A stretch of DNA of 64,000 nt from Saccharothrix australiensis (GTDB lineage: Bacteria; Actinomycetota; Actinomycetes; Mycobacteriales; Pseudonocardiaceae), in contig NZ_RBXO01000001.1 in the NCBI RefSeq assembly GCF_003634935.1, positions 6,969,501-7,033,500 on the forward strand, in the 5' to 3' direction. Shown in pieces: positions 1-64,000 of the stretch (position 1 is the first letter of the stretch; every line of letters begins with the position of its first letter). The position numbers and the translations under genes were made by a program. The notes under the pieces were generated by a model. That model worked only from the letters and a program-made list of their open reading frames with translations, was not told the origin of the DNA and did not search any database.

Positions 1-218
1 TGGAGGCCGACGGGCTGGTCCGCCGCAACGCCCACCCGACCGACCGGCGCACCACGCTGGTCGAGATCACGGAGGAGGGCCACGTCCGGCGCGAGGCCGC
101 GACGCAGGCCGTGACCGAGGTCGACTTCGGCCTGCGCGGGCTCACCGAGCGGCAGACCGAGCAGCTGACCGAACTCCTGGCGAGGGTCCGCCGGGCCGTC
201 GGCGACTTCCAGGACTGA
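1..218 (+). CDS. MarR-family transcriptional regulator, C-terminal part
   Basis: This is the end of a gene that starts before the window; the reading frame begins at base 3 and stops with TGA at 216-218. The visible 71 residues include the wing of a winged helix: a basic turn with the motif HPTDRRTTLVEITEEG, as in MarR proteins, followed by a C-terminal dimerisation helix (LTERQTEQLTELLARVRRAV). MarR proteins bind DNA as dimers and often respond to small aromatic ligands. Only the C-terminal half is visible, so the ligand and target genes cannot be named. The phosphotransferase gene follows 38 bases later on the same strand and may be co-transcribed. Confidence 0.8.
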   Translation, partial: EADGLVRRNAHPTDRRTTLVEITEEGHVRREAATQAVTEVDFGLRGLTERQTEQLTELLARVRRAVGDFQD

Positions 219-256
219 CCGCTCCCCCGGCTTATCCCCTCGACGCCGCGCGCGGG

Positions 257-1336
257 GTGGTCCACGCTGCACACGTGCGAGAGGTCTTGGCGTTGCTGAC
301 GGTGGACGGCCGCCACGTGGGCACCGTGCCGCCGTTCACGGTGGACAGCCCGTGGTGGAACGACGTCGAGCCGGTGACGGCCCACTTGGACGCGGTGCTG
401 GGCGTGCCCACGAGCGTGCTCCGCCTCGTGTCCGCGACCGGTTCCGGGATGCGCGACGGCACGGTCACCTACCAGGTCGAACTCGCCGCCGCGCCGGACC
501 GCCTGTCCACACCGGACCCGTCGACCGGGGCCCGGCACGACTTCCCCGACACGCCGCTGCGGATGCCGTGGGCCCGACCCGGCGGCCCGGCGGCGCTCGT
601 GGCCTGGGCGGAGCGATCCGTGACCCGCACCGGTCCCGCCGTGCAGGTGAAGACGTGGAACCTGTCCTGCCTCTACCGCCTGCCGACCGACAGCGGGCAC
701 GTGTGGGCCAAGGAGTTCCCCTCGTTCATGGCCGACGAGGCCGAGGTGATCGCGCTCGTCGCGGCGGTCGACCCCGCGCTGGTGCCCCAAGTGCTCGCGG
801 CGGAACCCCGACGGCTGCTCATGGCGGAGTCCCCCGGCGCCGACTGCTGGCACCCGGCACCCGAGGTGATCACCGACATCGTGCCCCGCTGGGTCGCGGT
901 GCAGGCGGCCCTTGCAGGGCCCGCCCGCCTGCGGGTGCGGGGCGTGGACGTGCCCGCCTTCGGCCTGCCGCACACCCTGCTGCACGGCGACTTCCACCCC
1001 GGCAACTGGCGCTCGGGCGGGACGGTCCTGGACTGGGGCGACGCGCACTGGGGCCACCCGGCCCTGGACGCGGCCCGCCTGATCGACTTCGCACCCGCCG
1101 AGACCCGGCCGCTGATCGAGCGGACGTGGGCCGAGGCGTGGCGACGGCACCGACCCGACAGCGACCCGGAACGCGCGCTGGACCACGCGCGCTCGGCCGT
1201 GCACCTCGTGGGCGCGCTGGTGTACCAGGAGTTCCTGGACAACATCGAGGAGAGCGAACGGGTCTACCACGCCGGCGACCCGGAACGGGAGCTGGCGCTG
1301 GCTCAGTCCCGAGCGGTCCGCACCTCGTCCAGGTGA
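257..1336 (+). CDS. Aminoglycoside/choline-type phosphotransferase family protein
   Basis: A 359-residue protein with a kinase-like C-terminal two thirds. The Brenner-type catalytic loop is visible as HGDFHPGNW (about residues 243-251), followed by VLDWGDAHWGHPALD, the metal-binding aspartate of APH/choline-kinase enzymes. The first ~100 residues do not look like the usual APH N-lobe and may be an extra domain. Such enzymes phosphorylate small hydroxyl substrates using ATP; the substrate here is unknown, and resistance should not be assumed. The GTG at 257 gives the longest frame but has no clear ribosome-binding site; a GTG at 275 is an alternative. The 3' end overlaps the convergent DUF3817 gene by 34 bases. 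Confidence 0.75.
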   Translation: MVHAAHVREVLALLTVDGRHVGTVPPFTVDSPWWNDVEPVTAHLDAVLGVPTSVLRLVSATGSGMRDGTVTYQVELAAAPDRLSTPDPSTGARHDFPDTPLRMPWARPGGPAALVAWAERSVTRTGPAVQVKTWNLSCLYRLPTDSGHVWAKEFPSFMADEAEVIALVAAVDPALVPQVLAAEPRRLLMAESPGADCWHPAPEVITDIVPRWVAVQAALAGPARLRVRGVDVPAFGLPHTLLHGDFHPGNWRSGGTVLDWGDAHWGHPALDAARLIDFAPAETRPLIERTWAEAWRRHRPDSDPERALDHARSAVHLVGALVYQEFLDNIEESERVYHAGDPERELALAQSRAVRTSSR

Positions 1337-1617
1337 CCCTTCCGCTGCGCCCAGCGCTCGAACACGACGGTGCCGAACGGCGGGATGCTCGCCAGCAACG
1401 CCCAGATCGTCGTCCTGCGGTCCCAGCGGTGGGCGACCATGAGGGTGACGACCACGTACCCCACGAAGATCACCCCGTGGAGCGGGCCGAACACCTTGAC
1501 CCCGATCTCGTTGTTGACCACGACGTACTTGAAGAACATGCCGATCAACAACCCGGCCCACGACACGGCCTCGGCCAACGCAAGAAGACGGAAACGACCC
1601 TCGGGGGTGCTCAGCAT
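1303..1617 (-). CDS. DUF3817 small membrane protein
   Basis: A 104-residue protein with about three hydrophobic segments (around residues 10-30, 40-60 and 68-85), consistent with the DUF3817 family of actinobacterial integral membrane proteins. Characteristic stretches are EAVSWAGLLIGMFFKY and GPLHGVIFVGYVV. The ATG at 1617 was chosen because it gives the compact family-sized product; the frame stays open further upstream, but those residues are low-complexity and run into the repeat element. The molecular function of the family is not established. The gene converges on and slightly overlaps the phosphotransferase gene. Confidence 0.85.
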   Translation of the reverse strand: MLSTPEGRFRLLALAEAVSWAGLLIGMFFKYVVVNNEIGVKVFGPLHGVIFVGYVVVTLMVAHRWDRRTTIWALLASIPPFGTVVFERWAQRKGHLDEVRTARD

Positions 1618-1684
1618 GCCCCCATTGTGATGAGTGACCCCGCTCACCCCCGCCCAGGGTCCACCACCACGCAGCACCGCGCAG

Positions 1685-2234
1685 GACAGACCCAGGCCCA
1701 CCGCACCGCGCCGCGCAGACTTCTGGTCTCGTGTTCTCCCCGTATGGCCTGCCCGCAGGGCAACCACAGTCGGTCAGGGGGCGCAAGCACGCTTCACCGC
1801 TTGCGCCCCCTGACCGACTGTGGTGGTCTTTGACAGGCCATGCGGGGAGAACACGACGCCCTTGGCTTTTGTTTTTCCTCCCCGGAGGTCTGCCCAGCGG
1901 CGAGCGCCTTCTTTTTCTTTCGGCTGAGATCAGCACGGAAGTTCATCGGTTTTAGCGGGTCAAAGCCTAAAGAAGGGCGCTCGCCGCTGGGCAGGCCACC
2001 AAGGATGAGGGCAAAGCTTCTTCGAAGCTTTGCAAGCTTTTCAAGCTTCTTCGAAGCTTGAAAAGCTTTGGCTGCGTGTCATCCCCGTACGACCTGTCAA
2101 AGACCACCACGCTCGTCAGAGGGGCGCAAGCGGTGAAGCGTGCTTGCGCCCCTCTGACGAGCGTGGTTGCCCTGCGGGCAGGCCGTACGGGGATGACACG
2201 CAGCCCGCCCGAAGTGTGCCCTTGCGGGCGGGCT
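1685..2234. repeat. Modular palindromic element, copy A
   Basis: Non-coding, about 550 bases, filling the gap between DUF3817 and the ABC permease. It has three nested inverted repeats: hairpin H1 (1729-1856, 128 nt), a core repeat with 18-nt arms (1890-1907 and 1977-1994), and hairpin H2 (2071-2204, 134 nt). H1 and H2 have the same plan (outer stem, asymmetric internal loop with CCTGCCCGCAGG, 25-bp inner stem, 10-nt loop) but lie in opposite directions. Between core and H2 is a run of six AAGCTT palindromes (2013-2069). A nearly identical inverted copy lies at 19339-19886: H2 is identical over 134 nt and H1 differs at one base. Open frames inside it are by-products of the repeat. Confidence 0.9.
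2202..2234. terminator. GC-rich hairpin at the outer edge of repeat copy A
   Basis: A perfect 10-bp stem (AGCCCGCCCG / CGGGCGGGCT) with a 13-nt loop, just downstream of the ABC permease stop codon. It can serve as the terminator of the minus-strand ABC exporter operon. A comparable hairpin borders copy B. Confidence 0.6.
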
Positions 2235-2245
2235 GGTGGCGTTGG

Positions 2246-3289
2246 TCAGTCTTCCCAGCGGAAGACCTTTGCCGCGATGAAGCCCACCACGAGGGTGAAG
2301 CCGATCAGCACGGCCGACGGCAGCAGCAGCGCTTCCACGCCCTTGCCCCGCACGAGGACGTCGAGCATTCCGTCGTTCATGTGGCGGAGCGGGAAGATGT
2401 TCGACACCGCCTGGAGCCAGCCCGGCGCGTTCTGCACCGGGAAGAACGTCCCCGACAGGAACGCCATCGGCAGGATGACGATGTTCGCCGCGCCGCTCGC
2501 GGCTTCCTCGGTCTTGCAGAACGCACCGACGAGCATCCCGATGGCGAAGAACGCCGTGGTGCCGAGCACGAGCAGCGGCAGCGCCAGCCACCACTGGCCG
2601 GTCAGCTTCAGCCCGAACGGCGGCGTCAGGGCCACCGCCACGAAGACCACGCCCTGGGCGACCGCCGTGCCGATGCTGACCAGCACGCGCGAGCTGAGGA
2701 CCGTCGTCGGGCCGACGGGCGCCAAGCGGATACGGCGCAGCACCTGCTTCTTCCGCCACGCCACGAGGGTGATGGACGCGCCGAAGACACCGGAGATCGA
2801 CACCGCCCACGACAGGATGCCGGGTGTCAGGTACTGGATGGGCTTGAGCGACGAGTCCTCGACGGGCCTGGCGTCGAGCGTGAACGTCGGCCGCGTGCCG
2901 GTCGCCGCCAGGTTGGCCTGGTCGACCACGCCGGAGACGATCCCGACCACGGTCTGGGCCTGAACCTGGTCACTGGCCGCGAAGGTCAGCTCGACGTCGT
3001 CGCCGGTCACCGCCAGGAGCGCGGGCAGGTCGCCGTCGTGGACCTTCCGCCGCGCCGCGTCGGCGCTGTCGTGCCGCTCCAGCTCCAGCGCGCCGGTCCT
3101 CTCCAGCGCCGCGATCACGGGACCGTCGCCGACGACGGCGATCCTGGTCCGGTCGCCGCCGCCCTCCCGGAACAGCAGGCCGAACACGACCAGGAACATC
3201 AGCGGGAACAGGAAGACGAAGAACAGCGTCGTCCGGTCCCGCAGGAAGCCCTTCACCATCGCGGTGGACAGGCTCTTGAACGCGGTCAC
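2246..3289 (-). CDS. ABC-2 type transporter permease (drug-exporter type)
   Basis: A 347-residue membrane protein. A first transmembrane helix (TTLFFVFLFPLMFLVVFGLLF, about residues 20-40) is followed by a ~150-residue extracytoplasmic domain and then five hydrophobic helices in the C-terminal half, the usual ABC-2 membrane layout. It pairs with the ATPase encoded upstream: the GTG start overlaps the ATPase stop as GTGA, so the two are probably translationally coupled. A much longer in-frame reading upstream would overlap the whole ATPase gene and was rejected. Export of a lipid, drug or natural product is likely for this class; the substrate is unknown. Confidence 0.88.
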   Translation of the reverse strand: MTAFKSLSTAMVKGFLRDRTTLFFVFLFPLMFLVVFGLLFREGGGDRTRIAVVGDGPVIAALERTGALELERHDSADAARRKVHDGDLPALLAVTGDDVELTFAASDQVQAQTVVGIVSGVVDQANLAATGTRPTFTLDARPVEDSSLKPIQYLTPGILSWAVSISGVFGASITLVAWRKKQVLRRIRLAPVGPTTVLSSRVLVSIGTAVAQGVVFVAVALTPPFGLKLTGQWWLALPLLVLGTTAFFAIGMLVGAFCKTEEAASGAANIVILPMAFLSGTFFPVQNAPGWLQAVSNIFPLRHMNDGMLDVLVRGKGVEALLLPSAVLIGFTLVVGFIAAKVFRWED

Positions 3290-4200
3290 GCGCGGTACTC
3301 CCGTCCGGTCAGGCTGAGGAACACGTCCTCCAACGTGGCCGTGCGCACCTGGAGACCGTCGAGCGTCCCGCGCTCGGCGAGCGCGGACAGCACGGGCGCG
3401 GGTTTGCGGGTCGAGATGGTCAGCGAGACCTCGTCCTCCTGGGCCTGCTCGACGCCGGCGATCGCCTTCGCCTCCGCCAGCGGCAGGCTGCCCTTCTGGA
3501 GCACGACGTGGGTCGGCGCGTCGAGGCCGCGCACGAGGGTGGCGGGCGCGTCGAGCGCCAGGACCCGGCCCCGGTCCATGATCGCCACGCGGTCGCACAG
3601 GATCTCGGCCTCGTCGAGGTAGTGCGTCGTGTAGACGATGGTCTTGCCGCGCGCCTGGATCGCCCGCAGCACGTCCCACAGGTTGCGCCTGGCCTGCGGG
3701 TCCAGGGCCGCGGTCGGCTCGTCCAGGAAGACGACGTCCGGGTCGTGGACCAGGGCGCAGGCGATGGACAGGCGTTGCCGCTGGCCGCCGGAGAGCTTGT
3801 TCTCCTGCACGTCGGCCTTGTCGGTCAGCCCCACCAGTTCCAGCATCTCGTCGGCCTTCGCGGCGGTGACGCCGTACAGCGAGCCGAACGTCTGCAACTG
3901 CTCCCGAGCGGTGAGCTTCTCGAAGAAGCTGGACGCCTGGAGCTGCACGCCGATCCTGGGCAGCAGGTCCGCGTTGCGCGGCCACGGGTCCAGGCCGAGC
4001 AGCGTCACCGCGCCCGAGTCCGCCTTGCGCAGGCCCTCGACGATCTCCAGGGTGGTGGTCTTGCCCGCCCCGTTCGGCCCGAGGATGCCGAAGAACTCCC
4101 CCTCGGCGACGGTGAACGAGACACCGTCCACCGCCTTCAAGTCACCGTAGTGCTTGCGGATGTCCGCGACCACGACGGCTGGTATGCGCGCCCCTGTCAT
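3286..4200 (-). CDS. ABC transporter ATP-binding protein (DrrA/CcmA-like)
   Basis: A 304-residue nucleotide-binding subunit. Walker A is GPNGAGKTTT (about residue 43), the signature motif is LSGGQRQRLSIA, Walker B is PDVVFLDEPTAALD, and the switch histidine lies in TTHYLDEAE. The long C-terminal tail after the ATPase core is typical of exporter ATPases of the DrrA group. The ATG at 4200 was chosen because the family N-terminus (VVADIRKHYGDLKAVDGVSF) follows shortly after; the frame continues upstream without a better start. It forms an operon with the permease (4-base overlap). Self-resistance or efflux is a reasonable guess, not a demonstrated role. Confidence 0.92.
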   Translation of the reverse strand: MTGARIPAVVVADIRKHYGDLKAVDGVSFTVAEGEFFGILGPNGAGKTTTLEIVEGLRKADSGAVTLLGLDPWPRNADLLPRIGVQLQASSFFEKLTAREQLQTFGSLYGVTAAKADEMLELVGLTDKADVQENKLSGGQRQRLSIACALVHDPDVVFLDEPTAALDPQARRNLWDVLRAIQARGKTIVYTTHYLDEAEILCDRVAIMDRGRVLALDAPATLVRGLDAPTHVVLQKGSLPLAEAKAIAGVEQAQEDEVSLTISTRKPAPVLSALAERGTLDGLQVRTATLEDVFLSLTGREYRA

Positions 4201-4354
4201 GGCCAGGAAGGTAAGCCCTCGCGACCGCCCCGCGGGGCCATCTCGACCATCCGAGAGACAAAAGTGAGCAAATCTCGTACCTTCCATCGACCTCGCGGTC
4301 CCGCGAACGACACCTTGATCGCACCGCGCACCCGCTCGGTCGCCCGGCGTGAGG

Positions 4355-6658
4355 TCAGGCGTCGGAGCACGGCGACGGCGGCGCGGCGGCCGGGTCGGTG
4401 CCCCAGGTGGCCTCCGCCGGGTCGGAGGTCAGGTCGAAGGCCACCTCGGCGCCGGCGACGAGGGTCTCGTGGTCCAGCCAGATCCGGTCGTGCGGCGCGC
4501 CGTCCACGGTCGCGGCCTTGACGTACTGGAGGCGGGCGGTGTCCGTGCCGGGCGCGGTGAGGGTGAGGTCGCGGCCCGGTCCCAGGTGAACCACGGCCCG
4601 GCCGAACCTCGGCGCGTGCAGCAGGAACCGGCCGGTGCCCGGTGTCGGCGGGTAGAGGCCGAGGGCGCTGAACACGTACCAGGCGGACATCGTGCCGAGG
4701 TCGTCGTTGCCGGTGACGCCGTTGGGCGCGTCGACGAACAGCGTCTGCGCCGCGCGGTTCACCGCCGAGGTCTTCCACGGCTGCCCGAACAGCGCGTACA
4801 TCCAGGGCGCGTGCAGGTCCGGCTCGTTGTTGGGGTTGTAGCGGAACTGGTTGTAGTAGTCGTAAGGACCGACGACCCACTTCTTGCGCACGGTGCCGGC
4901 CGGGTCGGCGACCAGGTCCGCGTAGGCGAAGAAGTCGTCCAGCCGGGCGGCGGCCCGCTCCCGGCCGCCCAGGCGGGCCACCAGGCCCGGCACGTCCTGC
5001 TGCGCCAGCCACTGGTACTGCCAGGCCGTGCCCTCGTGGAAGCCGTCCTTGCCCTGCGGGGTGAACGGGTCCAACCACCGGCCGTCGGCGGTCTTCGGCC
5101 GGGGGAAACCGGTGAAGCCGCGGTCGGCCACCGCGTCGTCCCACAGGACGCGGTAGTTGCGACCGCGCCGGCACAGCTCCGCCGCGTCCCCCGGGTGGCC
5201 CAGCGCTTCCGCCATGATCGACAGCGACGCGTCGGCCAGCGCGTACTCCAGCGTGGCGGACGCGCCGTGGTGCGGGTCGACGTCCTGCCCCTTCTTGGGG
5301 AAGTCCCGGTCGAACTGGACGAACCCGTTCGCCAGGTACGAGGGGTTGCCCGCGCGGCCCTCGAACGGCGACCGCGCGGGCGGCACCCCGGTGGCGTTCT
5401 CCAGCAGCGCCGCGTAAGCCCGGTCCGCCAAGCCCTCCAGCGCGCCGAACCGCCAGAGGTCCACCAGGAAGGGGGTGACCGGGTCACCCGTCATCGTGTT
5501 CGTCTCCTGGTTGGCGTACGCCCAGCGCGGCAGCCAGCCGCCCTGCTCGCGGATCGCCAGGACGGATCGCGCCACGTCCTTCGCGCGGTCCGGGCGGAGC
5601 AGGGCGAGGAGCTGGTTGTGCGCGCGGTAGGTGTCCCACAGGGAGAAGTACTCGTAGTACGTCCAGCCGTCGGCGGTGTGCACCCGGTCGTCGAAACCCC
5701 GGTAGCGGCCGTCGATGTCGTTGCCCGTCAACGGTTGCAGCAGCACGTGGTACAGCGCCGTGTAGAAGACGGTGCGGTCGCGCGCGTCGGCCGCGTCGAC
5801 GTCGATCGACCGGAGCTCGTCCCGCCACGCCGATTGCGCGGCGGCGCGCAGCGCGTCGAACGGCTTGCCGCGCGCCTCCGCCAGGTTCTTCACCGCGCCC
5901 TCGGCGTCGACGTGCGAGATCGCCGTCGCGGCGGTGACGGGTCCGCCGTCGAACGCCACCCACTGGCCGCGCAGCCCCTCGCCGCCCTCGGGGCCGCCCC
6001 AGTTCCCGGTCCGCGTGAACGGCCGGTCGAACGTCGTGGTGAAGTACGTCGTGTACGGCTTGCCGCCGCAGAACGCCTGTGCCGTCACGTGACCCGCGAG
6101 CGTCCGGTCGTCCACCACGCGGATCGCGCTGCCGGACACCGGCTCCCGGTCGTTGGCCTGCCCCACGTTCACCAGCACGTGCGGTGTGCCGCCCGCCGGG
6201 AACGTGAACCGCTCGACCCCGGTCCGCGTGGTGGCGGTGCTCTCCACGCCGACGCCGGACGCCAGCCGCACCCGGTAGTCGCCGGGCCGGCCGACCTCGC
6301 CGTCGTGCGAGTAGCCCACGCCGTACCGGCGGTGGTCGAACGTCGACGGCAGTCCGGTGGTCGGCAGGATCGACACGAGGCCGCCCTGTTCCGAGCAGCC
6401 CGCGCCGGACAGGAAGAAGTGCCCGAACCCGCGGATCACCGGATCGTCGTAACGCCAGCCCGCGTAATGCGAGCCGATCGGGCTGGAATGCGCCATGCCG
6501 AACGGCATGGAGGCACCGGGGAACGTGTTGCCCTCGTCCTTCGTGCCGATGAACGTGTTCACCGACTCGACCGGGTCCGCCCACGCGTCCGCCGCCACGG
6601 GTGTCACCATAGCGGCCAAAACCGGGAATACCAGCAGCATCCGCGACACGACGGCCAC
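4355..6658 (-). CDS. Secreted GH92 family glycosidase (alpha-1,2-mannosidase type)
   Basis: A glycoside hydrolase family 92 protein of about 767 residues with a signal peptide (MLLVFPVLAAMVTPVAADAWA, cleavage after AWA). GH92 hallmarks are the N-terminal VNTFIGTKDEGNTFPGASMP, the GAGCSEQGG strand, the catalytic-acid region EGTAWQYQW, and GNDDLGTMSAWYVFSALGLYP near the C-terminus. GH92 enzymes are calcium-dependent exo-alpha-mannosidases that trim mannans and N-glycans. The start is uncertain: GTG at 6658 is proposed, with ATG at 6640 and GTG at 6670 or 6736 as alternatives. A lectin gene lies directly upstream, so the two may act on the same glycan outside the cell. Confidence 0.9.
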   Translation of the reverse strand: MAVVSRMLLVFPVLAAMVTPVAADAWADPVESVNTFIGTKDEGNTFPGASMPFGMAHSSPIGSHYAGWRYDDPVIRGFGHFFLSGAGCSEQGGLVSILPTTGLPSTFDHRRYGVGYSHDGEVGRPGDYRVRLASGVGVESTATTRTGVERFTFPAGGTPHVLVNVGQANDREPVSGSAIRVVDDRTLAGHVTAQAFCGGKPYTTYFTTTFDRPFTRTGNWGGPEGGEGLRGQWVAFDGGPVTAATAISHVDAEGAVKNLAEARGKPFDALRAAAQSAWRDELRSIDVDAADARDRTVFYTALYHVLLQPLTGNDIDGRYRGFDDRVHTADGWTYYEYFSLWDTYRAHNQLLALLRPDRAKDVARSVLAIREQGGWLPRWAYANQETNTMTGDPVTPFLVDLWRFGALEGLADRAYAALLENATGVPPARSPFEGRAGNPSYLANGFVQFDRDFPKKGQDVDPHHGASATLEYALADASLSIMAEALGHPGDAAELCRRGRNYRVLWDDAVADRGFTGFPRPKTADGRWLDPFTPQGKDGFHEGTAWQYQWLAQQDVPGLVARLGGRERAAARLDDFFAYADLVADPAGTVRKKWVVGPYDYYNQFRYNPNNEPDLHAPWMYALFGQPWKTSAVNRAAQTLFVDAPNGVTGNDDLGTMSAWYVFSALGLYPPTPGTGRFLLHAPRFGRAVVHLGPGRDLTLTAPGTDTARLQYVKAATVDGAPHDRIWLDHETLVAGAEVAFDLTSDPAEATWGTDPAAAPPSPCSDA

Positions 6659-6745
6659 GTTATTGCGGACGGGTGCGCGCGGCCACCCGGATGGACGACC
6701 GCGGTGTGCGGCCACCCGGAAGGAGGGCGACCGCACGTGTCCCGA

Positions 6746-7291
6746 TCAGCGCCAGCGCTGGTTCGCGCCACCGTGGTAGTCCCACTGGACGATCTTGCCG
6801 CCGTTCTGCTGCGACCAGTCGTAGACCTCCAGCGCCTTGCCGCTGTGCTTGCTGATGTACCGCAGGCTGTTGGTGTCGTTGTTCCACGACTGCGCCCAGC
6901 GCTGGTTGTTGCCCCCGTGGCAGTCCCACTGGACGATCTTGCCGCCGTTGGCCGTCGACCAGTTGTAGACGTCCGCGCACTTCCCGCTGTGCGCGCTCTT
7001 CAGCGAGTAGCTGCCGTCGTCGTGCCGGATGAAGGTCCACAGCTGGTTGTTGCCGTAGTGGCAGTCCCACTGGACGAGGTCCCCGCCGTTGGCCGTGGAC
7101 CACTCGTAGACGTCCAGGCACTTGCCGCTGTTGTCGTTGCGCAGGGGGTAGGTGCCGTTCACCGCGAGTGCGCGGCCCTGGTCCGTCGCGACGGAGACGT
7201 CCTGGGGGTCGGCGGACGCGCCGGCGGGCGCCACGAGCAGCGCCAGCACCGCCGAGGCTCCCGTCAAGAAACTCACCGTGATTCGCCTCAT
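6746..7291 (-). CDS. Secreted ricin-type beta-trefoil lectin
   Basis: A 181-residue protein: signal peptide (MRRITVSFLTGASAVLALLVAPAGASA) followed by one beta-trefoil carbohydrate-binding domain. Three internal repeats are plain, each with a GKCLDVY/GKALEVY-like strand, an NGG turn, and a QLW or QRW motif (residues QLW, QRW, QRW), as in CBM13/ricin B. No catalytic domain is attached. The ATG at 7291 has a GGGAG ribosome-binding site 8 bases upstream; an in-frame ATG five codons earlier lacks one. It is followed on the same strand by the GH92 gene and is divergent from the SARP gene, which could regulate it. Confidence 0.9.
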   Translation of the reverse strand: MRRITVSFLTGASAVLALLVAPAGASADPQDVSVATDQGRALAVNGTYPLRNDNSGKCLDVYEWSTANGGDLVQWDCHYGNNQLWTFIRHDDGSYSLKSAHSGKCADVYNWSTANGGKIVQWDCHGGNNQRWAQSWNNDTNSLRYISKHSGKALEVYDWSQQNGGKIVQWDYHGGANQRWR

Positions 7292-7404
7292 CGGGTCTTC
7301 TCCCAATAGTAGAGGTAACGACCGGCACAGTCTGGGAGAACGTCCTTAAAGACGGCTGATTCTGGGCTGAACAACCGCCATCGACGGGACTCGGGAGGCA
7401 GCGG

Positions 7405-8133
7405 GTGAACTTCAAGGTGCTCGGTGAAGTGAGCATGTGGAAAGGGCACCAGGTAATTCCATTGGGTGGTCCTCGGATACGAGCGCTACTGGCTGTACTA
7501 CTGCTGGAAGCCGACCGGGTGGTATCCGTAGATCGAATCATTCGGTTGTTCTGGGAAGACGACGTGCCGGTCACGGCGCGCAACGCCGTCCAGGGGCTGG
7601 TGGCGGCCCTGCGCCGGACGCTGCGCGCGGCCCCGGAGGTGCACCTGGTCACGCGCGGCCCCGGCTACCTGCTCCAGGTCGACCCCGATCGGGTGGACGT
7701 GTTCCGCTTCCGCGCCGAGGTGGAGCGGGCGCGCACGCTGCCCGATCGGGAGGCGGCGGTCGTGCTGCGGGACGCGCTGGCGCTGTGGCGGGGCGCGCCG
7801 ATGGCCGACATCCCGTTCGAGTCGGTGCGGGTCCGGCTCGGCGGCGTGCTCGAACAGGAGCTGCTGGCCGCGCGGGAGATGCGCGCGGAGGTCGAGCTGC
7901 GGCTGGGCAGGCACCGCGACCTCGTGCCGGAGCTGACCCGGCTGGCGGACGAGCACCCGGTCCGCGAGTCGCTGCACCGGCTGCTGATCCTCGCGCAGCA
8001 CCGCAGCGGGTGCACGGCGGAGGCCCTGGAGACCTACCGGCGGCTGAGCCACCGGCTGGTCACCGAGTACGGCATCACCACCGGCCCGGCGCTGCGCGAG
8101 CTGCACGAGGGGATGTTGAGGAGTTGTGTTTGA
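7405..8133 (+). CDS. SARP-family (AfsR/DnrI-like) transcriptional activator, small type
   Basis: A 242-residue protein with the two domains of Streptomyces antibiotic regulatory proteins: an OmpR-like winged helix (about residues 15-90, with the conserved GGPRIRALLAVLLLEADRVVSVDRI) and a bacterial transcriptional activation domain (about 95-240, rich in helices and arginine). There is no ATPase or TPR extension. SARPs usually activate secondary-metabolite clusters by binding direct heptamer repeats near the -35 box. No biosynthetic cluster is visible here, so its targets are probably the divergent lectin/GH92 pair or genes elsewhere. The GTG start has a GGGAGG site nearby. Its first ~50 codons are less GC-biased than the rest. 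Confidence 0.88.
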   Translation: MNFKVLGEVSMWKGHQVIPLGGPRIRALLAVLLLEADRVVSVDRIIRLFWEDDVPVTARNAVQGLVAALRRTLRAAPEVHLVTRGPGYLLQVDPDRVDVFRFRAEVERARTLPDREAAVVLRDALALWRGAPMADIPFESVRVRLGGVLEQELLAAREMRAEVELRLGRHRDLVPELTRLADEHPVRESLHRLLILAQHRSGCTAEALETYRRLSHRLVTEYGITTGPALRELHEGMLRSCV

Positions 8134-8166
8134 GGTGTGTCTGATGGCCCGACTCCGTCGGGCGGC

Positions 8167-8290
8167 TGTGTTGGATTGGCCCGACTCCGTCGGGCGGCTC
8201 GGCCGCCTGTTAGTCGGCGGCTCGCGGGGCGGGTTGCGCCGATCGAAAAGCGTGATCGGCGAAACCCGCGCCGCGAACCGCCGACGCGGC
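8167..8290. repeat. Covarying hairpin repeat, unit 1
   Basis: First of two head-to-tail ~124-bp units in the convergent gap between the SARP and GH92 genes. Each unit starts TGTTGRATKGGCC, forms a short hairpin CCCGAC-TCC-GTCGGG, then a long hairpin ending in the loop motif GATCGAAAAGCGTGATC. A truncated extra copy of the first hairpin precedes it (8143-8166). Together with unit 2 and flanking sequence this accounts for the whole 8134-8492 gap. Confidence 0.85.
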
Positions 8291-8413
8291 TGTGTTGAAT
8301 GGCCCGACTCCGTCGGGCGGCTCGGCCGCCTGTTAGTCGGCGGCTCGCGGGGCGGGTTGCGCCGATCGAAAAGCGTGATCGGCGAAACCCGCGCCGCGAG
8401 CCGCCGACGCGGC
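8291..8413. repeat. Covarying hairpin repeat, unit 2
   Basis: Direct tandem copy of unit 1, nearly identical. A single difference (AG instead of AA near 8400) restores a full CTCGCGG/CCGCGAG helix. The remaining bases to 8492 are purine-rich GAGGGG tracts without a recognisable gene. A diverged third unit with different stem sequences lies at 22648-22780. Confidence 0.85.
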
Positions 8414-8492
8414 CTCGCGTGCGAGCGGCGGCGAGCAGGGGCGGGAGGGAGAGGGGGAGAGGCGCGAGGAGGGGTGAGGAGGGGTGAGGGGG

Positions 8493-11400
8493 TCAGGTTG
8501 GGGACACGCCGATGGCGAAGACGTGGAAGGTGCCGCCGGTTACCGATGTTGGCAGGGTTACGGATCGGATTTGCTTGGCTTGCAGGGTGATGGGCGCGGT
8601 GGCGAAGACGAAGACCTTGACCGGTTGCGACTCGCCGCTCGGGCTGTTGCGGTACGGCGTGGTGGCCACGACGCGGTTGTCGAACGACGGCGGTGTCGAC
8701 GGGTTGCCGCCCAGCGCCCAGTCCGAGAAGCCGACCTCCGCCTTCTGCTCCGTGCCGTCCGCGTAGGTGATGGTGAGCGTCCCGGAGGACCGGCCGTTCG
8801 CGGCGCTGCCCAGCAGGCCGAGCCGCGCGCCGGTCGCGTTCAGCGTCACGGTCTGGCCGGACGCCGTGACGTTGTCCGGCTCGCCGACCGGCGACGTGGG
8901 CCACGAGTAGGTGATGCCGTCCCGGCTGACCGGCGCGCCCGGCGTCAACCCGGCCTTCGCCAGCGCGTCCCGCGAGTAGCTCCAGCCCTGCCCGTCGAAG
9001 TTGCCGCTCGCCTGCTGGTCGTCCGGCGAGGTGCCGGTGTTGTCGAACGCCGCCCGCAGGCTGCCCGGCTCGGCCACCAGCACCGAGATGGTGCTGCGCT
9101 GACCGTTGGAGAACGCGACCGGCACCCGGTGGGTCAGCTCCGCGGCGTCCGGCGCGACGGTGACGGTGACCCGCTCGCCCGCCTTCTCCCCCGGCGGCAG
9201 CGCGACCTGGCCGTGCGCCGGTGTCACGGTGAGGCCGGCCGGCGGCTGCGCGCTCCAGCCCACCTTGCCGCCCTGCCCGGAGAAGTCCTGCGCGCCGACG
9301 GTCACCGCGCCCGTGCCGCCGGCGGGCAGCACCAGCCGCCCCGGTTCGACGAAGCCCTGCTGCCCGACTTCACCGTCCCGGAAGGACGGTGGCGCGTCGG
9401 CCGGGCCCGTGCCCCAGGTGGTGGGCGTGACCGAGCGGCGGAACTCGACCGTGCCGCCGTTGGCCGCGAACGACTCGGGCAGCCACGTCCGGGTCTGCGC
9501 GCGGCCGTCGAGGGTCAGCTCCGCGACGTGCTCACCCGTGCCGGACGCCTTCACGACGATCGGCTTGCCGTTCGGCCGGGTGATGGTGACCTCGTCGAAC
9601 AGCGGCGTGTTGACGACGAGTTCGGCGCGGCCGGGTATCACCGGGTACATGCCGAGCGCCGCCCACACGTACCAGGAGGACATCTGGCCGAGGTCGTCGT
9701 TGCCGACCAGGCCGTCGGGCCCGGGGCCGAACAGCTCGCCCATCGCCTTGCGCGCCACCGCCTGCGCCTTGGCCGGCGCGCCCGCCCAGTTGTAGAGCCA
9801 CGGGGTGTGCATGGTCGGCTCGTTGCCGAGGAACGCGTGCGGCTCGTGCGGGCCCGCGTCCAGCTCGGTGAAGAAGAAGTCCAGCCGGTCGCGGACCTTC
9901 GCGTCGCCGCCCATCGCGGTGAACAGGCCGCGCGCGTTGTACGGCACCATCCAGGTGTACTGGGCGGCGTTGCCCTCCACCCAGTTGTCGGGGTTGCCGG
10001 GCGCGAACGGCTCGACGAACGACCCGTCCCGGTTGCGCGGCTGGGTGTACCCCGTGGCGGGGTTGAACACGTTCTGCCAGTACTGGGCCCGTTTCATGAA
10101 CGCCTGCCAGGTCGCGCCGTCACCGAGGCGGCGGGCCAGCTGGGCGATGGAGAAGTCCGCGGTGGTGTACTCCAGCGTGGTCGAGGGCGCGCCCCACACG
10201 CCCTTCGCGCCCACCGGCACGTAGCCGAGGTCCTGGTACTCCGGGAGACCGGGTCGCTCCTCGTAGCCCTGCGTGGGCTGGGTCGCGCCGCGCAGCATCA
10301 GCAGCAGCGCCTTGGCGGCGTCGAAGTCCCTGGCCCCGAAGGCGTACGCGCTCGACACCATCACGTGGTAGGGGTCGCCCGACATCACGCCGGTGTAGCC
10401 GTTGGCCACGGTCCAGCGGTCCCACGAGCCGCCCTGCTCGGCGAACGCCACCATCGAGCGGACCATGTCCGCCGTTTCCCCCGGCGCCAGGAGGGAGAGC
10501 AGTTGCATCTCCGACCGGTAGACGTCCCACCCGGAGAAGTTGGTGTAGATCGCGTGGCCGTCGTCCGCCCGGTGGACGCGGCCGTCGAAACCCGGGTAGC
10601 GGCCGTCGACGTCGGAGAACACGTTGGGCTGCAACAGGGAGTGGTACAGCGCCGTGTAGAACGTCGTGCGCTGCGCGTCCGTGCCGCCGGTGGCCCGGAC
10701 CTGCCCGAGCCGGTCGTTCCACGCCTGGCGGGCGACGGCGCGGACCGCGTCGAAGGACTTCCCCGCGCTCTCGGCGTCGAGGTTGGCGCGCGCACCGTCG
10801 ACGGACACGAACGACAGGCCGACCCGCATCGTCACGTCGGGGTCGTCGAACGTCACGTAGCCGCCGCTGCCCGGACCCGACACGGTGGTGTCGCGGGTGG
10901 CGACCTCGCGCTGCTCGGTCTGCGCCGCGAGGGTCTTGCGCGCGTCGCCGGGCTCCCGGCGCGGCGAGCCGCCGCGCTCGCTGGTCCGACCGGGCGTGAC
11001 CGCGCCGTTCTTCCACGTGCCGACGGAGGCGAACGGCTGGTCGAAGCGCGCGTGGAAGTAGACGCGGTAGCGGTGGTCCGCGCCGCAGAACCGGCCGCTG
11101 GTGGCCCACCCGCTGATGGTGCCGTCGCCGATGACGACCTCGGCGTCGTCCGCGCCCGCGATCGAGCCGGCGGTGTTGACCAGCAACGTCGAGGTCGCGC
11201 CGCCGGGGTAGGCGAACCGGCCGACGCCGGTCCGCTGGGTCACGCTCAGCTCCACCCGCGCGCCGCTGTCCAGCGTCACGCCGTAGTAGCCGGGCGTCGC
11301 GCTCTCCTTCGCGTGCGAGAAGGTGGACACGTACCGGTTGGGGTCGGCCGCGGGCGAGGTCGTCACCTCGCCGACGAACGGCATGATCGGGACGTCCTGG

Positions 11401-11705
11401 TAGGTCGAGCAGCCCGCGCCGGACAGGTGGGTGAGGCTGAAGCCCTTGATCCGGTTGTCCTGGTAGTAGTAGCCGCCGTGCTGGCGGGTCACCGTGTCGG
11501 GGCTCCACTGCACCATGCCGAACGGCACGTCCGCGCCGGGGAAGGTGTTGCCCGCCCCGCCGCCGGTGCCGTGGTCGGGCCCGCCGGGCTGGGTGCCGAC
11601 GAACGGGTTCACCCACCGCGCGAGGTCGTCCGGCTGGGCCTGGGCCGCGACCGGGTGGACCAGGGCCGCCGCCACGACCACCACCGCCGCCAGTGCTGTC
11701 TTCAC
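8493..11705 (-). CDS. Large secreted GH92 alpha-mannosidase with C-terminal accessory domains
   Basis: A 1070-residue secreted protein. A signal peptide (cleavage after VAAQA) is followed by a GH92 catalytic region (about residues 30-760) with WVNPFVGTQPGG, NTFPGADVPFGM, the catalytic-acid stretch VEGNAAQYTW and GNDDLGQMSSWYVWAALGMYP. The last ~300 residues hold an NEW3-like beta domain and a jelly-roll-like domain (SLRAAFDNTGTSPDDQ onward) that probably binds carbohydrate. The GTG start has a strong GAGGAGG site. It is divergent from lacI, and a LacI-type palindrome (11719-11732) lies 14 bases upstream of the start. It probably releases mannose from extracellular glycans for the importer encoded next door. 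Confidence 0.93.
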   Translation of the reverse strand: MKTALAAVVVVAAALVHPVAAQAQPDDLARWVNPFVGTQPGGPDHGTGGGAGNTFPGADVPFGMVQWSPDTVTRQHGGYYYQDNRIKGFSLTHLSGAGCSTYQDVPIMPFVGEVTTSPAADPNRYVSTFSHAKESATPGYYGVTLDSGARVELSVTQRTGVGRFAYPGGATSTLLVNTAGSIAGADDAEVVIGDGTISGWATSGRFCGADHRYRVYFHARFDQPFASVGTWKNGAVTPGRTSERGGSPRREPGDARKTLAAQTEQREVATRDTTVSGPGSGGYVTFDDPDVTMRVGLSFVSVDGARANLDAESAGKSFDAVRAVARQAWNDRLGQVRATGGTDAQRTTFYTALYHSLLQPNVFSDVDGRYPGFDGRVHRADDGHAIYTNFSGWDVYRSEMQLLSLLAPGETADMVRSMVAFAEQGGSWDRWTVANGYTGVMSGDPYHVMVSSAYAFGARDFDAAKALLLMLRGATQPTQGYEERPGLPEYQDLGYVPVGAKGVWGAPSTTLEYTTADFSIAQLARRLGDGATWQAFMKRAQYWQNVFNPATGYTQPRNRDGSFVEPFAPGNPDNWVEGNAAQYTWMVPYNARGLFTAMGGDAKVRDRLDFFFTELDAGPHEPHAFLGNEPTMHTPWLYNWAGAPAKAQAVARKAMGELFGPGPDGLVGNDDLGQMSSWYVWAALGMYPVIPGRAELVVNTPLFDEVTITRPNGKPIVVKASGTGEHVAELTLDGRAQTRTWLPESFAANGGTVEFRRSVTPTTWGTGPADAPPSFRDGEVGQQGFVEPGRLVLPAGGTGAVTVGAQDFSGQGGKVGWSAQPPAGLTVTPAHGQVALPPGEKAGERVTVTVAPDAAELTHRVPVAFSNGQRSTISVLVAEPGSLRAAFDNTGTSPDDQQASGNFDGQGWSYSRDALAKAGLTPGAPVSRDGITYSWPTSPVGEPDNVTASGQTVTLNATGARLGLLGSAANGRSSGTLTITYADGTEQKAEVGFSDWALGGNPSTPPSFDNRVVATTPYRNSPSGESQPVKVFVFATAPITLQAKQIRSVTLPTSVTGGTFHVFAIGVSPT

Positions 11706-11718
11706 GAGCCCTCCTCGG

Positions 11719-11732
11719 TGACAACGCTGTCC
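11719..11732. promoter_or_regulatory. LacI-type operator O1
   Basis: The 14-mer TGACAACGCTGTCC matches the second site (11863-11876) at 13 of 14 positions and has the CG-centred palindrome typical of LacI-family operators. It lies just upstream of the GH92 start codon, downstream of the proposed promoter, where binding would block transcription. Confidence 0.65.
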
Positions 11733-11750
11733 CTTACAACACGTGACTGC

Positions 11751-11781
11751 ATACTTGCGGAGAGTGCGCGGGGTGCGTCAA
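11751..11781 (-). promoter_or_regulatory. Possible promoter of the large GH92 gene
   Basis: On the minus strand TTGACG (bases 11776-11781) and AAGTAT (11751-11756) are separated by 19 bases, somewhat longer than ideal. Operator O1 would lie just downstream. This is a weak sequence match and the only sigma70-like pair noticed in the divergent region. Confidence 0.35.
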
Positions 11782-11861
11782 GCCCGGGTGCGGGTGTTGT
11801 CTCGTTCCGGACAGTGCCGATCATTGACATCGCCGGGGCCCGGGTGTGTGATTCGGCGACC

Positions 11862-12902
11862 ATGACAACGTTGTCCCCGAACGGCGCCGCGGGTGCCCGC
11901 AAAGTGCGGCGCGCCACGATGAACGACGTGGCGCGGCTCGCGGGCGTCAGCATCAAGACGGTCTCGCGGGTGGTGAACGACGAGGCGGGCGTGCACCCGG
12001 CGACCGCCGAACGGGTGCTGGCCGCGATCGACCAGCTGGGCTTCCGGCGCAACCTCAGCGCGCGCAACCTGCGCCGCGGCTCGTCCACCGGCACCATCGG
12101 GCTGGTGCTGGAGGACGTGGCCAACCCGTTCTACTCGGGCGTGACGCGGGCGGTGGAGGAAATCTCCCGGCTGCGCGGCAGGCAGGTGATCACCGGCTCG
12201 TCGGACGAGGACCCCGTGCGGGAACGCGAACTGGCGCTGGAGTTCTGCTCGCGCCGCGTCGACGGGCTGCTGATCGTGCCCGCCGGCCTCCAGCACGGCT
12301 ACCTCGTGCCCGAGATGCGCGCGGGCACGCCGATCGTGTTCCTGGACCGCCCGGCGGGTGACGTCGTGGCGGACACCGTGCTGGTGGACAACGTCGGGGG
12401 CACGATGGAGGCCGTGCTGCACCTCGCGTCGTTCGGGCACCGCCGGATCGCGTTCCTCGGCGACGCGCCGGACATCTTCACCGCCAACGAGCGCCTGCGC
12501 GGCTACCGCGAGGGCTGCGTGCGCGCGGGCATCGGGTACCACGAGTCGCTGGTCGTGATGGGCCCGCACGACGCCGGGTCGGTGCGCCGGGCGCTGCACC
12601 ACCTCGGGTGTGCGGCCGACCCGGCGACGGCGGTGGTCACCGGCAACAACCGGATCACCGTGCACGCGCTGCGCGCCCTGGCCGGCGCGGCGCGGCGGCC
12701 GGCCCTGGTCGGTTTCGACGACTTCGAGCTGGCCGACCTGCTGTCACCGCCGGTCAGCGTGATCGCGCACGACGCGAGCGCCCTCGGGAAGGCGGCCGCG
12801 GACCTGCTGTACGCCCGGTTGGACGGCGACGGCGCGCCGCCGCGCCGCGTGGTGCTGCCGGTGCGGTTGGTGGCACGTGGATCAGGGGAGGTTCGTGCGT
12901 GA
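11862..12902 (+). CDS. LacI-family transcriptional regulator of the mannoside locus
   Basis: A 346-residue repressor. The N-terminal helix-turn-helix is at about residues 19-40 (MNDVARLAGVSIKTVSRVVND), the hinge helix region includes LSARNLRRG, and a periplasmic-binding-protein-like effector domain follows (GLVLEDVANPFYSGV, SFGHRRIAFLGD). A sugar or sugar phosphate is the expected inducer. The ATG at 11862 is overlapped by a perfect palindrome, GACAACGTTGTC, so autoregulation is likely. The stop overlaps the manA start (GTGA), which puts it at the head of a lacI-manA-ABC operon and divergent from the GH92 gene. Confidence 0.93.
   Translation: MTTLSPNGAAGARKVRRATMNDVARLAGVSIKTVSRVVNDEAGVHPATAERVLAAIDQLGFRRNLSARNLRRGSSTGTIGLVLEDVANPFYSGVTRAVEEISRLRGRQVITGSSDEDPVRERELALEFCSRRVDGLLIVPAGLQHGYLVPEMRAGTPIVFLDRPAGDVVADTVLVDNVGGTMEAVLHLASFGHRRIAFLGDAPDIFTANERLRGYREGCVRAGIGYHESLVVMGPHDAGSVRRALHHLGCAADPATAVVTGNNRITVHALRALAGAARRPALVGFDDFELADLLSPPVSVIAHDASALGKAAADLLYARLDGDGAPPRRVVLPVRLVARGSGEVRA
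11863..11876. promoter_or_regulatory. LacI-type operator O2 over the lacI start codon
   Basis: The sequence TGACAACGTTGTCC contains a perfect 12-bp palindrome covering codons 1-5 of lacI. It is nearly the same as O1 144 bases away. Bound repressor could bridge the two sites and repress both divergent units. Confidence 0.65.
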
Positions 12903-13903
12903 GCAACCATCCGGTGGCGCTTCCGGCCAACCAGCCCGACCAGTTCTACCGGGGCGGCGCGGCCATCGCCGCGCTGCGCGGCGACCCCGCCGCGCGGCAG
13001 GGGCCCGAGGACTGGGTGGCGTCGACCACCACCCTGTTCGGGCAAGACGAGGCCGGCCTGTCCCGGCTGCCCGACGGGCGGTGGCTGCGCGACGCGGTGC
13101 GCGCGGACCCGGTGGCCTGGCTGGGCGACGCGCACGTGGCCGCGTTCGGGCCGGACACCGCGCTGCTGGTGAAGCTGCTCGACGCGGGCCAGCGGCTGCC
13201 GGTGCACTGCCACCCGTCGGACGCGTTCGCCGCCGAGCACCTGGCGTGCCGGCACGGCAAGACCGAGGCGTGGGTCGTGGTCGGCACCTCGGGCCCCGAT
13301 CCCCTGGTGCACATCGGTTTCCGCGAGGACGTGCCCGCGCCGGTGATCGCCGACTGGGTGTCCACGCAGGACTCGGCCGCCATGCTGGGCGCGCTCAACG
13401 CGGTGTCGGTGAAGCCCGGTGACACGGTGTTCGTGCCCGCCGGGGTGCCGCACGCCATCGGCGAGGGCGTGTTCGTGGTGGAGCTCCAGCAACCGACCGA
13501 CTTCTCCGTCACCCTGGAGTGGCGCGGCTTCCTGGCCGACCCGGACGCCTGGCACCTGGGGCTGGGCGGTGCGACGGCGCTGGCGTGCGTCGACCGCCGG
13601 GCCAAGCACGTCGAGGACCTCTTCACCCGCACCGGCTCGCGAGCCGCGCCCTCGGTGAACCTGTTGCGCGCCAAGGCCGATCCGTTCTTCCGGGCGGACC
13701 GCCTGCACGTGTCCGGCGCGCTGACCCTCGAACCGTCGTTCGCGGTGCTCGTGGTGCTGGAGGGCGAGGGCGTGCTGGACTCGCTCCCGCTGCGCCGGGG
13801 CAGCACGGTCGTCGTGCCGCACGCGGCCGGCGGGAGCGCGCTGACCGGCGACCTGGTCGCCGTGCGGTGCCGACCGCCGCTGCCGCCCAACCACGGGAGC
13901 TGA
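12899..13903 (+). CDS. manA: Mannose-6-phosphate isomerase, class I
   Basis: A 334-residue type I phosphomannose isomerase, interconverting mannose 6-phosphate and fructose 6-phosphate in the cytoplasm. Zinc-site motifs of the cupin fold are visible: LPVHCHPSD, AEHLACRHGKTEAWVVV and VPAGVPHAIGEGVFVVELQQP. The C-terminal half is shorter than in E. coli ManA, as is common in actinobacteria. The GTG start overlaps the lacI stop by four bases, and the ABC transporter genes follow directly, so mannose released by GH92 enzymes would be imported and channelled to glycolysis. A separate mannose kinase is not visible here. Confidence 0.92.
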   Translation: MSNHPVALPANQPDQFYRGGAAIAALRGDPAARQGPEDWVASTTTLFGQDEAGLSRLPDGRWLRDAVRADPVAWLGDAHVAAFGPDTALLVKLLDAGQRLPVHCHPSDAFAAEHLACRHGKTEAWVVVGTSGPDPLVHIGFREDVPAPVIADWVSTQDSAAMLGALNAVSVKPGDTVFVPAGVPHAIGEGVFVVELQQPTDFSVTLEWRGFLADPDAWHLGLGGATALACVDRRAKHVEDLFTRTGSRAAPSVNLLRAKADPFFRADRLHVSGALTLEPSFAVLVVLEGEGVLDSLPLRRGSTVVVPHAAGGSALTGDLVAVRCRPPLPPNHGS

Positions 13904-13904
13904 C

Positions 13905-14666
13905 GTGGCCGATCCGCTGCTGGACGCCCGTGACCTGGTGAAGCGCTACGGCGGCGTCGAGGCGCTGCGCGGCGCGTCGTTCACCGCCAACGCGGGCGAG
14001 GTGGTGTCGCTGATCGGCGACAACGGGGCGGGCAAGTCGACGCTGGTGAAGTGCCTGTCCGGGGTCGAGCAGCCGGACTCGGGCACCGTCGTGTTCGACG
14101 GCGCGGAGGTCGCGCTGCCCACGCCGACGGCCGCGCGGGCGCTGGGCATCGAGACCGTCTACCAGGACCTGGCCGTCGCGCCGGACCTCGACCCGGCGGC
14201 GAACCTGTTCCTGGGCCGCGAGCTGCGCAAGCCGGGGCTGCTGGGCCGGTTGGGCGTGCTGGACAAGAAGGAGATGCGCCGGCGCGCCGCGGCGTCGTTC
14301 CGCGACCTGGGCGTGGCGCTGCAAAGCGTGGACGTGCCGATCGGGGCGCTGTCCGGCGGGCAGCGGCAGAGCGTGGCCGTGGCCCGCAGCGTCGTGTGGG
14401 CGAGCAGGCTCGTGTTCATGGACGAGCCGACCGCCGCGCTGGGCGTGGTGCAGCGGGAACGCGTGCTGGACGTGATCAGGCGCGTGCGCGACCAGGGCAT
14501 GGCGGTGGTGCTGATCAGCCACAACATGCCCGAGGTGCTGGCCGTGTCGGACCGGGTGGAGGTGCTGCGGCTGGGCAGGCGGGTGGCGCGCTTCCGGGCC
14601 GCGGACACGACGGTGGAGGAGTTGGTCGGCGCGATGACCGGAGCCCTGTCGCAGGAGGACGCATGA
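13905..14666 (+). CDS. Sugar ABC transporter, ATP-binding protein (single-domain)
   Basis: A 253-residue ATPase of the carbohydrate-uptake CUT2 group, but with one nucleotide-binding domain instead of the fused pair seen in RbsA/XylG. Walker A is GDNGAGKST, the signature is LSGGQRQSVAVAR, and Walker B is RLVFMDEPTAAL. The H-loop is LISHNMPEV. GTG start one base after the manA stop. It should dimerise to drive the permease encoded next. Mannose or a manno-oligosaccharide is the inferred cargo, from linkage to manA and GH92. Confidence 0.92.
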   Translation: MADPLLDARDLVKRYGGVEALRGASFTANAGEVVSLIGDNGAGKSTLVKCLSGVEQPDSGTVVFDGAEVALPTPTAARALGIETVYQDLAVAPDLDPAANLFLGRELRKPGLLGRLGVLDKKEMRRRAAASFRDLGVALQSVDVPIGALSGGQRQSVAVARSVVWASRLVFMDEPTAALGVVQRERVLDVIRRVRDQGMAVVLISHNMPEVLAVSDRVEVLRLGRRVARFRAADTTVEELVGAMTGALSQEDA

Positions 14667-15670
14667 CACCGGACGTGCGGGAGCGGACCCTCGCGCAGCG
14701 CCTGCTCGGGGCGAACACGCTGTGGATCGCGCTGGTGCTGCTGGTGCTGGTCGCGGTGTTCGGCGCGCTCCGGCCGGACGCGGTGCTGACGACGTTCACC
14801 CTCCAGACGACGCTGGTCGAGACGGCGGTGCTGCTGGTGCTGTCGGTGGGCATGACGTACGTGATCATCACGTCCGGCATCGACCTGTCGGTGGGCTCGG
14901 TGCTGGTGTTCTCCGGCGTCACCTCCGCGATGACCATGAACTCGCTGCACGGCGGCGACGCCACCGGCGCCGGCTGGGGCACCGTCCTCATCGGACTGGT
15001 CGTCGCGCTGGTCAGCGGCGCGGCGTGGGGCCTGCTCAACGGCCTGCTGGTGGCGAGGACCGGCATCCCGGCGCTGATCGTCACCCTGGGCACGTTCGGC
15101 GCGGCGCTCGGCGCGGGGCAGCTGATCTCCAACGGCTCCAATGTCAGCGGCGTGCCTGCCGTGCTGAGCGACAACCTCGGCACCGGCACCTGGTTCGGCG
15201 TGCCCAACCTGGTGATCCTGGCCGCCCTGGTGACGGCCGTCGGCGCGCTCGTGCTCGGCACGACGCGGTTCGGCCGCCACACCTACGCGATCGGCTCCAA
15301 CGAGGAGGCCGCGCGGCGGGTGGGCATCGGCGTGACCGGCCACCTCGTCAAGGTCTACCTGCTGGCGGGCACGCTGGCCGGCCTGGCCGGGTTCATGGCC
15401 CTGGCGTACTTCCGGGTCGCGTCCATCACCGGGCACGACACGGACAACCTGAACGCCATCGCGGGCGTGGTGCTCGGGGGCACCAGCCTGTTCGGCGGCA
15501 CCGGGTCGGTCGTCGGCACGGTGCTGGGCGTGTTCATCCCCGCCGTGCTGCGCAAGGGTTTCGTGATCGTCGGCGTGAACGTGTACTGGCAGCCGATCGC
15601 GGTGGCCGTCGTGCTGGTCGCGGCGGTGTGGTTCGACCAGTCACGACGAAGGGCGCGCAATCGGCGCTGA
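14663..15670 (+). CDS. Sugar ABC transporter permease (RbsC/FrcB-like)
   Basis: A 335-residue inner-membrane protein with about eight to ten hydrophobic helices and the CUT2 permease signature ITSGIDLSVGSVL. Other family stretches are ARTGIPALIVTLGT and GGTSLFGGTGSVVGTVLG. The ATG overlaps the ATPase stop (ATGA) with a GGAGG site just upstream. It forms the membrane channel for the ATPase and the lipoprotein binding protein around it. Confidence 0.93.
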   Translation: MTPDVRERTLAQRLLGANTLWIALVLLVLVAVFGALRPDAVLTTFTLQTTLVETAVLLVLSVGMTYVIITSGIDLSVGSVLVFSGVTSAMTMNSLHGGDATGAGWGTVLIGLVVALVSGAAWGLLNGLLVARTGIPALIVTLGTFGAALGAGQLISNGSNVSGVPAVLSDNLGTGTWFGVPNLVILAALVTAVGALVLGTTRFGRHTYAIGSNEEAARRVGIGVTGHLVKVYLLAGTLAGLAGFMALAYFRVASITGHDTDNLNAIAGVVLGGTSLFGGTGSVVGTVLGVFIPAVLRKGFVIVGVNVYWQPIAVAVVLVAAVWFDQSRRRARNRR

Positions 15671-15689
15671 GGCGAAAGGTGCGGGAGAC

Positions 15690-16658
15690 ATGTCAACGAG
15701 GACAGTTGCCCTGCTGGGGGCGGCGCTGCTGCTGGCCGGGTGCGGTGGCGGCGGGCAGATCGGCGACACCGGCGGCTCCGGCGACGGCAAGCGGATGGTG
15801 CTGATACCCGGCGCCGCGGCCGAGCCGTTCTACATCTCGATGGAGTGCGGGTTCCGCGAGGCGGCCGGCGCCAAGGGCTACGCGGTGGACGTCCAGGCGC
15901 CCGCGAAGTTCGACTCCACCCTCCAGACCCCGATCGTGACCGGTGTGCTGGCGAACAAGCCGGGCGCGGTGCTCATCGCGCCGACCGACGACAAGGCGAT
16001 GGCCGGCCCGATGAAGCAGCTCAAGGACGCGGGCATCAAGGTCGTCGAGGTCGACACCAAGCTGGAGGACACGTCCGTCGCCGTGTCCACCGTGTCGTCG
16101 GACAACGAGCAGGGCGGCCGGCTCGCCGCGCAGACGCTCGCGCAGCTCGTCGGCGACAAGTCCGGTTCGGTGCTCGTGCTCAACACCAAGGCGGGCACGT
16201 CGACCACGGACGCCCGCGCCAAGGGGTTCGAGGACGAGGTCGTGAAGCACCCCAACCTGAGGTACGTCGGCCAGCAGTACACCGACAACGAGCCGGACCA
16301 GGCCGCGTCCAAGCTGACCGCGACCCTGGCCGCGAACGCCGACCTGATCGGCGTGTTCGCGACGAACCTGAACACCGGCGAGGGCGCGTCCACCGGCCTG
16401 CGCAACGCGGGCCGGACCGGCTCGGTCAACCTGGTCGGGTTCGACGCGAGCCCCAAGCAGGTGGAGGACCTCAGGGCGGGCGTGGTGCAGGCCCTGATCG
16501 CGCAGGACCCGGCCACCATCGGCCGCACCGGTGCCGAGCAGGCGATCGCGGCGCTCGAAGGCGGTGACGTCAAGCGCGACATCGAGACGAACCTGGTCGC
16601 GATCACCCAGGCCGACCTCCAGGCGAAGGAGAAGTACTTCTACAAGCAGAAGTGCTGA
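15690..16658 (+). CDS. Sugar ABC transporter substrate-binding lipoprotein
   Basis: A 322-residue type I periplasmic-binding-like lipoprotein. The lipobox LLAGC (cysteine 18) would anchor it to the membrane. The mature part has the Peripla_BP_4 fold: PFYISMECGFREAA near the N-terminus, VLIAPTDDKAMAGP, and VNLVGFDASPKQVEDLRAG with IAQDPATIGRTGAEQAIAAL near the C-terminus, as in ribose- and fructose-binding proteins. It is the last gene of the lacI-manA-ABC operon and defines cargo specificity, inferred to be mannose or a mannoside. Confidence 0.93.
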   Translation: MSTRTVALLGAALLLAGCGGGGQIGDTGGSGDGKRMVLIPGAAAEPFYISMECGFREAAGAKGYAVDVQAPAKFDSTLQTPIVTGVLANKPGAVLIAPTDDKAMAGPMKQLKDAGIKVVEVDTKLEDTSVAVSTVSSDNEQGGRLAAQTLAQLVGDKSGSVLVLNTKAGTSTTDARAKGFEDEVVKHPNLRYVGQQYTDNEPDQAASKLTATLAANADLIGVFATNLNTGEGASTGLRNAGRTGSVNLVGFDASPKQVEDLRAGVVQALIAQDPATIGRTGAEQAIAALEGGDVKRDIETNLVAITQADLQAKEKYFYKQKC

Positions 16659-16679
16659 CCGCGCGGGGACCGGGCCGGC

Positions 16680-17684
16680 TCAGGCGTCCAGGTACTTGTT
16701 GGCCAGCTCCGAGTACTCCTTCTCCAGGTCGTCGGCCAGGTACGCCACGTACGCCCACGGGACGTCGTGCACGTGGTCGCGCATCCCGAGCAGGTGGCGG
16801 CGGGCTCGCGGCGCGTCGTCGGCCAGCGCGAACGCCGCCGCGAACAGGTTGTGCGCCTGGAGCGAGCGGGGGTGCGGGCGCGCCGGCGACGCGTCCCACT
16901 TGTCCGCCGCCACCGCGATCTCCTCCCGCACGCGGCTGAAGTAGCGCAGCTTGAGCGTGGCGATCTTCAACGCGCTGCGCGCCTGCACGGCGTCCTCGAA
17001 CTGCTCCAGGAAGATCTCGAAGTGCGCCAGCGGCAGCATCGCGACCACCGGGTCGCCCGGTTCGGCCGCGTCCACGCTGCCGTGCGCGAACGCCATCATC
17101 TCCTCGGCGGACCCGCCCCACTTGGCGGCGAGGATCTGCAACCGCGTCCAGTGCGCGGGGTACAGCGACGGGGCGCGGGCCACGACCTCCCGCCACACCT
17201 CGTCCTTCTGGTCCCGGTCGACCTGGAGGCCGAGCCCGGCGGTCTGGAGCTGCGCCCACGGGACCGCGTCGCGCGGCAGCAGCTTGGCCGCCTCGTGCAG
17301 CGGCCCGACGGCCTTGCGCAGCGTGCCGAAGAACACCTTGAACCGGTCCTTGCCGACCCCGTCCGCCCGCCCCGAGCCCCGGATCGCCCACGCCTCGCGG
17401 ATGAACGCCGTGCCCGCGAGCAACCACAGGTCCGGGTCGGTGTTGGTCTTGGCCAGCTCCAGCAGCTCGTCCGCGTGCCCGATGGCGTGCTCGCCGAGCA
17501 CCTCGACGCGCAGCGCGCGCACCTCCGGCTCGTCCCGGCACTCGGCGAGCACGGTGGTGGCCGCCCTCAGGTGCCCGGCGTCCATCTCCTCGGCCGCGAT
17601 GTCCAGGATCGCGTCGTCGTACGTGTGATCCCGCACCACCTCACGGGCTACCGCGGCAGGCCGCTTCCTCCGGAAAATCCCCAC
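16680..17684 (-). CDS. Conserved hypothetical protein, alpha-helical repeat type
   Basis: A 334-residue soluble protein of unknown function. It begins with a basic segment (GRVGIFRRKRP) and is otherwise helical and leucine/alanine rich, with repeated pairs of amphipathic helices resembling a TPR-like solenoid. Examples are HLRAATTVLAECRDEPEVRALRVEVLG and SLQAHNLFAAAFALADDAPRARRHLLG. No catalytic motif or membrane segment is visible. The GTG at 17684 was chosen because the frame upstream is not protein-like. The gene converges with the sugar-binding lipoprotein gene (21-base gap) and stands alone on its strand. Confidence 0.7.
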   Translation of the reverse strand: MGIFRRKRPAAVAREVVRDHTYDDAILDIAAEEMDAGHLRAATTVLAECRDEPEVRALRVEVLGEHAIGHADELLELAKTNTDPDLWLLAGTAFIREAWAIRGSGRADGVGKDRFKVFFGTLRKAVGPLHEAAKLLPRDAVPWAQLQTAGLGLQVDRDQKDEVWREVVARAPSLYPAHWTRLQILAAKWGGSAEEMMAFAHGSVDAAEPGDPVVAMLPLAHFEIFLEQFEDAVQARSALKIATLKLRYFSRVREEIAVAADKWDASPARPHPRSLQAHNLFAAAFALADDAPRARRHLLGMRDHVHDVPWAYVAYLADDLEKEYSELANKYLDA

Positions 17685-17813
17685 CCTGCCGACCTTACTT
17701 TCCCGAGGCGCCGTCCGGCCTAGTGCTTTCGTAGACCCGAACACCACTCTTTGTGTGGTTGTCACCGCCCCCTCCGCACCGATGAGGTGGTGGGCACGAC
17801 CGGAGGGGAATCC

Positions 17814-19334
17814 ATGCGAAGACTGGTAGTAGCCGTGTCCACCGCCGTGCTGGCGGCGACGTTACCCGCGCAGGCCTTGGCCGAAGGACGGGACCAGAGC
17901 ACGAGCCCGCACTTCACGCAGACCATCGCGTGGGGCCCGTGCACCGACCTGGACGCGCCGACCCTGGAGTGCGGCACGTACCGCGCGCCGCAGGACTGGC
18001 GCTCGCCGCGCGCGGGCAAGGACATCACGATCGCCGTCAGCCGCCTCAGGCCCAAGAGCGGCCAGGCCAGGGGCAGCGTCCTGACCAACCCCGGCGGCCC
18101 CGGCGGCCCCGGCAGGCTCCTGCCGAGGATCTACGAGGGCCGCGCCAAGCTCGTGGACAACTTCGAGGTCATCGGCATCGACCCGCGCGGCACCGGCGCC
18201 AGCACCAACGTCACGTGCGCGAACTTCGACTTCCGCGCACTGGCCGACCCGCGCGACCGCAGCCGGGAGAACGTCGAGCTGGTCTACGACGCGGCGGCGC
18301 TCCAGGCGGCGGCCTGCCAGCGCCACAGCGGCGAGTTCGGCAAGGTCGTCAACACCGAGCAGACGGTCAAGGACCTCGACCTCCTGCGCCACCTGCTCGG
18401 CCGCGAGAAGATCAGCTGGATCGGCTACTCCGGCGGCACCTGGATGGGCGCGTACTACGCGACCTACTTCCCGGACCGCGTGGACAAGTTCGTGCTCGAC
18501 TCGAACACCGAGTTCACGACCACGTTCCAGGACATCTTCGACGAGTTCGGCCGGGGCTTCGAACGCCGCTTCCGCGTCGACTTCCTGCCCTGGGTCGCCA
18601 AGCACGACGACGTCTACCACCTGGGCAAGACCGCCGAGCAGGTGCGGCTGAAGTACGAGGAGACGCGCGCCAGGCTGGCGGAGCACCCGGTGCCGCTGCC
18701 CGACGGCCAACTCGTCAACGGCGTGGTGCTGGACTTCATCCTGGTGCAGGCGCAGTACAGCAAGCAGCTGTTCCCGACCACGGCGAGCACCTTCGCCCAG
18801 CTCAGCCAGGCGTCCACGACCAGCGCCGCGGCGGCCGTCGACGTGCGCTACCCGGACGCGCCGTCGGCGACCCTGTACTCCGTCACCTGCAACGACACGA
18901 AGTTCAAGGGCGGCCGCGCCTACCTGGCACGGGAGGCGGAACGCCTCGGCAGGCAGTACCCGCTGATCGGGTACTACCAACTGCTGGCCCCGTGCGCGTT
19001 CTGGGACCGACCGGCCCTGCGCCTCAAGACGCCGACCGGGGAGAACGTGCCGCCGGTGCTCATGGTGCAGTCGGTGCGCGACCCGGCGACCCCGGTGGAG
19101 GGGGCGCGGCGGGCCCATGAGAAGTTCGCCAACTCCCGCCTCCTCACCGTGACCGACGAGGGTGACCACGGCATCTACGGCTTCGGCAACAGCTGCGTGG
19201 ACGACCTGGTCGAGTCCTTCATCGTCGACGGCAAGGTCCCGCCGAACGACCTGACCTGCCCCGGAACCCCGCTCCCCGAACCGACGTCGACCTTCGACAC
19301 CACCAACACCGCCGTCATCAACGGCTGGCTGTAA
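17814..19334 (+). CDS. Secreted alpha/beta-hydrolase, S33 tripeptidyl-aminopeptidase type
   Basis: A 506-residue exported peptidase. The signal peptide is MRRLVVAVSTAVLAATLPAQALA. The oxyanion region NPGGPGGPG, the nucleophile elbow GYSGGTW and the C-terminal histidine in TDEGDHGIYG are all present, and the last ~100 residues match the TAP-like C-terminal domain (ENVPPVLMVQSVRDPATPVEGARRAHE). Streptomyces homologues remove tripeptides from secreted proteins; others cleave proline-containing or ester substrates. The ATG at 17814 has a GGAGGGG site. The gene ends in a 13-bp hairpin that borders repeat copy B. Confidence 0.9.
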   Translation: MRRLVVAVSTAVLAATLPAQALAEGRDQSTSPHFTQTIAWGPCTDLDAPTLECGTYRAPQDWRSPRAGKDITIAVSRLRPKSGQARGSVLTNPGGPGGPGRLLPRIYEGRAKLVDNFEVIGIDPRGTGASTNVTCANFDFRALADPRDRSRENVELVYDAAALQAAACQRHSGEFGKVVNTEQTVKDLDLLRHLLGREKISWIGYSGGTWMGAYYATYFPDRVDKFVLDSNTEFTTTFQDIFDEFGRGFERRFRVDFLPWVAKHDDVYHLGKTAEQVRLKYEETRARLAEHPVPLPDGQLVNGVVLDFILVQAQYSKQLFPTTASTFAQLSQASTTSAAAAVDVRYPDAPSATLYSVTCNDTKFKGGRAYLAREAERLGRQYPLIGYYQLLAPCAFWDRPALRLKTPTGENVPPVLMVQSVRDPATPVEGARRAHEKFANSRLLTVTDEGDHGIYGFGNSCVDDLVESFIVDGKVPPNDLTCPGTPLPEPTSTFDTTNTAVINGWL

Positions 19335-19338
19335 CACC

Positions 19339-19376
19339 CACGCAGCCCGCCGGGCACACCCCTGGCGGGCTGCGTG
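19339..19376. terminator. Perfect 13-bp hairpin after the S33 peptidase gene
   Basis: Arms CACGCAGCCCGCC and GGCGGGCTGCGTG with a 12-nt loop, five bases after the peptidase stop codon. It resembles the hairpin bordering copy A and merges with the outer arm of H2 of copy B. There is no U-tract, as is usual in high-GC actinobacteria. Confidence 0.65.
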
Positions 19377-19886
19377 TCATCCCCGTACGGCCTGCCCGCA
19401 GGGCAACCACGCTCGTCAGAGGGGCGCAAGCACGCTTCACCGCTTGCGCCCCTCTGACGAGCGTGGTGGTCTTTGACAGGTCGTACGGGGATGACACGCA
19501 GCCACAAAGCTTTCAAGCGAAGCTTGAAAGCTTTGCCCCCATCCTTGGTGGCCTGCCCAGCGGCGAGCGCCCTTCTTTAAGCTTTGACCCGCTAAAACCG
19601 ATGAGCTTCCGTGCTGATCTCAGCCGAAAGAAAAAGAAGCGCTCGCCGCTGGGCAGACCTCCGGGGAGGAAAAGCTTTAAAGGCGTCGTGTTCTCCCCGC
19701 ATGGCATGTCAAAGACCACCACAGTCGGTCAGGGGGCGCAAGCGGTGAAGCGTGCTTGCGCCCCCTGACCGACTGTGGTTGCCCTGCGGGCAGGCCATAC
19801 GGGGAGAACACGAGACCAGAAGTCTGTGCTGCGCGGTGCTGTGTGCCCGGATCTGTGCTGCGCGGTGCGGTGGGCCTGGGTCTGTG
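19339..19886. repeat. Modular palindromic element, copy B (inverted relative to copy A)
   Basis: Reverse-complement partner of the 1685-2234 element. From left to right it holds H2 (19369-19502), an AAGCTT-containing palindrome (19504-19535), the core arms (19553-19570 and 19639-19656) and H1 (19686-19813). H2 is identical to copy A over 134 nt. The parts that differ are the AAGCTT modules and a tandem duplication of about 35-40 bases beyond H1. It fills the convergent gap between the S33 peptidase and devR-like genes; no gene is supported inside it. Confidence 0.9.
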
Positions 19887-19898
19887 CAGCGGTGTTGG

Positions 19899-20552
19899 TC
19901 AAGTGCCGATGATGCCGCTTTGGCGACGGCGGGCCGCGTAGACGCCGGCTTCCGTGCGCCGGTCGAAACCCAGTTTGTGGAGCAGTGAGGAGACGTAGTT
20001 CTTCACCGTCTTCTCCGCCAGGTAGAGCCGCTGCGCGATCTGCCGGTTGGTCAGGCCCTCGGCGATCAGGTCGAGGATCCGCCGTTCCTGCGGGCTCAGC
20101 GCCGCGTACCGGGGATCTTCCACCGGCCCGCCGCGCAGGCGCTGCAACACCGTCGCGGTGACGCCGGAGTGCAGCAGCGAACCGCCGGCGGCCAGGGTGC
20201 GGATCGCCGAGACGAGGTCGTTCCCGGACACCTGCTTGAGCATGTAGCCCGCCGCGCCGGCCATGATCGCCCCGAACAGCGCCTCGTCGTCCGAGTACGA
20301 CGTGAGCATCAGGCACGCCGGGGGCGGTTGGACCGTCGAGCGGATCTCACGGCACACGGTGACGCCGTCGCCGTCGGGCAGCCGCACGTCGATCACGGCC
20401 ACGTCGGGCCGGTGCTCGGCCGCCGCCGCCACCGCCGCCGAAGCGCTCTCCGCCTCGCCGACGACCTCGATGTCCGCTTCCACGTCGAGCAGTTGGTGGA
20501 GGCCGCGTCGCACGATCTCGTGATCGTCGACGAGCAGCACCGAGATGGTCAT
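19899..20552 (-). CDS. NarL/DevR-family response regulator
   Basis: A 217-residue two-domain regulator. The receiver domain has the acidic pocket (VDDHE at residues 8-12), the phospho-acceptor aspartate 55 in VAVIDVRLPDGDG, and the conserved lysine in GYMLKQVSG. The LuxR-type helix-turn-helix is LSPQERRILDLIAEGLTNRQIAQRLYLAEKTVKNYVSSLLHKLG. The last 20 residues (GFDRRTEAGVYAARR) resemble mycobacterial DevR/DosR. It follows the kinase gene with an 11-base gap and a GGAGGGG site, so the two form one operon and almost certainly a cognate pair. Confidence 0.92.
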   Translation of the reverse strand: MTISVLLVDDHEIVRRGLHQLLDVEADIEVVGEAESASAAVAAAAEHRPDVAVIDVRLPDGDGVTVCREIRSTVQPPPACLMLTSYSDDEALFGAIMAGAAGYMLKQVSGNDLVSAIRTLAAGGSLLHSGVTATVLQRLRGGPVEDPRYAALSPQERRILDLIAEGLTNRQIAQRLYLAEKTVKNYVSSLLHKLGFDRRTEAGVYAARRRQSGIIGT

Positions 20553-20563
20553 GAGCCCCTCCG

Positions 20564-22138
20564 CTACCCCGATACCAACGGCACGGTCCACGTCACCGTC
20601 ACGCCCTTGCCCGCTTCCGACCGCACTTCGCAACCACCGTCCCACCGCGCGGCCCGCGCGGCCATGTTGACCAGGCCACCGGTGTGCCGTGCGCCGTTGG
20701 CGGGCAGGCCGTCGCCGTCGTCGGACACGACCAGGTGCAGCTCGGTCGCCTCGCGGTCGACCATCACCCGCACGTCCACCCGCTTCGCCGACGCGTGGCG
20801 GGCCGCGTTGGCGAGGGCTTCCCGCAGCGTCGCCAGCAGGTCCGGTCGCACGTGGTCGGGCACCAGCGAGTCGACGGGACCGTCGGTCGTCAGCGCCGGC
20901 TCGAAACCCAGCAGGCGGCTCGAATCCTGCACCACCCGCAGCAGTTGCGCGCGCAGGCTCGCCGAGTCCGCCTGCGACTCCTGGAGCGAGAAGATGGTCC
21001 GCCGTATCTCGCGGATCGTCAGGTCGACCTCGGTGACGAAGTCGGCGAGCCGGTCCGCGACGAGCGGCTGCTCGACGAGCCCGTTGAGGCTCTGCAACCC
21101 GAGCCCCAGGCCGAACAGCCGCTGCACGACGAGGTCGTGCAGGTCGCGCGCGATGCGGTCGCGGTCCTCCAGCACCGCGAGCCGCCTGCCCGCGCCGGTG
21201 GCCCGCGTGAACTCCAGGATCAGCGCCGCCTGCCGGGCGAACGACTCGACCAGCGCGACGTCCGACGCGTCGAACGGGCGGTTGTCGCGCGAGCGCGCCA
21301 CCATCAGCACGCCCAGGACGCGCTGGCCGGCGGCCAGCGGCACGACCACGACCGGTCCGATCCGGTCGAAGTGGCCGGGCAGCCCGTCCAGCACCTTGGT
21401 CTTGCCGGTCGCGTACACCTCCCGGCTGGCGCTGCCCTCGCGCGACACGGTGAACCCGCGCAGCTCGCCGTCCATGACGCGCACGGCCAGCTCGCCCTGC
21501 GCGTCGGGCAGCGCGAGCACGGCGTTCACGCCGTCGGCGGCCAGCCGGGCGCGGACGGCGACGAGCCGCAGCGCGTCCCGGTCCGGTGTGCCGGTGAGCA
21601 GCGCGTTCGTGACCTCGTTGGACGCGCGCAGCCACACCTCGCGCTGGCGGGACTGCTCGTAGAGGCGGGCGTTCTCGATCGCGATGCCGGCCGCCGCCGC
21701 GACGGCCACGACCACCTCCTGGTCCGCGCGCGTGAAGTCGGCCCCGTCCTGCTTGTCGGTCAGGTAGAGGTTGCCGAACACCTCGCCCCGCACGTGGACG
21801 GGCACGCCCAGGAACCCCGGCGCGGACGGGTCGAACGCGACGCCCTCGAAGTCGGTGTGCTGCCGCTCGGCGCCGTAGGTGAACTCCAACAGCTGCCGGT
21901 TGGGCCCGACCACGGCCAGCGCGCCGTACCGCGCGCCGACCAGGGTGCACGACGACTCCACGATGCGGCGCAGCACGTCCGGCAGCGACAGGTCGCTCGC
22001 GAGCGACACGACCGCGCCGAGCAGCCGGTGCATCCGTTCTCGGGAGCCGGCCACCTCGGCCGTCCGGTCGGTCAGCTCGCGCAGCAGCCCGTCCAGGCGG
22101 GTCGCGTTCGGGTCCGGGGAGCCAGGCAACCGTTCCAC
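20564..22138 (-). CDS. DevS/DosT-like sensor histidine kinase with two GAF domains
   Basis: A 524-residue soluble kinase: GAF-A (about residues 50-160), GAF-B (about 185-310), a HisKA_3 dimerisation helix with histidine 334 in DRDRIARDLHDLVVQRLF, and a HATPase_c domain (NAARHASAKRVDV, DDGDGLP). Its closest architecture is the mycobacterial redox/hypoxia sensors DevS and DosT. From memory of those proteins, GAF-A here lacks about 35 residues just before FLGVPVHVRGEVFGNLYLTDK, the segment that carries the proximal heme histidine, so it may not bind heme. It is encoded immediately upstream of its likely partner regulator. The GTG at 22138 has a GAGGG site nearby. Confidence 0.92.
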   Translation of the reverse strand: MERLPGSPDPNATRLDGLLRELTDRTAEVAGSRERMHRLLGAVVSLASDLSLPDVLRRIVESSCTLVGARYGALAVVGPNRQLLEFTYGAERQHTDFEGVAFDPSAPGFLGVPVHVRGEVFGNLYLTDKQDGADFTRADQEVVVAVAAAAGIAIENARLYEQSRQREVWLRASNEVTNALLTGTPDRDALRLVAVRARLAADGVNAVLALPDAQGELAVRVMDGELRGFTVSREGSASREVYATGKTKVLDGLPGHFDRIGPVVVVPLAAGQRVLGVLMVARSRDNRPFDASDVALVESFARQAALILEFTRATGAGRRLAVLEDRDRIARDLHDLVVQRLFGLGLGLQSLNGLVEQPLVADRLADFVTEVDLTIREIRRTIFSLQESQADSASLRAQLLRVVQDSSRLLGFEPALTTDGPVDSLVPDHVRPDLLATLREALANAARHASAKRVDVRVMVDREATELHLVVSDDGDGLPANGARHTGGLVNMAARAARWDGGCEVRSEAGKGVTVTWTVPLVSG

Positions 22139-22175
22139 CCCTCGCAGCGGGAGTACCCGAGGTTATCGCCTCCGG

Positions 22176-22574
22176 TCACGGGATGCGACGACCGGACAGG
22201 ACCTCCAGGGCGACCCGCAGGTAATGGTCCCGGTCGGTCACGCCGCGTGACGGGAGCGGCAGGTCGCGCAGCCTGGTCAGCAGGGCTTCGTCACTCACCT
22301 CGGTGACATGTCCGACCGCCATCACCGACCACCCCTTCGACAGGTCCGGTCGCACGTCGTCGATCTGGAACGCCACGATCGTGTCCCGCGCGACCAGCGT
22401 CTTGCTGCCTTCGGGCACCCTCAGCACCACCGACTCGCCGTCCAGCGCGTAGACGACGGGGTGCACCATCGGCAGTGCGCGGTCGGTGAAAACGAGCCTC
22501 CCGACCGCTGTCGTGGCCAGCAGTTCCAGGCACTCCTCGCGGGAGAGCACCTGGAGCCCAGCGGAGTCGTACAT
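22176..22574 (-). CDS. Pyridoxamine 5'-phosphate oxidase-like flavin split-barrel protein
   Basis: A 132-residue single-domain protein of the PNPOx-like split-barrel family. The N-terminus SREECLELLATTAVGRLVF and the strand ALPMVHPVVYALDGESVVLRV are characteristic of small actinobacterial members that bind flavin, F420 or heme. Members of this family are common in DevR/DosR regulons, which suits its position just upstream of the DevS/DevR-like genes on the same strand (37-base gap). The ATG at 22574 has an AGAGGTG site. The substrate is unknown. Confidence 0.85.
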   Translation of the reverse strand: MYDSAGLQVLSREECLELLATTAVGRLVFTDRALPMVHPVVYALDGESVVLRVPEGSKTLVARDTIVAFQIDDVRPDLSKGWSVMAVGHVTEVSDEALLTRLRDLPLPSRGVTDRDHYLRVALEVLSGRRIP

Positions 22575-22647
22575 CGCACCTCTTATCCCCCAATTGCCGG
22601 ACCAAATCGTTCTGCTCCGTGATCGCGCTGCCTAGAGGCGGAAGACC

Positions 22648-22780
22648 TGTGTTGGATGGCCGCTGCTCCGCAGACGGCGGCTCGGTCGCCTGGAAGTCGA
22701 CCCATCGCGCCTGATTCCCCGCCGATCGAAGAGCGTGATCGGCGGGGAATGAGGCGCGACAGGTCGACGCGACCTCGCGT
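22648..22780. repeat. Covarying hairpin repeat, unit 3 (diverged)
   Basis: Same architecture as the units at 8167-8413 with different stem sequences. The first hairpin is CTGC-TCC-GCAG. The second has outer stem GGTCGC/GCGACC, then GTCGAC/GTCGAC, CGCGCC/GGCGCG and a 14-bp apical stem ATTCCCCGCCGATC/GATCGGCGGGGAAT, capped by GAAGAGCGT. The remaining bases to 22878 are G-rich with no gene visible, so the 22575-22878 gap is this repeat plus low-complexity sequence. Confidence 0.8.
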
Positions 22781-22878
22781 GGGGCCGGTGGGGTGACGGG
22801 TGAGAGGGAGGCCAGGTGGGGGAGGGCGGCCGGGGGGAGGGAGGCGGCGGGGGGCTGGGGAAGCGGCCGAACGGGGCG

Positions 22879-23844
22879 TCAGGTGGTCAGGGCGGTGATC
22901 AGGTGGTCGGCTGCGGTGTAGGGGTCGAGGGTGCCGGTTGCCACCTGTTCGGCCAGGCGGGTGGCTGCGGTACCGGCTTGCCCGGTGCCGAGCCTCGAAC
23001 GGAGGGTGTTGAGGGCGATGGCCTCGATCTCGCCGGCTGCGCGGCGTGCTCGTCGGCGCGGCAGTTCGCCGCGGTCGCGCAGGTGGGCGTGGTGCGCGTC
23101 GAGGGCCGCCATGACGTCGTCGATGCCCTCCGCGCGGGCCGCCACCGCCTTCACCACGGGAGGCCGCCAGCCGGCGTCGGCGCGCTCGCGGCGGCCCAGT
23201 GAGATCACGTGCTTGAGGTCGCGCGCCGTGGCGTCCGCGCCGTCCCGGTCGGCCTTGTTCACCACGAACACGTCGGCGACCTCCAGGATGCCCGCCTTGG
23301 CCGCCTGGACGCCGTCGCCCATGCCGGGCGCGAGCAGCACCACGGTGGTGTCGGCCAGCGACACGACCTCCACCTCGGACTGCCCCACGCCGACGGTCTC
23401 GACCAGCACCACGTCGCAGCCGGCCGCGTCCAGCACGCGCAGCGCCTGCGGCGTGGCCCACGACAGCCCGCCCAGGTGGCCTCGGGTGGCCATCGACCGG
23501 ATGAACACGCCGGGATCGGTGGCGTGCTCGCCCATCCGCACCCGGTCGCCCAGCAGCGCACCGCCCGAGAACGGCGACGACGGGTCGACCGCCAGCACGC
23601 CGACCCGCTCGCCCCGGTCCCGGTAGGCGCGCACCAGCGCCGAGGTGGACGTCGACTTGCCCACGCCCGGTGCGCCGGTCAACCCGATGACCCGCGCGTG
23701 CCCGGTGAACGGCGCGAGCGCCCGCGCGACCTCGCGCAACCGCGGACTGGCGTCCTCGACCAGCGAGATCAGCCTGGCGACCGCGCGCGGCTGGCCCGCA
23801 CGCGCGCGGTCGACCAGGTCCGGGACGTCGACGGTGCGCGTCAC
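22879..23844 (-). CDS. meaB: Acyl-CoA mutase-associated GTPase chaperone MeaB
   Basis: A 321-residue G3E-family GTPase (MeaB/ArgK). The P-loop is GLTGAPGVGKST (about residues 54-65), Switch I lies near VLAVDPSSPFSGGALLGDRVRM, the G3 motif is ETVGVGQSE, and NKAD gives guanine specificity. MeaB loads adenosylcobalamin into B12-dependent acyl-CoA mutases and protects them from inactivation. It sits four bases downstream of the thiolase gene on the same strand, in a neighbourhood with epimerase, Ccr and an ethylmalonyl-CoA mutase gene further right, which is its probable client. Confidence 0.94.
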   Translation of the reverse strand: MTRTVDVPDLVDRARAGQPRAVARLISLVEDASPRLREVARALAPFTGHARVIGLTGAPGVGKSTSTSALVRAYRDRGERVGVLAVDPSSPFSGGALLGDRVRMGEHATDPGVFIRSMATRGHLGGLSWATPQALRVLDAAGCDVVLVETVGVGQSEVEVVSLADTTVVLLAPGMGDGVQAAKAGILEVADVFVVNKADRDGADATARDLKHVISLGRRERADAGWRPPVVKAVAARAEGIDDVMAALDAHHAHLRDRGELPRRRARRAAGEIEAIALNTLRSRLGTGQAGTAATRLAEQVATGTLDPYTAADHLITALTT

Positions 23845-23848
23845 ACGC

Positions 23849-25036
23849 CTAGACCTTCGGGACGCGCACGATCAGGGCGTCGCCCTGACCACCGCCGCCG
23901 CACAGGGCGGCGGCGCCCACGCCGCCACCGCGGCGCTTCAGCTCCAGCGCGAGGTGCAGCGCGAGCCGGGCGCCCGACATGCCGATCGGGTGACCCAGGG
24001 CGATCGCGCCGCCGTTGACGTTGACCTTGTCCTCGGCGATGCCGAGCTGCCGGGTGGAGACGATGCCGACCGCGGCGAACGCCTCGTTGATCTCGACCAG
24101 GTCGAGGTCGGCGGGGTCGATGCCCTCCTTGGCGCACGCGGCCTTGATCGCGTTCGCGGGCTGCTCGTGCAGGCTGGCGTCCGGGCCGGCGACGACGCCG
24201 TGCGCGCCGATCTCGGCCAGCCACGTCAGGCCCAGCTCCTCGGCCTTGGCCTTGCTCATCACGACCACGGCCGCCGCGCCGTCGGAGATCTGCGACGCCG
24301 AGCCGGCCGTGATGGTGCCGTCGGCCGCGAACGCGGGGCGCAGCTTGGCCAGCACGTCGACGGTGGTGTCGCCGCGCACGCCCTCGTCCGTGTCGAACGT
24401 GATCGGGTCGCCCTTGCGCTGCGGGATCGCGACGGGCGTGATCTCCTCCGCGAACACGCCGTTCGCGGCGGCCTTGGCGGCGAGCTGGTGCGACCGGGCG
24501 GCGAACGCGTCCTGCTCCTCGCGCGTCACGCCGTGGCGTGCGTTGTGCTTCTCCGTGGACGCGCCCATCGCCACCTGGTCGAAGGCGCAGAACAGCCCGT
24601 CGAGGGCCATGTGGTCCTGGAGCGTGACGTCGCCGAACTTGTGCCCGCTGCGCGACTTGGGCAGCAGGTGGGGCGCCTGGGTCATCGACTCCTGGCCGCC
24701 CGCCACGACGACGTCGAACTCGCCCGCGCGGATCAGCTGGTCGGCGAGCGCGATCGCGTCGATGCCGGACAGGCACACCTTGTTGACCGTCAGCGCGGGC
24801 ACGGTCATGGGGATGCCCGCGTGCACCGCCGCCTGGCGGGCCGGGATCTGGCCCGCGCCCGCGGTGAGCACCTGACCCATGATCACGTACTGCACCTGCT
24901 CGGGCGCGACGCCGGCCCGCTCCAGCGCCGCCTTGATCGCGACGCCGCCGAGCTGGGCGCCGGAGAAGTCCTTCAACGATCCGAGCAGTCGCCCCATCGG
25001 GGTACGGGCCCCGGCGACGATGACGGAACCGGACAC
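23849..25036 (-). CDS. Acetyl-CoA acetyltransferase (thiolase)
   Basis: A 395-residue thiolase. The nucleophile cysteine is in [12 protein letters not shown] (about residue 88), the histidine in [19 protein letters not shown] and the C-terminal cysteine in [12 protein letters not shown]. It condenses two acetyl-CoA to acetoacetyl-CoA (or the reverse), the entry step of the ethylmalonyl-CoA pathway. The GTG at 25036 was chosen because GGAGG lies five bases upstream; an ATG 18 bases earlier has no site. It is divergent from the epimerase gene, with a perfect 16-bp palindrome between them. The mycobacterial counterpart is likely FadA4, which also neighbours the epimerase. Confidence 0.93.
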
Positions 25037-25089
25037 ATCGGCCTCCACGAGCATGTGTAAGCGGTTGTTAACTGGCTACGATACCCAGC

Positions 25090-25105
25090 GCTACTCGGGA
25101 GTAGC
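25090..25105. promoter_or_regulatory. 16-bp palindromic operator, site E (thiolase / epimerase)
   Basis: GCTACTCGGGAGTAGC has perfect 6-bp arms around CGGG and lies 54 bases from the thiolase start and 58 bases from the epimerase start, so it could control both. It belongs to the same motif as sites at 26893, 34710, 39426 and 49825. Confidence 0.55.
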
Positions 25106-25162
25106 CGTGTGAGGCGCCGCACAGCCACCGCTGCACCGATTCGGCCGCTACTGTTCCCTGCC

Positions 25163-25609
25163 ATGCAGGGAGAACTCCGCGGCTTCGTGACCGCCATCGA
25201 CCACGTCGGCATCGCGGTGCCGGACCTCGACGCCGCGATCGCGTTCCACCGCGAGCACTTCGGCCTGGAGGTCGCCCACGAGGAGACCAACGAGGAGCAG
25301 GGCGTCCGGGAGGCGATGCTGCGCGCGCCCGGCGACGCGGGCGACGGCGCGGCCGTGCAGCTGCTCGCGCCGCTGACCCCGGAGTCGACCATCGCCAAGT
25401 TCATCGGGCGCTCCGGGCCGGGTCTCCAGCAGCTCGCCTACCGGGTGTCCGATGTGGACGCCGCCGCCGAGGCGTTGCGGGCCAAGGGCCTGCGGTTGCT
25501 CTACGAGCAGGCGCGGCGCGGCACGTCCGGCAGTCGGGTGAACTTCGTCCACCCGAAGGACGCAGGCGGTGTGCTGGTCGAGCTGGTCGAGCCGGCGGGC
25601 GGCCACTGA
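25163..25609 (+). CDS. mce: Methylmalonyl-CoA epimerase
   Basis: A 148-residue vicinal-oxygen-chelate protein. It has the N-terminal metal histidine in AIDHVGIAVPDLDAAIAFH, the QLLAPLTPESTIAKF stretch with the family glutamine and substrate loop, and the terminal metal glutamate in GGVLVELVEP. It interconverts the (R) and (S) forms of methylmalonyl-CoA, and members of the family also act on ethylmalonyl-CoA. The ATG at 25163 was chosen; a GTG eight codons later is an alternative. It is divergent from the thiolase gene and next to a TetR gene, all in the acyl-CoA neighbourhood. Confidence 0.92.
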   Translation: MQGELRGFVTAIDHVGIAVPDLDAAIAFHREHFGLEVAHEETNEEQGVREAMLRAPGDAGDGAAVQLLAPLTPESTIAKFIGRSGPGLQQLAYRVSDVDAAAEALRAKGLRLLYEQARRGTSGSRVNFVHPKDAGGVLVELVEPAGGH

Positions 25610-25673
25610 TCGGACGAGCCGGGCGCGCCGGACGGGTAACGGTGCCGGCGGCGATCGCCGAACCGGCCGGCGG

Positions 25674-26225
25674 TCACCGGAGCGCGGCGGCGACGAAGGA
25701 CAGCTCGCGGTCCATCCGGTCGTCGCCCGGCGCGTGCCGGGCGACCGAGTGGCGGTAGCTCACCGCGTGGGCGACGAGCGCGGACGCGCTGTCCACGTCC
25801 TTCGCGGCCACGGCCGCGCCACCGGCGGCCAGGATCACCTGCCGGACCTGCGCCGCCACCAGCCGGTAGCGGGCGTGCAGCGCCTCCCGCACCGCCGCGT
25901 GCGTGTCCGCCTCCCGCCACAGCAGGTGGCTGAGCAGCGGTGAGGCGTCGAGCCGGGCGTCCAGCGCGGCCACCAGCCTGCGCAGGCTCTCGGCGATGTC
26001 GCCGACGACCACGACCCGGCGCGCGTCCACCGCGCCGTCCGGCAGGCGTCGCACGAGCGCGGTCAGCAGGTCCTGCTTGCGCCGGAAGTAGTAGTGCACG
26101 AGCCCCTTGGGCACCCCGGCGCGCTCGGCGACGCGCGACGTCGGCGTGGCGTCGAACCCCGCCTCGGCGAACAACTCCTCGGCCGCGCTCAGAATCCGTT
26201 CCCTGGCCGACGAGTTCCCTGCCAA
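25674..26225 (-). CDS. TetR-family transcriptional regulator
   Basis: A 183-residue TetR protein. The N-terminal helix-turn-helix (ILSAAEELFAEAGFDATPTSRVAERAGVPKGLVHYYFRRKQDLL) is strongly conserved; the C-terminal ligand domain is diverged. The start is TTG at 26225 with GAGGAAGG about eight bases upstream. It lies between the epimerase and ccr genes and is the only TetR in the window, so it is the leading candidate to bind the 16-bp palindromes found upstream of the acyl-CoA genes. That link is inference; no copy of the palindrome was found before its own gene. Confidence 0.88.
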   Translation of the reverse strand: MAGNSSARERILSAAEELFAEAGFDATPTSRVAERAGVPKGLVHYYFRRKQDLLTALVRRLPDGAVDARRVVVVGDIAESLRRLVAALDARLDASPLLSHLLWREADTHAAVREALHARYRLVAAQVRQVILAAGGAAVAAKDVDSASALVAHAVSYRHSVARHAPGDDRMDRELSFVAAALR

Positions 26226-26410
26226 CGGTCGAACCTTCCTCGGTGCGGTGGGTGGTCACGAGGCCGCGCCGGTCGTCCGGACCGCTCCGCGTCGACCCTC
26301 GCGAGCGACGCGGCGCGACGCGGCGTGACGAGCGCCGAGCCGACGGACGACCGGCTCTCGGGCGGCCTCGCCGCCCCGGCGGCACCGGGACGGCGTGGTG
26401 CGGAGCGGTG

Positions 26411-26770
26411 CTACGCGGTGCCCGCCAGTCGCGAGTGCGCCGCGTTCGCCGCGGGCATGGCCATCGCACCGGCGACGACGGTGAGCACGCCACCGATCCA
26501 CGACACCCACGACGCGCCCGTCAGGTCGCTGTAGCCGAGCACCCACGGCGAGATGAACAGCAGCGCGCCGAGGACCACCTGGAACCACTCGCCGAACACC
26601 ATCGACGGGTTGGCGAGCGACGCGAAGCCGTCGACGGCGATCAGCGCGCCGAGCACGATCATCGTCCACATCGCCGCGGCGGACGTCTCGACCACGAGGG
26701 GCGAGAGCAGCACCGCCACCCCGATCACGACTTCCACCCAGTCCTGCCACCTGGTCCACGCCTTGGTCAT
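26411..26770 (-). CDS. SPW-repeat small membrane protein
   Basis: A 119-residue integral membrane protein with four hydrophobic helices arranged as two repeats, each containing the SPW-type motif: LLSPLVVE in the first and FISPWVLGYS in the second. The family is of unknown function and widespread in actinobacteria and proteobacteria. The ATG at 26770 has GGAGG nine bases upstream; a GTG nine bases earlier is possible. It stands between tetR and the divergent ccr gene. Confidence 0.85.
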   Translation of the reverse strand: MTKAWTRWQDWVEVVIGVAVLLSPLVVETSAAAMWTMIVLGALIAVDGFASLANPSMVFGEWFQVVLGALLFISPWVLGYSDLTGASWVSWIGGVLTVVAGAMAMPAANAAHSRLAGTA

Positions 26771-26892
26771 GACCTGCACCTCCGTCCTGCACGTCGGACG
26801 CCCCCGATGCTCCGCTTGGTTGGCCGCCCGGTCAAGGCTGCCCGAACGGGAAGGCCGCCAGTGCGATGGCTCACAGGGGCGACTCTGAATCG

Positions 26893-26908
26893 GTTACCGA
26901 TGGGTAAC
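26893..26908. promoter_or_regulatory. 16-bp palindromic operator, site A (ccr)
   Basis: GTTACCGATGGGTAAC has perfect GTTACC/GGTAAC arms around GATG and ends 70 bases before the ccr start codon. It is the cleanest member of the five-site motif set. Confidence 0.6.
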
Positions 26909-26978
26909 CTCCGGCATCCACGTGGACCTGCGTCCATCGCCGCTCATCCCGAGCACCCCTGAGCAGGGAGGGAACGCC

Positions 26979-28310
26979 GTGCAGAAGATCCTCGACGCGA
27001 TCCTCGCCGACGAACTGGACGCGATCGGATCATTGGACGTGCCGGAGACCTACCGGGGCGTCACCGTGCACGCCGACGAGGTCGAGATGTTCCAAGGCGT
27101 CGCGACCAAGGACAAGGACCCGCGCAAGTCGCTCCACCTGGACGAGGTCCCCACGCCGGAGCTCGGGCCGGGCGAGGCGCTGGTCGCCGTGATGGCGTCC
27201 GCGATCAACTACAACACGGTGTGGACGTCGATCTTCGAGCCGATGTCGACGTTCGGCTTCCTCCAGCGGTACGGCCGCAGCGCGCCGGAAGCGGCCAAGC
27301 ACGACCTGCCCTACCACGTGGTCGGCTCCGACCTCGCCGGCGTCGTGCTGCGCACCGGTCCGGGGGTGAACGCGTGGCGGCCCGGCGACCGGGTCGTCGC
27401 GCACTGCCTGGACGTCCAGCTGGAGCACCCGGACGGGCACGGCGACACCATGCTCGACCCGGAGCAGCGGATCTGGGGCTTCGAGACGAACTTCGGCGGC
27501 CTCGCCGAGATCGCGCTGGTCAAGGCCAACCAGTTGATGCCCATGCCCCGGCACCTCACCTGGGAGGAGGCCGCGTCGCCCGGTCTGGTGAACTCCACCG
27601 CCTACCGGCAGCTCGTGTCGACCAACGGCGCGAACCTGAAGCAGGGCGACACCGTGCTGATCTGGGGCGCGTCCGGCGGTCTCGGCTCGTACGCCACGCA
27701 GTTCGCCCTCAACGGCGGCGCGACGCCGGTCTGCGTCGTGTCCTCGCCGGAGAAGGCGGAGATCTGCCGGCGCATGGGCGCGGAGCTGATCATCGACCGG
27801 ACCGCGGAGGGTTACCGGTTCTGGAAGGACGAGCACGAACAGGACCCGAAGGAGTGGAAGCGGCTCGGCGCGAAGATCCGGGAACTCACCGGCGGTGACG
27901 ACCCGGACATCGTGTTCGAGCACCCCGGTCGGGAGACGTTCGGCGCGTCGGTGTTCGTCGCCAAGCGCGGCGGCACGATCGTCACGTGCGCGTCCACCAG
28001 CGGGTACCTGCACCAGTACGACAACCGCTACCTGTGGATGAACCTCAAGCGGATCATCGGGTCGCACTTCGCGAACTACCGCGAGGCGTGGGAGGCCAAC
28101 CGCTTGATCGCCAAGGGCCGCATCCACCCGACACTGTCCAAGGTGTACTCGTTGGCGGACACCGGCCAAGCGGCGCACGACGTCCACCGCAACGCCCACC
28201 AGGGCAAGGTCGGCGTGCTGTGCCTCGCGCCGGAGGAGGGCCTGGGTGTCCTCGATCACGAACTCCGCGCGGAGCACCTGACCGGGATCAACCGTTTCCG
28301 GGGCGTGTAA
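26979..28310 (+). CDS. ccr: Crotonyl-CoA carboxylase/reductase
   Basis: A 443-residue medium-chain dehydrogenase/reductase that reductively carboxylates crotonyl-CoA to ethylmalonyl-CoA with NADPH and CO2. Diagnostic features are MASAINYNTVWTSIFEP, the long insertion LDPEQRIWGFETNFGGLAEIA, the nucleotide-binding WGASGGLGSYATQFAL, and IVFEHPGRETFGASVFVAKRGG, the catalytic region of Ccr proteins. The GTG at 26979 has AGGGAGGG upstream. It is preceded by a palindromic operator and followed by a 12-bp terminator hairpin, so it is probably monocistronic. It supplies ethylmalonyl-CoA to the mutase at 47802-49793 or to polyketide synthases. Confidence 0.95.
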   Translation: MQKILDAILADELDAIGSLDVPETYRGVTVHADEVEMFQGVATKDKDPRKSLHLDEVPTPELGPGEALVAVMASAINYNTVWTSIFEPMSTFGFLQRYGRSAPEAAKHDLPYHVVGSDLAGVVLRTGPGVNAWRPGDRVVAHCLDVQLEHPDGHGDTMLDPEQRIWGFETNFGGLAEIALVKANQLMPMPRHLTWEEAASPGLVNSTAYRQLVSTNGANLKQGDTVLIWGASGGLGSYATQFALNGGATPVCVVSSPEKAEICRRMGAELIIDRTAEGYRFWKDEHEQDPKEWKRLGAKIRELTGGDDPDIVFEHPGRETFGASVFVAKRGGTIVTCASTSGYLHQYDNRYLWMNLKRIIGSHFANYREAWEANRLIAKGRIHPTLSKVYSLADTGQAAHDVHRNAHQGKVGVLCLAPEEGLGVLDHELRAEHLTGINRFRGV

Positions 28311-28326
28311 AGAAGAACGTGTGGTC

Positions 28327-28353
28327 GTGCGGGTGGCAGGGTGCCACCCGCAC
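28327..28353. terminator. Perfect 12-bp hairpin after ccr
   Basis: GTGCGGGTGGCA pairs exactly with TGCCACCCGCAC across a three-base loop, 16 bases after the ccr stop codon and 25 bases before the next gene on the same strand. It has no U-tract. Confidence 0.7.
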
Positions 28354-28378
28354 CCCCGGAACGGGTAGCGTGACCCTC

Positions 28379-29743
28379 ATGGGCCTCGCCGACGACCGTG
28401 ACCTCGTCCCCCTGGGAACCGGCTTCGACATCGTCAAGCGCGGCTACGACCGCGCGCAGGTCGAGGACCACCTGGAGCGCCTCGACTCGGACCTGCGGCT
28501 GCTCGCGGCCGACCGGGACGCGGCGGTGTCGCAGACGAACGACCTGAGCCGCCAGCTGGAGGCCGCGCGCTCCGAGATCGCCGAGCTGCGCGGTCAGGTC
28601 GAGCGGCTGTCCCTGCCGCCCACGACGCTGGAGGGCCTGAGCGAACGCCTCCAGCGGATGCTGCGGCTGGCCCAGGACGAGGCGAACGAGATCAAGGCGC
28701 GGGCGGAGGCCGAGGGCGGCCACATCCGCGCGAAGGCCGAGTCGGACGCGGCCGTGCTGCGCACGCGGTACGAGAAGCTGATCGCCGACCTCGACCAGCG
28801 CCGCACCGAGATGGAGGCCGAGCACCGCGGCGTGCTGGAGACGGCGCGCGCCGAGGCCGAGCGCATCGTGGGCGAGGCGCGCGACACGGCGGCGAAGCTC
28901 GACGAGGAGTCCCAGCAGCGCAGGACCACCGTCGAGGAGGACTTCGAGATCGCGATGGCCGCGCGCCGCGTCGAGTCGATGAAGGTGCTCGCCGAGCAGG
29001 AGGCGTCCAGCAAGGCCGAGGCCGACCGCCGGGTGCGGGAGGCGGCCGAGGAGGCGGCGCGGGTGCGCGCCCAGATCGCGCAGGAGCAGGCGGCGTCGAA
29101 CGCGGAGGCCCAGCGACTGGTGCGCGAGGCGACCGAGGAGGCGAACCGCCGCCGCCACGACTCGATCAGCGAGGCCACCGCGCGGGTCCAGGAGGCGACC
29201 GACGAGGCGAACCGCCGGGTGCGGGAGGCCACCGAGGAGTCGAACCGCCGGGTCACGCAGGCGGCGCAGAAGGTCGACGCCCTCAAGCAGCTCCGCAACC
29301 GGCTGTCGCAGCAGTTGCACGCGGTCCGGACGGCGCTGCACGAGGTCACGCCGCTGCTGGACCCGCTGGAGGAGGAGCGCGCCCCGGCTCAGAACCAACC
29401 GGCACAGAACCAGCCCGCGCAGAACCAGCCCGCGCAGCAGCAGCCCGCGCAGCAGCAGCCCGCGCAGCAGCAGGCGGGCCAGGCGCAGAACCGGCCCGCG
29501 CAGCACCAGCAGCAGCCCGCGCAGGGCCAGGCTCCCCAGAACCCGACGCCCCAGAACCCCGCGACCCAGAACCCGGCGACCCAGGGCCAGCCCGCGCAGC
29601 ACCAGCCGACCGCGGAGCCGCAGGGCGCGACCCCGGCGGCCACCGGCAAGCAGGCGTCCGACGGCAAGCCGCAGGCCGCGCCGGACGGGCCGACCCAGAA
29701 GATCGCCCGCCCGAACCCGAAGAGCCGCACCGGCAAGCGCTGA
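28379..29743 (+). CDS. FilP/DivIVA-like coiled-coil cytoskeletal protein with Q/P-rich tail
   Basis: A 454-residue protein. Residues ~10-35 (GTGFDIVKRGYDRAQVEDHLERL) match the DivIVA/FilP N-terminal signature; residues ~40-330 are a long coiled coil rich in Ala, Glu and Arg with repeated EATEEANRR-type segments. The tail (~335-430) is Gln/Pro/Asn-rich with AQNQP and AQQQP repeats, and the end is basic. In Streptomyces, FilP and Scy form filaments at hyphal tips together with DivIVA and support polar growth. The disordered tail is unusual compared with FilP as remembered. ATG at 28379; a GTG three codons upstream is possible. It suggests a filamentous host. Confidence 0.8.
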   Translation: MGLADDRDLVPLGTGFDIVKRGYDRAQVEDHLERLDSDLRLLAADRDAAVSQTNDLSRQLEAARSEIAELRGQVERLSLPPTTLEGLSERLQRMLRLAQDEANEIKARAEAEGGHIRAKAESDAAVLRTRYEKLIADLDQRRTEMEAEHRGVLETARAEAERIVGEARDTAAKLDEESQQRRTTVEEDFEIAMAARRVESMKVLAEQEASSKAEADRRVREAAEEAARVRAQIAQEQAASNAEAQRLVREATEEANRRRHDSISEATARVQEATDEANRRVREATEESNRRVTQAAQKVDALKQLRNRLSQQLHAVRTALHEVTPLLDPLEEERAPAQNQPAQNQPAQNQPAQQQPAQQQPAQQQAGQAQNRPAQHQQQPAQGQAPQNPTPQNPATQNPATQGQPAQHQPTAEPQGATPAATGKQASDGKPQAAPDGPTQKIARPNPKSRTGKR

Positions 29744-29765
29744 CCGCTGCGATCCCGCGCGCCGA

Positions 29766-29792
29766 CCGCCGATCCCGCGCGCTGATCGGCGG
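29766..29792. terminator. Hairpin between convergent filP-like and hydrolase genes
   Basis: CCGCCGATC and GATCGGCGG form a perfect 9-bp stem with a 9-nt loop. It lies between two converging stop codons (29743 and 29820) and may act in both directions. The surrounding bases repeat GATCCCGCGCGC. Confidence 0.55.
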
Positions 29793-29819
29793 TCCCGCGC
29801 GCCCACCGCCGGTCGCGCG

Positions 29820-30530
29820 CTACACGCCGACCCGCCGCCGCCAGTCGAGCACCGCCGCCGCAAACGCTTTCGGTGCTTCCAGCGGCGTCAGGTGCCCCAC
29901 GCCGGGCAGCTCCGCGTACTCACCGCGCGGCACCACGTCGGCCAGTTCGCGGGCCACGGCGGGCGGCGTCAGCGCGTCCTCCGCGCCGACCAGCACCAGC
30001 GCGGGCACGTCCACCGCCGCCAGCACCGCGCGGGAGTCCGGCCGCCCGGCCATCGCCCGCTGCGTCCAGGCCACCTCCGCGGCGGGCTGGTCCAGGATCA
30101 GCGCGCGGGCCCGCGCCACCACGGCGTCCGACGGCGACGGCCCCAGCAGCCCCGGCAGCACGGCGTCCGGCACCCACCCGACGCCCTCGGCGAGCACCCG
30201 CTCGGCCATGACCAGCCGACCGGCGCGGGCTTCGTCGCCGTCGGCCGTGAACCGCGTGTCGGCGAGCACCAGCCCGGCCACCCGCGACGGCTCGCGCCTC
30301 AGCAGCGACATGGCGACGTACCCGCCGAGCGAGCAGCCGCCGAGCACCACCCGGTCGACACCGCGCCGGTCCAGGTCGCGCAGCACGTCGTCGGCCAGCA
30401 CGCCCAGGTCGGGTTCCCGGCCCGCGCCGCGCAGGTCGGGCGTGAGCGGGTCCAGCTCCGCCCGCACGCCGTCCCACAGGCGGCCGTCGAACGGGAACGC
30501 GTGCAGCAGCACCAACGGTGAGAGGTCCAT
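29820..30530 (-). CDS. Alpha/beta-fold hydrolase
   Basis: A 236-residue cytoplasmic hydrolase. The oxyanion segment is LVLLHAFPFDGRLW, the nucleophile elbow is GCSLGGYVAM (serine about residue 67), the acid is in LVLVGAEDALTPP and the histidine in LPGVGHLTPLEAP. The size and motifs fit small esterases or haloperoxidase-like hydrolases. No substrate can be assigned. It is divergent from a GNAT gene with a 38-base gap and converges with the filP-like gene. Confidence 0.85.
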   Translation of the reverse strand: MDLSPLVLLHAFPFDGRLWDGVRAELDPLTPDLRGAGREPDLGVLADDVLRDLDRRGVDRVVLGGCSLGGYVAMSLLRREPSRVAGLVLADTRFTADGDEARAGRLVMAERVLAEGVGWVPDAVLPGLLGPSPSDAVVARARALILDQPAAEVAWTQRAMAGRPDSRAVLAAVDVPALVLVGAEDALTPPAVARELADVVPRGEYAELPGVGHLTPLEAPKAFAAAVLDWRRRVGV

Positions 30531-30568
30531 ACCCGGAATTGTCGGTCCCCGTCGCTAACGTGCCTCCC

Positions 30569-31099
30569 ATGACGTCGAGCCCGGATGAGATCCGCACCGA
30601 CCGGCTCCTGCTGCGGCGGGCCGGGCCGGGTGACCTGCGCGCCGCGATCACCGTCCTGTCCGACCCGCGGACCCACCGCTACAACCCGGCCGGTCCGCCG
30701 TCGCCGGAGGAGGTGGCCGGGATGCTGGCCGAGTGGCAGGCGCACTGGGCGCACGACGGCATCGGGTACTGGGCGGTGGAGCTGCCGCCGACCGGCGAGG
30801 TGGTCGGGTTCGGCGGCCTGCGCCACCACCGGCTGGACGGCGAGCCGACGCTCAACCTGTTCTACCGGTTCCGGCCCGCGCACTGGGGCCGGGGCTACGC
30901 GACGGAGATGGCGCGCGCGGCCGTCGAGTGGGCGGACCGGGCGCGGCCGGACCGGCCGGTCGTGATCATCACCGACCCGGACAACGAGCCCTCCCAGCGC
31001 GTGGCGAGGAAGCTGGGCTTCACGCACGCGGGCGACAGCATCACGATCGACGGCCCGGTGCTGGTCTACCGACGGGAGGAGGCGACCCTGCGCGCCTGA
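30569..31099 (+). CDS. GNAT-family N-acetyltransferase (RimJ/RimL type)
   Basis: A 176-residue acetyltransferase of the GNAT_3 group. It opens with IRTDRLLLRRAGPGDLRA, contains WAVELPPTGEVVGFGGLR, and carries the acetyl-CoA pyrophosphate loop in FRPAHWGRGYATEMA, followed by DPDNEPSQRVARKLGF. RimJ/RimL-like proteins acetylate ribosomal protein termini or small amines; the substrate here is unknown. The ATG at 30569 was preferred over an upstream in-frame ATG because the family N-terminus begins just after it. Confidence 0.88.
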   Translation: MTSSPDEIRTDRLLLRRAGPGDLRAAITVLSDPRTHRYNPAGPPSPEEVAGMLAEWQAHWAHDGIGYWAVELPPTGEVVGFGGLRHHRLDGEPTLNLFYRFRPAHWGRGYATEMARAAVEWADRARPDRPVVIITDPDNEPSQRVARKLGFTHAGDSITIDGPVLVYRREEATLRA

Positions 31100-31233
31100 C
31101 ACCGACCTCTCCGACACCGGCCTCCGCCGGACGCCACCCACCCGGACCGCGCGGGTTGGCCGGCGAACGCCCGCACCCACTCAGACGGATAGCCCCGCCT
31201 CCTCTGGGCACACCGGTGACCGGCGAAGCGTGA

Positions 31234-31524
31234 TCAGCGGCGGCGCATCGGGCCCCGGCGGGCGCGGCTGGTCCAGCAGTGCTGGTGCCAGTGCCGCCGG
31301 TCCTCGACCGAGCCGTAGTCGCCGGCCGGCCACGCCACGACGTGGGGCGTGCCCGGCCTGATCTCGTGGTCGCAGCCCGGACAGCGGTAGGTCTTCGTGG
31401 TGCTCGCGCCCGAGACGTTGCGGACCAGCCACTCGCCGTCCGGTGCGCTCTCCGACCTCGCCCACCCGTGGCCGCCGAGCGGAGGGGGCTCGTCGGGGCG
31501 TTGCGGGCGGTTGCGGCGGGGCAC
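31234..31524 (-). CDS. Small zinc-binding protein of unknown function
   Basis: A 96-residue protein. After a Pro/Arg-rich N-terminus it has YRCPGCDHEI, then HVVAWP and RRHWHQHCWTSRARRG. The two cysteines plus later histidine and cysteine could bind one zinc. Similar short actinobacterial proteins exist, often loosely labelled ATP/GTP-binding without evidence. It is divergent from the small membrane protein at 31576 (51-base gap). Function unknown. Confidence 0.7.
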   Translation of the reverse strand: MPRRNRPQRPDEPPPLGGHGWARSESAPDGEWLVRNVSGASTTKTYRCPGCDHEIRPGTPHVVAWPAGDYGSVEDRRHWHQHCWTSRARRGPMRRR

Positions 31525-31575
31525 GGCGGACGAGGGTATCCCGAGCGCGACCGGTGATCGAATACGGTCCGTGGG

Positions 31576-31935
31576 GTGAACAGGTGGCAGCGGGCTGTGG
31601 TCGGCGTTCTGTTGTTACTGGAGATGGCGGTGGTCGCCCAACCCGCCGTGCGCGCCGGGGTGGGCGACCTGACCCCGGCGAACCGGCCGATCGGCCCCCA
31701 CCAGGGCATGCTGCTGGCCTCGTGCACGATCCTGTTGGTCACGGCCGGCGCGGGGCTCGCGACGATGCTGGTGCGCCCCCGGTCGCGGACGTGGGTGGCG
31801 ACGTTCACCGCGGCGCACGCCGCCGCCGCCGCGCTCGGCTGGGCGCACGGGCTGCCGCTGCTGACGCTGGTCTCCGCGCTGGCGGCGTCAGCCGTACCGG
31901 CGCTGGTGCTGCTGCCCGAGCAGCCGCCACAATAG
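31576..31935 (+). CDS. Small hypothetical membrane protein
   Basis: A 119-residue protein with three predicted transmembrane helices (about residues 7-27, 45-65 and 72-112, the last possibly two short segments). The loop after the first helix reads TPANRPIGPHQGM. No known motif is recognised. GTG start; the stop is only four bases before the FmdB-type gene, so the two are probably co-transcribed. Function unknown. Confidence 0.65.
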   Translation: MNRWQRAVVGVLLLLEMAVVAQPAVRAGVGDLTPANRPIGPHQGMLLASCTILLVTAGAGLATMLVRPRSRTWVATFTAAHAAAAALGWAHGLPLLTLVSALAASAVPALVLLPEQPPQ

Positions 31936-31939
31936 GGAC

Positions 31940-32149
31940 GTGCCCACCTACGAATTCCGCTGCAAGTCCTGCGGGTCGACGTTCGACGTGAAGCGCCCGA
32001 TGAGCGAGGCGTCCGAGCCGGCCACCTGCCCGCACGGCCACGACGACACGGTCAAGCTGCTGTCGATGGTCGGCCTCGGCGGTGTCGGCGCGACCGCCGC
32101 GCCGGCCGGCGGTGGTGGCGGGTGCTGCGGCGGCGGGTGCTGTAGCTGA
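31940..32149 (+). CDS. FmdB-family zinc-ribbon protein
   Basis: A 69-residue protein with the FmdB/CxxC regulatory motif: MPTYEFRCKSCGSTFDVKRPM, then ATCPHGHDD, giving a C-x2-C...C-x-H zinc ribbon. The tail is a glycine/cysteine-rich run (GGGGGCCGGGCCS) that could add metal ligands. Family members are presumed regulators, named after the formamidase locus, but the role is uncertain. It follows the membrane protein gene by four bases. Confidence 0.85.
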   Translation: MPTYEFRCKSCGSTFDVKRPMSEASEPATCPHGHDDTVKLLSMVGLGGVGATAAPAGGGGGCCGGGCCS

Positions 32150-32267
32150 CGCCCCCGCACCGCCCCACGCCGAGAGGCCGAGGGCGGTCGGACGTGTCAC
32201 CCACCGCAACACCCCACCGCGCGCACGTCGCCGCAGGGGTCGAACGCGACGAGGTCGCCGCGGCGGC

Positions 32268-32870
32268 TCAGCCGGTCGGCTCCTTCGACCGGAGCACCTC
32301 GGCGACCTTCTTGCCCTGCTCGCAGATCGCCCCGTACCGGGCCGACCCGTCGATCACGATGATGCCGAGCCCACCACCGGCGTAGTCCATGACGAGCACG
32401 CACGACGGCTGCACGCTGGTGTCCGTGGTGCGGTCGAAGTACTTGACCTTGCGGTCGCCCAGGTCGAACTCGCCGTTCGTCTGCTCCAGCGTGATCGGCC
32501 GACCGGCGCGGAAGCGCAGCGTCACGCCGACGTCGAGCTGGTCGACCGTGGTCTGCCACTTGCACGACTGGTCGAACTTCGGGTCGTAGCCGGTGTCGGT
32601 GGGCGCCGCCGACTTGTCCCGCACCTCGTAGGGCAGGTCCTTCCACGTCAGCAGCTTGCACACGTCGCCGACGGCGTCCGCGTCGGGCTCACCGGACCGG
32701 GGCGTCGGTTCCCGCTCGCCGGACCGGGGCGTCGGCTTCTGCTCGGTGGACGAGAACGGCGGTTCGATGTCCAGCACGCCGGCCGACACCGGGGTGCCGT
32801 TCACCGTGTACGCGCAGCCGGACGTCAGGCCGAGCGCTGCCACCAGGACCGAGAGAACCGCACGCCGCAT
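32268..32870 (-). CDS. DUF3558 lipoprotein
   Basis: A 200-residue secreted lipoprotein. The lipobox is GLTSGC (cysteine about 18). A short linker with a duplicated PTPRSGE unit precedes the DUF3558 fold, which has the two expected cysteines (VCKLLTWKDL and QSCKWQTTVD). DUF3558 proteins are abundant in Pseudonocardiales and have no established function. The ATG at 32870 was chosen over one 30 bases upstream because the signal peptide is cleaner. A two-domain relative lies at 39468-40463. Confidence 0.85.
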   Translation of the reverse strand: MRRAVLSVLVAALGLTSGCAYTVNGTPVSAGVLDIEPPFSSTEQKPTPRSGEREPTPRSGEPDADAVGDVCKLLTWKDLPYEVRDKSAAPTDTGYDPKFDQSCKWQTTVDQLDVGVTLRFRAGRPITLEQTNGEFDLGDRKVKYFDRTTDTSVQPSCVLVMDYAGGGLGIIVIDGSARYGAICEQGKKVAEVLRSKEPTG

Positions 32871-32907
32871 GCGACCACCATGCCAAACGCGGAGGACCAC
32901 CCGGCAC

Positions 32908-34683
32908 TCAGGTGTAGTCGCGGAAACCCTTGCCGGTCTTGCGGCCGAGCCTGCCCGCCGTCACCAGGTGCTCCAGCAGCGGCGCGGGCGCGAAGCCGGC
33001 TTCGCGGAACTCCAGGTAGAGCGTGCGCTCGATGGCCAGGGACACGTCCAGGCCGACGACGTCCAGCAGTTCGAACGGCCCCATCGGCAGCGAGCAGCCG
33101 ACCTTCATGGCGTTGTCGATGTCGTCGGCGGACGCGTAGTGCGCCTCCAGCATCTTCACCGCGTCGTTGAGGTACGGGAAGAGCAGCGCGTTGACGATGA
33201 ACCCGGCGCGGTCGCCGCAGTGCACCGGCTGCTTGCCCAGGTCCAGGCACACCCGCCGGGCGGTGGCGACGACGTCGGCGGACGTGGCGATGGTCCCGAC
33301 GACCTCCACCAGCTTCATCACCTGCGCCGGGTTGAAGAAGTGCAGGCCCACCACGTCGCCGGGCCGCGAGGTGGCCGCCGCGCACTCGATCACCGGCAGC
33401 GAGGACGTGGTGGTGGCGAGCACCGCGCCCGGCTTGCAGACGTCGTCCAGCGCGCGGAACACGGACCTCTTGACCGCCAGCTCCTCCGCGACGGCCTCGA
33501 CCACGAGGTCGCAGTCGGCGAGGTCCGCGAACTCGACCGCGGGTGTGACGCGGGCCAGCGCCGCGTCCCGGTCGGCCTCCGCCAGCCGGCCGCGCGCGAC
33601 CGCCTTGTCCAGCGACCCGCGCACCCGGCCCAGCGCCGCCTCGGCCTTGTCCCGCGAACGGGCCCGCAGGACGACGTCGTAGCCGCGCTTGGCGAACACC
33701 TCCGCGATGCCGGTCGCCATGACGCCGGTGCCGACCACGCCGACCCGCCGCACCTCCCGCGCGGGCGCGGCGTCGGCGGACGCGACGGGTGTCAGCGCGT
33801 CGGGCACGACGGTCGGCGAGTCGGGCCCGTCGTAGGCGTAGAAGCCACGCCCGCTCTTGCGGCCCAGCAGTCCCGCCGTGATCATCTGCTTGAGCAGCGG
33901 GGCGGGCGCGTGGAGCCGGTTGCGGGACTGGTGGTACATCGTGTCGAGGATCTCGTAGGCCGTGTCGAGGCCGATGAGGTCGAGCAGCGCCAGCGGTCCC
34001 ATCGGGTAGCCGCAGCCGTGGCGCATGGCCGCGTCGAGGTCTTCCCTTGTGGCGTAACGGGATTCGTACATCCGCACGGCGTGGTTGAGGTAGCCGAACA
34101 GCAGCGCGTTGGCGATGAACCCGGCGCGGTCGCCGATGACGACCGGTGTCTTGCCGAGGGATTCGGCGAACGCGACCACGTCGGTCACGACGTCCGGCTC
34201 GGTGACCACCGTGCGGACGACCTCGACCAGCTTCAGCACCGGCGCGGGGTTGAAGAAGTGCATCCCGACGACCTTGCCGGGACGTCCGGTGCGCACGCCG
34301 ATCTCGGTGATCGACAGTGAGGACGTGTTGGACGCGAGGACGGTGTCCGGCCCGCAGATCCGGTCGAGGGCGGCGAGCACGTCGGCCTTGCGGTCGAGCT
34401 GTTCCGGCACGGCCTCGATGACGAGGTCGGCGTCGGCGAGGGCGTCCAGGGAGGTGTGGAAGGTGATCCGGTCCAGCAGCCGGGCGCGGTCGGCGGCGGT
34501 GAGCTTGCCCTTGGCCACCGCGCGCCCGGTCGAGTGGTCGAGGTGCCCGCGCCCGCGCGCCAACCCCTCGTCGTCGACGTCCACCGCGAGGACGGTGCGA
34601 CCGGTCCGGGCAAGCACCTCCGCGATGCCCGCGCCCATCGTGCCGAGACCGATGACTCCGACCGTGTCGAACTGGCGCGTCAC
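32908..34683 (-). CDS. 3-hydroxyacyl-CoA dehydrogenase, tandem double module
   Basis: A 591-residue protein made of two complete 3HCDH modules in tandem. Module 1 (about residues 1-285) starts FDTVGVIGLGTMGAGIAEV and module 2 (about 310-590) starts RRVGVVGTGVMATGIAEVF; each has its own Rossmann fold and a C-terminal domain with GRKSGRGFYAY or GRKTGKGFRDY. The catalytic histidine occurs in both (VGMHFFNPAP and VGLHFFNPAQ). It oxidises 3-hydroxyacyl-CoA with NAD, or works in reverse in crotonyl-CoA supply. GTG at 34683 has GGGAGG upstream, and a palindromic operator lies 27 bases before it. Confidence 0.92.
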   Translation of the reverse strand: MTRQFDTVGVIGLGTMGAGIAEVLARTGRTVLAVDVDDEGLARGRGHLDHSTGRAVAKGKLTAADRARLLDRITFHTSLDALADADLVIEAVPEQLDRKADVLAALDRICGPDTVLASNTSSLSITEIGVRTGRPGKVVGMHFFNPAPVLKLVEVVRTVVTEPDVVTDVVAFAESLGKTPVVIGDRAGFIANALLFGYLNHAVRMYESRYATREDLDAAMRHGCGYPMGPLALLDLIGLDTAYEILDTMYHQSRNRLHAPAPLLKQMITAGLLGRKSGRGFYAYDGPDSPTVVPDALTPVASADAAPAREVRRVGVVGTGVMATGIAEVFAKRGYDVVLRARSRDKAEAALGRVRGSLDKAVARGRLAEADRDAALARVTPAVEFADLADCDLVVEAVAEELAVKRSVFRALDDVCKPGAVLATTTSSLPVIECAAATSRPGDVVGLHFFNPAQVMKLVEVVGTIATSADVVATARRVCLDLGKQPVHCGDRAGFIVNALLFPYLNDAVKMLEAHYASADDIDNAMKVGCSLPMGPFELLDVVGLDVSLAIERTLYLEFREAGFAPAPLLEHLVTAGRLGRKTGKGFRDYT

Positions 34684-34709
34684 TGCTCTACCTCCCACTC
34701 GGCGGAGCT

Positions 34710-34725
34710 GCTACCGAACGGTAAC
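34710..34725. promoter_or_regulatory. 16-bp palindromic operator, site B (3-hydroxyacyl-CoA dehydrogenase)
   Basis: GCTACCGAACGGTAAC matches the shared motif with five of six arm positions paired. It lies 27 bases upstream of the GTG start, where a repressor would block the promoter. Confidence 0.55.
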
Positions 34726-34843
34726 TTGCGCCCGACTATCCCACGACGGCCACCCGGCCTTCACGTGACCTTCACCATCCACATCGAGCAAGAAACCGGT
34801 CAAGCCCACCCGCCCGGCCGACACCCCACAGCGCCACGGGAAT

Positions 34844-35076
34844 CCATACGCGTACGTCGTACTCCTACCCCATCGCCCAATTTAGGCGTACACCATACTC
34901 CAACCCTGAAGAACGGGCAGCCGACACACAACCCGCCACACCAGCCCGTGCAGGATTCACATCCGCATCCCGCCACTGCCCACACATGCGCGTACACCGT
35001 ACTCCTACGCGCAGTCATGCGTGTACACCGCATTCTTACGGGCAGTCATGCGCGTACATCGTACTCTCACGTGCGG
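34844..35076. repeat. 31-bp tandem repeats plus two outlying units
   Basis: Three direct 31-bp repeats (34985-35015, 35016-35046, 35047-35076) with the shared form CATGCGYGTACAYCGYAYTC, and two degenerate units (34844-34871 and 34882-34906). They occupy most of the 34684-35115 gap between the 3HCDH gene and dhaM, which holds no credible gene. The area is less GC-rich than its surroundings. They could be binding sites for an unknown protein. There is no spacer diversity or cas gene, so it is not a CRISPR array. Confidence 0.75.
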
Positions 35077-35115
35077 CGAGTGAAGTTGGTCGACCGAGGT
35101 GGGTGCTTTTGTCCG

Positions 35116-36000
35116 CTATTCGTCGAAGTCGCGCGCGGCGAGGTCGCGCAATCGCCGCACCGCCTCGGCGGCGTCGGGTCCGGTCGCCACCACCTCGACC
35201 CGCGCGCCGCCCGGAGCGCCCAGCCCCATCAGGGCGAGCACGCTGGTCGCATCCGCTTCCCCCGGCCCGAAGCGCACGCGCACCCGTGCGTCCAGACCGG
35301 TCAGCGAACGCGCCACCAGGGCGGCGGGCCGGGCGTGCAGGCCGACCTCGTTGGTCAGCTCGACCTCCTCCCGGACGGCGTGCTCGGCGGGCGCACCGGG
35401 CGACCCTCCACCGGACAGCTCGGCCGAACCGCCACCCGACAGCTCGGCCGACCCTCCACCGGGGATCCCGGCGGCCCTGTCACCGGGCGTCTCGGCCGAA
35501 CCGCCACCGGAGACCCCGGCGGGACCGCCACCAGGAACCCCGACGGAACCGTCCTCCGAACCCCCGGCGGAACCGTCACCGAGCACCCCTGCTGAACCGC
35601 CACCCGACGCCTCGCCCCTGGCCCCGGCGGGCGCGGCGCGGTCACCGGTCGCCGCGGCGGCCACCTCGTCCAGGTCCGACCCGCGCTGCGCCGCGACGGC
35701 GGCCGCGACCGCCCCCTCGACCAGCGGTGCGTCCACCACCCGCACGTCGCCGGCCGACGCCTCGGCCGCCATCTCGGCGACCATCCGCGCGCTGCCCAGG
35801 TCGAACAGCACCACGACGCCCGTACCCGAGTCCGCCCGCGAGACCGCCTCGGTGACCGCGTCGAAATCCGTGCCCAGCCCACCCGCACCGTCACCGCCGG
35901 ACGGCGCGATCGTCACGTCCGGCGCCATCTGGCCGGCCAGCTCCGCCACCCCGTCGGCCAGCAACCTGCTGTGCGACACCACCACGAGCCCGATCACCAC
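35116..36000 (-). CDS. dhaM: Dihydroxyacetone kinase phosphotransfer subunit DhaM with HPr domain
   Basis: A 294-residue fusion. The N-terminal EIIA-Man-like domain (about residues 1-125) has the phospho-histidine in VVSHSRLLADG; the C-terminal HPr-like domain (about 210-294) has NEVGLHARPAALVARSL with its histidine. An ~80-residue Gly/Ser/Ala/Pro linker built from GGGSAE-like repeats joins them. DhaM passes phosphate from the PTS to the ADP on DhaL. The GTG at 36000 has GGGAGG directly upstream. Its start lies 211 bases after dhaL, with no convincing gene in between. Confidence 0.9.
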   Translation of the reverse strand: MVIGLVVVSHSRLLADGVAELAGQMAPDVTIAPSGGDGAGGLGTDFDAVTEAVSRADSGTGVVVLFDLGSARMVAEMAAEASAGDVRVVDAPLVEGAVAAAVAAQRGSDLDEVAAAATGDRAAPAGARGEASGGGSAGVLGDGSAGGSEDGSVGVPGGGPAGVSGGGSAETPGDRAAGIPGGGSAELSGGGSAELSGGGSPGAPAEHAVREEVELTNEVGLHARPAALVARSLTGLDARVRVRFGPGEADATSVLALMGLGAPGGARVEVVATGPDAAEAVRRLRDLAARDFDE

Positions 36001-36211
36001 GACCTCCCACCACACCGGCCGACACCACGCGCCGCGACCTCCCGCAGGTCCTCACCGGACCCGGCCACCGCGACGCCACACCGAGCACGGGGCACCGCGA
36101 CCCGCGCACCACCGCTCCCCCACCAGGCGAGCCGCCCCCTCGGCCCCGGCCGACCACTCAGCCCCGGCGAACCACCCCGCCCCGCCGCGCCGCACCCACC
36201 CGCGCGCCGCC

Positions 36212-36838
36212 TCACCGAGCGCTCCCGGCCAACGCCCGCAGCAGCAACGACGTCGACCGCGCACCGGGATCGAGGTGCCCGACCGCCCGCTCACCCAGGT
36301 AAGACGCCCGCCCCTTGCGCGCCACCAGCGGCACGGTCGACTCCGCACCCCGCTCCGCCGCCTCGGCCGCGGCGTCCAGCACCCCGGCCACGTCGCCGCC
36401 GGCGACCGCGGCCGACGCCGCACCCACCGCGGGCGTCAGCGCGTCCACCATCGTCTTGTCCCCCACGACCGCCTTGCCCCGCGCCACGACGCCCTCCAGC
36501 GCCGCCCGCAGCGCACCCGCCACCGCCGCCGCGTCCAACTCCCCCGCATCACCCACCGCCGCCGCCGCGCGCAGGAACCCCGTCCCGTACAGCGGACCGG
36601 CCGCACCGCCGACCGTGGAGATCAACGTGGTGGCCGCCAGCTTCAGCACCGCACCGGGCGTCGCGGGCACCTCGGCGTCCAATTTGGACACCACGGCCGC
36701 GAAGCCGCGGTTCAGGTTCTCGCCGTGGTCGCCGTCGCCGATCTCCCGGTCCAGCCGCACCAGCTCGTCCCGGTGCTCGGCGACCACCCGCGCCACCGCC
36801 CGCAGCGCCTCCGCCACCCGCTCGGCCGTGCACCCCAT
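36212..36838 (-). CDS. dhaL: Dihydroxyacetone kinase ADP-binding subunit DhaL
   Basis: A 208-residue DhaL. The metal/ADP-binding aspartates are in DREIGDGDHGENLNRG (about residues 31-46), and GGAAGPLYGTGFLRAA and GDKTMVDALTPA complete the nucleotide pocket. DhaL carries the ADP/ATP that phosphorylates dihydroxyacetone held on DhaK. The ATG overlaps the dhaK stop by one base (TGATG), so the two are translationally coupled. Confidence 0.93.
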   Translation of the reverse strand: MGCTAERVAEALRAVARVVAEHRDELVRLDREIGDGDHGENLNRGFAAVVSKLDAEVPATPGAVLKLAATTLISTVGGAAGPLYGTGFLRAAAAVGDAGELDAAAVAGALRAALEGVVARGKAVVGDKTMVDALTPAVGAASAAVAGGDVAGVLDAAAEAAERGAESTVPLVARKGRASYLGERAVGHLDPGARSTSLLLRALAGSAR

Positions 36839-37839
36839 CAGACACCCCACCGCAGGGCCGCCGTGCGCACGGGCGCGTCCCACAGCTCGACCAGCTCGTC
36901 GTCCAGCTTCAGCAACGTCAGGCTCATGCCCTGCATCTCCAGGCTGGTGACGTACGGGCCGACCAGCCGCCGCTCCACGGTGATCCCGCGCTCGGCCAGC
37001 AGCCGCTCGGCGATGCCGTGCGCCAGGTACAGCTCCATCAGCGGTGTGCCGCCCATGCCGTTGGTGAACAGCAGCACCCTGTCGCCCTCGGCGAACGGCA
37101 GGTCCGCCAGGATCGGGTCGAGCAGCGCGGGCACCAGCGAGTCGGCGGGCGCGAGGGGCACCCGCCGCCGCCCCGGCTCGCCGTGGATGCCGACGCCCAG
37201 CTCCATCTCGTCGTCGCCCAGCGCGAAGCTCGGCTGCCCGGCGTGCGGGACGGTGCACGGCGACAGCGCCAGGCCCATCGAGCGGACCTGGCCGATCACC
37301 TTGCGCGCCAACGCCTCGCAGCCGTCGAGGCCGACACCGCGCTCGGCGGCGGCGCCGACGACCTTCTCCACCAGCACGGTGCCGCCCACGCCGCGGCGGC
37401 CGGCGGTGAACAGCGAGTCCCGCACCGCCACGTCGTCGTCGACCACCACCGTGCGCACGTCGACGCCGTCCACGGCGGCCAGTTCGGCGCCGGTCTCGAA
37501 GTTCAGCACGTCACCGGTGTAGTTCTTCACGATCAGCACCGCGCCCGCGCCGCCGTCCGTGCGGGCCAGGGCGGCCTGCACCTGGTCCGGGGTCGGCGAG
37601 GTGAACACCGCGCCGGGGCAGGCCGCGTCGAGCATCCCGCGCCCGACGAACCCGCCGTGCAGCGGCTCGTGGCCCGAGCCGCCGCCGGAGACCACCGCGA
37701 CCTTGCGCGGCACCGGCGCGTCGGCCCGCACCACCACCGCCGGGTCGTACTGGACGTCGAGCAGGTCGGCGTGCGCGAGGGCCATGCCGCGCAGCGCGTC
37801 CGCCACCACCGTCGCCGGATCGTTGATGATCTTCTTCAA
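36838..37839 (-). CDS. dhaK: Dihydroxyacetone kinase substrate-binding subunit DhaK
   Basis: A 333-residue DhaK. It has SGGGSGHEPLHGGFVG, which shapes the dihydroxyacetone pocket, and the covalent histidine in GVGIHGEPGRRR (about residue 213). It phosphorylates dihydroxyacetone to DHAP together with DhaL and DhaM. The start is TTG at 37839 with GGAGG seven bases upstream. It leads the dhaKLM operon and is followed upstream by the aldehyde dehydrogenase gene on the same strand (58-base gap), so a glycerol or C3 carbonyl route is plausible. Confidence 0.93.
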   Translation of the reverse strand: MKKIINDPATVVADALRGMALAHADLLDVQYDPAVVVRADAPVPRKVAVVSGGGSGHEPLHGGFVGRGMLDAACPGAVFTSPTPDQVQAALARTDGGAGAVLIVKNYTGDVLNFETGAELAAVDGVDVRTVVVDDDVAVRDSLFTAGRRGVGGTVLVEKVVGAAAERGVGLDGCEALARKVIGQVRSMGLALSPCTVPHAGQPSFALGDDEMELGVGIHGEPGRRRVPLAPADSLVPALLDPILADLPFAEGDRVLLFTNGMGGTPLMELYLAHGIAERLLAERGITVERRLVGPYVTSLEMQGMSLTLLKLDDELVELWDAPVRTAALRWGV

Positions 37840-37897
37840 GGGTGACCTCCATCACCGATGGTCACCCACCTTCCTACCCCACCGGCACGGGGAACGC

Positions 37898-39400
37898 TCA
37901 GCGCCCGTAAAGCAGCCGCACGAGGCGCAGGACCCGCCGCATGGTGCGCGAGCCGCGCTCGTACGTCATCGGGTCGAGGGCCGCGCCGAACCGCTTGCGG
38001 GTCACCGCGTGCGCGTAGGCGAACTCGCGCAGGCCGTCCTCGCCGTGGATGCGCCCGAACCCCGAGTCGCCCACCCCGCCGAACGGCAGCCCCGGCACGG
38101 ACGCGTACGCCAGCACGGAGTTCACCGACACCATCCCGCAGCGCAGCCGCGCCGCCAGCTCGTCGCCCCGGTTGCGCGAGAACACCGTCGCGCCCAGCCC
38201 GAAGGGCAGCGCGTTGGCGCGCCGCACGGCCTCGTCCACGTCGGCCACCCGGTTCACCACGAGGGTCGGCCCGAACGTCTCCTCGGTGACGGCCAGGGCG
38301 TCCTCGGGCACGTCCACCAGCACCACCGGCTCGACGTACGGCGGCCGGACCGACTCCAGCCCGCCCACGACCGCCCGCCCGCCCCGCGCCAGGGCGTCGG
38401 CGACGTGCGACCGGATGACCTCCACCTGCCGGGGCATGGTGATCGGCCCGAAGTCCGCGCCCGGCTCGCCACCGGGCCGCAGCCTGCGCGCCTTCTCGGC
38501 CACCAGCCCGACGAACCGGTCGTGCACGGCGTCCACCACGTACACCCGCTCGACGCCCGCGCACGTCTGGCCGGAGTTGAAGATCCCGCCCCACACGGCG
38601 GCCTCGGCGGCGGCCTCGACGTCCGCGTCCTCGGCCACGATCAGCGGGTCCTTGCCGCCGCACTCCACCAGCACGGGCGTCAGCGTCGCGGCGCACGCCG
38701 CCATGACCTTCCGCCCGGTCGCCGTGGAGCCGGTGAACGCGAGCTTGTCCACCCCGGCCGCGCACAGCGCCGCGCCGGTCTCGCCGAACCCCGTCACCAC
38801 CTGGAACACCGGGTGCTCGGGCACGACCTCCGCGAACGCCTCGGCCAGGAACACCCCCACGCCGGGCGTGTACTCGCTCGGCTTGAACACCACGGCGTTG
38901 CCGGCGGCCAGCGCGTACGCGATCGACCCCATCGGGGTGAACGCCGGGTAGTTCCACGGCCCGATGACGCCCACCACGCCCAGCGGCCGGTACTCCAGCG
39001 TCGCCGCGTGGTTGTACATCAGCACGCCGGGTTTGACCTTGCGCCTGCCCAGCACCCCGGCCGCCTGCCGGGCCGCCCAGTGCAGGTGGTCGACGACCAG
39101 CGCCAGCTCGGTGCGCGCGTCGTCGGCCGACTTCCCGGTCTCGGCGCTGACCAGCGCCAGCAGCTCGTCGAGCCGGCGGACCAGCAGCCTGCGCCACGCG
39201 TCGAGCCGGGCGCGCCTGCCGTCGAACCCGAGGCCGTCCCAGAACGCCGCCGCCGCCCGGCCCGCCTCCACCGCCGCGCGCACCTCGGCCTCGCCGTGCA
39301 CGGGGTGGTGCGCGACGACCTCGCCCGTGCGGGGGTCCAGCGAGGCGAACCTCCGCTGCTCGTCGACCCGCGGCGGGCCGGTGGGAGCGGTCTGCGTCAT
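37898..39400 (-). CDS. NAD(P)-dependent aldehyde dehydrogenase
   Basis: A 500-residue ALDH-superfamily enzyme. The catalytic cysteine is in FNSGQTCAGVERVYV (about 290), the general base glutamate in PVLVECGGKDPLIV, and the cofactor motif FTGSTATGRKV is present; GVIGPWNYPAFTPMGSIAYALAAGN is typical of the family. The C-terminus is basic and hydrophobic (MRRVLRLVRLLYGR), perhaps for membrane contact as in fatty-aldehyde dehydrogenases. The ATG at 39400 has GGAGGG upstream, and a perfect palindromic operator lies 26 bases further. The substrate is probably a fatty or C3 aldehyde. Confidence 0.9.
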   Translation of the reverse strand: MTQTAPTGPPRVDEQRRFASLDPRTGEVVAHHPVHGEAEVRAAVEAGRAAAAFWDGLGFDGRRARLDAWRRLLVRRLDELLALVSAETGKSADDARTELALVVDHLHWAARQAAGVLGRRKVKPGVLMYNHAATLEYRPLGVVGVIGPWNYPAFTPMGSIAYALAAGNAVVFKPSEYTPGVGVFLAEAFAEVVPEHPVFQVVTGFGETGAALCAAGVDKLAFTGSTATGRKVMAACAATLTPVLVECGGKDPLIVAEDADVEAAAEAAVWGGIFNSGQTCAGVERVYVVDAVHDRFVGLVAEKARRLRPGGEPGADFGPITMPRQVEVIRSHVADALARGGRAVVGGLESVRPPYVEPVVLVDVPEDALAVTEETFGPTLVVNRVADVDEAVRRANALPFGLGATVFSRNRGDELAARLRCGMVSVNSVLAYASVPGLPFGGVGDSGFGRIHGEDGLREFAYAHAVTRKRFGAALDPMTYERGSRTMRRVLRLVRLLYGR

Positions 39401-39425
39401 GAGGCCCTCCAAGGTGCACGAAGGT

Positions 39426-39441
39426 GTTACTCGACAGTAAC
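39426..39441. promoter_or_regulatory. 16-bp palindromic operator, site C (aldehyde dehydrogenase)
   Basis: GTTACTCGACAGTAAC has perfect GTTACT/AGTAAC arms around CGAC, 26 bases upstream of the ATG. It shares spacing and edge bases with the sites before ccr, the thiolase, 3HCDH and the ethylmalonyl-CoA mutase. Confidence 0.6.
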
Positions 39442-39467
39442 GGCCGACACCGGCGATGTCAGCCCCG

Positions 39468-40463
39468 TCAGCCCTTCGGGATCTTGGGCAGCACGGCCTT
39501 GGCGAACGCCACGGCCGTCGCGCACCGGTCGAACTCCGCCTTCTTCTGACCCGCCGACTTGACCGCCACCAGCTCGCCCTCCTCGCCGGTGTTCATCCGC
39601 TGCACCCACTGCACCGTGCACGACGGGTACGCGCCGGTGTTCGCGAGCTGGTAGCCGGTGACCCCGCCGCCGAGGTCCACTTCGGTCTGCTTGGCGTCGA
39701 ACCGGCGGTCCGGCGGGACGAAGGTCGACCGCAGGTCGAGGGAGACTTCCTTGGCGTCGGCCACCCACGAGCAGGTGTGCAGCCCGTACGGGAACATCCG
39801 GCTCGCGGGTCCGACGGCCGCGGCCACGGCGGACTGGTCCACCAGCGCGCACGGGTCCAGCCGGACCAGCGAGTCCTTCGGCGGCGACTGCGCGCCCGCC
39901 CTGGCCTTGAGCAGCCCCACCACGGACTCGGCCACCTTGCGGCCGGGGCCGCACGCGTCGCCGTCCTGGTAGCCGATCTGGACGGTCAGGCCCAGCGGTG
40001 GCCGCTCCTGCGTGATCACCGAGACGAAGCAGGCGCTGGAGTCCAGCGTCTGCTCGTAGCTCTTGAGGCCGGCGAGCTGCTTGTCCGCCTTCTTCAGCTC
40101 GGTGGCCATCGTCTGGCCGATCTCGACGCTGACCGCGAGGTCCTTGCCGTTCTTGTCCGCCATGTAGTTGGAGCACCGGCTGAACCCGGTGGGCGAGACC
40201 TCGCCGGGCTTGCCGAACTGCGCCAGGACCTCGCGGTCGAGCAGCTTGCACGGGTCGGTCAGCCGGAGCTTGTCCGGTGCGAAGGCCGGGTCGACCGGCT
40301 GACCGCTCGGGGTGTCGGTCGGCGTCGCGCCGGTGGTCTCGGTGACCTTCTCCGCGTTCGCCTGGATGGTGCTGCGCGGGTACGGCTTGTGCTTGGCGAG
40401 GTCGGCGCCGGCACAACCGGAGACGACGAGGAGCGCGCACAGGACAGCGACGAGGCGGGGCAC
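39468..40463 (-). CDS. DUF3558 lipoprotein with two domains
   Basis: A 331-residue lipoprotein with lipobox VVSGC (cysteine 17). Two DUF3558-like domains follow, about residues 65-180 and 195-325; each has the cysteine pair (DPCKLLDREV with FSRCSNYM, and DPCALVDQS with HTCSWVAD) and a C-terminal cysteine. The family is typical of Pseudonocardiales and of unknown function. It is divergent from a possible very small gene at 40593. Confidence 0.85.
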   Translation of the reverse strand: MPRLVAVLCALLVVSGCAGADLAKHKPYPRSTIQANAEKVTETTGATPTDTPSGQPVDPAFAPDKLRLTDPCKLLDREVLAQFGKPGEVSPTGFSRCSNYMADKNGKDLAVSVEIGQTMATELKKADKQLAGLKSYEQTLDSSACFVSVITQERPPLGLTVQIGYQDGDACGPGRKVAESVVGLLKARAGAQSPPKDSLVRLDPCALVDQSAVAAAVGPASRMFPYGLHTCSWVADAKEVSLDLRSTFVPPDRRFDAKQTEVDLGGGVTGYQLANTGAYPSCTVQWVQRMNTGEEGELVAVKSAGQKKAEFDRCATAVAFAKAVLPKIPKG

Positions 40464-40592
40464 GTGAGCACGGTAGCGATCGAATCCGCCATTCGTGGAG
40501 AGATCCCTGTGTCGGGCCTCACCAAGCGATACGGGAACGATTCAGTAGATCGACGCGCTGTACCCGGTGTACCCCTATCGAAAGGAGCACGA

Positions 40593-40676
40593 GTGCGCGA
40601 CCGCATTCGCCGCGCTGTCCGCTGGCTCGACACCTGGACCGTCGAAGCCTTCAACCCCCTCCACGCGCGCCGCTAG
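40593..40676 (+). CDS. Possible 27-residue small protein
   Basis: A GTG codon at 40593 is preceded by GAAAGGAG five bases upstream, a near-ideal ribosome-binding site, and opens a 27-residue frame beginning RDRIRRAVRWLDTW and ending NPLHARR. The peptide is strongly basic with an amphipathic helix and could bind membrane or nucleic acid. Its stop overlaps the convergent small membrane protein gene by four bases. No family is recognised. The case rests on the ribosome-binding site and the lack of any other use for the gap. Confidence 0.4.
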   Translation: MRDRIRRAVRWLDTWTVEAFNPLHARR

Positions 40677-40918
40677 GCGCGGTCGGCGGCGTCCTCGTCC
40701 GGCACCACGATCGGGCGCAGGAACGTCCACGTGGCGAACACCGCCGCCAGCACCACCATCCCGACGCCGGCCCACAGGTTGATGTTGAGCCCGTCGGACT
40801 TGGCCAGGTCGGCCTCGTCAGTGAAGCCGAGCCCGACCACCGCCAGGATCACCCCGTAGACGCCGAACAGGACGGCGATCACGAGCCTCAGGTCGAACAG
40901 ACCGGCCTTGTGCGCCAC
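40673..40918 (-). CDS. Small two-helix membrane protein paired with the symporter
   Basis: An 81-residue protein with two transmembrane helices (about residues 10-30 and 48-68) separated by a short polar loop (TDEADLAKSDGLNIN), ending in an acidic tail. It lies 11 bases downstream of the sodium/solute symporter gene on the same strand. Other SSS-family symporters have small partner proteins encoded beside them, so an accessory role is reasonable but unproven. Confidence 0.75.
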   Translation of the reverse strand: MAHKAGLFDLRLVIAVLFGVYGVILAVVGLGFTDEADLAKSDGLNINLWAGVGMVVLAAVFATWTFLRPIVVPDEDAADRA

Positions 40919-40929
40919 GACGACCTCCC

Positions 40930-42621
40930 TCAGCCGAAGACGATGTTGAGCACGATGGTCAGCACGAGCACGCCGACGCCGAGCACCACCGGCGAGCGGT
41001 ACCAGCCGGCGTCCTCACCCGTGGCGGAGTGCCGGCGGCTCTCCTTGGGCGTCAGGCTGTAGACCAGCCCCACCAGCCGCTCCTCCGGCACCGGCCGGGT
41101 GACCGACGTGACCGCCACGCTCACCAGGATGTCCACCGCGAACGCCACGCCCGCGCCGACGAAGCTCGCGCCCTGGCCGGGCAGGTCCACGACGCCGGTC
41201 TCGGCGAGCACGAACACCAGCACCGCCGCGAGCGTGCCCGAGACCAGGCCGATCCAGCCGGCCGCGGCCGACATCCGCTTCCAGAACATCGCCAGGATGA
41301 ACGTCGCGAACAGCGGCGCGTTGAAGAACGAGAACAGCGCCTGGATGTAGTCCATGATGTTGCCGTAGCCGGCGGCGAGGAACGCCGTGCCGATGGCGAC
41401 CAGCGTGCCGCCGATCGTGGCCAGCCGGCCGATCCGCAGGTAGTACTCGTCCGGGCGGTCCTTGCGCACGTAGTCCTGCCACAGGTCGTAGGTGAAGACC
41501 GTGTTGAACGAGGACACGTTCGCCGCGACGCCCGCCATGAACGAGGCCAGCAGGCCCGTGATGGCGATGCCGAGCATCCCGTTCGGCAGCAGCTCGCCGA
41601 TCAGCGCGGGCAGCGCGTTGTTGTAGACGATGCCGGAGCTGTCGTCGCCCGCCTTCAGCGCGCTCAGCTCGGGCACCACCAGCGCCGCGATGATGCCGGG
41701 GATGATGACCACGAACGGGATCAGCGCCTTCGGGTACGCGCCGATGATCGGCGTGCGGCGGGCGGCCGACATGCTCTTGGCCGACAGCGCGCGCTGCACC
41801 TCGGCGAAGTTGGTCGTCCAGTAGCCGAACGACAGCACGAAGCCCAGGCCGAACACGATGCCGAGCACGCTGAGCACCGGGTTCTGGATGCCGGTCAGCT
41901 CGGTCGCCGGCCACGCGGACAGCTGCTCCGCGCCGCCGGGCCCGGCCGTCACCCGGTCGACCAGGCCGTCCCAGCCGCCGACCCGGTGCAGGCCGACGAG
42001 GGTCAGCGGCAGCAGCGCCGCGACGATCACGAAGAACTGGAGCACCTCGTTGTAGATGGCCGCGGACAGGCCGCCGAGCGTGGTGTAGGTGAGGACGACG
42101 AACGCCGCGATCACCACCGACAGCGGGATCGGCCAGCCGAGCATGAGGTTGAGCAGGAACGCCAGCGCGTAGAGGTTGACGCCCGCGATCAGCACCTGCG
42201 CGACGGCGAAGCTGACGGCGTTGACCAGGTGCGCGCCCTTGCCGAACCGGCGGCGCAGGAACTCGGGGACGCTGCGGACCTTGGAGCCGTAGTAGAACGG
42301 CATCATCACCAGGCCGAGGAAGACCATCGCCGGGATCGCGCCGATCCAGTAGTAGTGCACGGTCGCCATGCCGTACTGCGCGCCGTTGGCGGCCATGCCC
42401 AGCAGTTCGATCGCGCCGAGGTTGGCGGAGATGAACGCGAGGCCGGTGACCCAGGCGGGCAGCGAGCGGCCGGAGAGCAGGAAGTCCAGGCTGGACGACA
42501 CCGAGCGCCGCGCCAGGAAGCCGATGCCCAGGACGAACGCGAAGTAGATCGCGAGCAGCGCGTAGTCGAGCGGCCCGGCGTCCAGCCGGAGATCCGCCTG
42601 CCCCTCGGCGAGCACGGGCAC
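40930..42621 (-). CDS. Sodium:solute symporter (SSS family)
   Basis: A 563-residue membrane protein with about 13-14 transmembrane helices. It has the early SSS features SLDFLLSGRSLPAWVTGLAFISANLGAIELLG and the conserved LASFMAGVAANVSSFNTVFTYDLWQDY. SSS proteins import sugars, amino acids, vitamins or osmolytes with Na+. The overall look, including the YRSPVVLGVGVLVLTIVLNIVFG end, resembles the sugar-type subgroup. The GTG start has AAGGAGGTG upstream. It forms an operon with the small membrane protein. Confidence 0.9.
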   Translation of the reverse strand: MPVLAEGQADLRLDAGPLDYALLAIYFAFVLGIGFLARRSVSSSLDFLLSGRSLPAWVTGLAFISANLGAIELLGMAANGAQYGMATVHYYWIGAIPAMVFLGLVMMPFYYGSKVRSVPEFLRRRFGKGAHLVNAVSFAVAQVLIAGVNLYALAFLLNLMLGWPIPLSVVIAAFVVLTYTTLGGLSAAIYNEVLQFFVIVAALLPLTLVGLHRVGGWDGLVDRVTAGPGGAEQLSAWPATELTGIQNPVLSVLGIVFGLGFVLSFGYWTTNFAEVQRALSAKSMSAARRTPIIGAYPKALIPFVVIIPGIIAALVVPELSALKAGDDSSGIVYNNALPALIGELLPNGMLGIAITGLLASFMAGVAANVSSFNTVFTYDLWQDYVRKDRPDEYYLRIGRLATIGGTLVAIGTAFLAAGYGNIMDYIQALFSFFNAPLFATFILAMFWKRMSAAAGWIGLVSGTLAAVLVFVLAETGVVDLPGQGASFVGAGVAFAVDILVSVAVTSVTRPVPEERLVGLVYSLTPKESRRHSATGEDAGWYRSPVVLGVGVLVLTIVLNIVFG

Positions 42622-42897
42622 CGTCGCCCACCTCCTTGTTCAAACAAGGTCCAACAACACCGGACACTAGCGCACACCCGATCACGCCGACCGTAGTGCA
42701 ACCGGGGGGACTTCGCTGGGCTGAACTACCCACGTCGAGGGGTGTTCAGTCCTCGACTTCGACCGGACCGCGAACTCGCGCGAGCGCGCCGGCCCGCACG
42801 GTTGGCGACGGGTGTCGACCTCGTCCGCCGGACGGGCGGTTCCCTGGCGTTTTCCGACTAACGGGTGAGCGCGGGCCGAGGGGTGGAGCGGTCGGGG

Positions 42898-43311
42898 CTA
42901 GCGGGTGAGCACGAACGGCGTCTCGGCGTAGAACGGGCCGGAGGTCGCGCCGAACACGAATTGCGCGCCGGGCTCGGCGTCGCGGAACGAATCCGGCACC
43001 ACCACCGGCGCACCGGCGAACCGCCCGGCGGCGTCCGTCGTGGCGTCACCGACCCGCCGGCCGTGGAGGGTGAAGACGACCCGCGCGCCGGCGGGGTACC
43101 CCTCGCCGCTGAGCCGGACCTCGTCACCGGCGCGACCGGCGTTGGGCCGGGCGACCAGCTGGGCGGTGGGCGCGACGGCGGCCGAACTCGCCCCGACCCG
43201 CACCGGGACGTCCGGCTTCGGCACGAGCGCGGTCCGCTGCGCGCAGCCGGCGAGCACGGCGAGCGGCACCAGGACCAGGACGGCCGACAGGCCGGGTCTT
43301 CGTCCGCGCAC
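42898..43311 (-). CDS. Small secreted lipoprotein with an Ig-like beta domain
   Basis: A 137-residue protein. The lipobox is VLAGC (cysteine about 23) after a basic n-region (RGRRPG). The mature part is all-beta; GRAGDEVRLSGEGYPAGARVVFTLHGR resembles an IPT/Ig-like fold that reads as a cell-surface domain. The GTG at 43311 was chosen because AAAGGAGG lies immediately upstream; the longer in-frame reading has no such site. No enzyme motif is visible. Confidence 0.7.
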   Translation of the reverse strand: MRGRRPGLSAVLVLVPLAVLAGCAQRTALVPKPDVPVRVGASSAAVAPTAQLVARPNAGRAGDEVRLSGEGYPAGARVVFTLHGRRVGDATTDAAGRFAGAPVVVPDSFRDAEPGAQFVFGATSGPFYAETPFVLTR

Positions 43312-43641
43312 GACGCCCTCCTTTGCCGGGCAGTCAGCGTATATCGCCGGATCGCGCCTGCCACGCGGCCGAACGGCGGATCGCGCGACCGGGCATTGCC
43401 GAGCACTTTTCGGATATGGGCGCGGCAAGGGGAATTCAGCGGTCGAACCGGCCGCCCGCCGTGGCCGGCGCTTCGGCCGACCACACGAGGTGCAGCCGCC
43501 GCACGTCCTCGTCCTCCGTGCTGATCTCGGACCGCCGCAGAGCGCCCTCCGCGCCGCGGGAGCCCAGCCGGAAGTGACAAGCCGTCCTGAGCAGGGAACA
43601 GCCCCTCAGGCTCTGGGCACGTCAGGGAAGGGCCACACGCC
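43312..43641. other. Non-coding gap upstream of the lipoprotein gene
   Basis: A 330-base stretch between the nucS stop and the lipoprotein start, both on the minus strand. Open frames here lack the codon bias of neighbouring genes. GCGATATACGCTG (minus strand, near 43340) could hold a -10 element for the lipoprotein gene. Nothing else is recognised. Confidence 0.5.
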
Positions 43642-44301
43642 TCAGAACAGGCGGAACTCGTCGGGTTCGATGCCGCGCAGGGCGTCGTAGTCGAGGACCA
43701 CGCAGCGGATGCCCCGGTCCTCCGCCAACGTCCGCGCCTGCGGCTTGATCTGCTGCGCCGCGAACACGCCCCGCACCGGGGCCAGCAGCGGGTCGCGGTT
43801 GAGCAGTTCCAGGTAGCGGGTCAGCTGTTCCACGCCGTCGATCTCGCCCCGGCGCTTGATCTCCACCGCCACCGACCCGCCCGCCGCGTCGCGGCACATC
43901 AGGTCGACCGGCCCGATCGCGGTCGGGAACTCGCGCCGGACCAGCGTCCAGCCCTCGCCCAGCGTCGTCACGTGCTCCGCGAGCAGCTTCTGGAGGTCGG
44001 CCTCCACGCCGTCCTTCACCAGGCCGGGCTCCGGGCCCAGCTCGTGCTTGGAGTCGTGCAGCACCTCGGCCAGGGTGATGATCAGCTTCTCGCCCGCCTT
44101 GTTCTGCACGACCCACAGGTCCGGTTCCTCGATGAGCCAGCACGGCGGGCTCATCCAGTTCAGCGGCTTGTACGCCCGGTCGTCGCTGTGCACGGACACC
44201 GAGCCGTCGGCCTTGATCAGCAGCAGGCGCTGGGCCATCGGCAGGTGGGCGGTGAGGCGTCCGACGTAGTCGACCTGGCAGCGAGCGATCACTAGGCGCA
44301 C
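43642..44301 (-). CDS. nucS: Mismatch-specific endonuclease NucS/EndoMS
   Basis: A 219-residue nuclease. The N-terminal beta domain ([38 protein letters not shown]) is followed by a RecB-like catalytic domain with GPVDLMCRD and [17 protein letters not shown], which supplies the acidic and lysine residues. NucS starts non-canonical mismatch repair in actinobacteria, which lack MutS/MutL, by making double-strand cuts at mismatches. GTG start at 44301. In mycobacteria nucS is also close to the atp-murA region and the epimerase/thiolase genes, in line with conserved synteny. Confidence 0.95.
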
Positions 44302-44357
44302 GGCCGACAGGCTACGGGGTGCCGGACCCGGACGACCGGCAGGTACCGTCGGGCGCC

Positions 44358-45728
44358 GTGTCACTCCTCCGCACCAAGCCGGTCGACCGCATCGCCGACG
44401 AGAGCGCGCACACGTCGCTGCGCCGCACGCTCGGCCTGGTGCCGCTGATCGCCCTGTCCGTCGGCGCGACGCTCGGCACGGGCATCTTCGTGGTGCTCGG
44501 GCAGGCCGCGCCGGTCGCCGGGCCGGCCGTCGCGGTGTCGTTCGCGGTCGCCGCGCTGGCCGCCCTGTTCTCCGCGCTGTCCTACGCCGAGCTGGCGGGC
44601 GCGGTGCCGGTGTCCGGCTCGGCCTACTCCTACGCCTACGCGACGCTCGGCGAGCTGGTCGCCTGGGTCTGCGGGTGGTGCCTGCTGCTGGAGTACGGCG
44701 TGTCGGTGGCCGCCGTCGCGGTCGGGTGGAGCGGCTACCTCAACGCCTTCCTCGACGCGACGCTGGGCGTGCAGCTGCCCGCGGCGCTGTCCGGCGACGT
44801 GGTCAACCTGCCGGCGGCGGTCGTGGTGCTGCTCGCCACCGCCGTGCTGGTGGGCGGCGTGCGGGAGAGCGCCGCGGTCACGACCGTGACGACCGTCCTC
44901 AAGGTCCTGGTGCTGCTGTTCTTCGTCGTGGTGGCGGTGTTCGGCTTCCGGTCGGCGAACCTCGCGCCGTTCGCGCCCGCCGGGGTGGCGGGCATCACCG
45001 GTGCCGCGTCGCTGGTGTTCTTCTCGTTCATCGGGTTCGACGCGGCGTCCACGGCGGGCGAGGAGGCGAAGAACCCGCAGCGGGACATGCCGCGCGCCAT
45101 CGTGCTCTCGCTGGCCATCGTGACCGTCGTGTACGTGCTGGTCGCGCTCACCGCCGTCGGCGCGGTCGGGGTGGACGTGCTGGAGGGCTCGGACGCCTCG
45201 CTCGCGACCGTGCTCCAGCGGCTCACCGACGCGAGCTGGCCGGCGACGGTGCTCTCGGCGGGCGCGGTGATCGCGATCGCCTCCGTGGTCCTGACCGTCC
45301 TGTACGGACAGACGCGCGTGCTGGTCGCCATGTCCCGCGACGGGCTGGTGCCGAAGGTGTTCTCCCGCGTCGGGCCGAGGCGGGTGCCCACGGCCAACAC
45401 CCTGATCGTGGGCGTGGTCGTCGCGGTGCTGGCCGCCCTGGTGCCGCTCGGCCAGCTCGCCGAGGCCACCAGCATCGGGACGCTGGTCGCGTTCGGGCTG
45501 GTCAACATCGGGGTGATCGTGCTGCGCCGCACCCGGCCGGACCTGCCGCGCGGGTTCCGGACGCCGTGGGTGCCGGTGGTGCCGCTGCTCGGGCTCGGCA
45601 TGTGCGCGCTGCTGGTGGCCGGGCTCGCGCCGGCCACGTGGTTGGCGTTCGGCATCTGGTCCGTGGTGGGCTTGGTGGTGTACTTCGCGTACGGACGTCG
45701 GCACTCGGAGTTGGCACGGGGAGAGTGA
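44358..45728 (+). CDS. APC-superfamily amino-acid permease (cationic amino acid type)
   Basis: A 456-residue permease with 12 transmembrane helices. The first helix carries [24 protein letters not shown], the substrate-site glycine motif of APC transporters, and [30 protein letters not shown] is the conserved helix 6-loop 7 region. Helix 8 includes [20 protein letters not shown]. It resembles the cationic-amino-acid (CAT/YfnA-like) branch. GTG at 44358 is preferred over an earlier GTG. Its stop overlaps the Nudix start (GTGA), placing it in a permease-Nudix-GNAT operon. Confidence 0.9.
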
Positions 45729-46267
45729 ACGTGGAGACCCTTGGATCGCGTGAGGTGTACGCGAACCCCTGGATGACGGTCCGGGAGGACCCGGTCCGGC
45801 GGGCGGACGGCACGACCGGGATCTACGGCGTGGTGGACAAGCCGGACTACGCGCTGATCATCCCGCTGGACGGGGAGCGGCTGCGGCTGGTCGAGCAGTT
45901 CCGGTACCCGCTCGGGATGCGGCGCTGGGAGTTCCCCCAGGGCACCGCGCCGGAGCGGGCCACCGAGGAGCCGATCGCGCTGGCCGAGCGGGAGCTGCGC
46001 GAGGAGACCGGGCTCCGCGCGGGCAGGCTGGTGGAGCTGGGCCTGCTGGACGTCGCGGCCGGCATGTCCAGCCAGCGCGGCCGGGTGTTCCTGGCGACGC
46101 AGCTCGTCGAGGGCTTCCACGAGCGGGAGCACGAGGAGCAGGACATGCGCTCGGCGTGGTTCCCGCGCGCGGAGTTCGAGGCGATGGTCGCGCGCGGCGA
46201 CATCACCGACGCCCAGTCGATCGCCGCGTACACCCTGCTCCTGCTGCACGAGAACGCGCAGCCGTGA
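45725..46267 (+). CDS. Nudix hydrolase, ADP-ribose pyrophosphatase type
   Basis: A 180-residue Nudix enzyme. The Nudix box is partly visible as GTAPERATEEPIALAERELREETGL, slightly longer than the standard 23 residues before the REXXEE core. ALIIPLDGERLRLVEQFRYPLG precedes it, as in ADP-ribose pyrophosphatases. It likely cleaves a nucleoside diphosphate-X compound in the cytoplasm. It overlaps the permease upstream and the GNAT gene downstream by four bases each. Confidence 0.88.
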   Translation: MNVETLGSREVYANPWMTVREDPVRRADGTTGIYGVVDKPDYALIIPLDGERLRLVEQFRYPLGMRRWEFPQGTAPERATEEPIALAERELREETGLRAGRLVELGLLDVAAGMSSQRGRVFLATQLVEGFHEREHEEQDMRSAWFPRAEFEAMVARGDITDAQSIAAYTLLLLHENAQP

Positions 46268-46806
46268 CCGCCGTCGCGGAGCTGCTGTCCACCGACGTGC
46301 TGGCCGGGGCCGAGGAGCTGGCCGACGTGCTGGCCGACGCGGTCGAGGGCGGCGCGTCGGTCGGCTTCCTGTCGCCGCTGCCGCGCCCGCACGCGGTGTC
46401 GTGGTGGCGGGCGCAGGCGGCGGCCGTCGCGAACGGCGTGCTGGCGGTGTGGGTGGCCCGCGCGGAGGGGCGGATCGTCGGCACCGTCCAGGTCCGGTTC
46501 ACCTCCACCCTCAACGGGACGCACCGCGCCGAGGTCGCCAAGCTGCTGGTGCTGCGCCGGGCGCGCGGCGCCGGCCTGGGCAGGCGGCTCCTGGCCGCCG
46601 CCGAGCGGGGCGCGGCCGGCCGGGGCGCGACCCTGCTGACGCTGGACACGCGGACCGGCTCGCCCGCCGAGGCGCTGTACCGGTCGGCGGGGTGGACGGA
46701 GGTCGGCGTGATCCCGGACTACGCGACCGACCCGCGCGGCGCGCTGCACCCGACCACGGTGTTCTTCAAGCGGCTCGGCACACCCGAGGAGCGCCGCGCC
46801 GGCTGA
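46264..46806 (+). CDS. GNAT-family N-acetyltransferase
   Basis: A 180-residue acetyltransferase. The acetyl-CoA loop is in VLRRARGAGLGRRLLAAAE, followed by LLTLDTRTGSPAEALYRSAGW and a C-terminal VFFKRLG. The sequence resembles enzymes acting on small amines or antibiotics; the substrate is unknown. GTG start overlapping the Nudix stop. It is the last gene of its operon and converges with the crotonase gene (19-base gap). Confidence 0.88.
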   Translation: MTAVAELLSTDVLAGAEELADVLADAVEGGASVGFLSPLPRPHAVSWWRAQAAAVANGVLAVWVARAEGRIVGTVQVRFTSTLNGTHRAEVAKLLVLRRARGAGLGRRLLAAAERGAAGRGATLLTLDTRTGSPAEALYRSAGWTEVGVIPDYATDPRGALHPTTVFFKRLGTPEERRAG

Positions 46807-46825
46807 CCGGTCCGGGCCGCCGGCG

Positions 46826-47599
46826 CTAATCGGTCCAGGTCGCCGACCGCTTCTCCAGGAACGACGACATGCCCTCCTTGGCGGCGGGCGTCTGGGACGC
46901 GGCGGCCATCACCTCGACGGCGATCGCGTACGCGTCCGCCTCCGGCCGGTCGAGCTGGGCGTACAGGGTCTGCTTGCCCAGCGCCTTGCTGGCCCGGCTG
47001 CCCCGCGTGGCGCGGCGCATCAGGTCGTCCACGGCCGCGTCCAGCTCGTCGGCGGGCACCACCCGGTTCACCAGGCCCCACCGCTCGGCGGTGCGCGCGT
47101 CGATCACGTCGCCGGTCAGCGCCAGCTCCATCAGCCGCTTGCGACCCACGGCCCGCGCCACCGGCACCGCCGGGGTGTGGCAGAACCAGCCGCCCTTGCC
47201 GCCGGGCAGCGCGAAACCGGCGTCCTCGGACGCCACCGCCAGGTCGCAGGAGGCGACCAGCTGGCAGCCCGCGGCCGTGGCCAGCCCGTGCACCCGCGCG
47301 ATCACCACCTGCGGCACGGACTCGACGGTGCGCATCAGGTCCGTGCAGAGGGTGAGCAGGTCCCGCACGCCCTCCAGGTCGCGCGCGGCCACGTCCGCGA
47401 AGTCGTGGCCGGCGGAGAACACCGGGCCCTCACCCGCCAGGACCACCCCCGCGGCGTCGGTGGCGGCGATCGAGCGGAACGCCGCCAGCAGTTCGGCGAG
47501 GTGGTCGGCGGACAGCGAGTTGCGCTTCCGGGCCCGGTCCATCGTGACGCGGACGACGTCGTCCGCCCGTTCGACGCGGATGTGCTGGTACTCGGCCAT
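46826..47599 (-). CDS. Enoyl-CoA hydratase/isomerase (crotonase family)
   Basis: A 257-residue crotonase-fold protein. The oxyanion-hole segments are FSAGHDFADVAA and HGLATAAGCQLVASCDLAVAS. In canonical hydratases two glutamates act; the first should lie near LATAAGCQLV, where alanine or glycine is seen instead, and GGWFCHTPAVP differs from classical EchA. It may therefore be an isomerase, hydrolase or scaffold rather than a typical hydratase. ATG at 47599 is chosen because the family N-terminus follows. Confidence 0.85.
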   Translation of the reverse strand: MAEYQHIRVERADDVVRVTMDRARKRNSLSADHLAELLAAFRSIAATDAAGVVLAGEGPVFSAGHDFADVAARDLEGVRDLLTLCTDLMRTVESVPQVVIARVHGLATAAGCQLVASCDLAVASEDAGFALPGGKGGWFCHTPAVPVARAVGRKRLMELALTGDVIDARTAERWGLVNRVVPADELDAAVDDLMRRATRGSRASKALGKQTLYAQLDRPEADAYAIAVEVMAAASQTPAAKEGMSSFLEKRSATWTD

Positions 47600-47801
47600 G
47601 TGCCGACCGTAGTCGGCGGCGCAAACGCCCACCGCGCGCACGCCGCACCCCCTCAGGGGGACCGGTTCACCGCCGAGGCCCAGCACGACCTCACGCCCGC
47701 CTCCGCCGAACCCACGCGCCAGAACTCGTGCCGCCCGACCCACGCTGCCCGACCCACGCTGCCCGACCAGCGCTACCCGACCGCGCGCCGGGCCCAGGGC
47801 G

Positions 47802-49793
47802 TCACAGGCCGTTGGCCTCCCGCACCACGGTCACGATCTCGTCCATGATCCGGGTCAGCTCGTAGTCCTTGGGCGTGAACACCCGCGCGATGCCGCGCTC
47901 GCGGAGCTTGTCGGCGTCGTCGGGCGGCACGATGCCCCCGACGACCACCGGCACGTCCCCCGCGCCCGCCGCGCGCAGCCCGTCGACCACCGCGGGCACG
48001 ACCTCCAGGTGCGAGCCGGACAGCACGGACAGGCCGACCACGTGCACGTCCTCCTGCACGGCCGCCGCGACGATCTGCGCCGGCGTCAGCCGGATGCCCT
48101 GGTACACGACCTCGAACCCGACGTCGCGCGCCCGGACGGCGACCTGCTCCGCCCCGTTCGAGTGCCCGTCCAAGCCGGGTTTGCCGACCAGCATCCGCAA
48201 CCGCTCGCCCAGCTCCTCACCCGTCGCCCGGACCCGCTCGCGCACCCGCGCGACCTCCTCGCCCGCCTCACCGGACGCGGACGCGGCCGAGACGCCCGTG
48301 GGCGCGCGGTACTCGCCGAACGCCTCGCGCAGCGCCGCGGCCCACTCACCGGTCGTGACGCCCGCCCGCGCGCACGCGATGCTGGGCTCGACCAGGTTCC
48401 GGTCGCCGGCCGCCGCCGAGCGCAGCTCGTCCAGGGTGGACCGCACCAGGGCGTCGTCCCGCCCGGCGCGCCACTCGCGGACCGCCTCCACCGCGTGCCG
48501 CTCCACGCCCGGATCGACGGTCTCGATCGCGTTCGCGCCCTCGGCCTGCAACGGCGACGGCTCGGTGGTGGCGAACCGGTTCACGCCCACGACGACGTCC
48601 TCACCGGACTCCACGCGCCGCCGCCGCTCGGCCAGCGACGCCACCAGCGCCGACTTCATGTAGCCGGACTCGACCGCCGCCACCGCGCCGCCCATCGCCC
48701 GCACGCGGTCCAGCTCGGCCCGCGCGGCGGCCGCGATCTCCTCGACCTTCGCCTCGACCACCCGCGAGCCCTCGAAGAGGTCCTCGTACTCCAGCAGGTC
48801 CGTCTCGTAGGCGAGCACCTGCTGCATCCGCAGCGCCCACTGCTGGTCCCACGGGCGCGGCAGGCCGAGCGCCTCGTTCCACGCGGGCAGCTGGATCGCG
48901 CGGGCGCGGGCGTCGCGGGACAGCGAGACCGCCAGCATCTCCAGCACGATCCGCTGGACGTTGTTCTCCGGCTGCGCCTCGGTCAGGCCGAGCGAGTTGA
49001 CCTGCACGCCGTACCGGAAGCGGCGGTGCCTCGGGTCCTCGATGCCGTAGCGCTCGCGGGTGATCTCGTCCCACAGCCGGACGAAGGCCCGCATCTTGCA
49101 CATCTCCTCGACGAACCGCACACCGGCGTTCACGAAGAACGAGATGCGCGCGACCACCTCGCCGCGCCGCTCCTCGGGCACCTGGCCCGAGTCGAACACC
49201 GAGTCCAGCACGGCGATCGCGGTCGACAGCGAGTACGCGATCTCCTGCGCGGGCGTCGCGCCGACCTCCTGGAGGTGGTACGAGCAGATGTTGATCGGGT
49301 TCCACTTGGGCGCGTTCACCACGGTCCACGCGACCATGTCGGTGATCAGCCGCAGGCTCGGGCCGGGCGGGAACACGTACGTGCCGCGCGACAGGTACTC
49401 CTTGATGATGTCGTTCTGCGTCGTGCCGGCCAGGGCCGCGCGGTCCGTGCCCTGCTCCTCGGCGACGCTGACGTAGAGCGCGAACAGCCACATGGCCGTC
49501 GCGTTGATCGTCATGGACGTGTTCGCGCCGCCCAGCGGGATGCCGTCGAACAACCGCCGCATGTCGCCGAGGTGGCTGATCGGCACCCCGACCTTGCCCA
49601 CCTCGCCCCTGGCCAGCTCGTCGTCCGGGTCGTACCCGGTCTGCGTCGGCAGGTCGAACGCCACGGACAGGCCGGTCTGCCCCTTGTCCAGGTTGCGGCG
49701 GTAGAGGGCGTTCGACGCGGCGGCGCTGGAGTGCCCCGCGTACGTGCGCATCACCCACGGGCGGTCGCGCTCGCGGTCGGCCGGGTACGGCAC
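47802..49793 (-). CDS. meaA: Ethylmalonyl-CoA mutase (MeaA), adenosylcobalamin-dependent
   Basis: A 663-residue B12-dependent acyl-CoA mutase. The TIM-barrel half has the MeaA-type start PWVMRTYAGHSSAAASNALYRRNLDKGQTGLSVAFDLPTQ, and the C-terminal cobalamin domain has GLDGHSNGAEQ (the DxHxxG lower ligand), GLSVLSGSH and VVVGGIVPP. Its single-chain size is below methylmalonyl-CoA mutase large subunits and matches MeaA/Ecm. It rearranges ethylmalonyl-CoA to methylsuccinyl-CoA, the step after Ccr. GTG at 49793 has GAGGAGG upstream and a palindromic operator 32 bases further. MeaB and the adenosyltransferase serve it. Confidence 0.9.
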   Translation of the reverse strand: MPYPADRERDRPWVMRTYAGHSSAAASNALYRRNLDKGQTGLSVAFDLPTQTGYDPDDELARGEVGKVGVPISHLGDMRRLFDGIPLGGANTSMTINATAMWLFALYVSVAEEQGTDRAALAGTTQNDIIKEYLSRGTYVFPPGPSLRLITDMVAWTVVNAPKWNPINICSYHLQEVGATPAQEIAYSLSTAIAVLDSVFDSGQVPEERRGEVVARISFFVNAGVRFVEEMCKMRAFVRLWDEITRERYGIEDPRHRRFRYGVQVNSLGLTEAQPENNVQRIVLEMLAVSLSRDARARAIQLPAWNEALGLPRPWDQQWALRMQQVLAYETDLLEYEDLFEGSRVVEAKVEEIAAAARAELDRVRAMGGAVAAVESGYMKSALVASLAERRRRVESGEDVVVGVNRFATTEPSPLQAEGANAIETVDPGVERHAVEAVREWRAGRDDALVRSTLDELRSAAAGDRNLVEPSIACARAGVTTGEWAAALREAFGEYRAPTGVSAASASGEAGEEVARVRERVRATGEELGERLRMLVGKPGLDGHSNGAEQVAVRARDVGFEVVYQGIRLTPAQIVAAAVQEDVHVVGLSVLSGSHLEVVPAVVDGLRAAGAGDVPVVVGGIVPPDDADKLRERGIARVFTPKDYELTRIMDEIVTVVREANGL

Positions 49794-49824
49794 GGCAACC
49801 TCCTCCGACGTCGGATCCCCGTAG

Positions 49825-49840
49825 CGTACTGACGGGTAAC
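49825..49840. promoter_or_regulatory. 16-bp palindromic operator, site D (ethylmalonyl-CoA mutase)
   Basis: CGTACTGACGGGTAAC keeps the TAC-N6-GTA core and the right half GGTAAC, but its left arm is degenerate (two of six positions unpaired or changed). It lies 32 bases upstream of the meaA start codon. It is the weakest of the five sites. Confidence 0.4.
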
Positions 49841-49894
49841 ACGACGGCCCGAGTGGCGTTGCCCACTGAATCGGTGCCGGAGGAGCATGGTCGC

Positions 49895-50182
49895 GTGACC
49901 GCTCTCCTCCAGACCCTGCTCCTGGTGGTGGTCCTGGCGACCCTCGCCCTCCTGCTGCGCTGGGCGTTCGGCAACGACCGGCGCGCCGTGCCCGACCACA
50001 CGGGCGACGACTTCGGCCTGCTCACCGAGGTGGCCGCGGTGCCGACCCCCGAGGCGGCCGACGTGCTCGCCCGACGCCTGCGCCAGGCGGGCATCCGGAC
50101 GACCGTCGCGCGCCGCGGGCAGGTCCACCGCCTGCTGGTGTTCCCCGCCGACGTGGCCAACGCCAAGCTCCTGCTCCGCTGA
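49895..50182 (+). CDS. Small single-helix membrane-anchored protein
   Basis: A 95-residue protein. An N-terminal transmembrane helix (LLQTLLLVVVLATLALLLRWAF) is followed by a soluble ~60-residue domain (AADVLARRLRQAGIRTTVARRGQVHRLLVFPADVANAKLLL) that resembles the DUF2007 signal-transducing fold. GTG at 49895 has GGAGGAG about 11 bases upstream; a GTG at 49853 is an alternative. It is divergent from meaA and lies just before the DinB gene. Function unknown. Confidence 0.65.
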   Translation: MTALLQTLLLVVVLATLALLLRWAFGNDRRAVPDHTGDDFGLLTEVAAVPTPEAADVLARRLRQAGIRTTVARRGQVHRLLVFPADVANAKLLLR

Positions 50183-50211
50183 TTGTCGTACCCCGCTGCG
50201 ATGCTGTGCCC

Positions 50212-50799
50212 ATGACCGGACCGAGCGCGAAGTCGGAACTCCACCGCTACCTCCAGCTGGCGCGCGACGCCGTGCTGTGGAAGCTGGAGGGCCTCGCGGA
50301 GTACGACGCGCGCCGACCCCTGACCCCGACCGGCACGAACCTCCTGGGGCTGGTCAAGCACCTGGCGAGCGTCGAGGCGGGGTACTTCGGCGTGACGTTC
50401 GACCGGCCGTTCCCCGATCCGCAGCCGTGGATGTCGGTGGACGCCGAGCCGAACGAGGACATGTGGGCCACCGCCGAGGAGTCCCGCGAGTTCATCACCG
50501 GCACCTACCGGCGGGCGTGGGCGCACTCGGACGCCACGATCGAGGCGCTCGACCTGGACAGCGCGGGCAGCGTGCCGTGGTGGCCGGAGGAGCGCCGCCG
50601 GGTCACCCTGCACCGGGTGCTGATCCACCTGATCGCGGAGACCAACCGGCACGCGGGCCACGCCGACGTGGTCCGCGAGCTGGTCGACGGGTCCGCCGGC
50701 CTGCGCGCCGACGCCGACAACCTCGCGGAGGGCGACGAGCCCTGGTGGGCTGCCTACCGCGCCCGCCTGGAGCGCGCCGCGCGCGAGGCAGCCGGCTGA
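50212..50799 (+). CDS. DinB-family (DUF664) putative thiol transferase or metalloenzyme
   Basis: A 195-residue four-helix-bundle protein. The three metal histidines of the DinB/YfiT fold appear in VKHLASVEAGYF (about 47) and LHRVLIHLIAETNRHAGHAD (about 135-152). Related actinobacterial enzymes include mycothiol- or bacillithiol-dependent transferases and detoxifying proteins, so a mycothiol-linked role is plausible. ATG at 50212. No cofactor or substrate can be read from sequence alone. Confidence 0.85.
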   Translation: MTGPSAKSELHRYLQLARDAVLWKLEGLAEYDARRPLTPTGTNLLGLVKHLASVEAGYFGVTFDRPFPDPQPWMSVDAEPNEDMWATAEESREFITGTYRRAWAHSDATIEALDLDSAGSVPWWPEERRRVTLHRVLIHLIAETNRHAGHADVVRELVDGSAGLRADADNLAEGDEPWWAAYRARLERAAREAAG

Positions 50800-51001
50800 C
50801 CCGACCCGAACGCCGACCGGCCCGGCCGACCCGAACGCTGGGCCGGCCCGCCACCCATCCGCACCGCTCAAGACCGGACAGCAGCCCGACCACACAGGCC
50901 GCTTGACGCACAGGCCGGCCGTCCCGGAGGGACCACGCGACCGAACACGACACCGACGCCGGCCTCAACGGGCGAGCCGGGCCTCAGCCGCCGATACCGG
51001 C

Positions 51002-52264
51002 TCAGCCGGAGATGCGGTCGACCGTCGCGCCGAGCTTGCGCAGGTTCTCCACGAACCCCGGGTACCCGCGCTCGATGTGGAAGATCTCGTAGACCTCGGT
51101 CGCACCCACCGCGCACAGCCCCGCCAGCACCAGCCCGGCGCCGGCGCGGATGTCGGACGCCCACACCGGCGCGCTGGACAGCCGCTCCACACCCCGCACG
51201 ACGGCGTGGTGGCCGTCGGTCCGGGCGTCCGCGCCGAGCCGCACCATCTCCTCGATGAACCGGAACCGCGCCTCGAACAGGTTCTCGGTGATCATCGACG
51301 TGCCCTCGGACACGCTCGACAGGGCGATCGCGAACGGCTGGAGGTCGGTCGCGAAGCCCGGGTAGGGCAGCGTCACGAAGTCCACCGACCGCGGGCGGCC
51401 GTCCTGCACCACCCGGAAGCCGTCGTCGTCGAACGTGGTGACCTCCGCGCCCGCCATCCGGAGCTTCTCAAGCACCAGGTCCAGGTGGTGGGGGTTCACC
51501 CCGCGCACGGTGATGTCGCCGCGCGTCATCACGGCGGCGAACGCCCACGTGGCGCCGACGATCCGGTCGCCGATGACCCGGTGCTCGGTGGGCGACAGCG
51601 ACTCCACGCCGTGCACGGTCAGCGTCGACGTGCCCGCGCCCTCGATCCGCGCGCCCATCTCCTGGAGCATCACGCAGATGTCGACGATCTCCGGCTCGCG
51701 GGCCGCGTTGTCGATGACCGTCGTCCCCTTGGCCAGCACGGCGGCCATCAGGATGTTCTCGGTCGCGCCCACGCTCGGGAAGTCCAGCCAGATCTGCGCG
51801 CCGTGCAGGCCCTCGGCCTCGGCGACCACGCACCCGTGCTCGATCTCGCTGTGCGCGCCGAGCTTGCGCAGCCCGTTCTGGTGCATGTCCAGCGGCCGGG
51901 AGCCGATCGCGTCGCCACCGGGCAGCGCCACCACGGCCCGCTTGCACCGGCCGACCAGCGGCCCGAGCACGCACACCGACGCACGCAGCTTGCCCATCGC
52001 CTCCGAGTCGGCCCGGTGGTTCAGCTCGGCCGGCGTCGTGATCGTGGCGACGTCGCCGTCCAGCGTCACGGTGCAGCCGAGGCTGCGCAGGACGTCCGCC
52101 ATCAGGGGCACGTCCAGGATCTCCGGGCAGTTGGTGATGGTGGTCGTGCCCTCCGCCAGCAGCGCCGCCGCCATCAGCTTCAGCACGCTGTTCTTGGCAC
52201 CGACGACCTCGACCTCGCCGACCAGCCGCGCACCGCCCTGGACCCGGAAGTGCTCGCTCACCAA
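51002..52264 (-). CDS. murA: UDP-N-acetylglucosamine 1-carboxyvinyltransferase, Cys-to-Asp form
   Basis: A 420-residue MurA, catalysing the first committed step of peptidoglycan synthesis from UDP-GlcNAc and phosphoenolpyruvate. Substrate motifs [29 protein letters not shown] and [15 protein letters not shown] are present. At the active-site loop it reads [11 protein letters not shown], with aspartate 118 where E. coli has cysteine 115, as in Mycobacterium tuberculosis MurA. Enzymes with this substitution do not react with fosfomycin. It is divergent from the adenosyltransferase gene (85-base gap), as in the mycobacterial order. Confidence 0.96.
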
Positions 52265-52349
52265 GGGAACTCCTCAAGTCGGTTCTGGGGGGCAATCGTA
52301 CGGACGCTCTGAATCAAGCCAGTGCCCGGAGCCCCTTACAGTGCTCGAC

Positions 52350-52922
52350 ATGGCGGTTCACCTCACCAAGATCTACACCCGAGTGGGCGACGACGGCACC
52401 ACCGGCCTCGGCGACTTCAGCCGGGTGCCCAAGACCGACCCGCGCATCACGGCGTACGCGGACGTGGACGAGACCAACGCCGCCCTGGGCGTCGCGCTGG
52501 CCCTCGGCCGACTGGAACCGGCCGTGGCGGACGTGGTCCGGAAGGTCCAGAACGACCTCTTCGACGTCGGGGCGGACCTCTGCACGCCCGTCACCGAGGA
52601 CCCGAAGCACCCGCCGCTGCGCGTGGGCCAGCCCTACATCGACCGCCTGGAGGCGTGGTGCGACGAGCACAACGCCCGCCTGGGCAAGCTGGAGTCGTTC
52701 ATCCTCAACGGCGGCACGCCGGGCGCGGCCCTGCTCCACCAGGCCCGCACCATCACCCGCCGGGCGGAACGCAGCACGTGGGCACTGGTGGAAGCCGACC
52801 CGGACCACACGAGCACCCTGCCCGCCAAGTACCTGAACCGCCTGTCCGACCTGCTCTTCATCCTGGCCCGCGTGGCCAACCCGGACGGCGACGTCCTCTG
52901 GCGGCCGGGCGGCAACGCCTGA
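52350..52922 (+). CDS. Cob(I)yrinic acid a,c-diamide adenosyltransferase, PduO type
   Basis: A 190-residue PduO-family adenosyltransferase that makes adenosylcobalamin from cob(I)alamin and ATP. The N-terminal ATP-binding loop is YTRVGDDGTTGLGDFSRVPKTD, and the trimer/active-site motifs RRAERS and LNRLSDLLFILAR are clear. It supplies the coenzyme used by the ethylmalonyl-CoA mutase in this window. ATG at 52350. It ends in a 26-bp perfect palindrome and converges with the DUF2550 gene. Confidence 0.95.
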   Translation: MAVHLTKIYTRVGDDGTTGLGDFSRVPKTDPRITAYADVDETNAALGVALALGRLEPAVADVVRKVQNDLFDVGADLCTPVTEDPKHPPLRVGQPYIDRLEAWCDEHNARLGKLESFILNGGTPGAALLHQARTITRRAERSTWALVEADPDHTSTLPAKYLNRLSDLLFILARVANPDGDVLWRPGGNA

Positions 52923-52960
52923 CCTCGCCCAGCCCCCGCGCCGAGCGCGACTCACCCGCA

Positions 52961-52986
52961 CCCGGTCCGCGCCGGCGCGGACCGGG
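52961..52986. terminator. Perfect 26-bp palindrome after the adenosyltransferase gene
   Basis: CCCGGTCCGCGC is followed at once by its mirror image, giving a continuous perfect palindrome 38 bases past the stop codon. It lies between converging genes and probably works as a bidirectional terminator. Confidence 0.6.
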
Positions 52987-52995
52987 CCCCCGGCG

Positions 52996-53015
52996 GCCTG
53001 CCCAGCGGCGAGCGC
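52996..53015. repeat. Solitary arm of the modular palindromic element
   Basis: GCCTGCCCAGCGGCGAGCGC matches one arm of the core inverted repeat of copies A and B (for example 1890-1907). The opposite arm and hairpins H1/H2 are absent; a short TTCAA/TTGAA palindrome follows. It appears to be a remnant or a minimal form of the element, again in a convergent gap. Confidence 0.65.
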
Positions 53016-53074
53016 CGCTCTTCAAAGCCCTTGAAGCCCTTCCACCACTACCCCGCAACCAGCACAAGCGGGGG

Positions 53075-53509
53075 TCAAGACGCCCAGGGAATGGAACGGC
53101 CCGGAGGCGCCGACTCCAGCCACGACAAGAAGCCGGTCAACGCGTCCGGGCCCATTGCGATCTCCACCGTCTCACCCGAGGCACCGCGACACCGCAGCAC
53201 CACCGCGCCGTGCGGCATCGCATAAGCCTCGGAGGCCGTGGGCTCACGCCGGTCGTCGATCTCGAACCCGTCGCGGTGGATCAGCCGGTCCGGGCCGGCG
53301 CGCAGGCTCAGCACCCGCGACCACACGAACGAGTCACCCCGGTAGTGCCCGACGCCGAGGTGCCACCCCCGACCGCTGACGTCGAGCCTCGTCCGCAGGG
53401 CCACGTGCACCCCGCCCGCCCTCAACAGGCGGATGCGGCGCCACGCCACGTACGCGAGGACCACCACCGCGACGAACAGGACCACCCCGACGACTTCGGC
53501 GATCCCCAC
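53075..53509 (-). CDS. DUF2550 membrane-anchored protein
   Basis: A 144-residue protein: an N-terminal transmembrane helix (VVGVVLFVAVVVLAYVAWRRIRLL) and a cytoplasmic beta-rich domain (SGRGWHLGVGHYRGDSFVWSRVLSL). DUF2550 proteins lie directly after atpC in many actinobacteria, including mycobacteria, as here (22-base gap). Their function is unknown; a link to ATP synthase is suggested only by position. Confidence 0.9.
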   Translation of the reverse strand: MGIAEVVGVVLFVAVVVLAYVAWRRIRLLRAGGVHVALRTRLDVSGRGWHLGVGHYRGDSFVWSRVLSLRAGPDRLIHRDGFEIDDRREPTASEAYAMPHGAVVLRCRGASGETVEIAMGPDALTGFLSWLESAPPGRSIPWAS

Positions 53510-53531
53510 GGCGCTTGTCCGCTCGTCCGCG

Positions 53532-53897
53532 TCAGGCCGAGTGGCCCGCGGCGCGGAGCCGTGCGATCGCCCGTGCCCGTGCGACGTCGTCGGAGTCGGT
53601 CAAGGCGGACCGGGCCTCCTCCACGTCGATCTCGTGGGCCAGCTCGGCGTCCTCCGCGAGGACGCTGACGCCCTCCCCGGTGACGGACAGGAATCCGCCG
53701 TGGACGGCCGCGGTCACGAGGTCGTTCTCCACGGTCCTGATCCGGACCACGCCACCCTCCACCAGCTGCCCCAGCACGGGCTCGTGGCCGGGCAGGATGC
53801 CGATCTCGCCCTCGGTCGTCTGCGCGACCACCGAGGTGGCCTTCCCGGACCACAGGCGGCGTTCCACGGCGACCAGCTGGACGGTCATCTCGGCCAC
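53532..53897 (-). CDS. atpC: ATP synthase epsilon subunit
   Basis: A 121-residue epsilon subunit. The beta-sandwich start [42 protein letters not shown] is conserved, and a C-terminal helical tail ([29 protein letters not shown]) is present. Epsilon couples rotation and inhibits the reverse reaction. GTG at 53897 has AAGGGAG six bases upstream; an ATG six bases earlier overlaps that site. Unlike in typical atp operons, atpC is separated from atpD by 1.2 kb holding a divergent iclR gene and a hairpin, so it needs its own promoter. Confidence 0.94.
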
Positions 53898-54260
53898 GCG
53901 CATCTCCCTTGTCTGGCGCTGGAGTCGTGTGCAGTCTAAACGGTCGCCCGAAGCCCGCGCCGCCCCAGCCACCCTCAGGCGCGGGCCGCCCCCGGCACCA
54001 CCCGCCCGGAGGACGCTCCAACGGTGGTCACGACGACCGCACCCACCGGGGTGACCGAGAATCCCGCAGCTCGGCACACCCGGAAGTGGACCACAGCCGC
54101 CCCATCCAGGCCAACCCCCCGCTGCCGCAGCACCGCCACCCCCACCGATCGTGGCCACCGCCCCGAGCACCAAGCGGTCCGCAATGGACCTCCCGCGCGA
54201 CGTGAGCAGCGTCACCCGCCCTCCCCGAGTACGCTTCCCGGCGAGTGGAAGGGTGGGACC
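53898..54260. other. Divergent intergenic region between atpC and iclR
   Basis: 363 bases with no gene of the local codon bias. It must contain the promoters of iclR and, if the atp operon is really split, of atpC. On the minus strand GTTTAGACTGC (near 53940) could be a -10 element 35-40 bases before atpC, but the match is weak. Confidence 0.45.
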
Positions 54261-55007
54261 GTGCCGGCGCCGAAGTCCCTGCTCGGCAGAGCGTTCGCCC
54301 TGCTCGCCGTCTTCACCGCCGAACGCCCGTCGGCCACGCTGTCCGAGCTGAGCAGGCACTCGGGGCTGCCGCTGAGCACGACGCACCGCCTCGTGCGGGA
54401 ACTGGTCGCGTGGCGCGCCCTGGCCCGCGACGAGGAGGGCCGGTTCACGATCGGCCTGCGGCTGTGGGAGCTGGGCGCGCTCTCCCCCGGCGCGCTGGGC
54501 CTCCGGGAACGGGCGCTGCCCTACCTGGAGGACCTCTTCGAGGTGATCCGCCACAACGTGCAGCTGGCCATCCGCGACGACCTCGAAGTCGTCTACGTGG
54601 AACGGATCTCGGCCAAGGACGCGGTCAACGTCCTGACCAGGATGGGCTCCCGGATGCCGCTGCACGCCACCGGCGTGGGCCTGGTGCTGCTGGCGCACGC
54701 GCCGCACGACGTCCAGGAACGCGCGCTGGCCTCACCGCTGAAGCGGTTCACGGAGCACACCATCACGACGCCCCAGGCCCTCCGGACGGCGCTGGCGGCC
54801 GTGCGGCGCGACGGCTACGCCATCTCCGACCGGCAGTTGGAGCCGATCACCCACTCCGTCGCGGCCCCGGTGCGCGGCCCGAACGGGGAGGTGGTGGCCG
54901 CCGTGTCCGTGGTCGTGCCGGTCGAGACGCGCACCGACACCGTCCTGCCCGCCGTGCGGGCCTGCGGGCGGGCCATCTCCCGCTCCCTGGGCTGGCGGAC
55001 GCCCTGA
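54261..55007 (+). CDS. IclR-family transcriptional regulator inserted in the atp operon
   Basis: A 248-residue IclR regulator. The winged helix is at the N-terminus ([41 protein letters not shown]), and the C-terminal GAF-like effector domain has [14 protein letters not shown]-type and [17 protein letters not shown] stretches, ending with [15 protein letters not shown]. IclR proteins sense small aromatic or organic acids. It is transcribed opposite to, and lies between, atpD and atpC. The GTG at 54261 has GGTGGGACC upstream. Its target is unknown; the position could allow control of atpC or simply be an insertion. Confidence 0.92.
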
Positions 55008-55054
55008 CGGGGCCGACCCCACCGCCACCCACAGGGCCACACCGCCGAGCACGC

Positions 55055-55091
55055 ACGAGGCCCGCCCGACACCAGGTCGGACGGGCCTCGT
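55055..55091. terminator. Strong hairpin between iclR and atpD
   Basis: ACGAGGCCCGCCCGAC pairs with GTCGGACGGGCCTCGT (16 positions, one G-T type mismatch) around a five-base loop. It lies 17 bases after atpD and 48 bases after iclR, so it can terminate both converging transcripts. It would stop atp operon RNA before atpC. Confidence 0.75.
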
Positions 55092-55107
55092 CACAGCGAG
55101 CCGGGAC

Positions 55108-57451
<2,344 letters not shown>

Positions 57452-57458
57452 GCCTACG

Positions 57459-59105
57459 TCACTTCTCGGTCGGAGCGGGTCGGTTGACCTTGACCGACTC
57501 GTGTCCGACCTTGTCGGCGTCCATCGCGTCGGCGGGCGCCTCGTTCACGACCGCGGCGCCGTTGGATGCGGTGAACTGCTGCTTGAACGCGTTGACAGCG
57601 TCCACGATGCCCTTTTCGGTGTCCTCGGACAACGTCTTGGACTCGCGGATGCTGGACAGGATCACGTCGTGGCTGCGCCGCACGTGGTCCAGGAACTCCG
57701 CCTCGAACCGGCGCACGTCGCCGACCGGGACCGAGTCGTAGTGGCCCTTGGTGCCGAGGTAGATGGAGACGACCTGCTCCTCCATCGGCACCGGCGAGTA
57801 CTGGGCCTGCTTGAGCAGCTCGACCAGCCGGGCGCCGCGGTCCAGCTGGGCGCGCGAGGCGGCGTCGAGGTCCGAGGCGAAGGCGGAGAACGCCTCCAGC
57901 TCGCGGAACTGCGACAGGTCCAGGCGCAGGGAGCTGGAGACCGTCTTCATCGCCTTGGTCTGCGCGGCGGTGCCGACGCGGGACACCGAGATGCCCACGT
58001 TGACGGCCGGGCGGACACCGGCGTTGAACAGGTCCGACTCCAGGAAGCACTGGCCGTCGGTGATCGAGATGACGTTGGTCGGGATGTACGCCGACACGTC
58101 GTTGGCCTTGGTCTCGATGATCGGGAGACCGGTCATCGAGCCGCCGCCCATGTCGTCGGACAGCTTCGCGCAGCGCTCCAGCAGGCGCGAGTGCAAGTAG
58201 AAGACGTCACCGGGGTACGCCTCGCGGCCCGGCGGGCGGCGCAGCAGCAGCGAGATCGCGCGGTACGCCTCGGCCTGCTTGGTCAGGTCGTCGAAGATGA
58301 TCAGGACGTGCTTGCCCTGGTACATCCAGTGCTGGCCGATGGCCGAGCCGGTGTAGGGCGCGAGCCACTTGAAGCCGGCCGAGTCGGACGCGGGCGCGGC
58401 GACGATGGTCGTGTACTCCAGGGCGCCCGCCTCCTCCAGCGCGGCCTTGACGCCCGCGATGGTGGAGCCCTTCTGACCGACGGCCACGTAGACGCAGCGC
58501 ACCTGCTGCTGGGGGTCGCCCGACTCCCACGCCTTCTTCTGGTTGATGATCGTGTCGATGCAAACCGCGGTCTTGCCGGTCTTGCGGTCACCGATGATCA
58601 GCTGGCGCTGGCCGCGGCCGATCGGGGTCATCGCGTCGATGGCCTTGATGCCGGTCTGCATGGGCTCGCCGACCGGCTGGCGCTGGAGCACCGACGCGGC
58701 CTGGAGCTCCAGGGCGCGGTTGTCGTCGGCGACGATGTCGCCGAGGCCGTCGATCGGCTGGCCGAGGGGGTTGACCACGCGGCCGAGGAAGCCGTCGCCG
58801 ACGGGCACGGAGAGCACCTGGCCGGTCCGCTTGACCTCCTGGCCCTCTTCGATCTTGTCGAAGTCGCCGAGGATGACCGCGCCGATCTCGCGCACTTCCA
58901 GGTTCAGGGCCACGCCGAGCACGCCGCCGGGGAACTCCAGCAGCTCGTTGGTCATGGTGCCGGGCAGACCCTCGACGATGGCGATGCCGTCGTAGGTCTC
59001 CGCGACGACGCCGACCTCTTCCCGGCTGACTTCCGGGGAGTAGGTCGAGACGTACTTCTCGATCGCACTGCGGATCTCGTCCGACGAGATCGTCAGCTCC
59101 GCCAT
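57459..59105 (-). CDS. atpA: ATP synthase alpha subunit
   Basis: A 548-residue non-catalytic nucleotide-binding subunit. The P-loop is [15 protein letters not shown] (about residue 170), and [20 protein letters not shown] and the arginine-finger stretch [15 protein letters not shown] are present. The C-terminal ~35-residue extension ([35 protein letters not shown]) is longer than in E. coli and is common in actinobacteria, where it inhibits ATP hydrolysis in mycobacteria. ATG at 59105. Confidence 0.97.
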
Positions 59106-59165
59106 GTCGTTCCTGCTCTCACTTCGTTAAAGGAAAGGGGCTTGTGGGCCGCGGTTCCGGTCCGG

Positions 59166-59999
59166 TCAGCCGGCGAGGTCGCGGCGCAGTGCCGCCAGCC
59201 GACCGGCCACGCTGCCGTCGATGACCTCGTCGCCGATCTTGATCTGCAAGCCGCCGCGCAGCGTGGGGTCGACCTCCACGTGCAGCGCGATCGGCCTGGA
59301 GTAGATCCGGGTCAGCGTGGCTTCGAGACGGTCCTGCTGCGCCGCGTCCAGCTCGACGGCGGATCGGACGTAGGCGACGGAGCGCTCCCGGCGCTTGGCC
59401 GCGAGCGACGCGAGGTCGGCCAGCCCGGCGACGACGCCCTGGCCGCGGGGCTCCCGCACCAGCTGGTGCACCAGGACCTTGGTCGTGTCGTCGACCTTGC
59501 CCGCGATGAGGCCGTCCACGAGCGAGACCTTGCCGTCGGCGTCGGCCGCGGGGTCGGTCAGCGCAAGCTCCAGCTCGTAGTTGCCGGCGATGATCCGGCC
59601 GAGGCGGAACAGCTCGTCCTCGACGGTGTCGAGCTTGCCGTCCCGCTCGGCCCGCACCAGGAGCGTGGTGCGGGCCAGCGACTCGACGCCGTCGACCAGC
59701 TCGCGCGGGCTGGACCAGCGCGCGGCGACGACCGTGGTGAGCACCTCCAGGGCGTCACCGGAGACCTTGCCGTCGAGCAGGCCGCGCAGCAGCTGCTCAC
59801 GGCTCACGGGCTCGGTCGAGGCGTCGGCCAGTGCCCGGCGCAGCGAGGACTGCCTGCTCAGCAGGCCGACCACCGCGAACAACTCCTCGCCGAGCTTGCC
59901 CGCGGCCGCGTGGTCGGTCCCGGCGGTGCCGTCCAGGACCTCCAGCAGCCGCAGTTCGGCGGCGGCCAGCGCGTCGCGGCTGGCGGCGTGCAGCGTCAT
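59166..59999 (-). CDS. atpH: ATP synthase delta subunit
   Basis: A 277-residue delta subunit, about 100 residues longer at the N-terminus than E. coli delta, as in other high-GC actinobacteria. [23 protein letters not shown]-like and [63 protein letters not shown] segments identify the OSCP/delta domain. It connects the alpha subunits to the peripheral stalk. It is separate from atpF here, whereas mycobacteria have a fused b-delta protein. Confidence 0.93.
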
Positions 60000-60009
60000 C
60001 GGCGTTCCC

Positions 60010-60558
60010 TCACTTGCCGGCCGGAGCCGCGGTGTCGTCGAGTTCCGCGAGGAACCGGTCGATGGTGCCCCGGCGGCGCACCTCGTCCTCCAGCGACTCG
60101 CCCACGACCCGGTCGGCCAGGTCGATGGCGAGGCGGCCCAGCTCGCCGCGCAGCTCGGCGACGATCTGCGCGCGCTGGGTCTCCAGCTGCGTCTGGCCCT
60201 GCGCGACGATCCGCGCGGACTCCTCCTGCGCCTTGGCGCGCAGCTCGCTGATGATCTGCTCGCCTTCGATGCGGGCGTCGTCCCGGATGCGGGCCGCCTC
60301 GGCGCGGGCCTCGGCGAGCTGCGCCTTGTACTGCTCCAGCATCCGCTGGGCTTCCGCCTGCGCCTGCTCGGCCTTCTCGATGCCGCCCTCGATCTTGGCG
60401 GCGCGTTCCGCGTACAACGTCTCGAAGCGTGGCGACACGAACTTCTTGATGACGAAGAAGAGCAGCAGGAACGCGATCAGGCCGATGATGATCTCGGACG
60501 GGTGCGGGAGGACCGGGTTGATGGCCTCTCCCTCCGCCGCCAGGATGAGGGTCTTCAT
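60010..60558 (-). CDS. atpF: ATP synthase b subunit
   Basis: A 182-residue peripheral-stalk subunit. One N-terminal transmembrane helix ([21 protein letters not shown]) is followed by a long charged coiled coil ([52 protein letters not shown]). The ATG at 60558 is favoured over a GTG three bases upstream by spacing to AGGAG. It is 10 bases before atpH. Confidence 0.95.
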
Positions 60559-60586
60559 CACGACTCCTAATGCGCGAAAAGGACGA

Positions 60587-61682
<1,096 letters not shown>

Positions 61683-61834
61683 TGTGTTCCTTCCGGTTCT
61701 CCCGGCCGGCGTTCACTCCGCCGGGGGAATCGTCACGATCGGGACAAACGTACCTTACGGACCGCACGCGCCCGCGAGCGGGACCTGCACCTAGCAGGGA
61801 AGTCCCGTCCGCGCGCACCGTACCAGCCGGTAGT

Positions 61835-62272
61835 TCAGGTGGTGCTCGACGTGGGGATGATCACTTGGCTGCGACTGCGCTTGGAAGCGCGGACCTCCAT
61901 GAAGGTCGCCACGACGATCGTCGCGGCCATCGTCAGCGCGAGCGCGTTCACGTGCAGCACGGGGAACTTCTGGAGCAGCACCATCACCACGACGAGCAGG
62001 ACGAGCTTGCCGAGGAAGCCGCCGAACGCGGCGATCATGATGAACTGCACCGGCAGGGCCGCCGTGCGGTGCATCAGCCAGAGCGTGATCAGGGAGCACG
62101 CGATGGCGAGCGCGCCGCCGATCAGCGCCGCGACCAGGCCGGGGACACCGGCCAGCACGGTCCAGACCACCGCGCCGATGGCGACGGTGGCGAGCGCCGC
62201 CCAGATGAGGCCGCGGAACATCTCGCCCGCGAGCCGCTGGACGACCTTCTCGTGAGTCCACTCCTGGCTCAT
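61835..62272 (-). CDS. atpI: AtpI-like small membrane protein
   Basis: A 145-residue protein with four transmembrane helices (about residues 22-40, 48-66, 72-92 and 98-115), fitting the actinobacterial AtpI/ATP synthase protein I position just before atpB. AtpI assists c-ring assembly in other bacteria, but sequence conservation is low. ATG at 62272 has AAGGGG nearby. It is 152 bases upstream of atpB. Confidence 0.85.
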   Translation of the reverse strand: MSQEWTHEKVVQRLAGEMFRGLIWAALATVAIGAVVWTVLAGVPGLVAALIGGALAIACSLITLWLMHRTAALPVQFIMIAAFGGFLGKLVLLVVVMVLLQKFPVLHVNALALTMAATIVVATFMEVRASKRSRSQVIIPTSSTT

Positions 62273-62337
62273 GTCACCCCTTCCCACTGGTCAGGAACGA
62301 GTGTAAGAGGGCCTCGCATCGCACCCTGCGGTCGGGG

Positions 62338-63516
62338 TCAGGAACGCCGCACTTCGCGGAGCTTCGGTATCGCCGAGACGACCAGCGCCAGCAGCAGCCC
62401 GAGGGCCAGGCACCACCCGACGAGGGCCGCGTCGAACAGGGTCAGCGACACCGTGCCGAACGCCAGCACGCCCGCCCACAGGTAGATCAGCAGCACGGCG
62501 CGGCGCTGCGAGTGGCCGATCTCCAGCAGCCGGTGGTGCAGGTGCATCTTGTCCGCGGAGAACGGGCTCTCGCCGCGCCGGGTGCGGCGCACGACGGCCA
62601 TCAGCAGGTCCAGCATCGGCACGAACAGCACGGCCGCGACCACCAGCAGCGGTGAGAGCAGGCCGAGCAGGTCGGTGGTCGCGATGGCCTGGTAGGACCC
62701 GTCGATGCCGGGGTAGTTGAGCTTGCCCGAGGCGGACGTGACGGCCGCCGCCAGCATGAGGCCGATCAGCATCGACCCCGAGTCGCCCATGAAGATCCGG
62801 GCGGGGTTGAAGTTGTGCGGCAGGAAGCCGAGGCACGCGCCCGCCAGCGTCGCCGCGATCAGCGCGGGCGGGTAGGAGCCGACGTCGCCCTGGTTCTTGG
62901 CCAGCACGCCGATGGAGAACGCGCAGGTCGCGACGGCGGCGATGAGCCCGATGCCGGCGGCGAGCCCGTCCAGGCCGTCGACGAAGTTCATCGCGTTGAC
63001 CATCGTGACGGCCAGCAGCACGGTCAGCAGCGCGCCCTGGTTCTGGTCGAGCACGAGCAGCGAGCCGCGGTCCGGGACGTCGCCCCACGGCACCCAGAAC
63101 AGCAGCCACTGGAGCCCGAACAGGACCAGGATGCCCGCCGAGGTGACCTGCCCGGCGAGTTTCGTCAGGGAATCCAGCTCGAACCGGTCGTCCAGCACGC
63201 CGACCAGGACGATCACCCCGCCGCCGACGATGACCGCCCACGGGTCGCCGGAGAAGTCGAACGCGGCGCGCAGCACCGGCAGCTGGTGGGCGAGCAGCAT
63301 GCCGCCGAGCACGCCGCCGTACATGGCGAGCCCGCCCATCCGCGGCATGGGCTTGACGTGCACGTCCCGCTGGCGCGGGTAGGCCACCGCGCCGATCCGG
63401 AACGCGAGCGCGCGGACGAGGCCGACCAGCAGGAACGTGACGACGGCGGCCGTCAGCGCGACGAGCAGGTACTCCCGGACGGGGAGGACGTTCGTGGTCT
63501 CGGGCAACGGGCCCAC
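62338..63516 (-). CDS. wecA: Undecaprenyl-phosphate GlcNAc-1-phosphate transferase family protein (WecA-like)
   Basis: A 392-residue membrane enzyme with about 11 helices. Family motifs are VKPMPRMGGLAMYGG, the acidic VGVLDDRFELD, NFVDGLDGLAAG and HNFNPARIFMGDSGSM, which hold the magnesium-binding aspartates. WecA in mycobacteria starts arabinogalactan linker synthesis by transferring GlcNAc-1-phosphate to decaprenyl phosphate. It has the same place before atpI there. GTG at 63516. Confidence 0.93.
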   Translation of the reverse strand: MGPLPETTNVLPVREYLLVALTAAVVTFLLVGLVRALAFRIGAVAYPRQRDVHVKPMPRMGGLAMYGGVLGGMLLAHQLPVLRAAFDFSGDPWAVIVGGGVIVLVGVLDDRFELDSLTKLAGQVTSAGILVLFGLQWLLFWVPWGDVPDRGSLLVLDQNQGALLTVLLAVTMVNAMNFVDGLDGLAAGIGLIAAVATCAFSIGVLAKNQGDVGSYPPALIAATLAGACLGFLPHNFNPARIFMGDSGSMLIGLMLAAAVTSASGKLNYPGIDGSYQAIATTDLLGLLSPLLVVAAVLFVPMLDLLMAVVRRTRRGESPFSADKMHLHHRLLEIGHSQRRAVLLIYLWAGVLAFGTVSLTLFDAALVGWCLALGLLLALVVSAIPKLREVRRS

Positions 63517-63580
63517 TGGTGCTAGTCCCTCGGGGTCGTGGACGCTGAGGGCACCACGCTACTCCGCACGCGAAGATCCA

Positions 63581-64000
63581 CTAGGAGGCGACCTCGACTT
63601 CGTCGCCCAGCACCTCGCGGACGGCGTCGAGGGGCACCGCGCCCTCCCGCAGCACGAGCGGGTCGGGGCCCGTCAGGTCGACGATCGTGGACGCGACGTT
63701 CTCCTGGGCCGGCCCGCCGTCGAGGTAGACGCCCACCTCCTCGCCGAGCTGGTCCCACGCCTCCTGCGCGGTGCCCGCCGGGGGGAAGCCGGACTTGTTC
63801 GCGCTGGACACGGCCATCGGGCCGACGTCGCGGAGCAGTTCCAGCGCCACCGGGTGGAGCGGCATCCGGAGCATCACCGTCCCGCGCGTGTGGCCGAGGT
63901 CCCAGGCGATCGACGGCGCGTGCTGGAGGACCAGCGACAGGCCGCCCGGCCAGAACGCCTCGATCAGGGCGCGGGCCTGGCGGGGCACCGAGAGGACGAG
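63581..64000 (-). CDS. L-threonylcarbamoyladenylate synthase (Sua5/YwlC/YrdC), partial
   Basis: The C-terminal ~139 residues of a Sua5/YrdC-family protein; the gene continues past base 64000. Visible motifs are WPGGLSLVLQ, HTRGTVMLRMPLHPVALELL and MAVSSANKSGFPPAGTAQEA, which form the nucleotide/threonine pocket. It makes threonylcarbamoyl-AMP for tRNA t6A37 modification. It precedes wecA on the same strand, as in mycobacteria. Confidence 0.92.
   Translation of the reverse strand, partial: LVLSVPRQARALIEAFWPGGLSLVLQHAPSIAWDLGHTRGTVMLRMPLHPVALELLRDVGPMAVSSANKSGFPPAGTAQEAWDQLGEEVGVYLDGGPAQENVASTIVDLTGPDPLVLREGAVPLDAVREVLGDEVEVAS

Follow-up and report, generated by a model that had tools for sequence, protein, structure and literature searches.

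The two inverted, nearly identical elements of about 540 bp in this part of the Saccharothrix australiensis chromosome (64 kb in all, here called the window) belong to a repeat family whose unit folds into a four-way junction and mostly adjoins the 3′ ends of genes. The explanation that we prefer, and that we believe and doubt in about equal measure, is that the family is an old, interspersed and REPIN-like one of the Pseudonocardiaceae, mobile in origin and now kept at gene ends for a putative function there. On this explanation, the family would have arisen as a REPIN-like non-autonomous mobile element, whose folded single strand was recognised by an enzyme that may now be absent or unrecognised in this genome; the units would be kept alike by gene conversion from copy to copy, which may itself be that copying process; and the folded transcript would be tolerated at gene ends and probably useful there, in ending transcription and giving structure to the RNA ends of converging genes.

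Two units, tail to tail

Copy A occupies window positions 1685-2234 and copy B 19339-19886, inverted relative to each other and about 90% identical overall. The initial annotation had described both as sharing two long repeats, H1 and H2, and a core, and its coordinates and lengths were reproduced: H1 is 128 nt long with one substitution between the copies, and H2 is 134 nt long with none. Only the figure of 18 nt for the core arms needs amending, since it holds for copy B (19553-19570 with 19639-19656) but not for copy A, where the arms are 19 nt long (1890-1908 with 1976-1994). H2 follows the H1 blueprint in the opposite orientation, so that in each 540-bp copy an F unit and a T unit meet tail to tail. 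The basic unit, of about 230 nt, runs from a leader through a hairpin of about 130 nt and a spacer to a half-core that ends in a T-run. In copy A the F unit is read on the plus strand, with its leader (GCGCAGACTTCTGGTCT-like in the own genome; left edge approximate) at 1712-1729, H1 (outer arm TTCTCCCCGTATGGCCTG) at 1730-1857 and the half-core (TCCTCCCCGGAGGTCTGCCCAGCGGCGAGCGCC) with T-run at 1876-1919. The T unit, on the minus strand, has its half-core at 1976-2012, pairing with that of the F unit through the 19-nt arms, then AAGCTT hairpins in the spacer, whose loops read GAA on the unit strand (2013-2069), H2 (outer arm TCATCCCCGTACGGCCTG) at 2070-2203 and a leader (GGGCACACTTCGGGCGGG; outer edge approximate) at 2204-2222. 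Copy B opens with the T unit on the plus strand: leader (GCACACCCC..., outer edge approximate) at 19354-19369, an H2 identical to that of copy A at 19370-19503, a single spacer hairpin with a GAA loop at 19506-19536, and the half-core (CATCCTTGGTGGCCTGCCCAGCGGCGAGCGCCC) with a T-rich tail at 19537-19580. Its F unit follows on the minus strand, with the half-core at 19638-19673, H1 at 19685-19812 and the leader (GCACAGACTTCTGGTCT; outer edge approximate) at 19813-19830. By eye, the differences between A and B fall mostly in the AAGCTT-rich spacer hairpins and the outer leader. The AAGCTT palindromes had been called exchangeable modules; they are spacer hairpins that do vary between copies, but the term is descriptive only.

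H1 and H2 are inverted repeats, as first described, but they fold as four-way junctions and not as simple stems, with an outer stem of at least 20 pairs, a 5′ mini-hairpin, an inner arm and a 3′ mini-hairpin. The inner arm, of about 26 pairs, has a conserved base (ACC) and a conserved tip and is otherwise variable. The 5′ mini-loop reads C(GNA)G in 164 of the 189 forward segments among those listed; such mini-loops are especially stable in DNA, which would favour single-stranded DNA as the working strand. Downstream of the hairpin, some units carry AAGCTT hairpins in the spacer, followed by the half-core (GG-CTGCC...GGCGAG) and the T-run. A half-core lies near a hairpin in 176 of 179 occurrences, a count biased by the fact that nearly all the sequence was chosen for holding a hairpin, and by eye its start is similar to the outer 5′ arm of the hairpin it accompanies, frequently in type as well (TCTCC for F, TCATCC for T). 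An isolated half-core (CCTGCCCAGCGGCGAGCGCC) was also seen at window positions 52995-53020, after a short perfect hairpin (GGTCCGCGCC/GGCGCGGACC) and without the large hairpin.

The palindromic structure of A and B is far beyond chance: against dinucleotide shuffles, the 550-nt stretch folded as RNA gave z = -25.5, and window positions 1728-1860 folded as DNA gave z = -15.3. A catalogued RNA family, one of the outcomes that the initial annotation had considered, was dropped as an identity for the element, with no match at the gathering score in an Rfam 15 search of the window.

The limits of the unit are best seen in S. obliqua, where the leader is of the CACACC type and all 22 units are solo. 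Unit ends were set by a regular expression on the half-core end, which 111 of 180 units passed, all species taken together. In 19 S. obliqua units conservation drops upstream of CACACC (columns 0.63-0.79) and no more than about 5 nt past the T-run. By eye, the column profile of these 19 units shows nothing conserved upstream of CACACC that could be a promoter, and the idea that the unit has a promoter of its own was dropped. Nor was a target-site duplication found at them: at most 3 of the 19 share 4 nt and 1 of the 19 shares 6 nt, and a duplication erased with age is possible. A small stem and CTTTT are closely spaced in the S. obliqua units (by eye), a spacing that is not kept in the units of G150, a genome of the same family.

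Probable selection on one strand

That H1 and H2 share one blueprint filled with different, still pairing letters had been noted at the outset, with the suggestion that structure is kept and not sequence. Both points are borne out by the comparison of units and by aligning 46 units, a diverse selection from 181 distinct ones at the common inner-arm length (2 of 48 picks were left out). Standard pairs fill 98.3% of the cells and two-sided changes occur at 33 of the 52 base pairs; the structure was drawn from the same sequences, which favours the first figure but hardly the second. The proposed covariation test gave a score of 0.498, against 0.146 for shuffled alignments and 0.067-0.107 for slid structures. 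Even the 5′ mini-hairpin is compensatory in itself (CCC/GGG, CGC/GCG, GGC/GCC). Pairing is perfect over 24 pairs in 57 of the 107 distinct inner arms of the common length, and one inner-arm position is G-G in 42 of 104. Judged by these changes, the four-way-junction fold is kept by compensatory change.

The wobble pairs say more about which molecule is selected. In 148 intact units, defined by at most three A·C or other mismatches, the unit strand carries 202 G·T cells and 6 A·C cells. Reduced to distinct events of species, position and letters, which are not fully independent, the counts are 42 against 6 (binomial p 1e-7), and with decayed copies included and labels uncorrected they are 31 against 12 and 39 against 11. 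Since a duplex or a templated-repair origin predicts equal numbers of G·T and A·C, this asymmetry points to a single strand of fixed polarity. One strand, be it RNA or single-stranded DNA, thus seems to be selected, and not a duplex cruciform. The size of the wobble bias weighs for RNA, which we would rate slightly above single-stranded DNA as the working strand, and the large structured RNA proposed initially is at least compatible with the asymmetry.

The same counts bear on the notion that pairing is under no selection at all and that the arms are complementary through templated (quasi-palindrome) repair during replication. Inner-arm blocks do differ on both sides at once between copies of the same genome (by eye), as such repair would have it. 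However, templated repair should also have erased the mini-hairpins and the asymmetric junction, yet both persist, and it gives no reason for an excess of G·T over A·C on one strand; we find it scarcely credible.

Placement relative to genes

Genes were called with a simple custom gene caller and an overlap threshold of more than 60 bases, and none of the 194 units with a called gene on each side overlapped one. In the own genome, at least one gene 3′ end adjoins 38 of 40 places. The 108 solo units lie between convergent genes in 50 cases, tandem genes in 51 and divergent genes in 7, against a background of 48, 146 and 128 for unit-free intergenic gaps of at least 100 bp. Between tandem genes, 26 solo units are sense and 25 antisense. 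There is, then, a strong bias to gene 3′ ends without a strand preference, and the missing preference weighs against a plain sense-strand terminator. The genes flanking the five places looked at were ordinary, varied and chromosomal. Where units are neighbours in the sampled loci, all 33 pairs are tail to tail (28 F/T, 3 T/other, 2 F/F).

The family within the genome

A covariance model of the hairpin (R1), of the kind that the initial annotation had proposed, was run on the 7.86-Mb own genome, with 150 of 8943 candidates scored. It found 59 strong hairpin units at 38 places, as 21 pairs and 17 singles; weaker short R1 matches are not counted here, and part of the singles may be pairs with one member decayed. 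All 21 pairs share the +/- geometry. A DNA search of the same genome gave 114 matching rows; 20 are near full length, including A and B, and some 20 places hold partial copies. Short R1 matches of 49-61 nt were seen at place L057 (about position 3019, minus strand) and at C1 6036063, 789256, 7228590, 1672612 and 7768766; that of L057 has its outer stem intact and its inner arm gone, as if the palindrome had been deleted.

Strong units occur from 0.1 to 7.7 Mb along the main contig. The longest unit-free stretch measures 2.39 Mb (C1 2702701-5090816; p ~1e-4 for random placement), and a short remnant lies inside it at C1 2738259. A void of this kind, together with the nested inverted repeats, is what might be expected of a duplex DNA cruciform serving chromosome organisation, as a site for gyrase or a nucleoid protein. 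We hold this to be very unlikely, given that a cruciform predicts G·T and A·C in equal number where 42 and 6 were counted, that by eye the S. algeriensis matches listed show no comparable void, and that three genomes of the genus have no R1 match and others have few. A signal tied to chromosome position was rejected on the missing counterpart among the listed S. algeriensis matches, and the chromosome-organisation role suggested at first has found little support.

Relatives, shared sites and concerted evolution

The initial annotation had asked after further copies, and they occur in the own genome, the genus, the family and the order. At the DNA level 10 of the 25 genomes of the genus match (E <=1e-5), and with R1 22 of 25 do (E <=0.01; 144 candidates scored per genome), with 0 to 144 rows per genome, both strands counted; the three without an R1 match include G007 and G008, and some others have few. 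With stricter filters and the own genus included in both counts, R1 matches 47 of 249 genomes of the family (E <=0.001) and 10 of 298 of the order (E <=1e-6); R1 E-values are rough. Because R1 is permissive, hairpins were read individually by eye (21 + 26, some of them from the own genus), and the same blueprint is recognisable in most of them, though less clear in a few (L299, L300). A pattern match in Cellulomonas (L172) was set aside as chance, no such hairpin being visible by eye. Carriers among the pattern-scan matches listed are S. algeriensis, S. tamanrassetensis, S. obliqua, a Saccharothrix MAG and Actinosynnema sp. ALI-1.44. In one fragmented assembly, G187, four units lie within 450 bases of contig starts (C45, C69, C93 and C379; L283, L282, L284 and L286), which suggests repeats breaking assemblies.

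Within a sample of relatives' units, a unit stands at the corresponding place in one relative or more for 13 of the 40 places of the own genome (L001, L003, L004, L005, L008, L011, L013, L015, L038, L039, L053, L055 and L057; in L038 and L057 the nearest alignment on one flank is about 2 kb off). Weaker or one-flank matches, such as L019, L041-L043 and L051, are uncounted. This supports the view that some unit sites were inherited from shared ancestry across species. The same-site comparison leaves out L017/L138 (one flank), L039/L153 (units lying some 4 kb from the right flank that aligns) and the plus-strand unit of L001/L170 (a different place). In 20 same-site, same-strand comparisons the unit type agrees 16 times; at site B, S. 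tamanrassetensis has the F and T types exchanged. Units are 0.63-0.83 identical to their same-site counterparts and 0.92-1.00 to the best paralog in the own genome (n = 20), so that the best paralog is closer in all 20. By the median paralog, a fairer measure, paralogs are closer in 17 of the 20, with one tie (L055) and two cases in which they are farther (L008, L039). On these identities, the units evolve in concert within their own genome. The near-identity of A and B had been taken to imply recent spread or gene conversion; since paralogs are closer than same-site units, concerted evolution by gene conversion would fit better than recent insertion at both sites, and spread alone fits less well.

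Sites A and B were compared between species as empty and occupied sites, as had been proposed, but no clean empty site emerged, the intergenic letters being too divergent. At site B, S. algeriensis and S. obliqua lack the element and have, by eye, a plain hairpin in its place between these converging genes, in keeping with a role in termination. At site A, S. tamanrassetensis has a core-like remnant (by eye). By eye, ten element-less species carry at the same gene end an unrelated nested inverted array, GTGAGTCCTACGTTCAGAAC-like with species-variable letters (genomes G004, G005, G009, G013, G014, G015, G016, G017, G019 and G022; loci L088, L089, L091, L095, L096, L098, L099 and L101-L103); it looks as if lineages use different families at this site. 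A different kind of event was met at L164 of S. algeriensis, where 2552-3726 is an insertion sequence of the IS630 type, with HTH_33 and DDE_3 frames and ends CTGATCTTCAATTG...; it lies in the TA of the CCCGTATGG outer hairpin arm, and a TA duplication can be read. The same IS630-type end and frames lie beside the hairpin at L150, L159 and L206, and L165 of S. tamanrassetensis has a similar broken arm.

Candidate partner genes

The non-autonomous mobile element first proposed is a plausible origin; against it stand the missing target duplications at the 19 S. obliqua units and the own genome, which gave no match for a Y1 transposase, a reverse transcriptase or DUF222. The Y1 transposase (PF01797) occurs in 5 of the 25 genomes of the genus and is absent from 9 of the 10 element-rich ones (G000, G001, G002, G006, G010, G012, G018, G021 and G023), with one in G011, and on this distribution mobilisation of the RAYT/IS200 type was rejected. 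Reverse transcriptase (PF00078) is present in 10 of 25, including G002, G011, G012, G018, G021 and G023; its absence from G000, G001, G006 and G010 led us to reject this route as well.

One alternative, on the doubtful side, is that the units are an active or recently active single-stranded DNA mobile element, whose enzyme would recognise the folded strand in the manner of TnpA-REP/IS200-type or integron enzymes, with placement at gene ends reflecting tolerance. Besides the strand-specific wobbles, it would account for the C(GNA)G mini-loops in most units, the sharp conservation edges at CACACC and the T-run in the 19 S. obliqua units, the spread of 0 to 144 rows per genome within one genus and the lack of a sense-strand preference. 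It sits poorly with nine element-rich genomes without PF01797, with no target duplication in S. obliqua, and with a third of the own places being common to the sampled relatives.

DUF222-HNH genes present a more tangled case. DUF222 occurs in 8 of the 25 genomes of the genus, with 9 matches each in G007 and G008, and gave no match in any of the 10 element-rich genomes (G000, G001, G002, G006, G010, G011, G012, G018, G021 and G023). Of 30 Saccharothrix DUF222 loci retrieved, 27 were scanned and none carries a unit, and DUF222-HNH was therefore rejected as a present partner in Saccharothrix. In G150, flanking units were found at all five DUF222 loci scanned (the best 5 of 21), at three of them on both sides and with outward polarity. 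One of these genomic settings, L276, has perfect 323-nt inverted repeats around a 410-aa DUF222+HNH gene, and 13 G150 outer ends stop alike at ...GCGGCGAGCGA..TCTTT. Over seven genomes, units were found at 6 of 30 DUF222 loci scanned: the five of G150, one of five in G087, and none of 20 in the other five genomes. Beyond this sample, a unit of G181 (L274) adjoins a DUF222 gene; that 5.4-Mb genome has 54 DUF222 matches, far above the other genomes searched.

On another reading, the units could mark the ends of a mobile element of the DUF222-HNH (REP13E12) type, and the pairs and singles of Saccharothrix would be orphaned ends left by extinct elements. The bracketed genes, the perfect repeats of L276 and the uniform outer ends speak for this, as does the G181 neighbour, with the reservation that DUF222 genes are so numerous there. 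We nevertheless judge it unlikely: DUF222 is missing from the 10 element-rich genomes and present in G007 and G008, which have no R1 match; units are absent from the 27 Saccharothrix loci and nearly so from those of the other genomes scanned; and the tail-to-tail Saccharothrix pairs are the reverse of the G150 bracket. A broader proposal, unlikely as well, is that the family represents a mobile element of a new class: a folded four-way-junction strand of fixed polarity (RNA or single-stranded DNA) would be both the recognised end and the copying unit, copying would rewrite existing sites and so produce family-wide concerted change of the arms, and the DUF222-HNH nuclease would have been the original partner.

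The preferred explanation, an old REPIN-like family now kept at gene ends, also has points against it. They are the 26/25 strand split, the T-run spacing in G150, the imperfect arms, the two contrary same-site comparisons of 20 and the one tie, the fact that no movement, target duplication or clean empty site was seen, and the absence of the most obvious mobilising genes from this genome.

Significance and comparison with known systems

Nature has recorded selection on a single-stranded fold with unusual clarity in these units, in 107 distinct inner arms of one length class in the sampled loci, of one polarity and mostly from one genus. They open three questions to test: by what means the dispersed non-coding repeats of a bacterial genome stay alike, whether transcription between converging genes is ended by repeats of this sort, and whether structured ends are a substrate of DUF222-HNH (REP13E12) proteins. 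A literature search, with most subscription journals outside its reach, found no description of a cloverleaf element of this kind; PMC3469384 makes no mention of repeats, palindromes, hairpins, terminators or non-coding elements, and PMC4210621 mentions repeats in passing only.

Among known systems, REPs and REPINs (BIMEs) come closest, as extragenic palindromic repeats in many copies, in inverted pairs and as singles. The combination of inverted pairs and diverged singles resembles the REPINs described in an excerpt of PMC3116915, and the strand-specific, single-stranded recognition of REPs by RAYT proteins, as given in an excerpt of PMC3733652, parallels the wobble asymmetry of the units. 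Inverted pairs prevail as in REPINs in the own genome (21 of 38 places, all +/-), but not in S. obliqua with its solo units. A REP, by the definition in the same excerpt (PMC3733652), is a palindrome of 20-40 nt with a GTAG or CGTC tag, whereas the present unit is about 230 nt long with a four-way junction, the hairpin alone taking about 130 nt. Moreover, 9 of 10 element-rich genomes have no Y1 transposase, and the inner arms change while their pairing is kept.

MITEs, too, are short, non-coding and dispersed, with inverted parts. The units differ from them in lacking a detectable target duplication (19 S. obliqua units), in their tail-to-tail polarity, in the frequency of singles, and in that no partner transposase was identified. 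No autonomous element sharing their ends was seen in Saccharothrix; in G150 the units bracket DUF222-HNH genes. Integron attC sites are folded single-strand sites at gene 3′ ends, in which structure and not sequence is kept. The units share the kept fold and the 3′-end position; unlike attC sites, they have strongly conserved outer stem letters, and the flanking genes looked at were ordinary chromosomal ones. Streptomyces telomeres, according to an excerpt of PMC4513846, consist of palindromes set close together, whose GCA loops are closed by G:A pairing, and the units resemble them in packed palindromes with such loops but are dispersed inside the chromosome and not placed at its ends. With the REP13E12/DUF222-HNH repeats, the G150 units share the bracketing of multi-copy DUF222-HNH genes, a likeness that is not matched in the 10 element-rich Saccharothrix genomes without a DUF222 match. 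Finally, bidirectional intrinsic terminators are, like the units, GC-rich hairpins with T-runs between converging genes; the units depart from them in showing no sense preference between tandem genes, in their much greater size and complexity and in the conserved letters of junction and loops.
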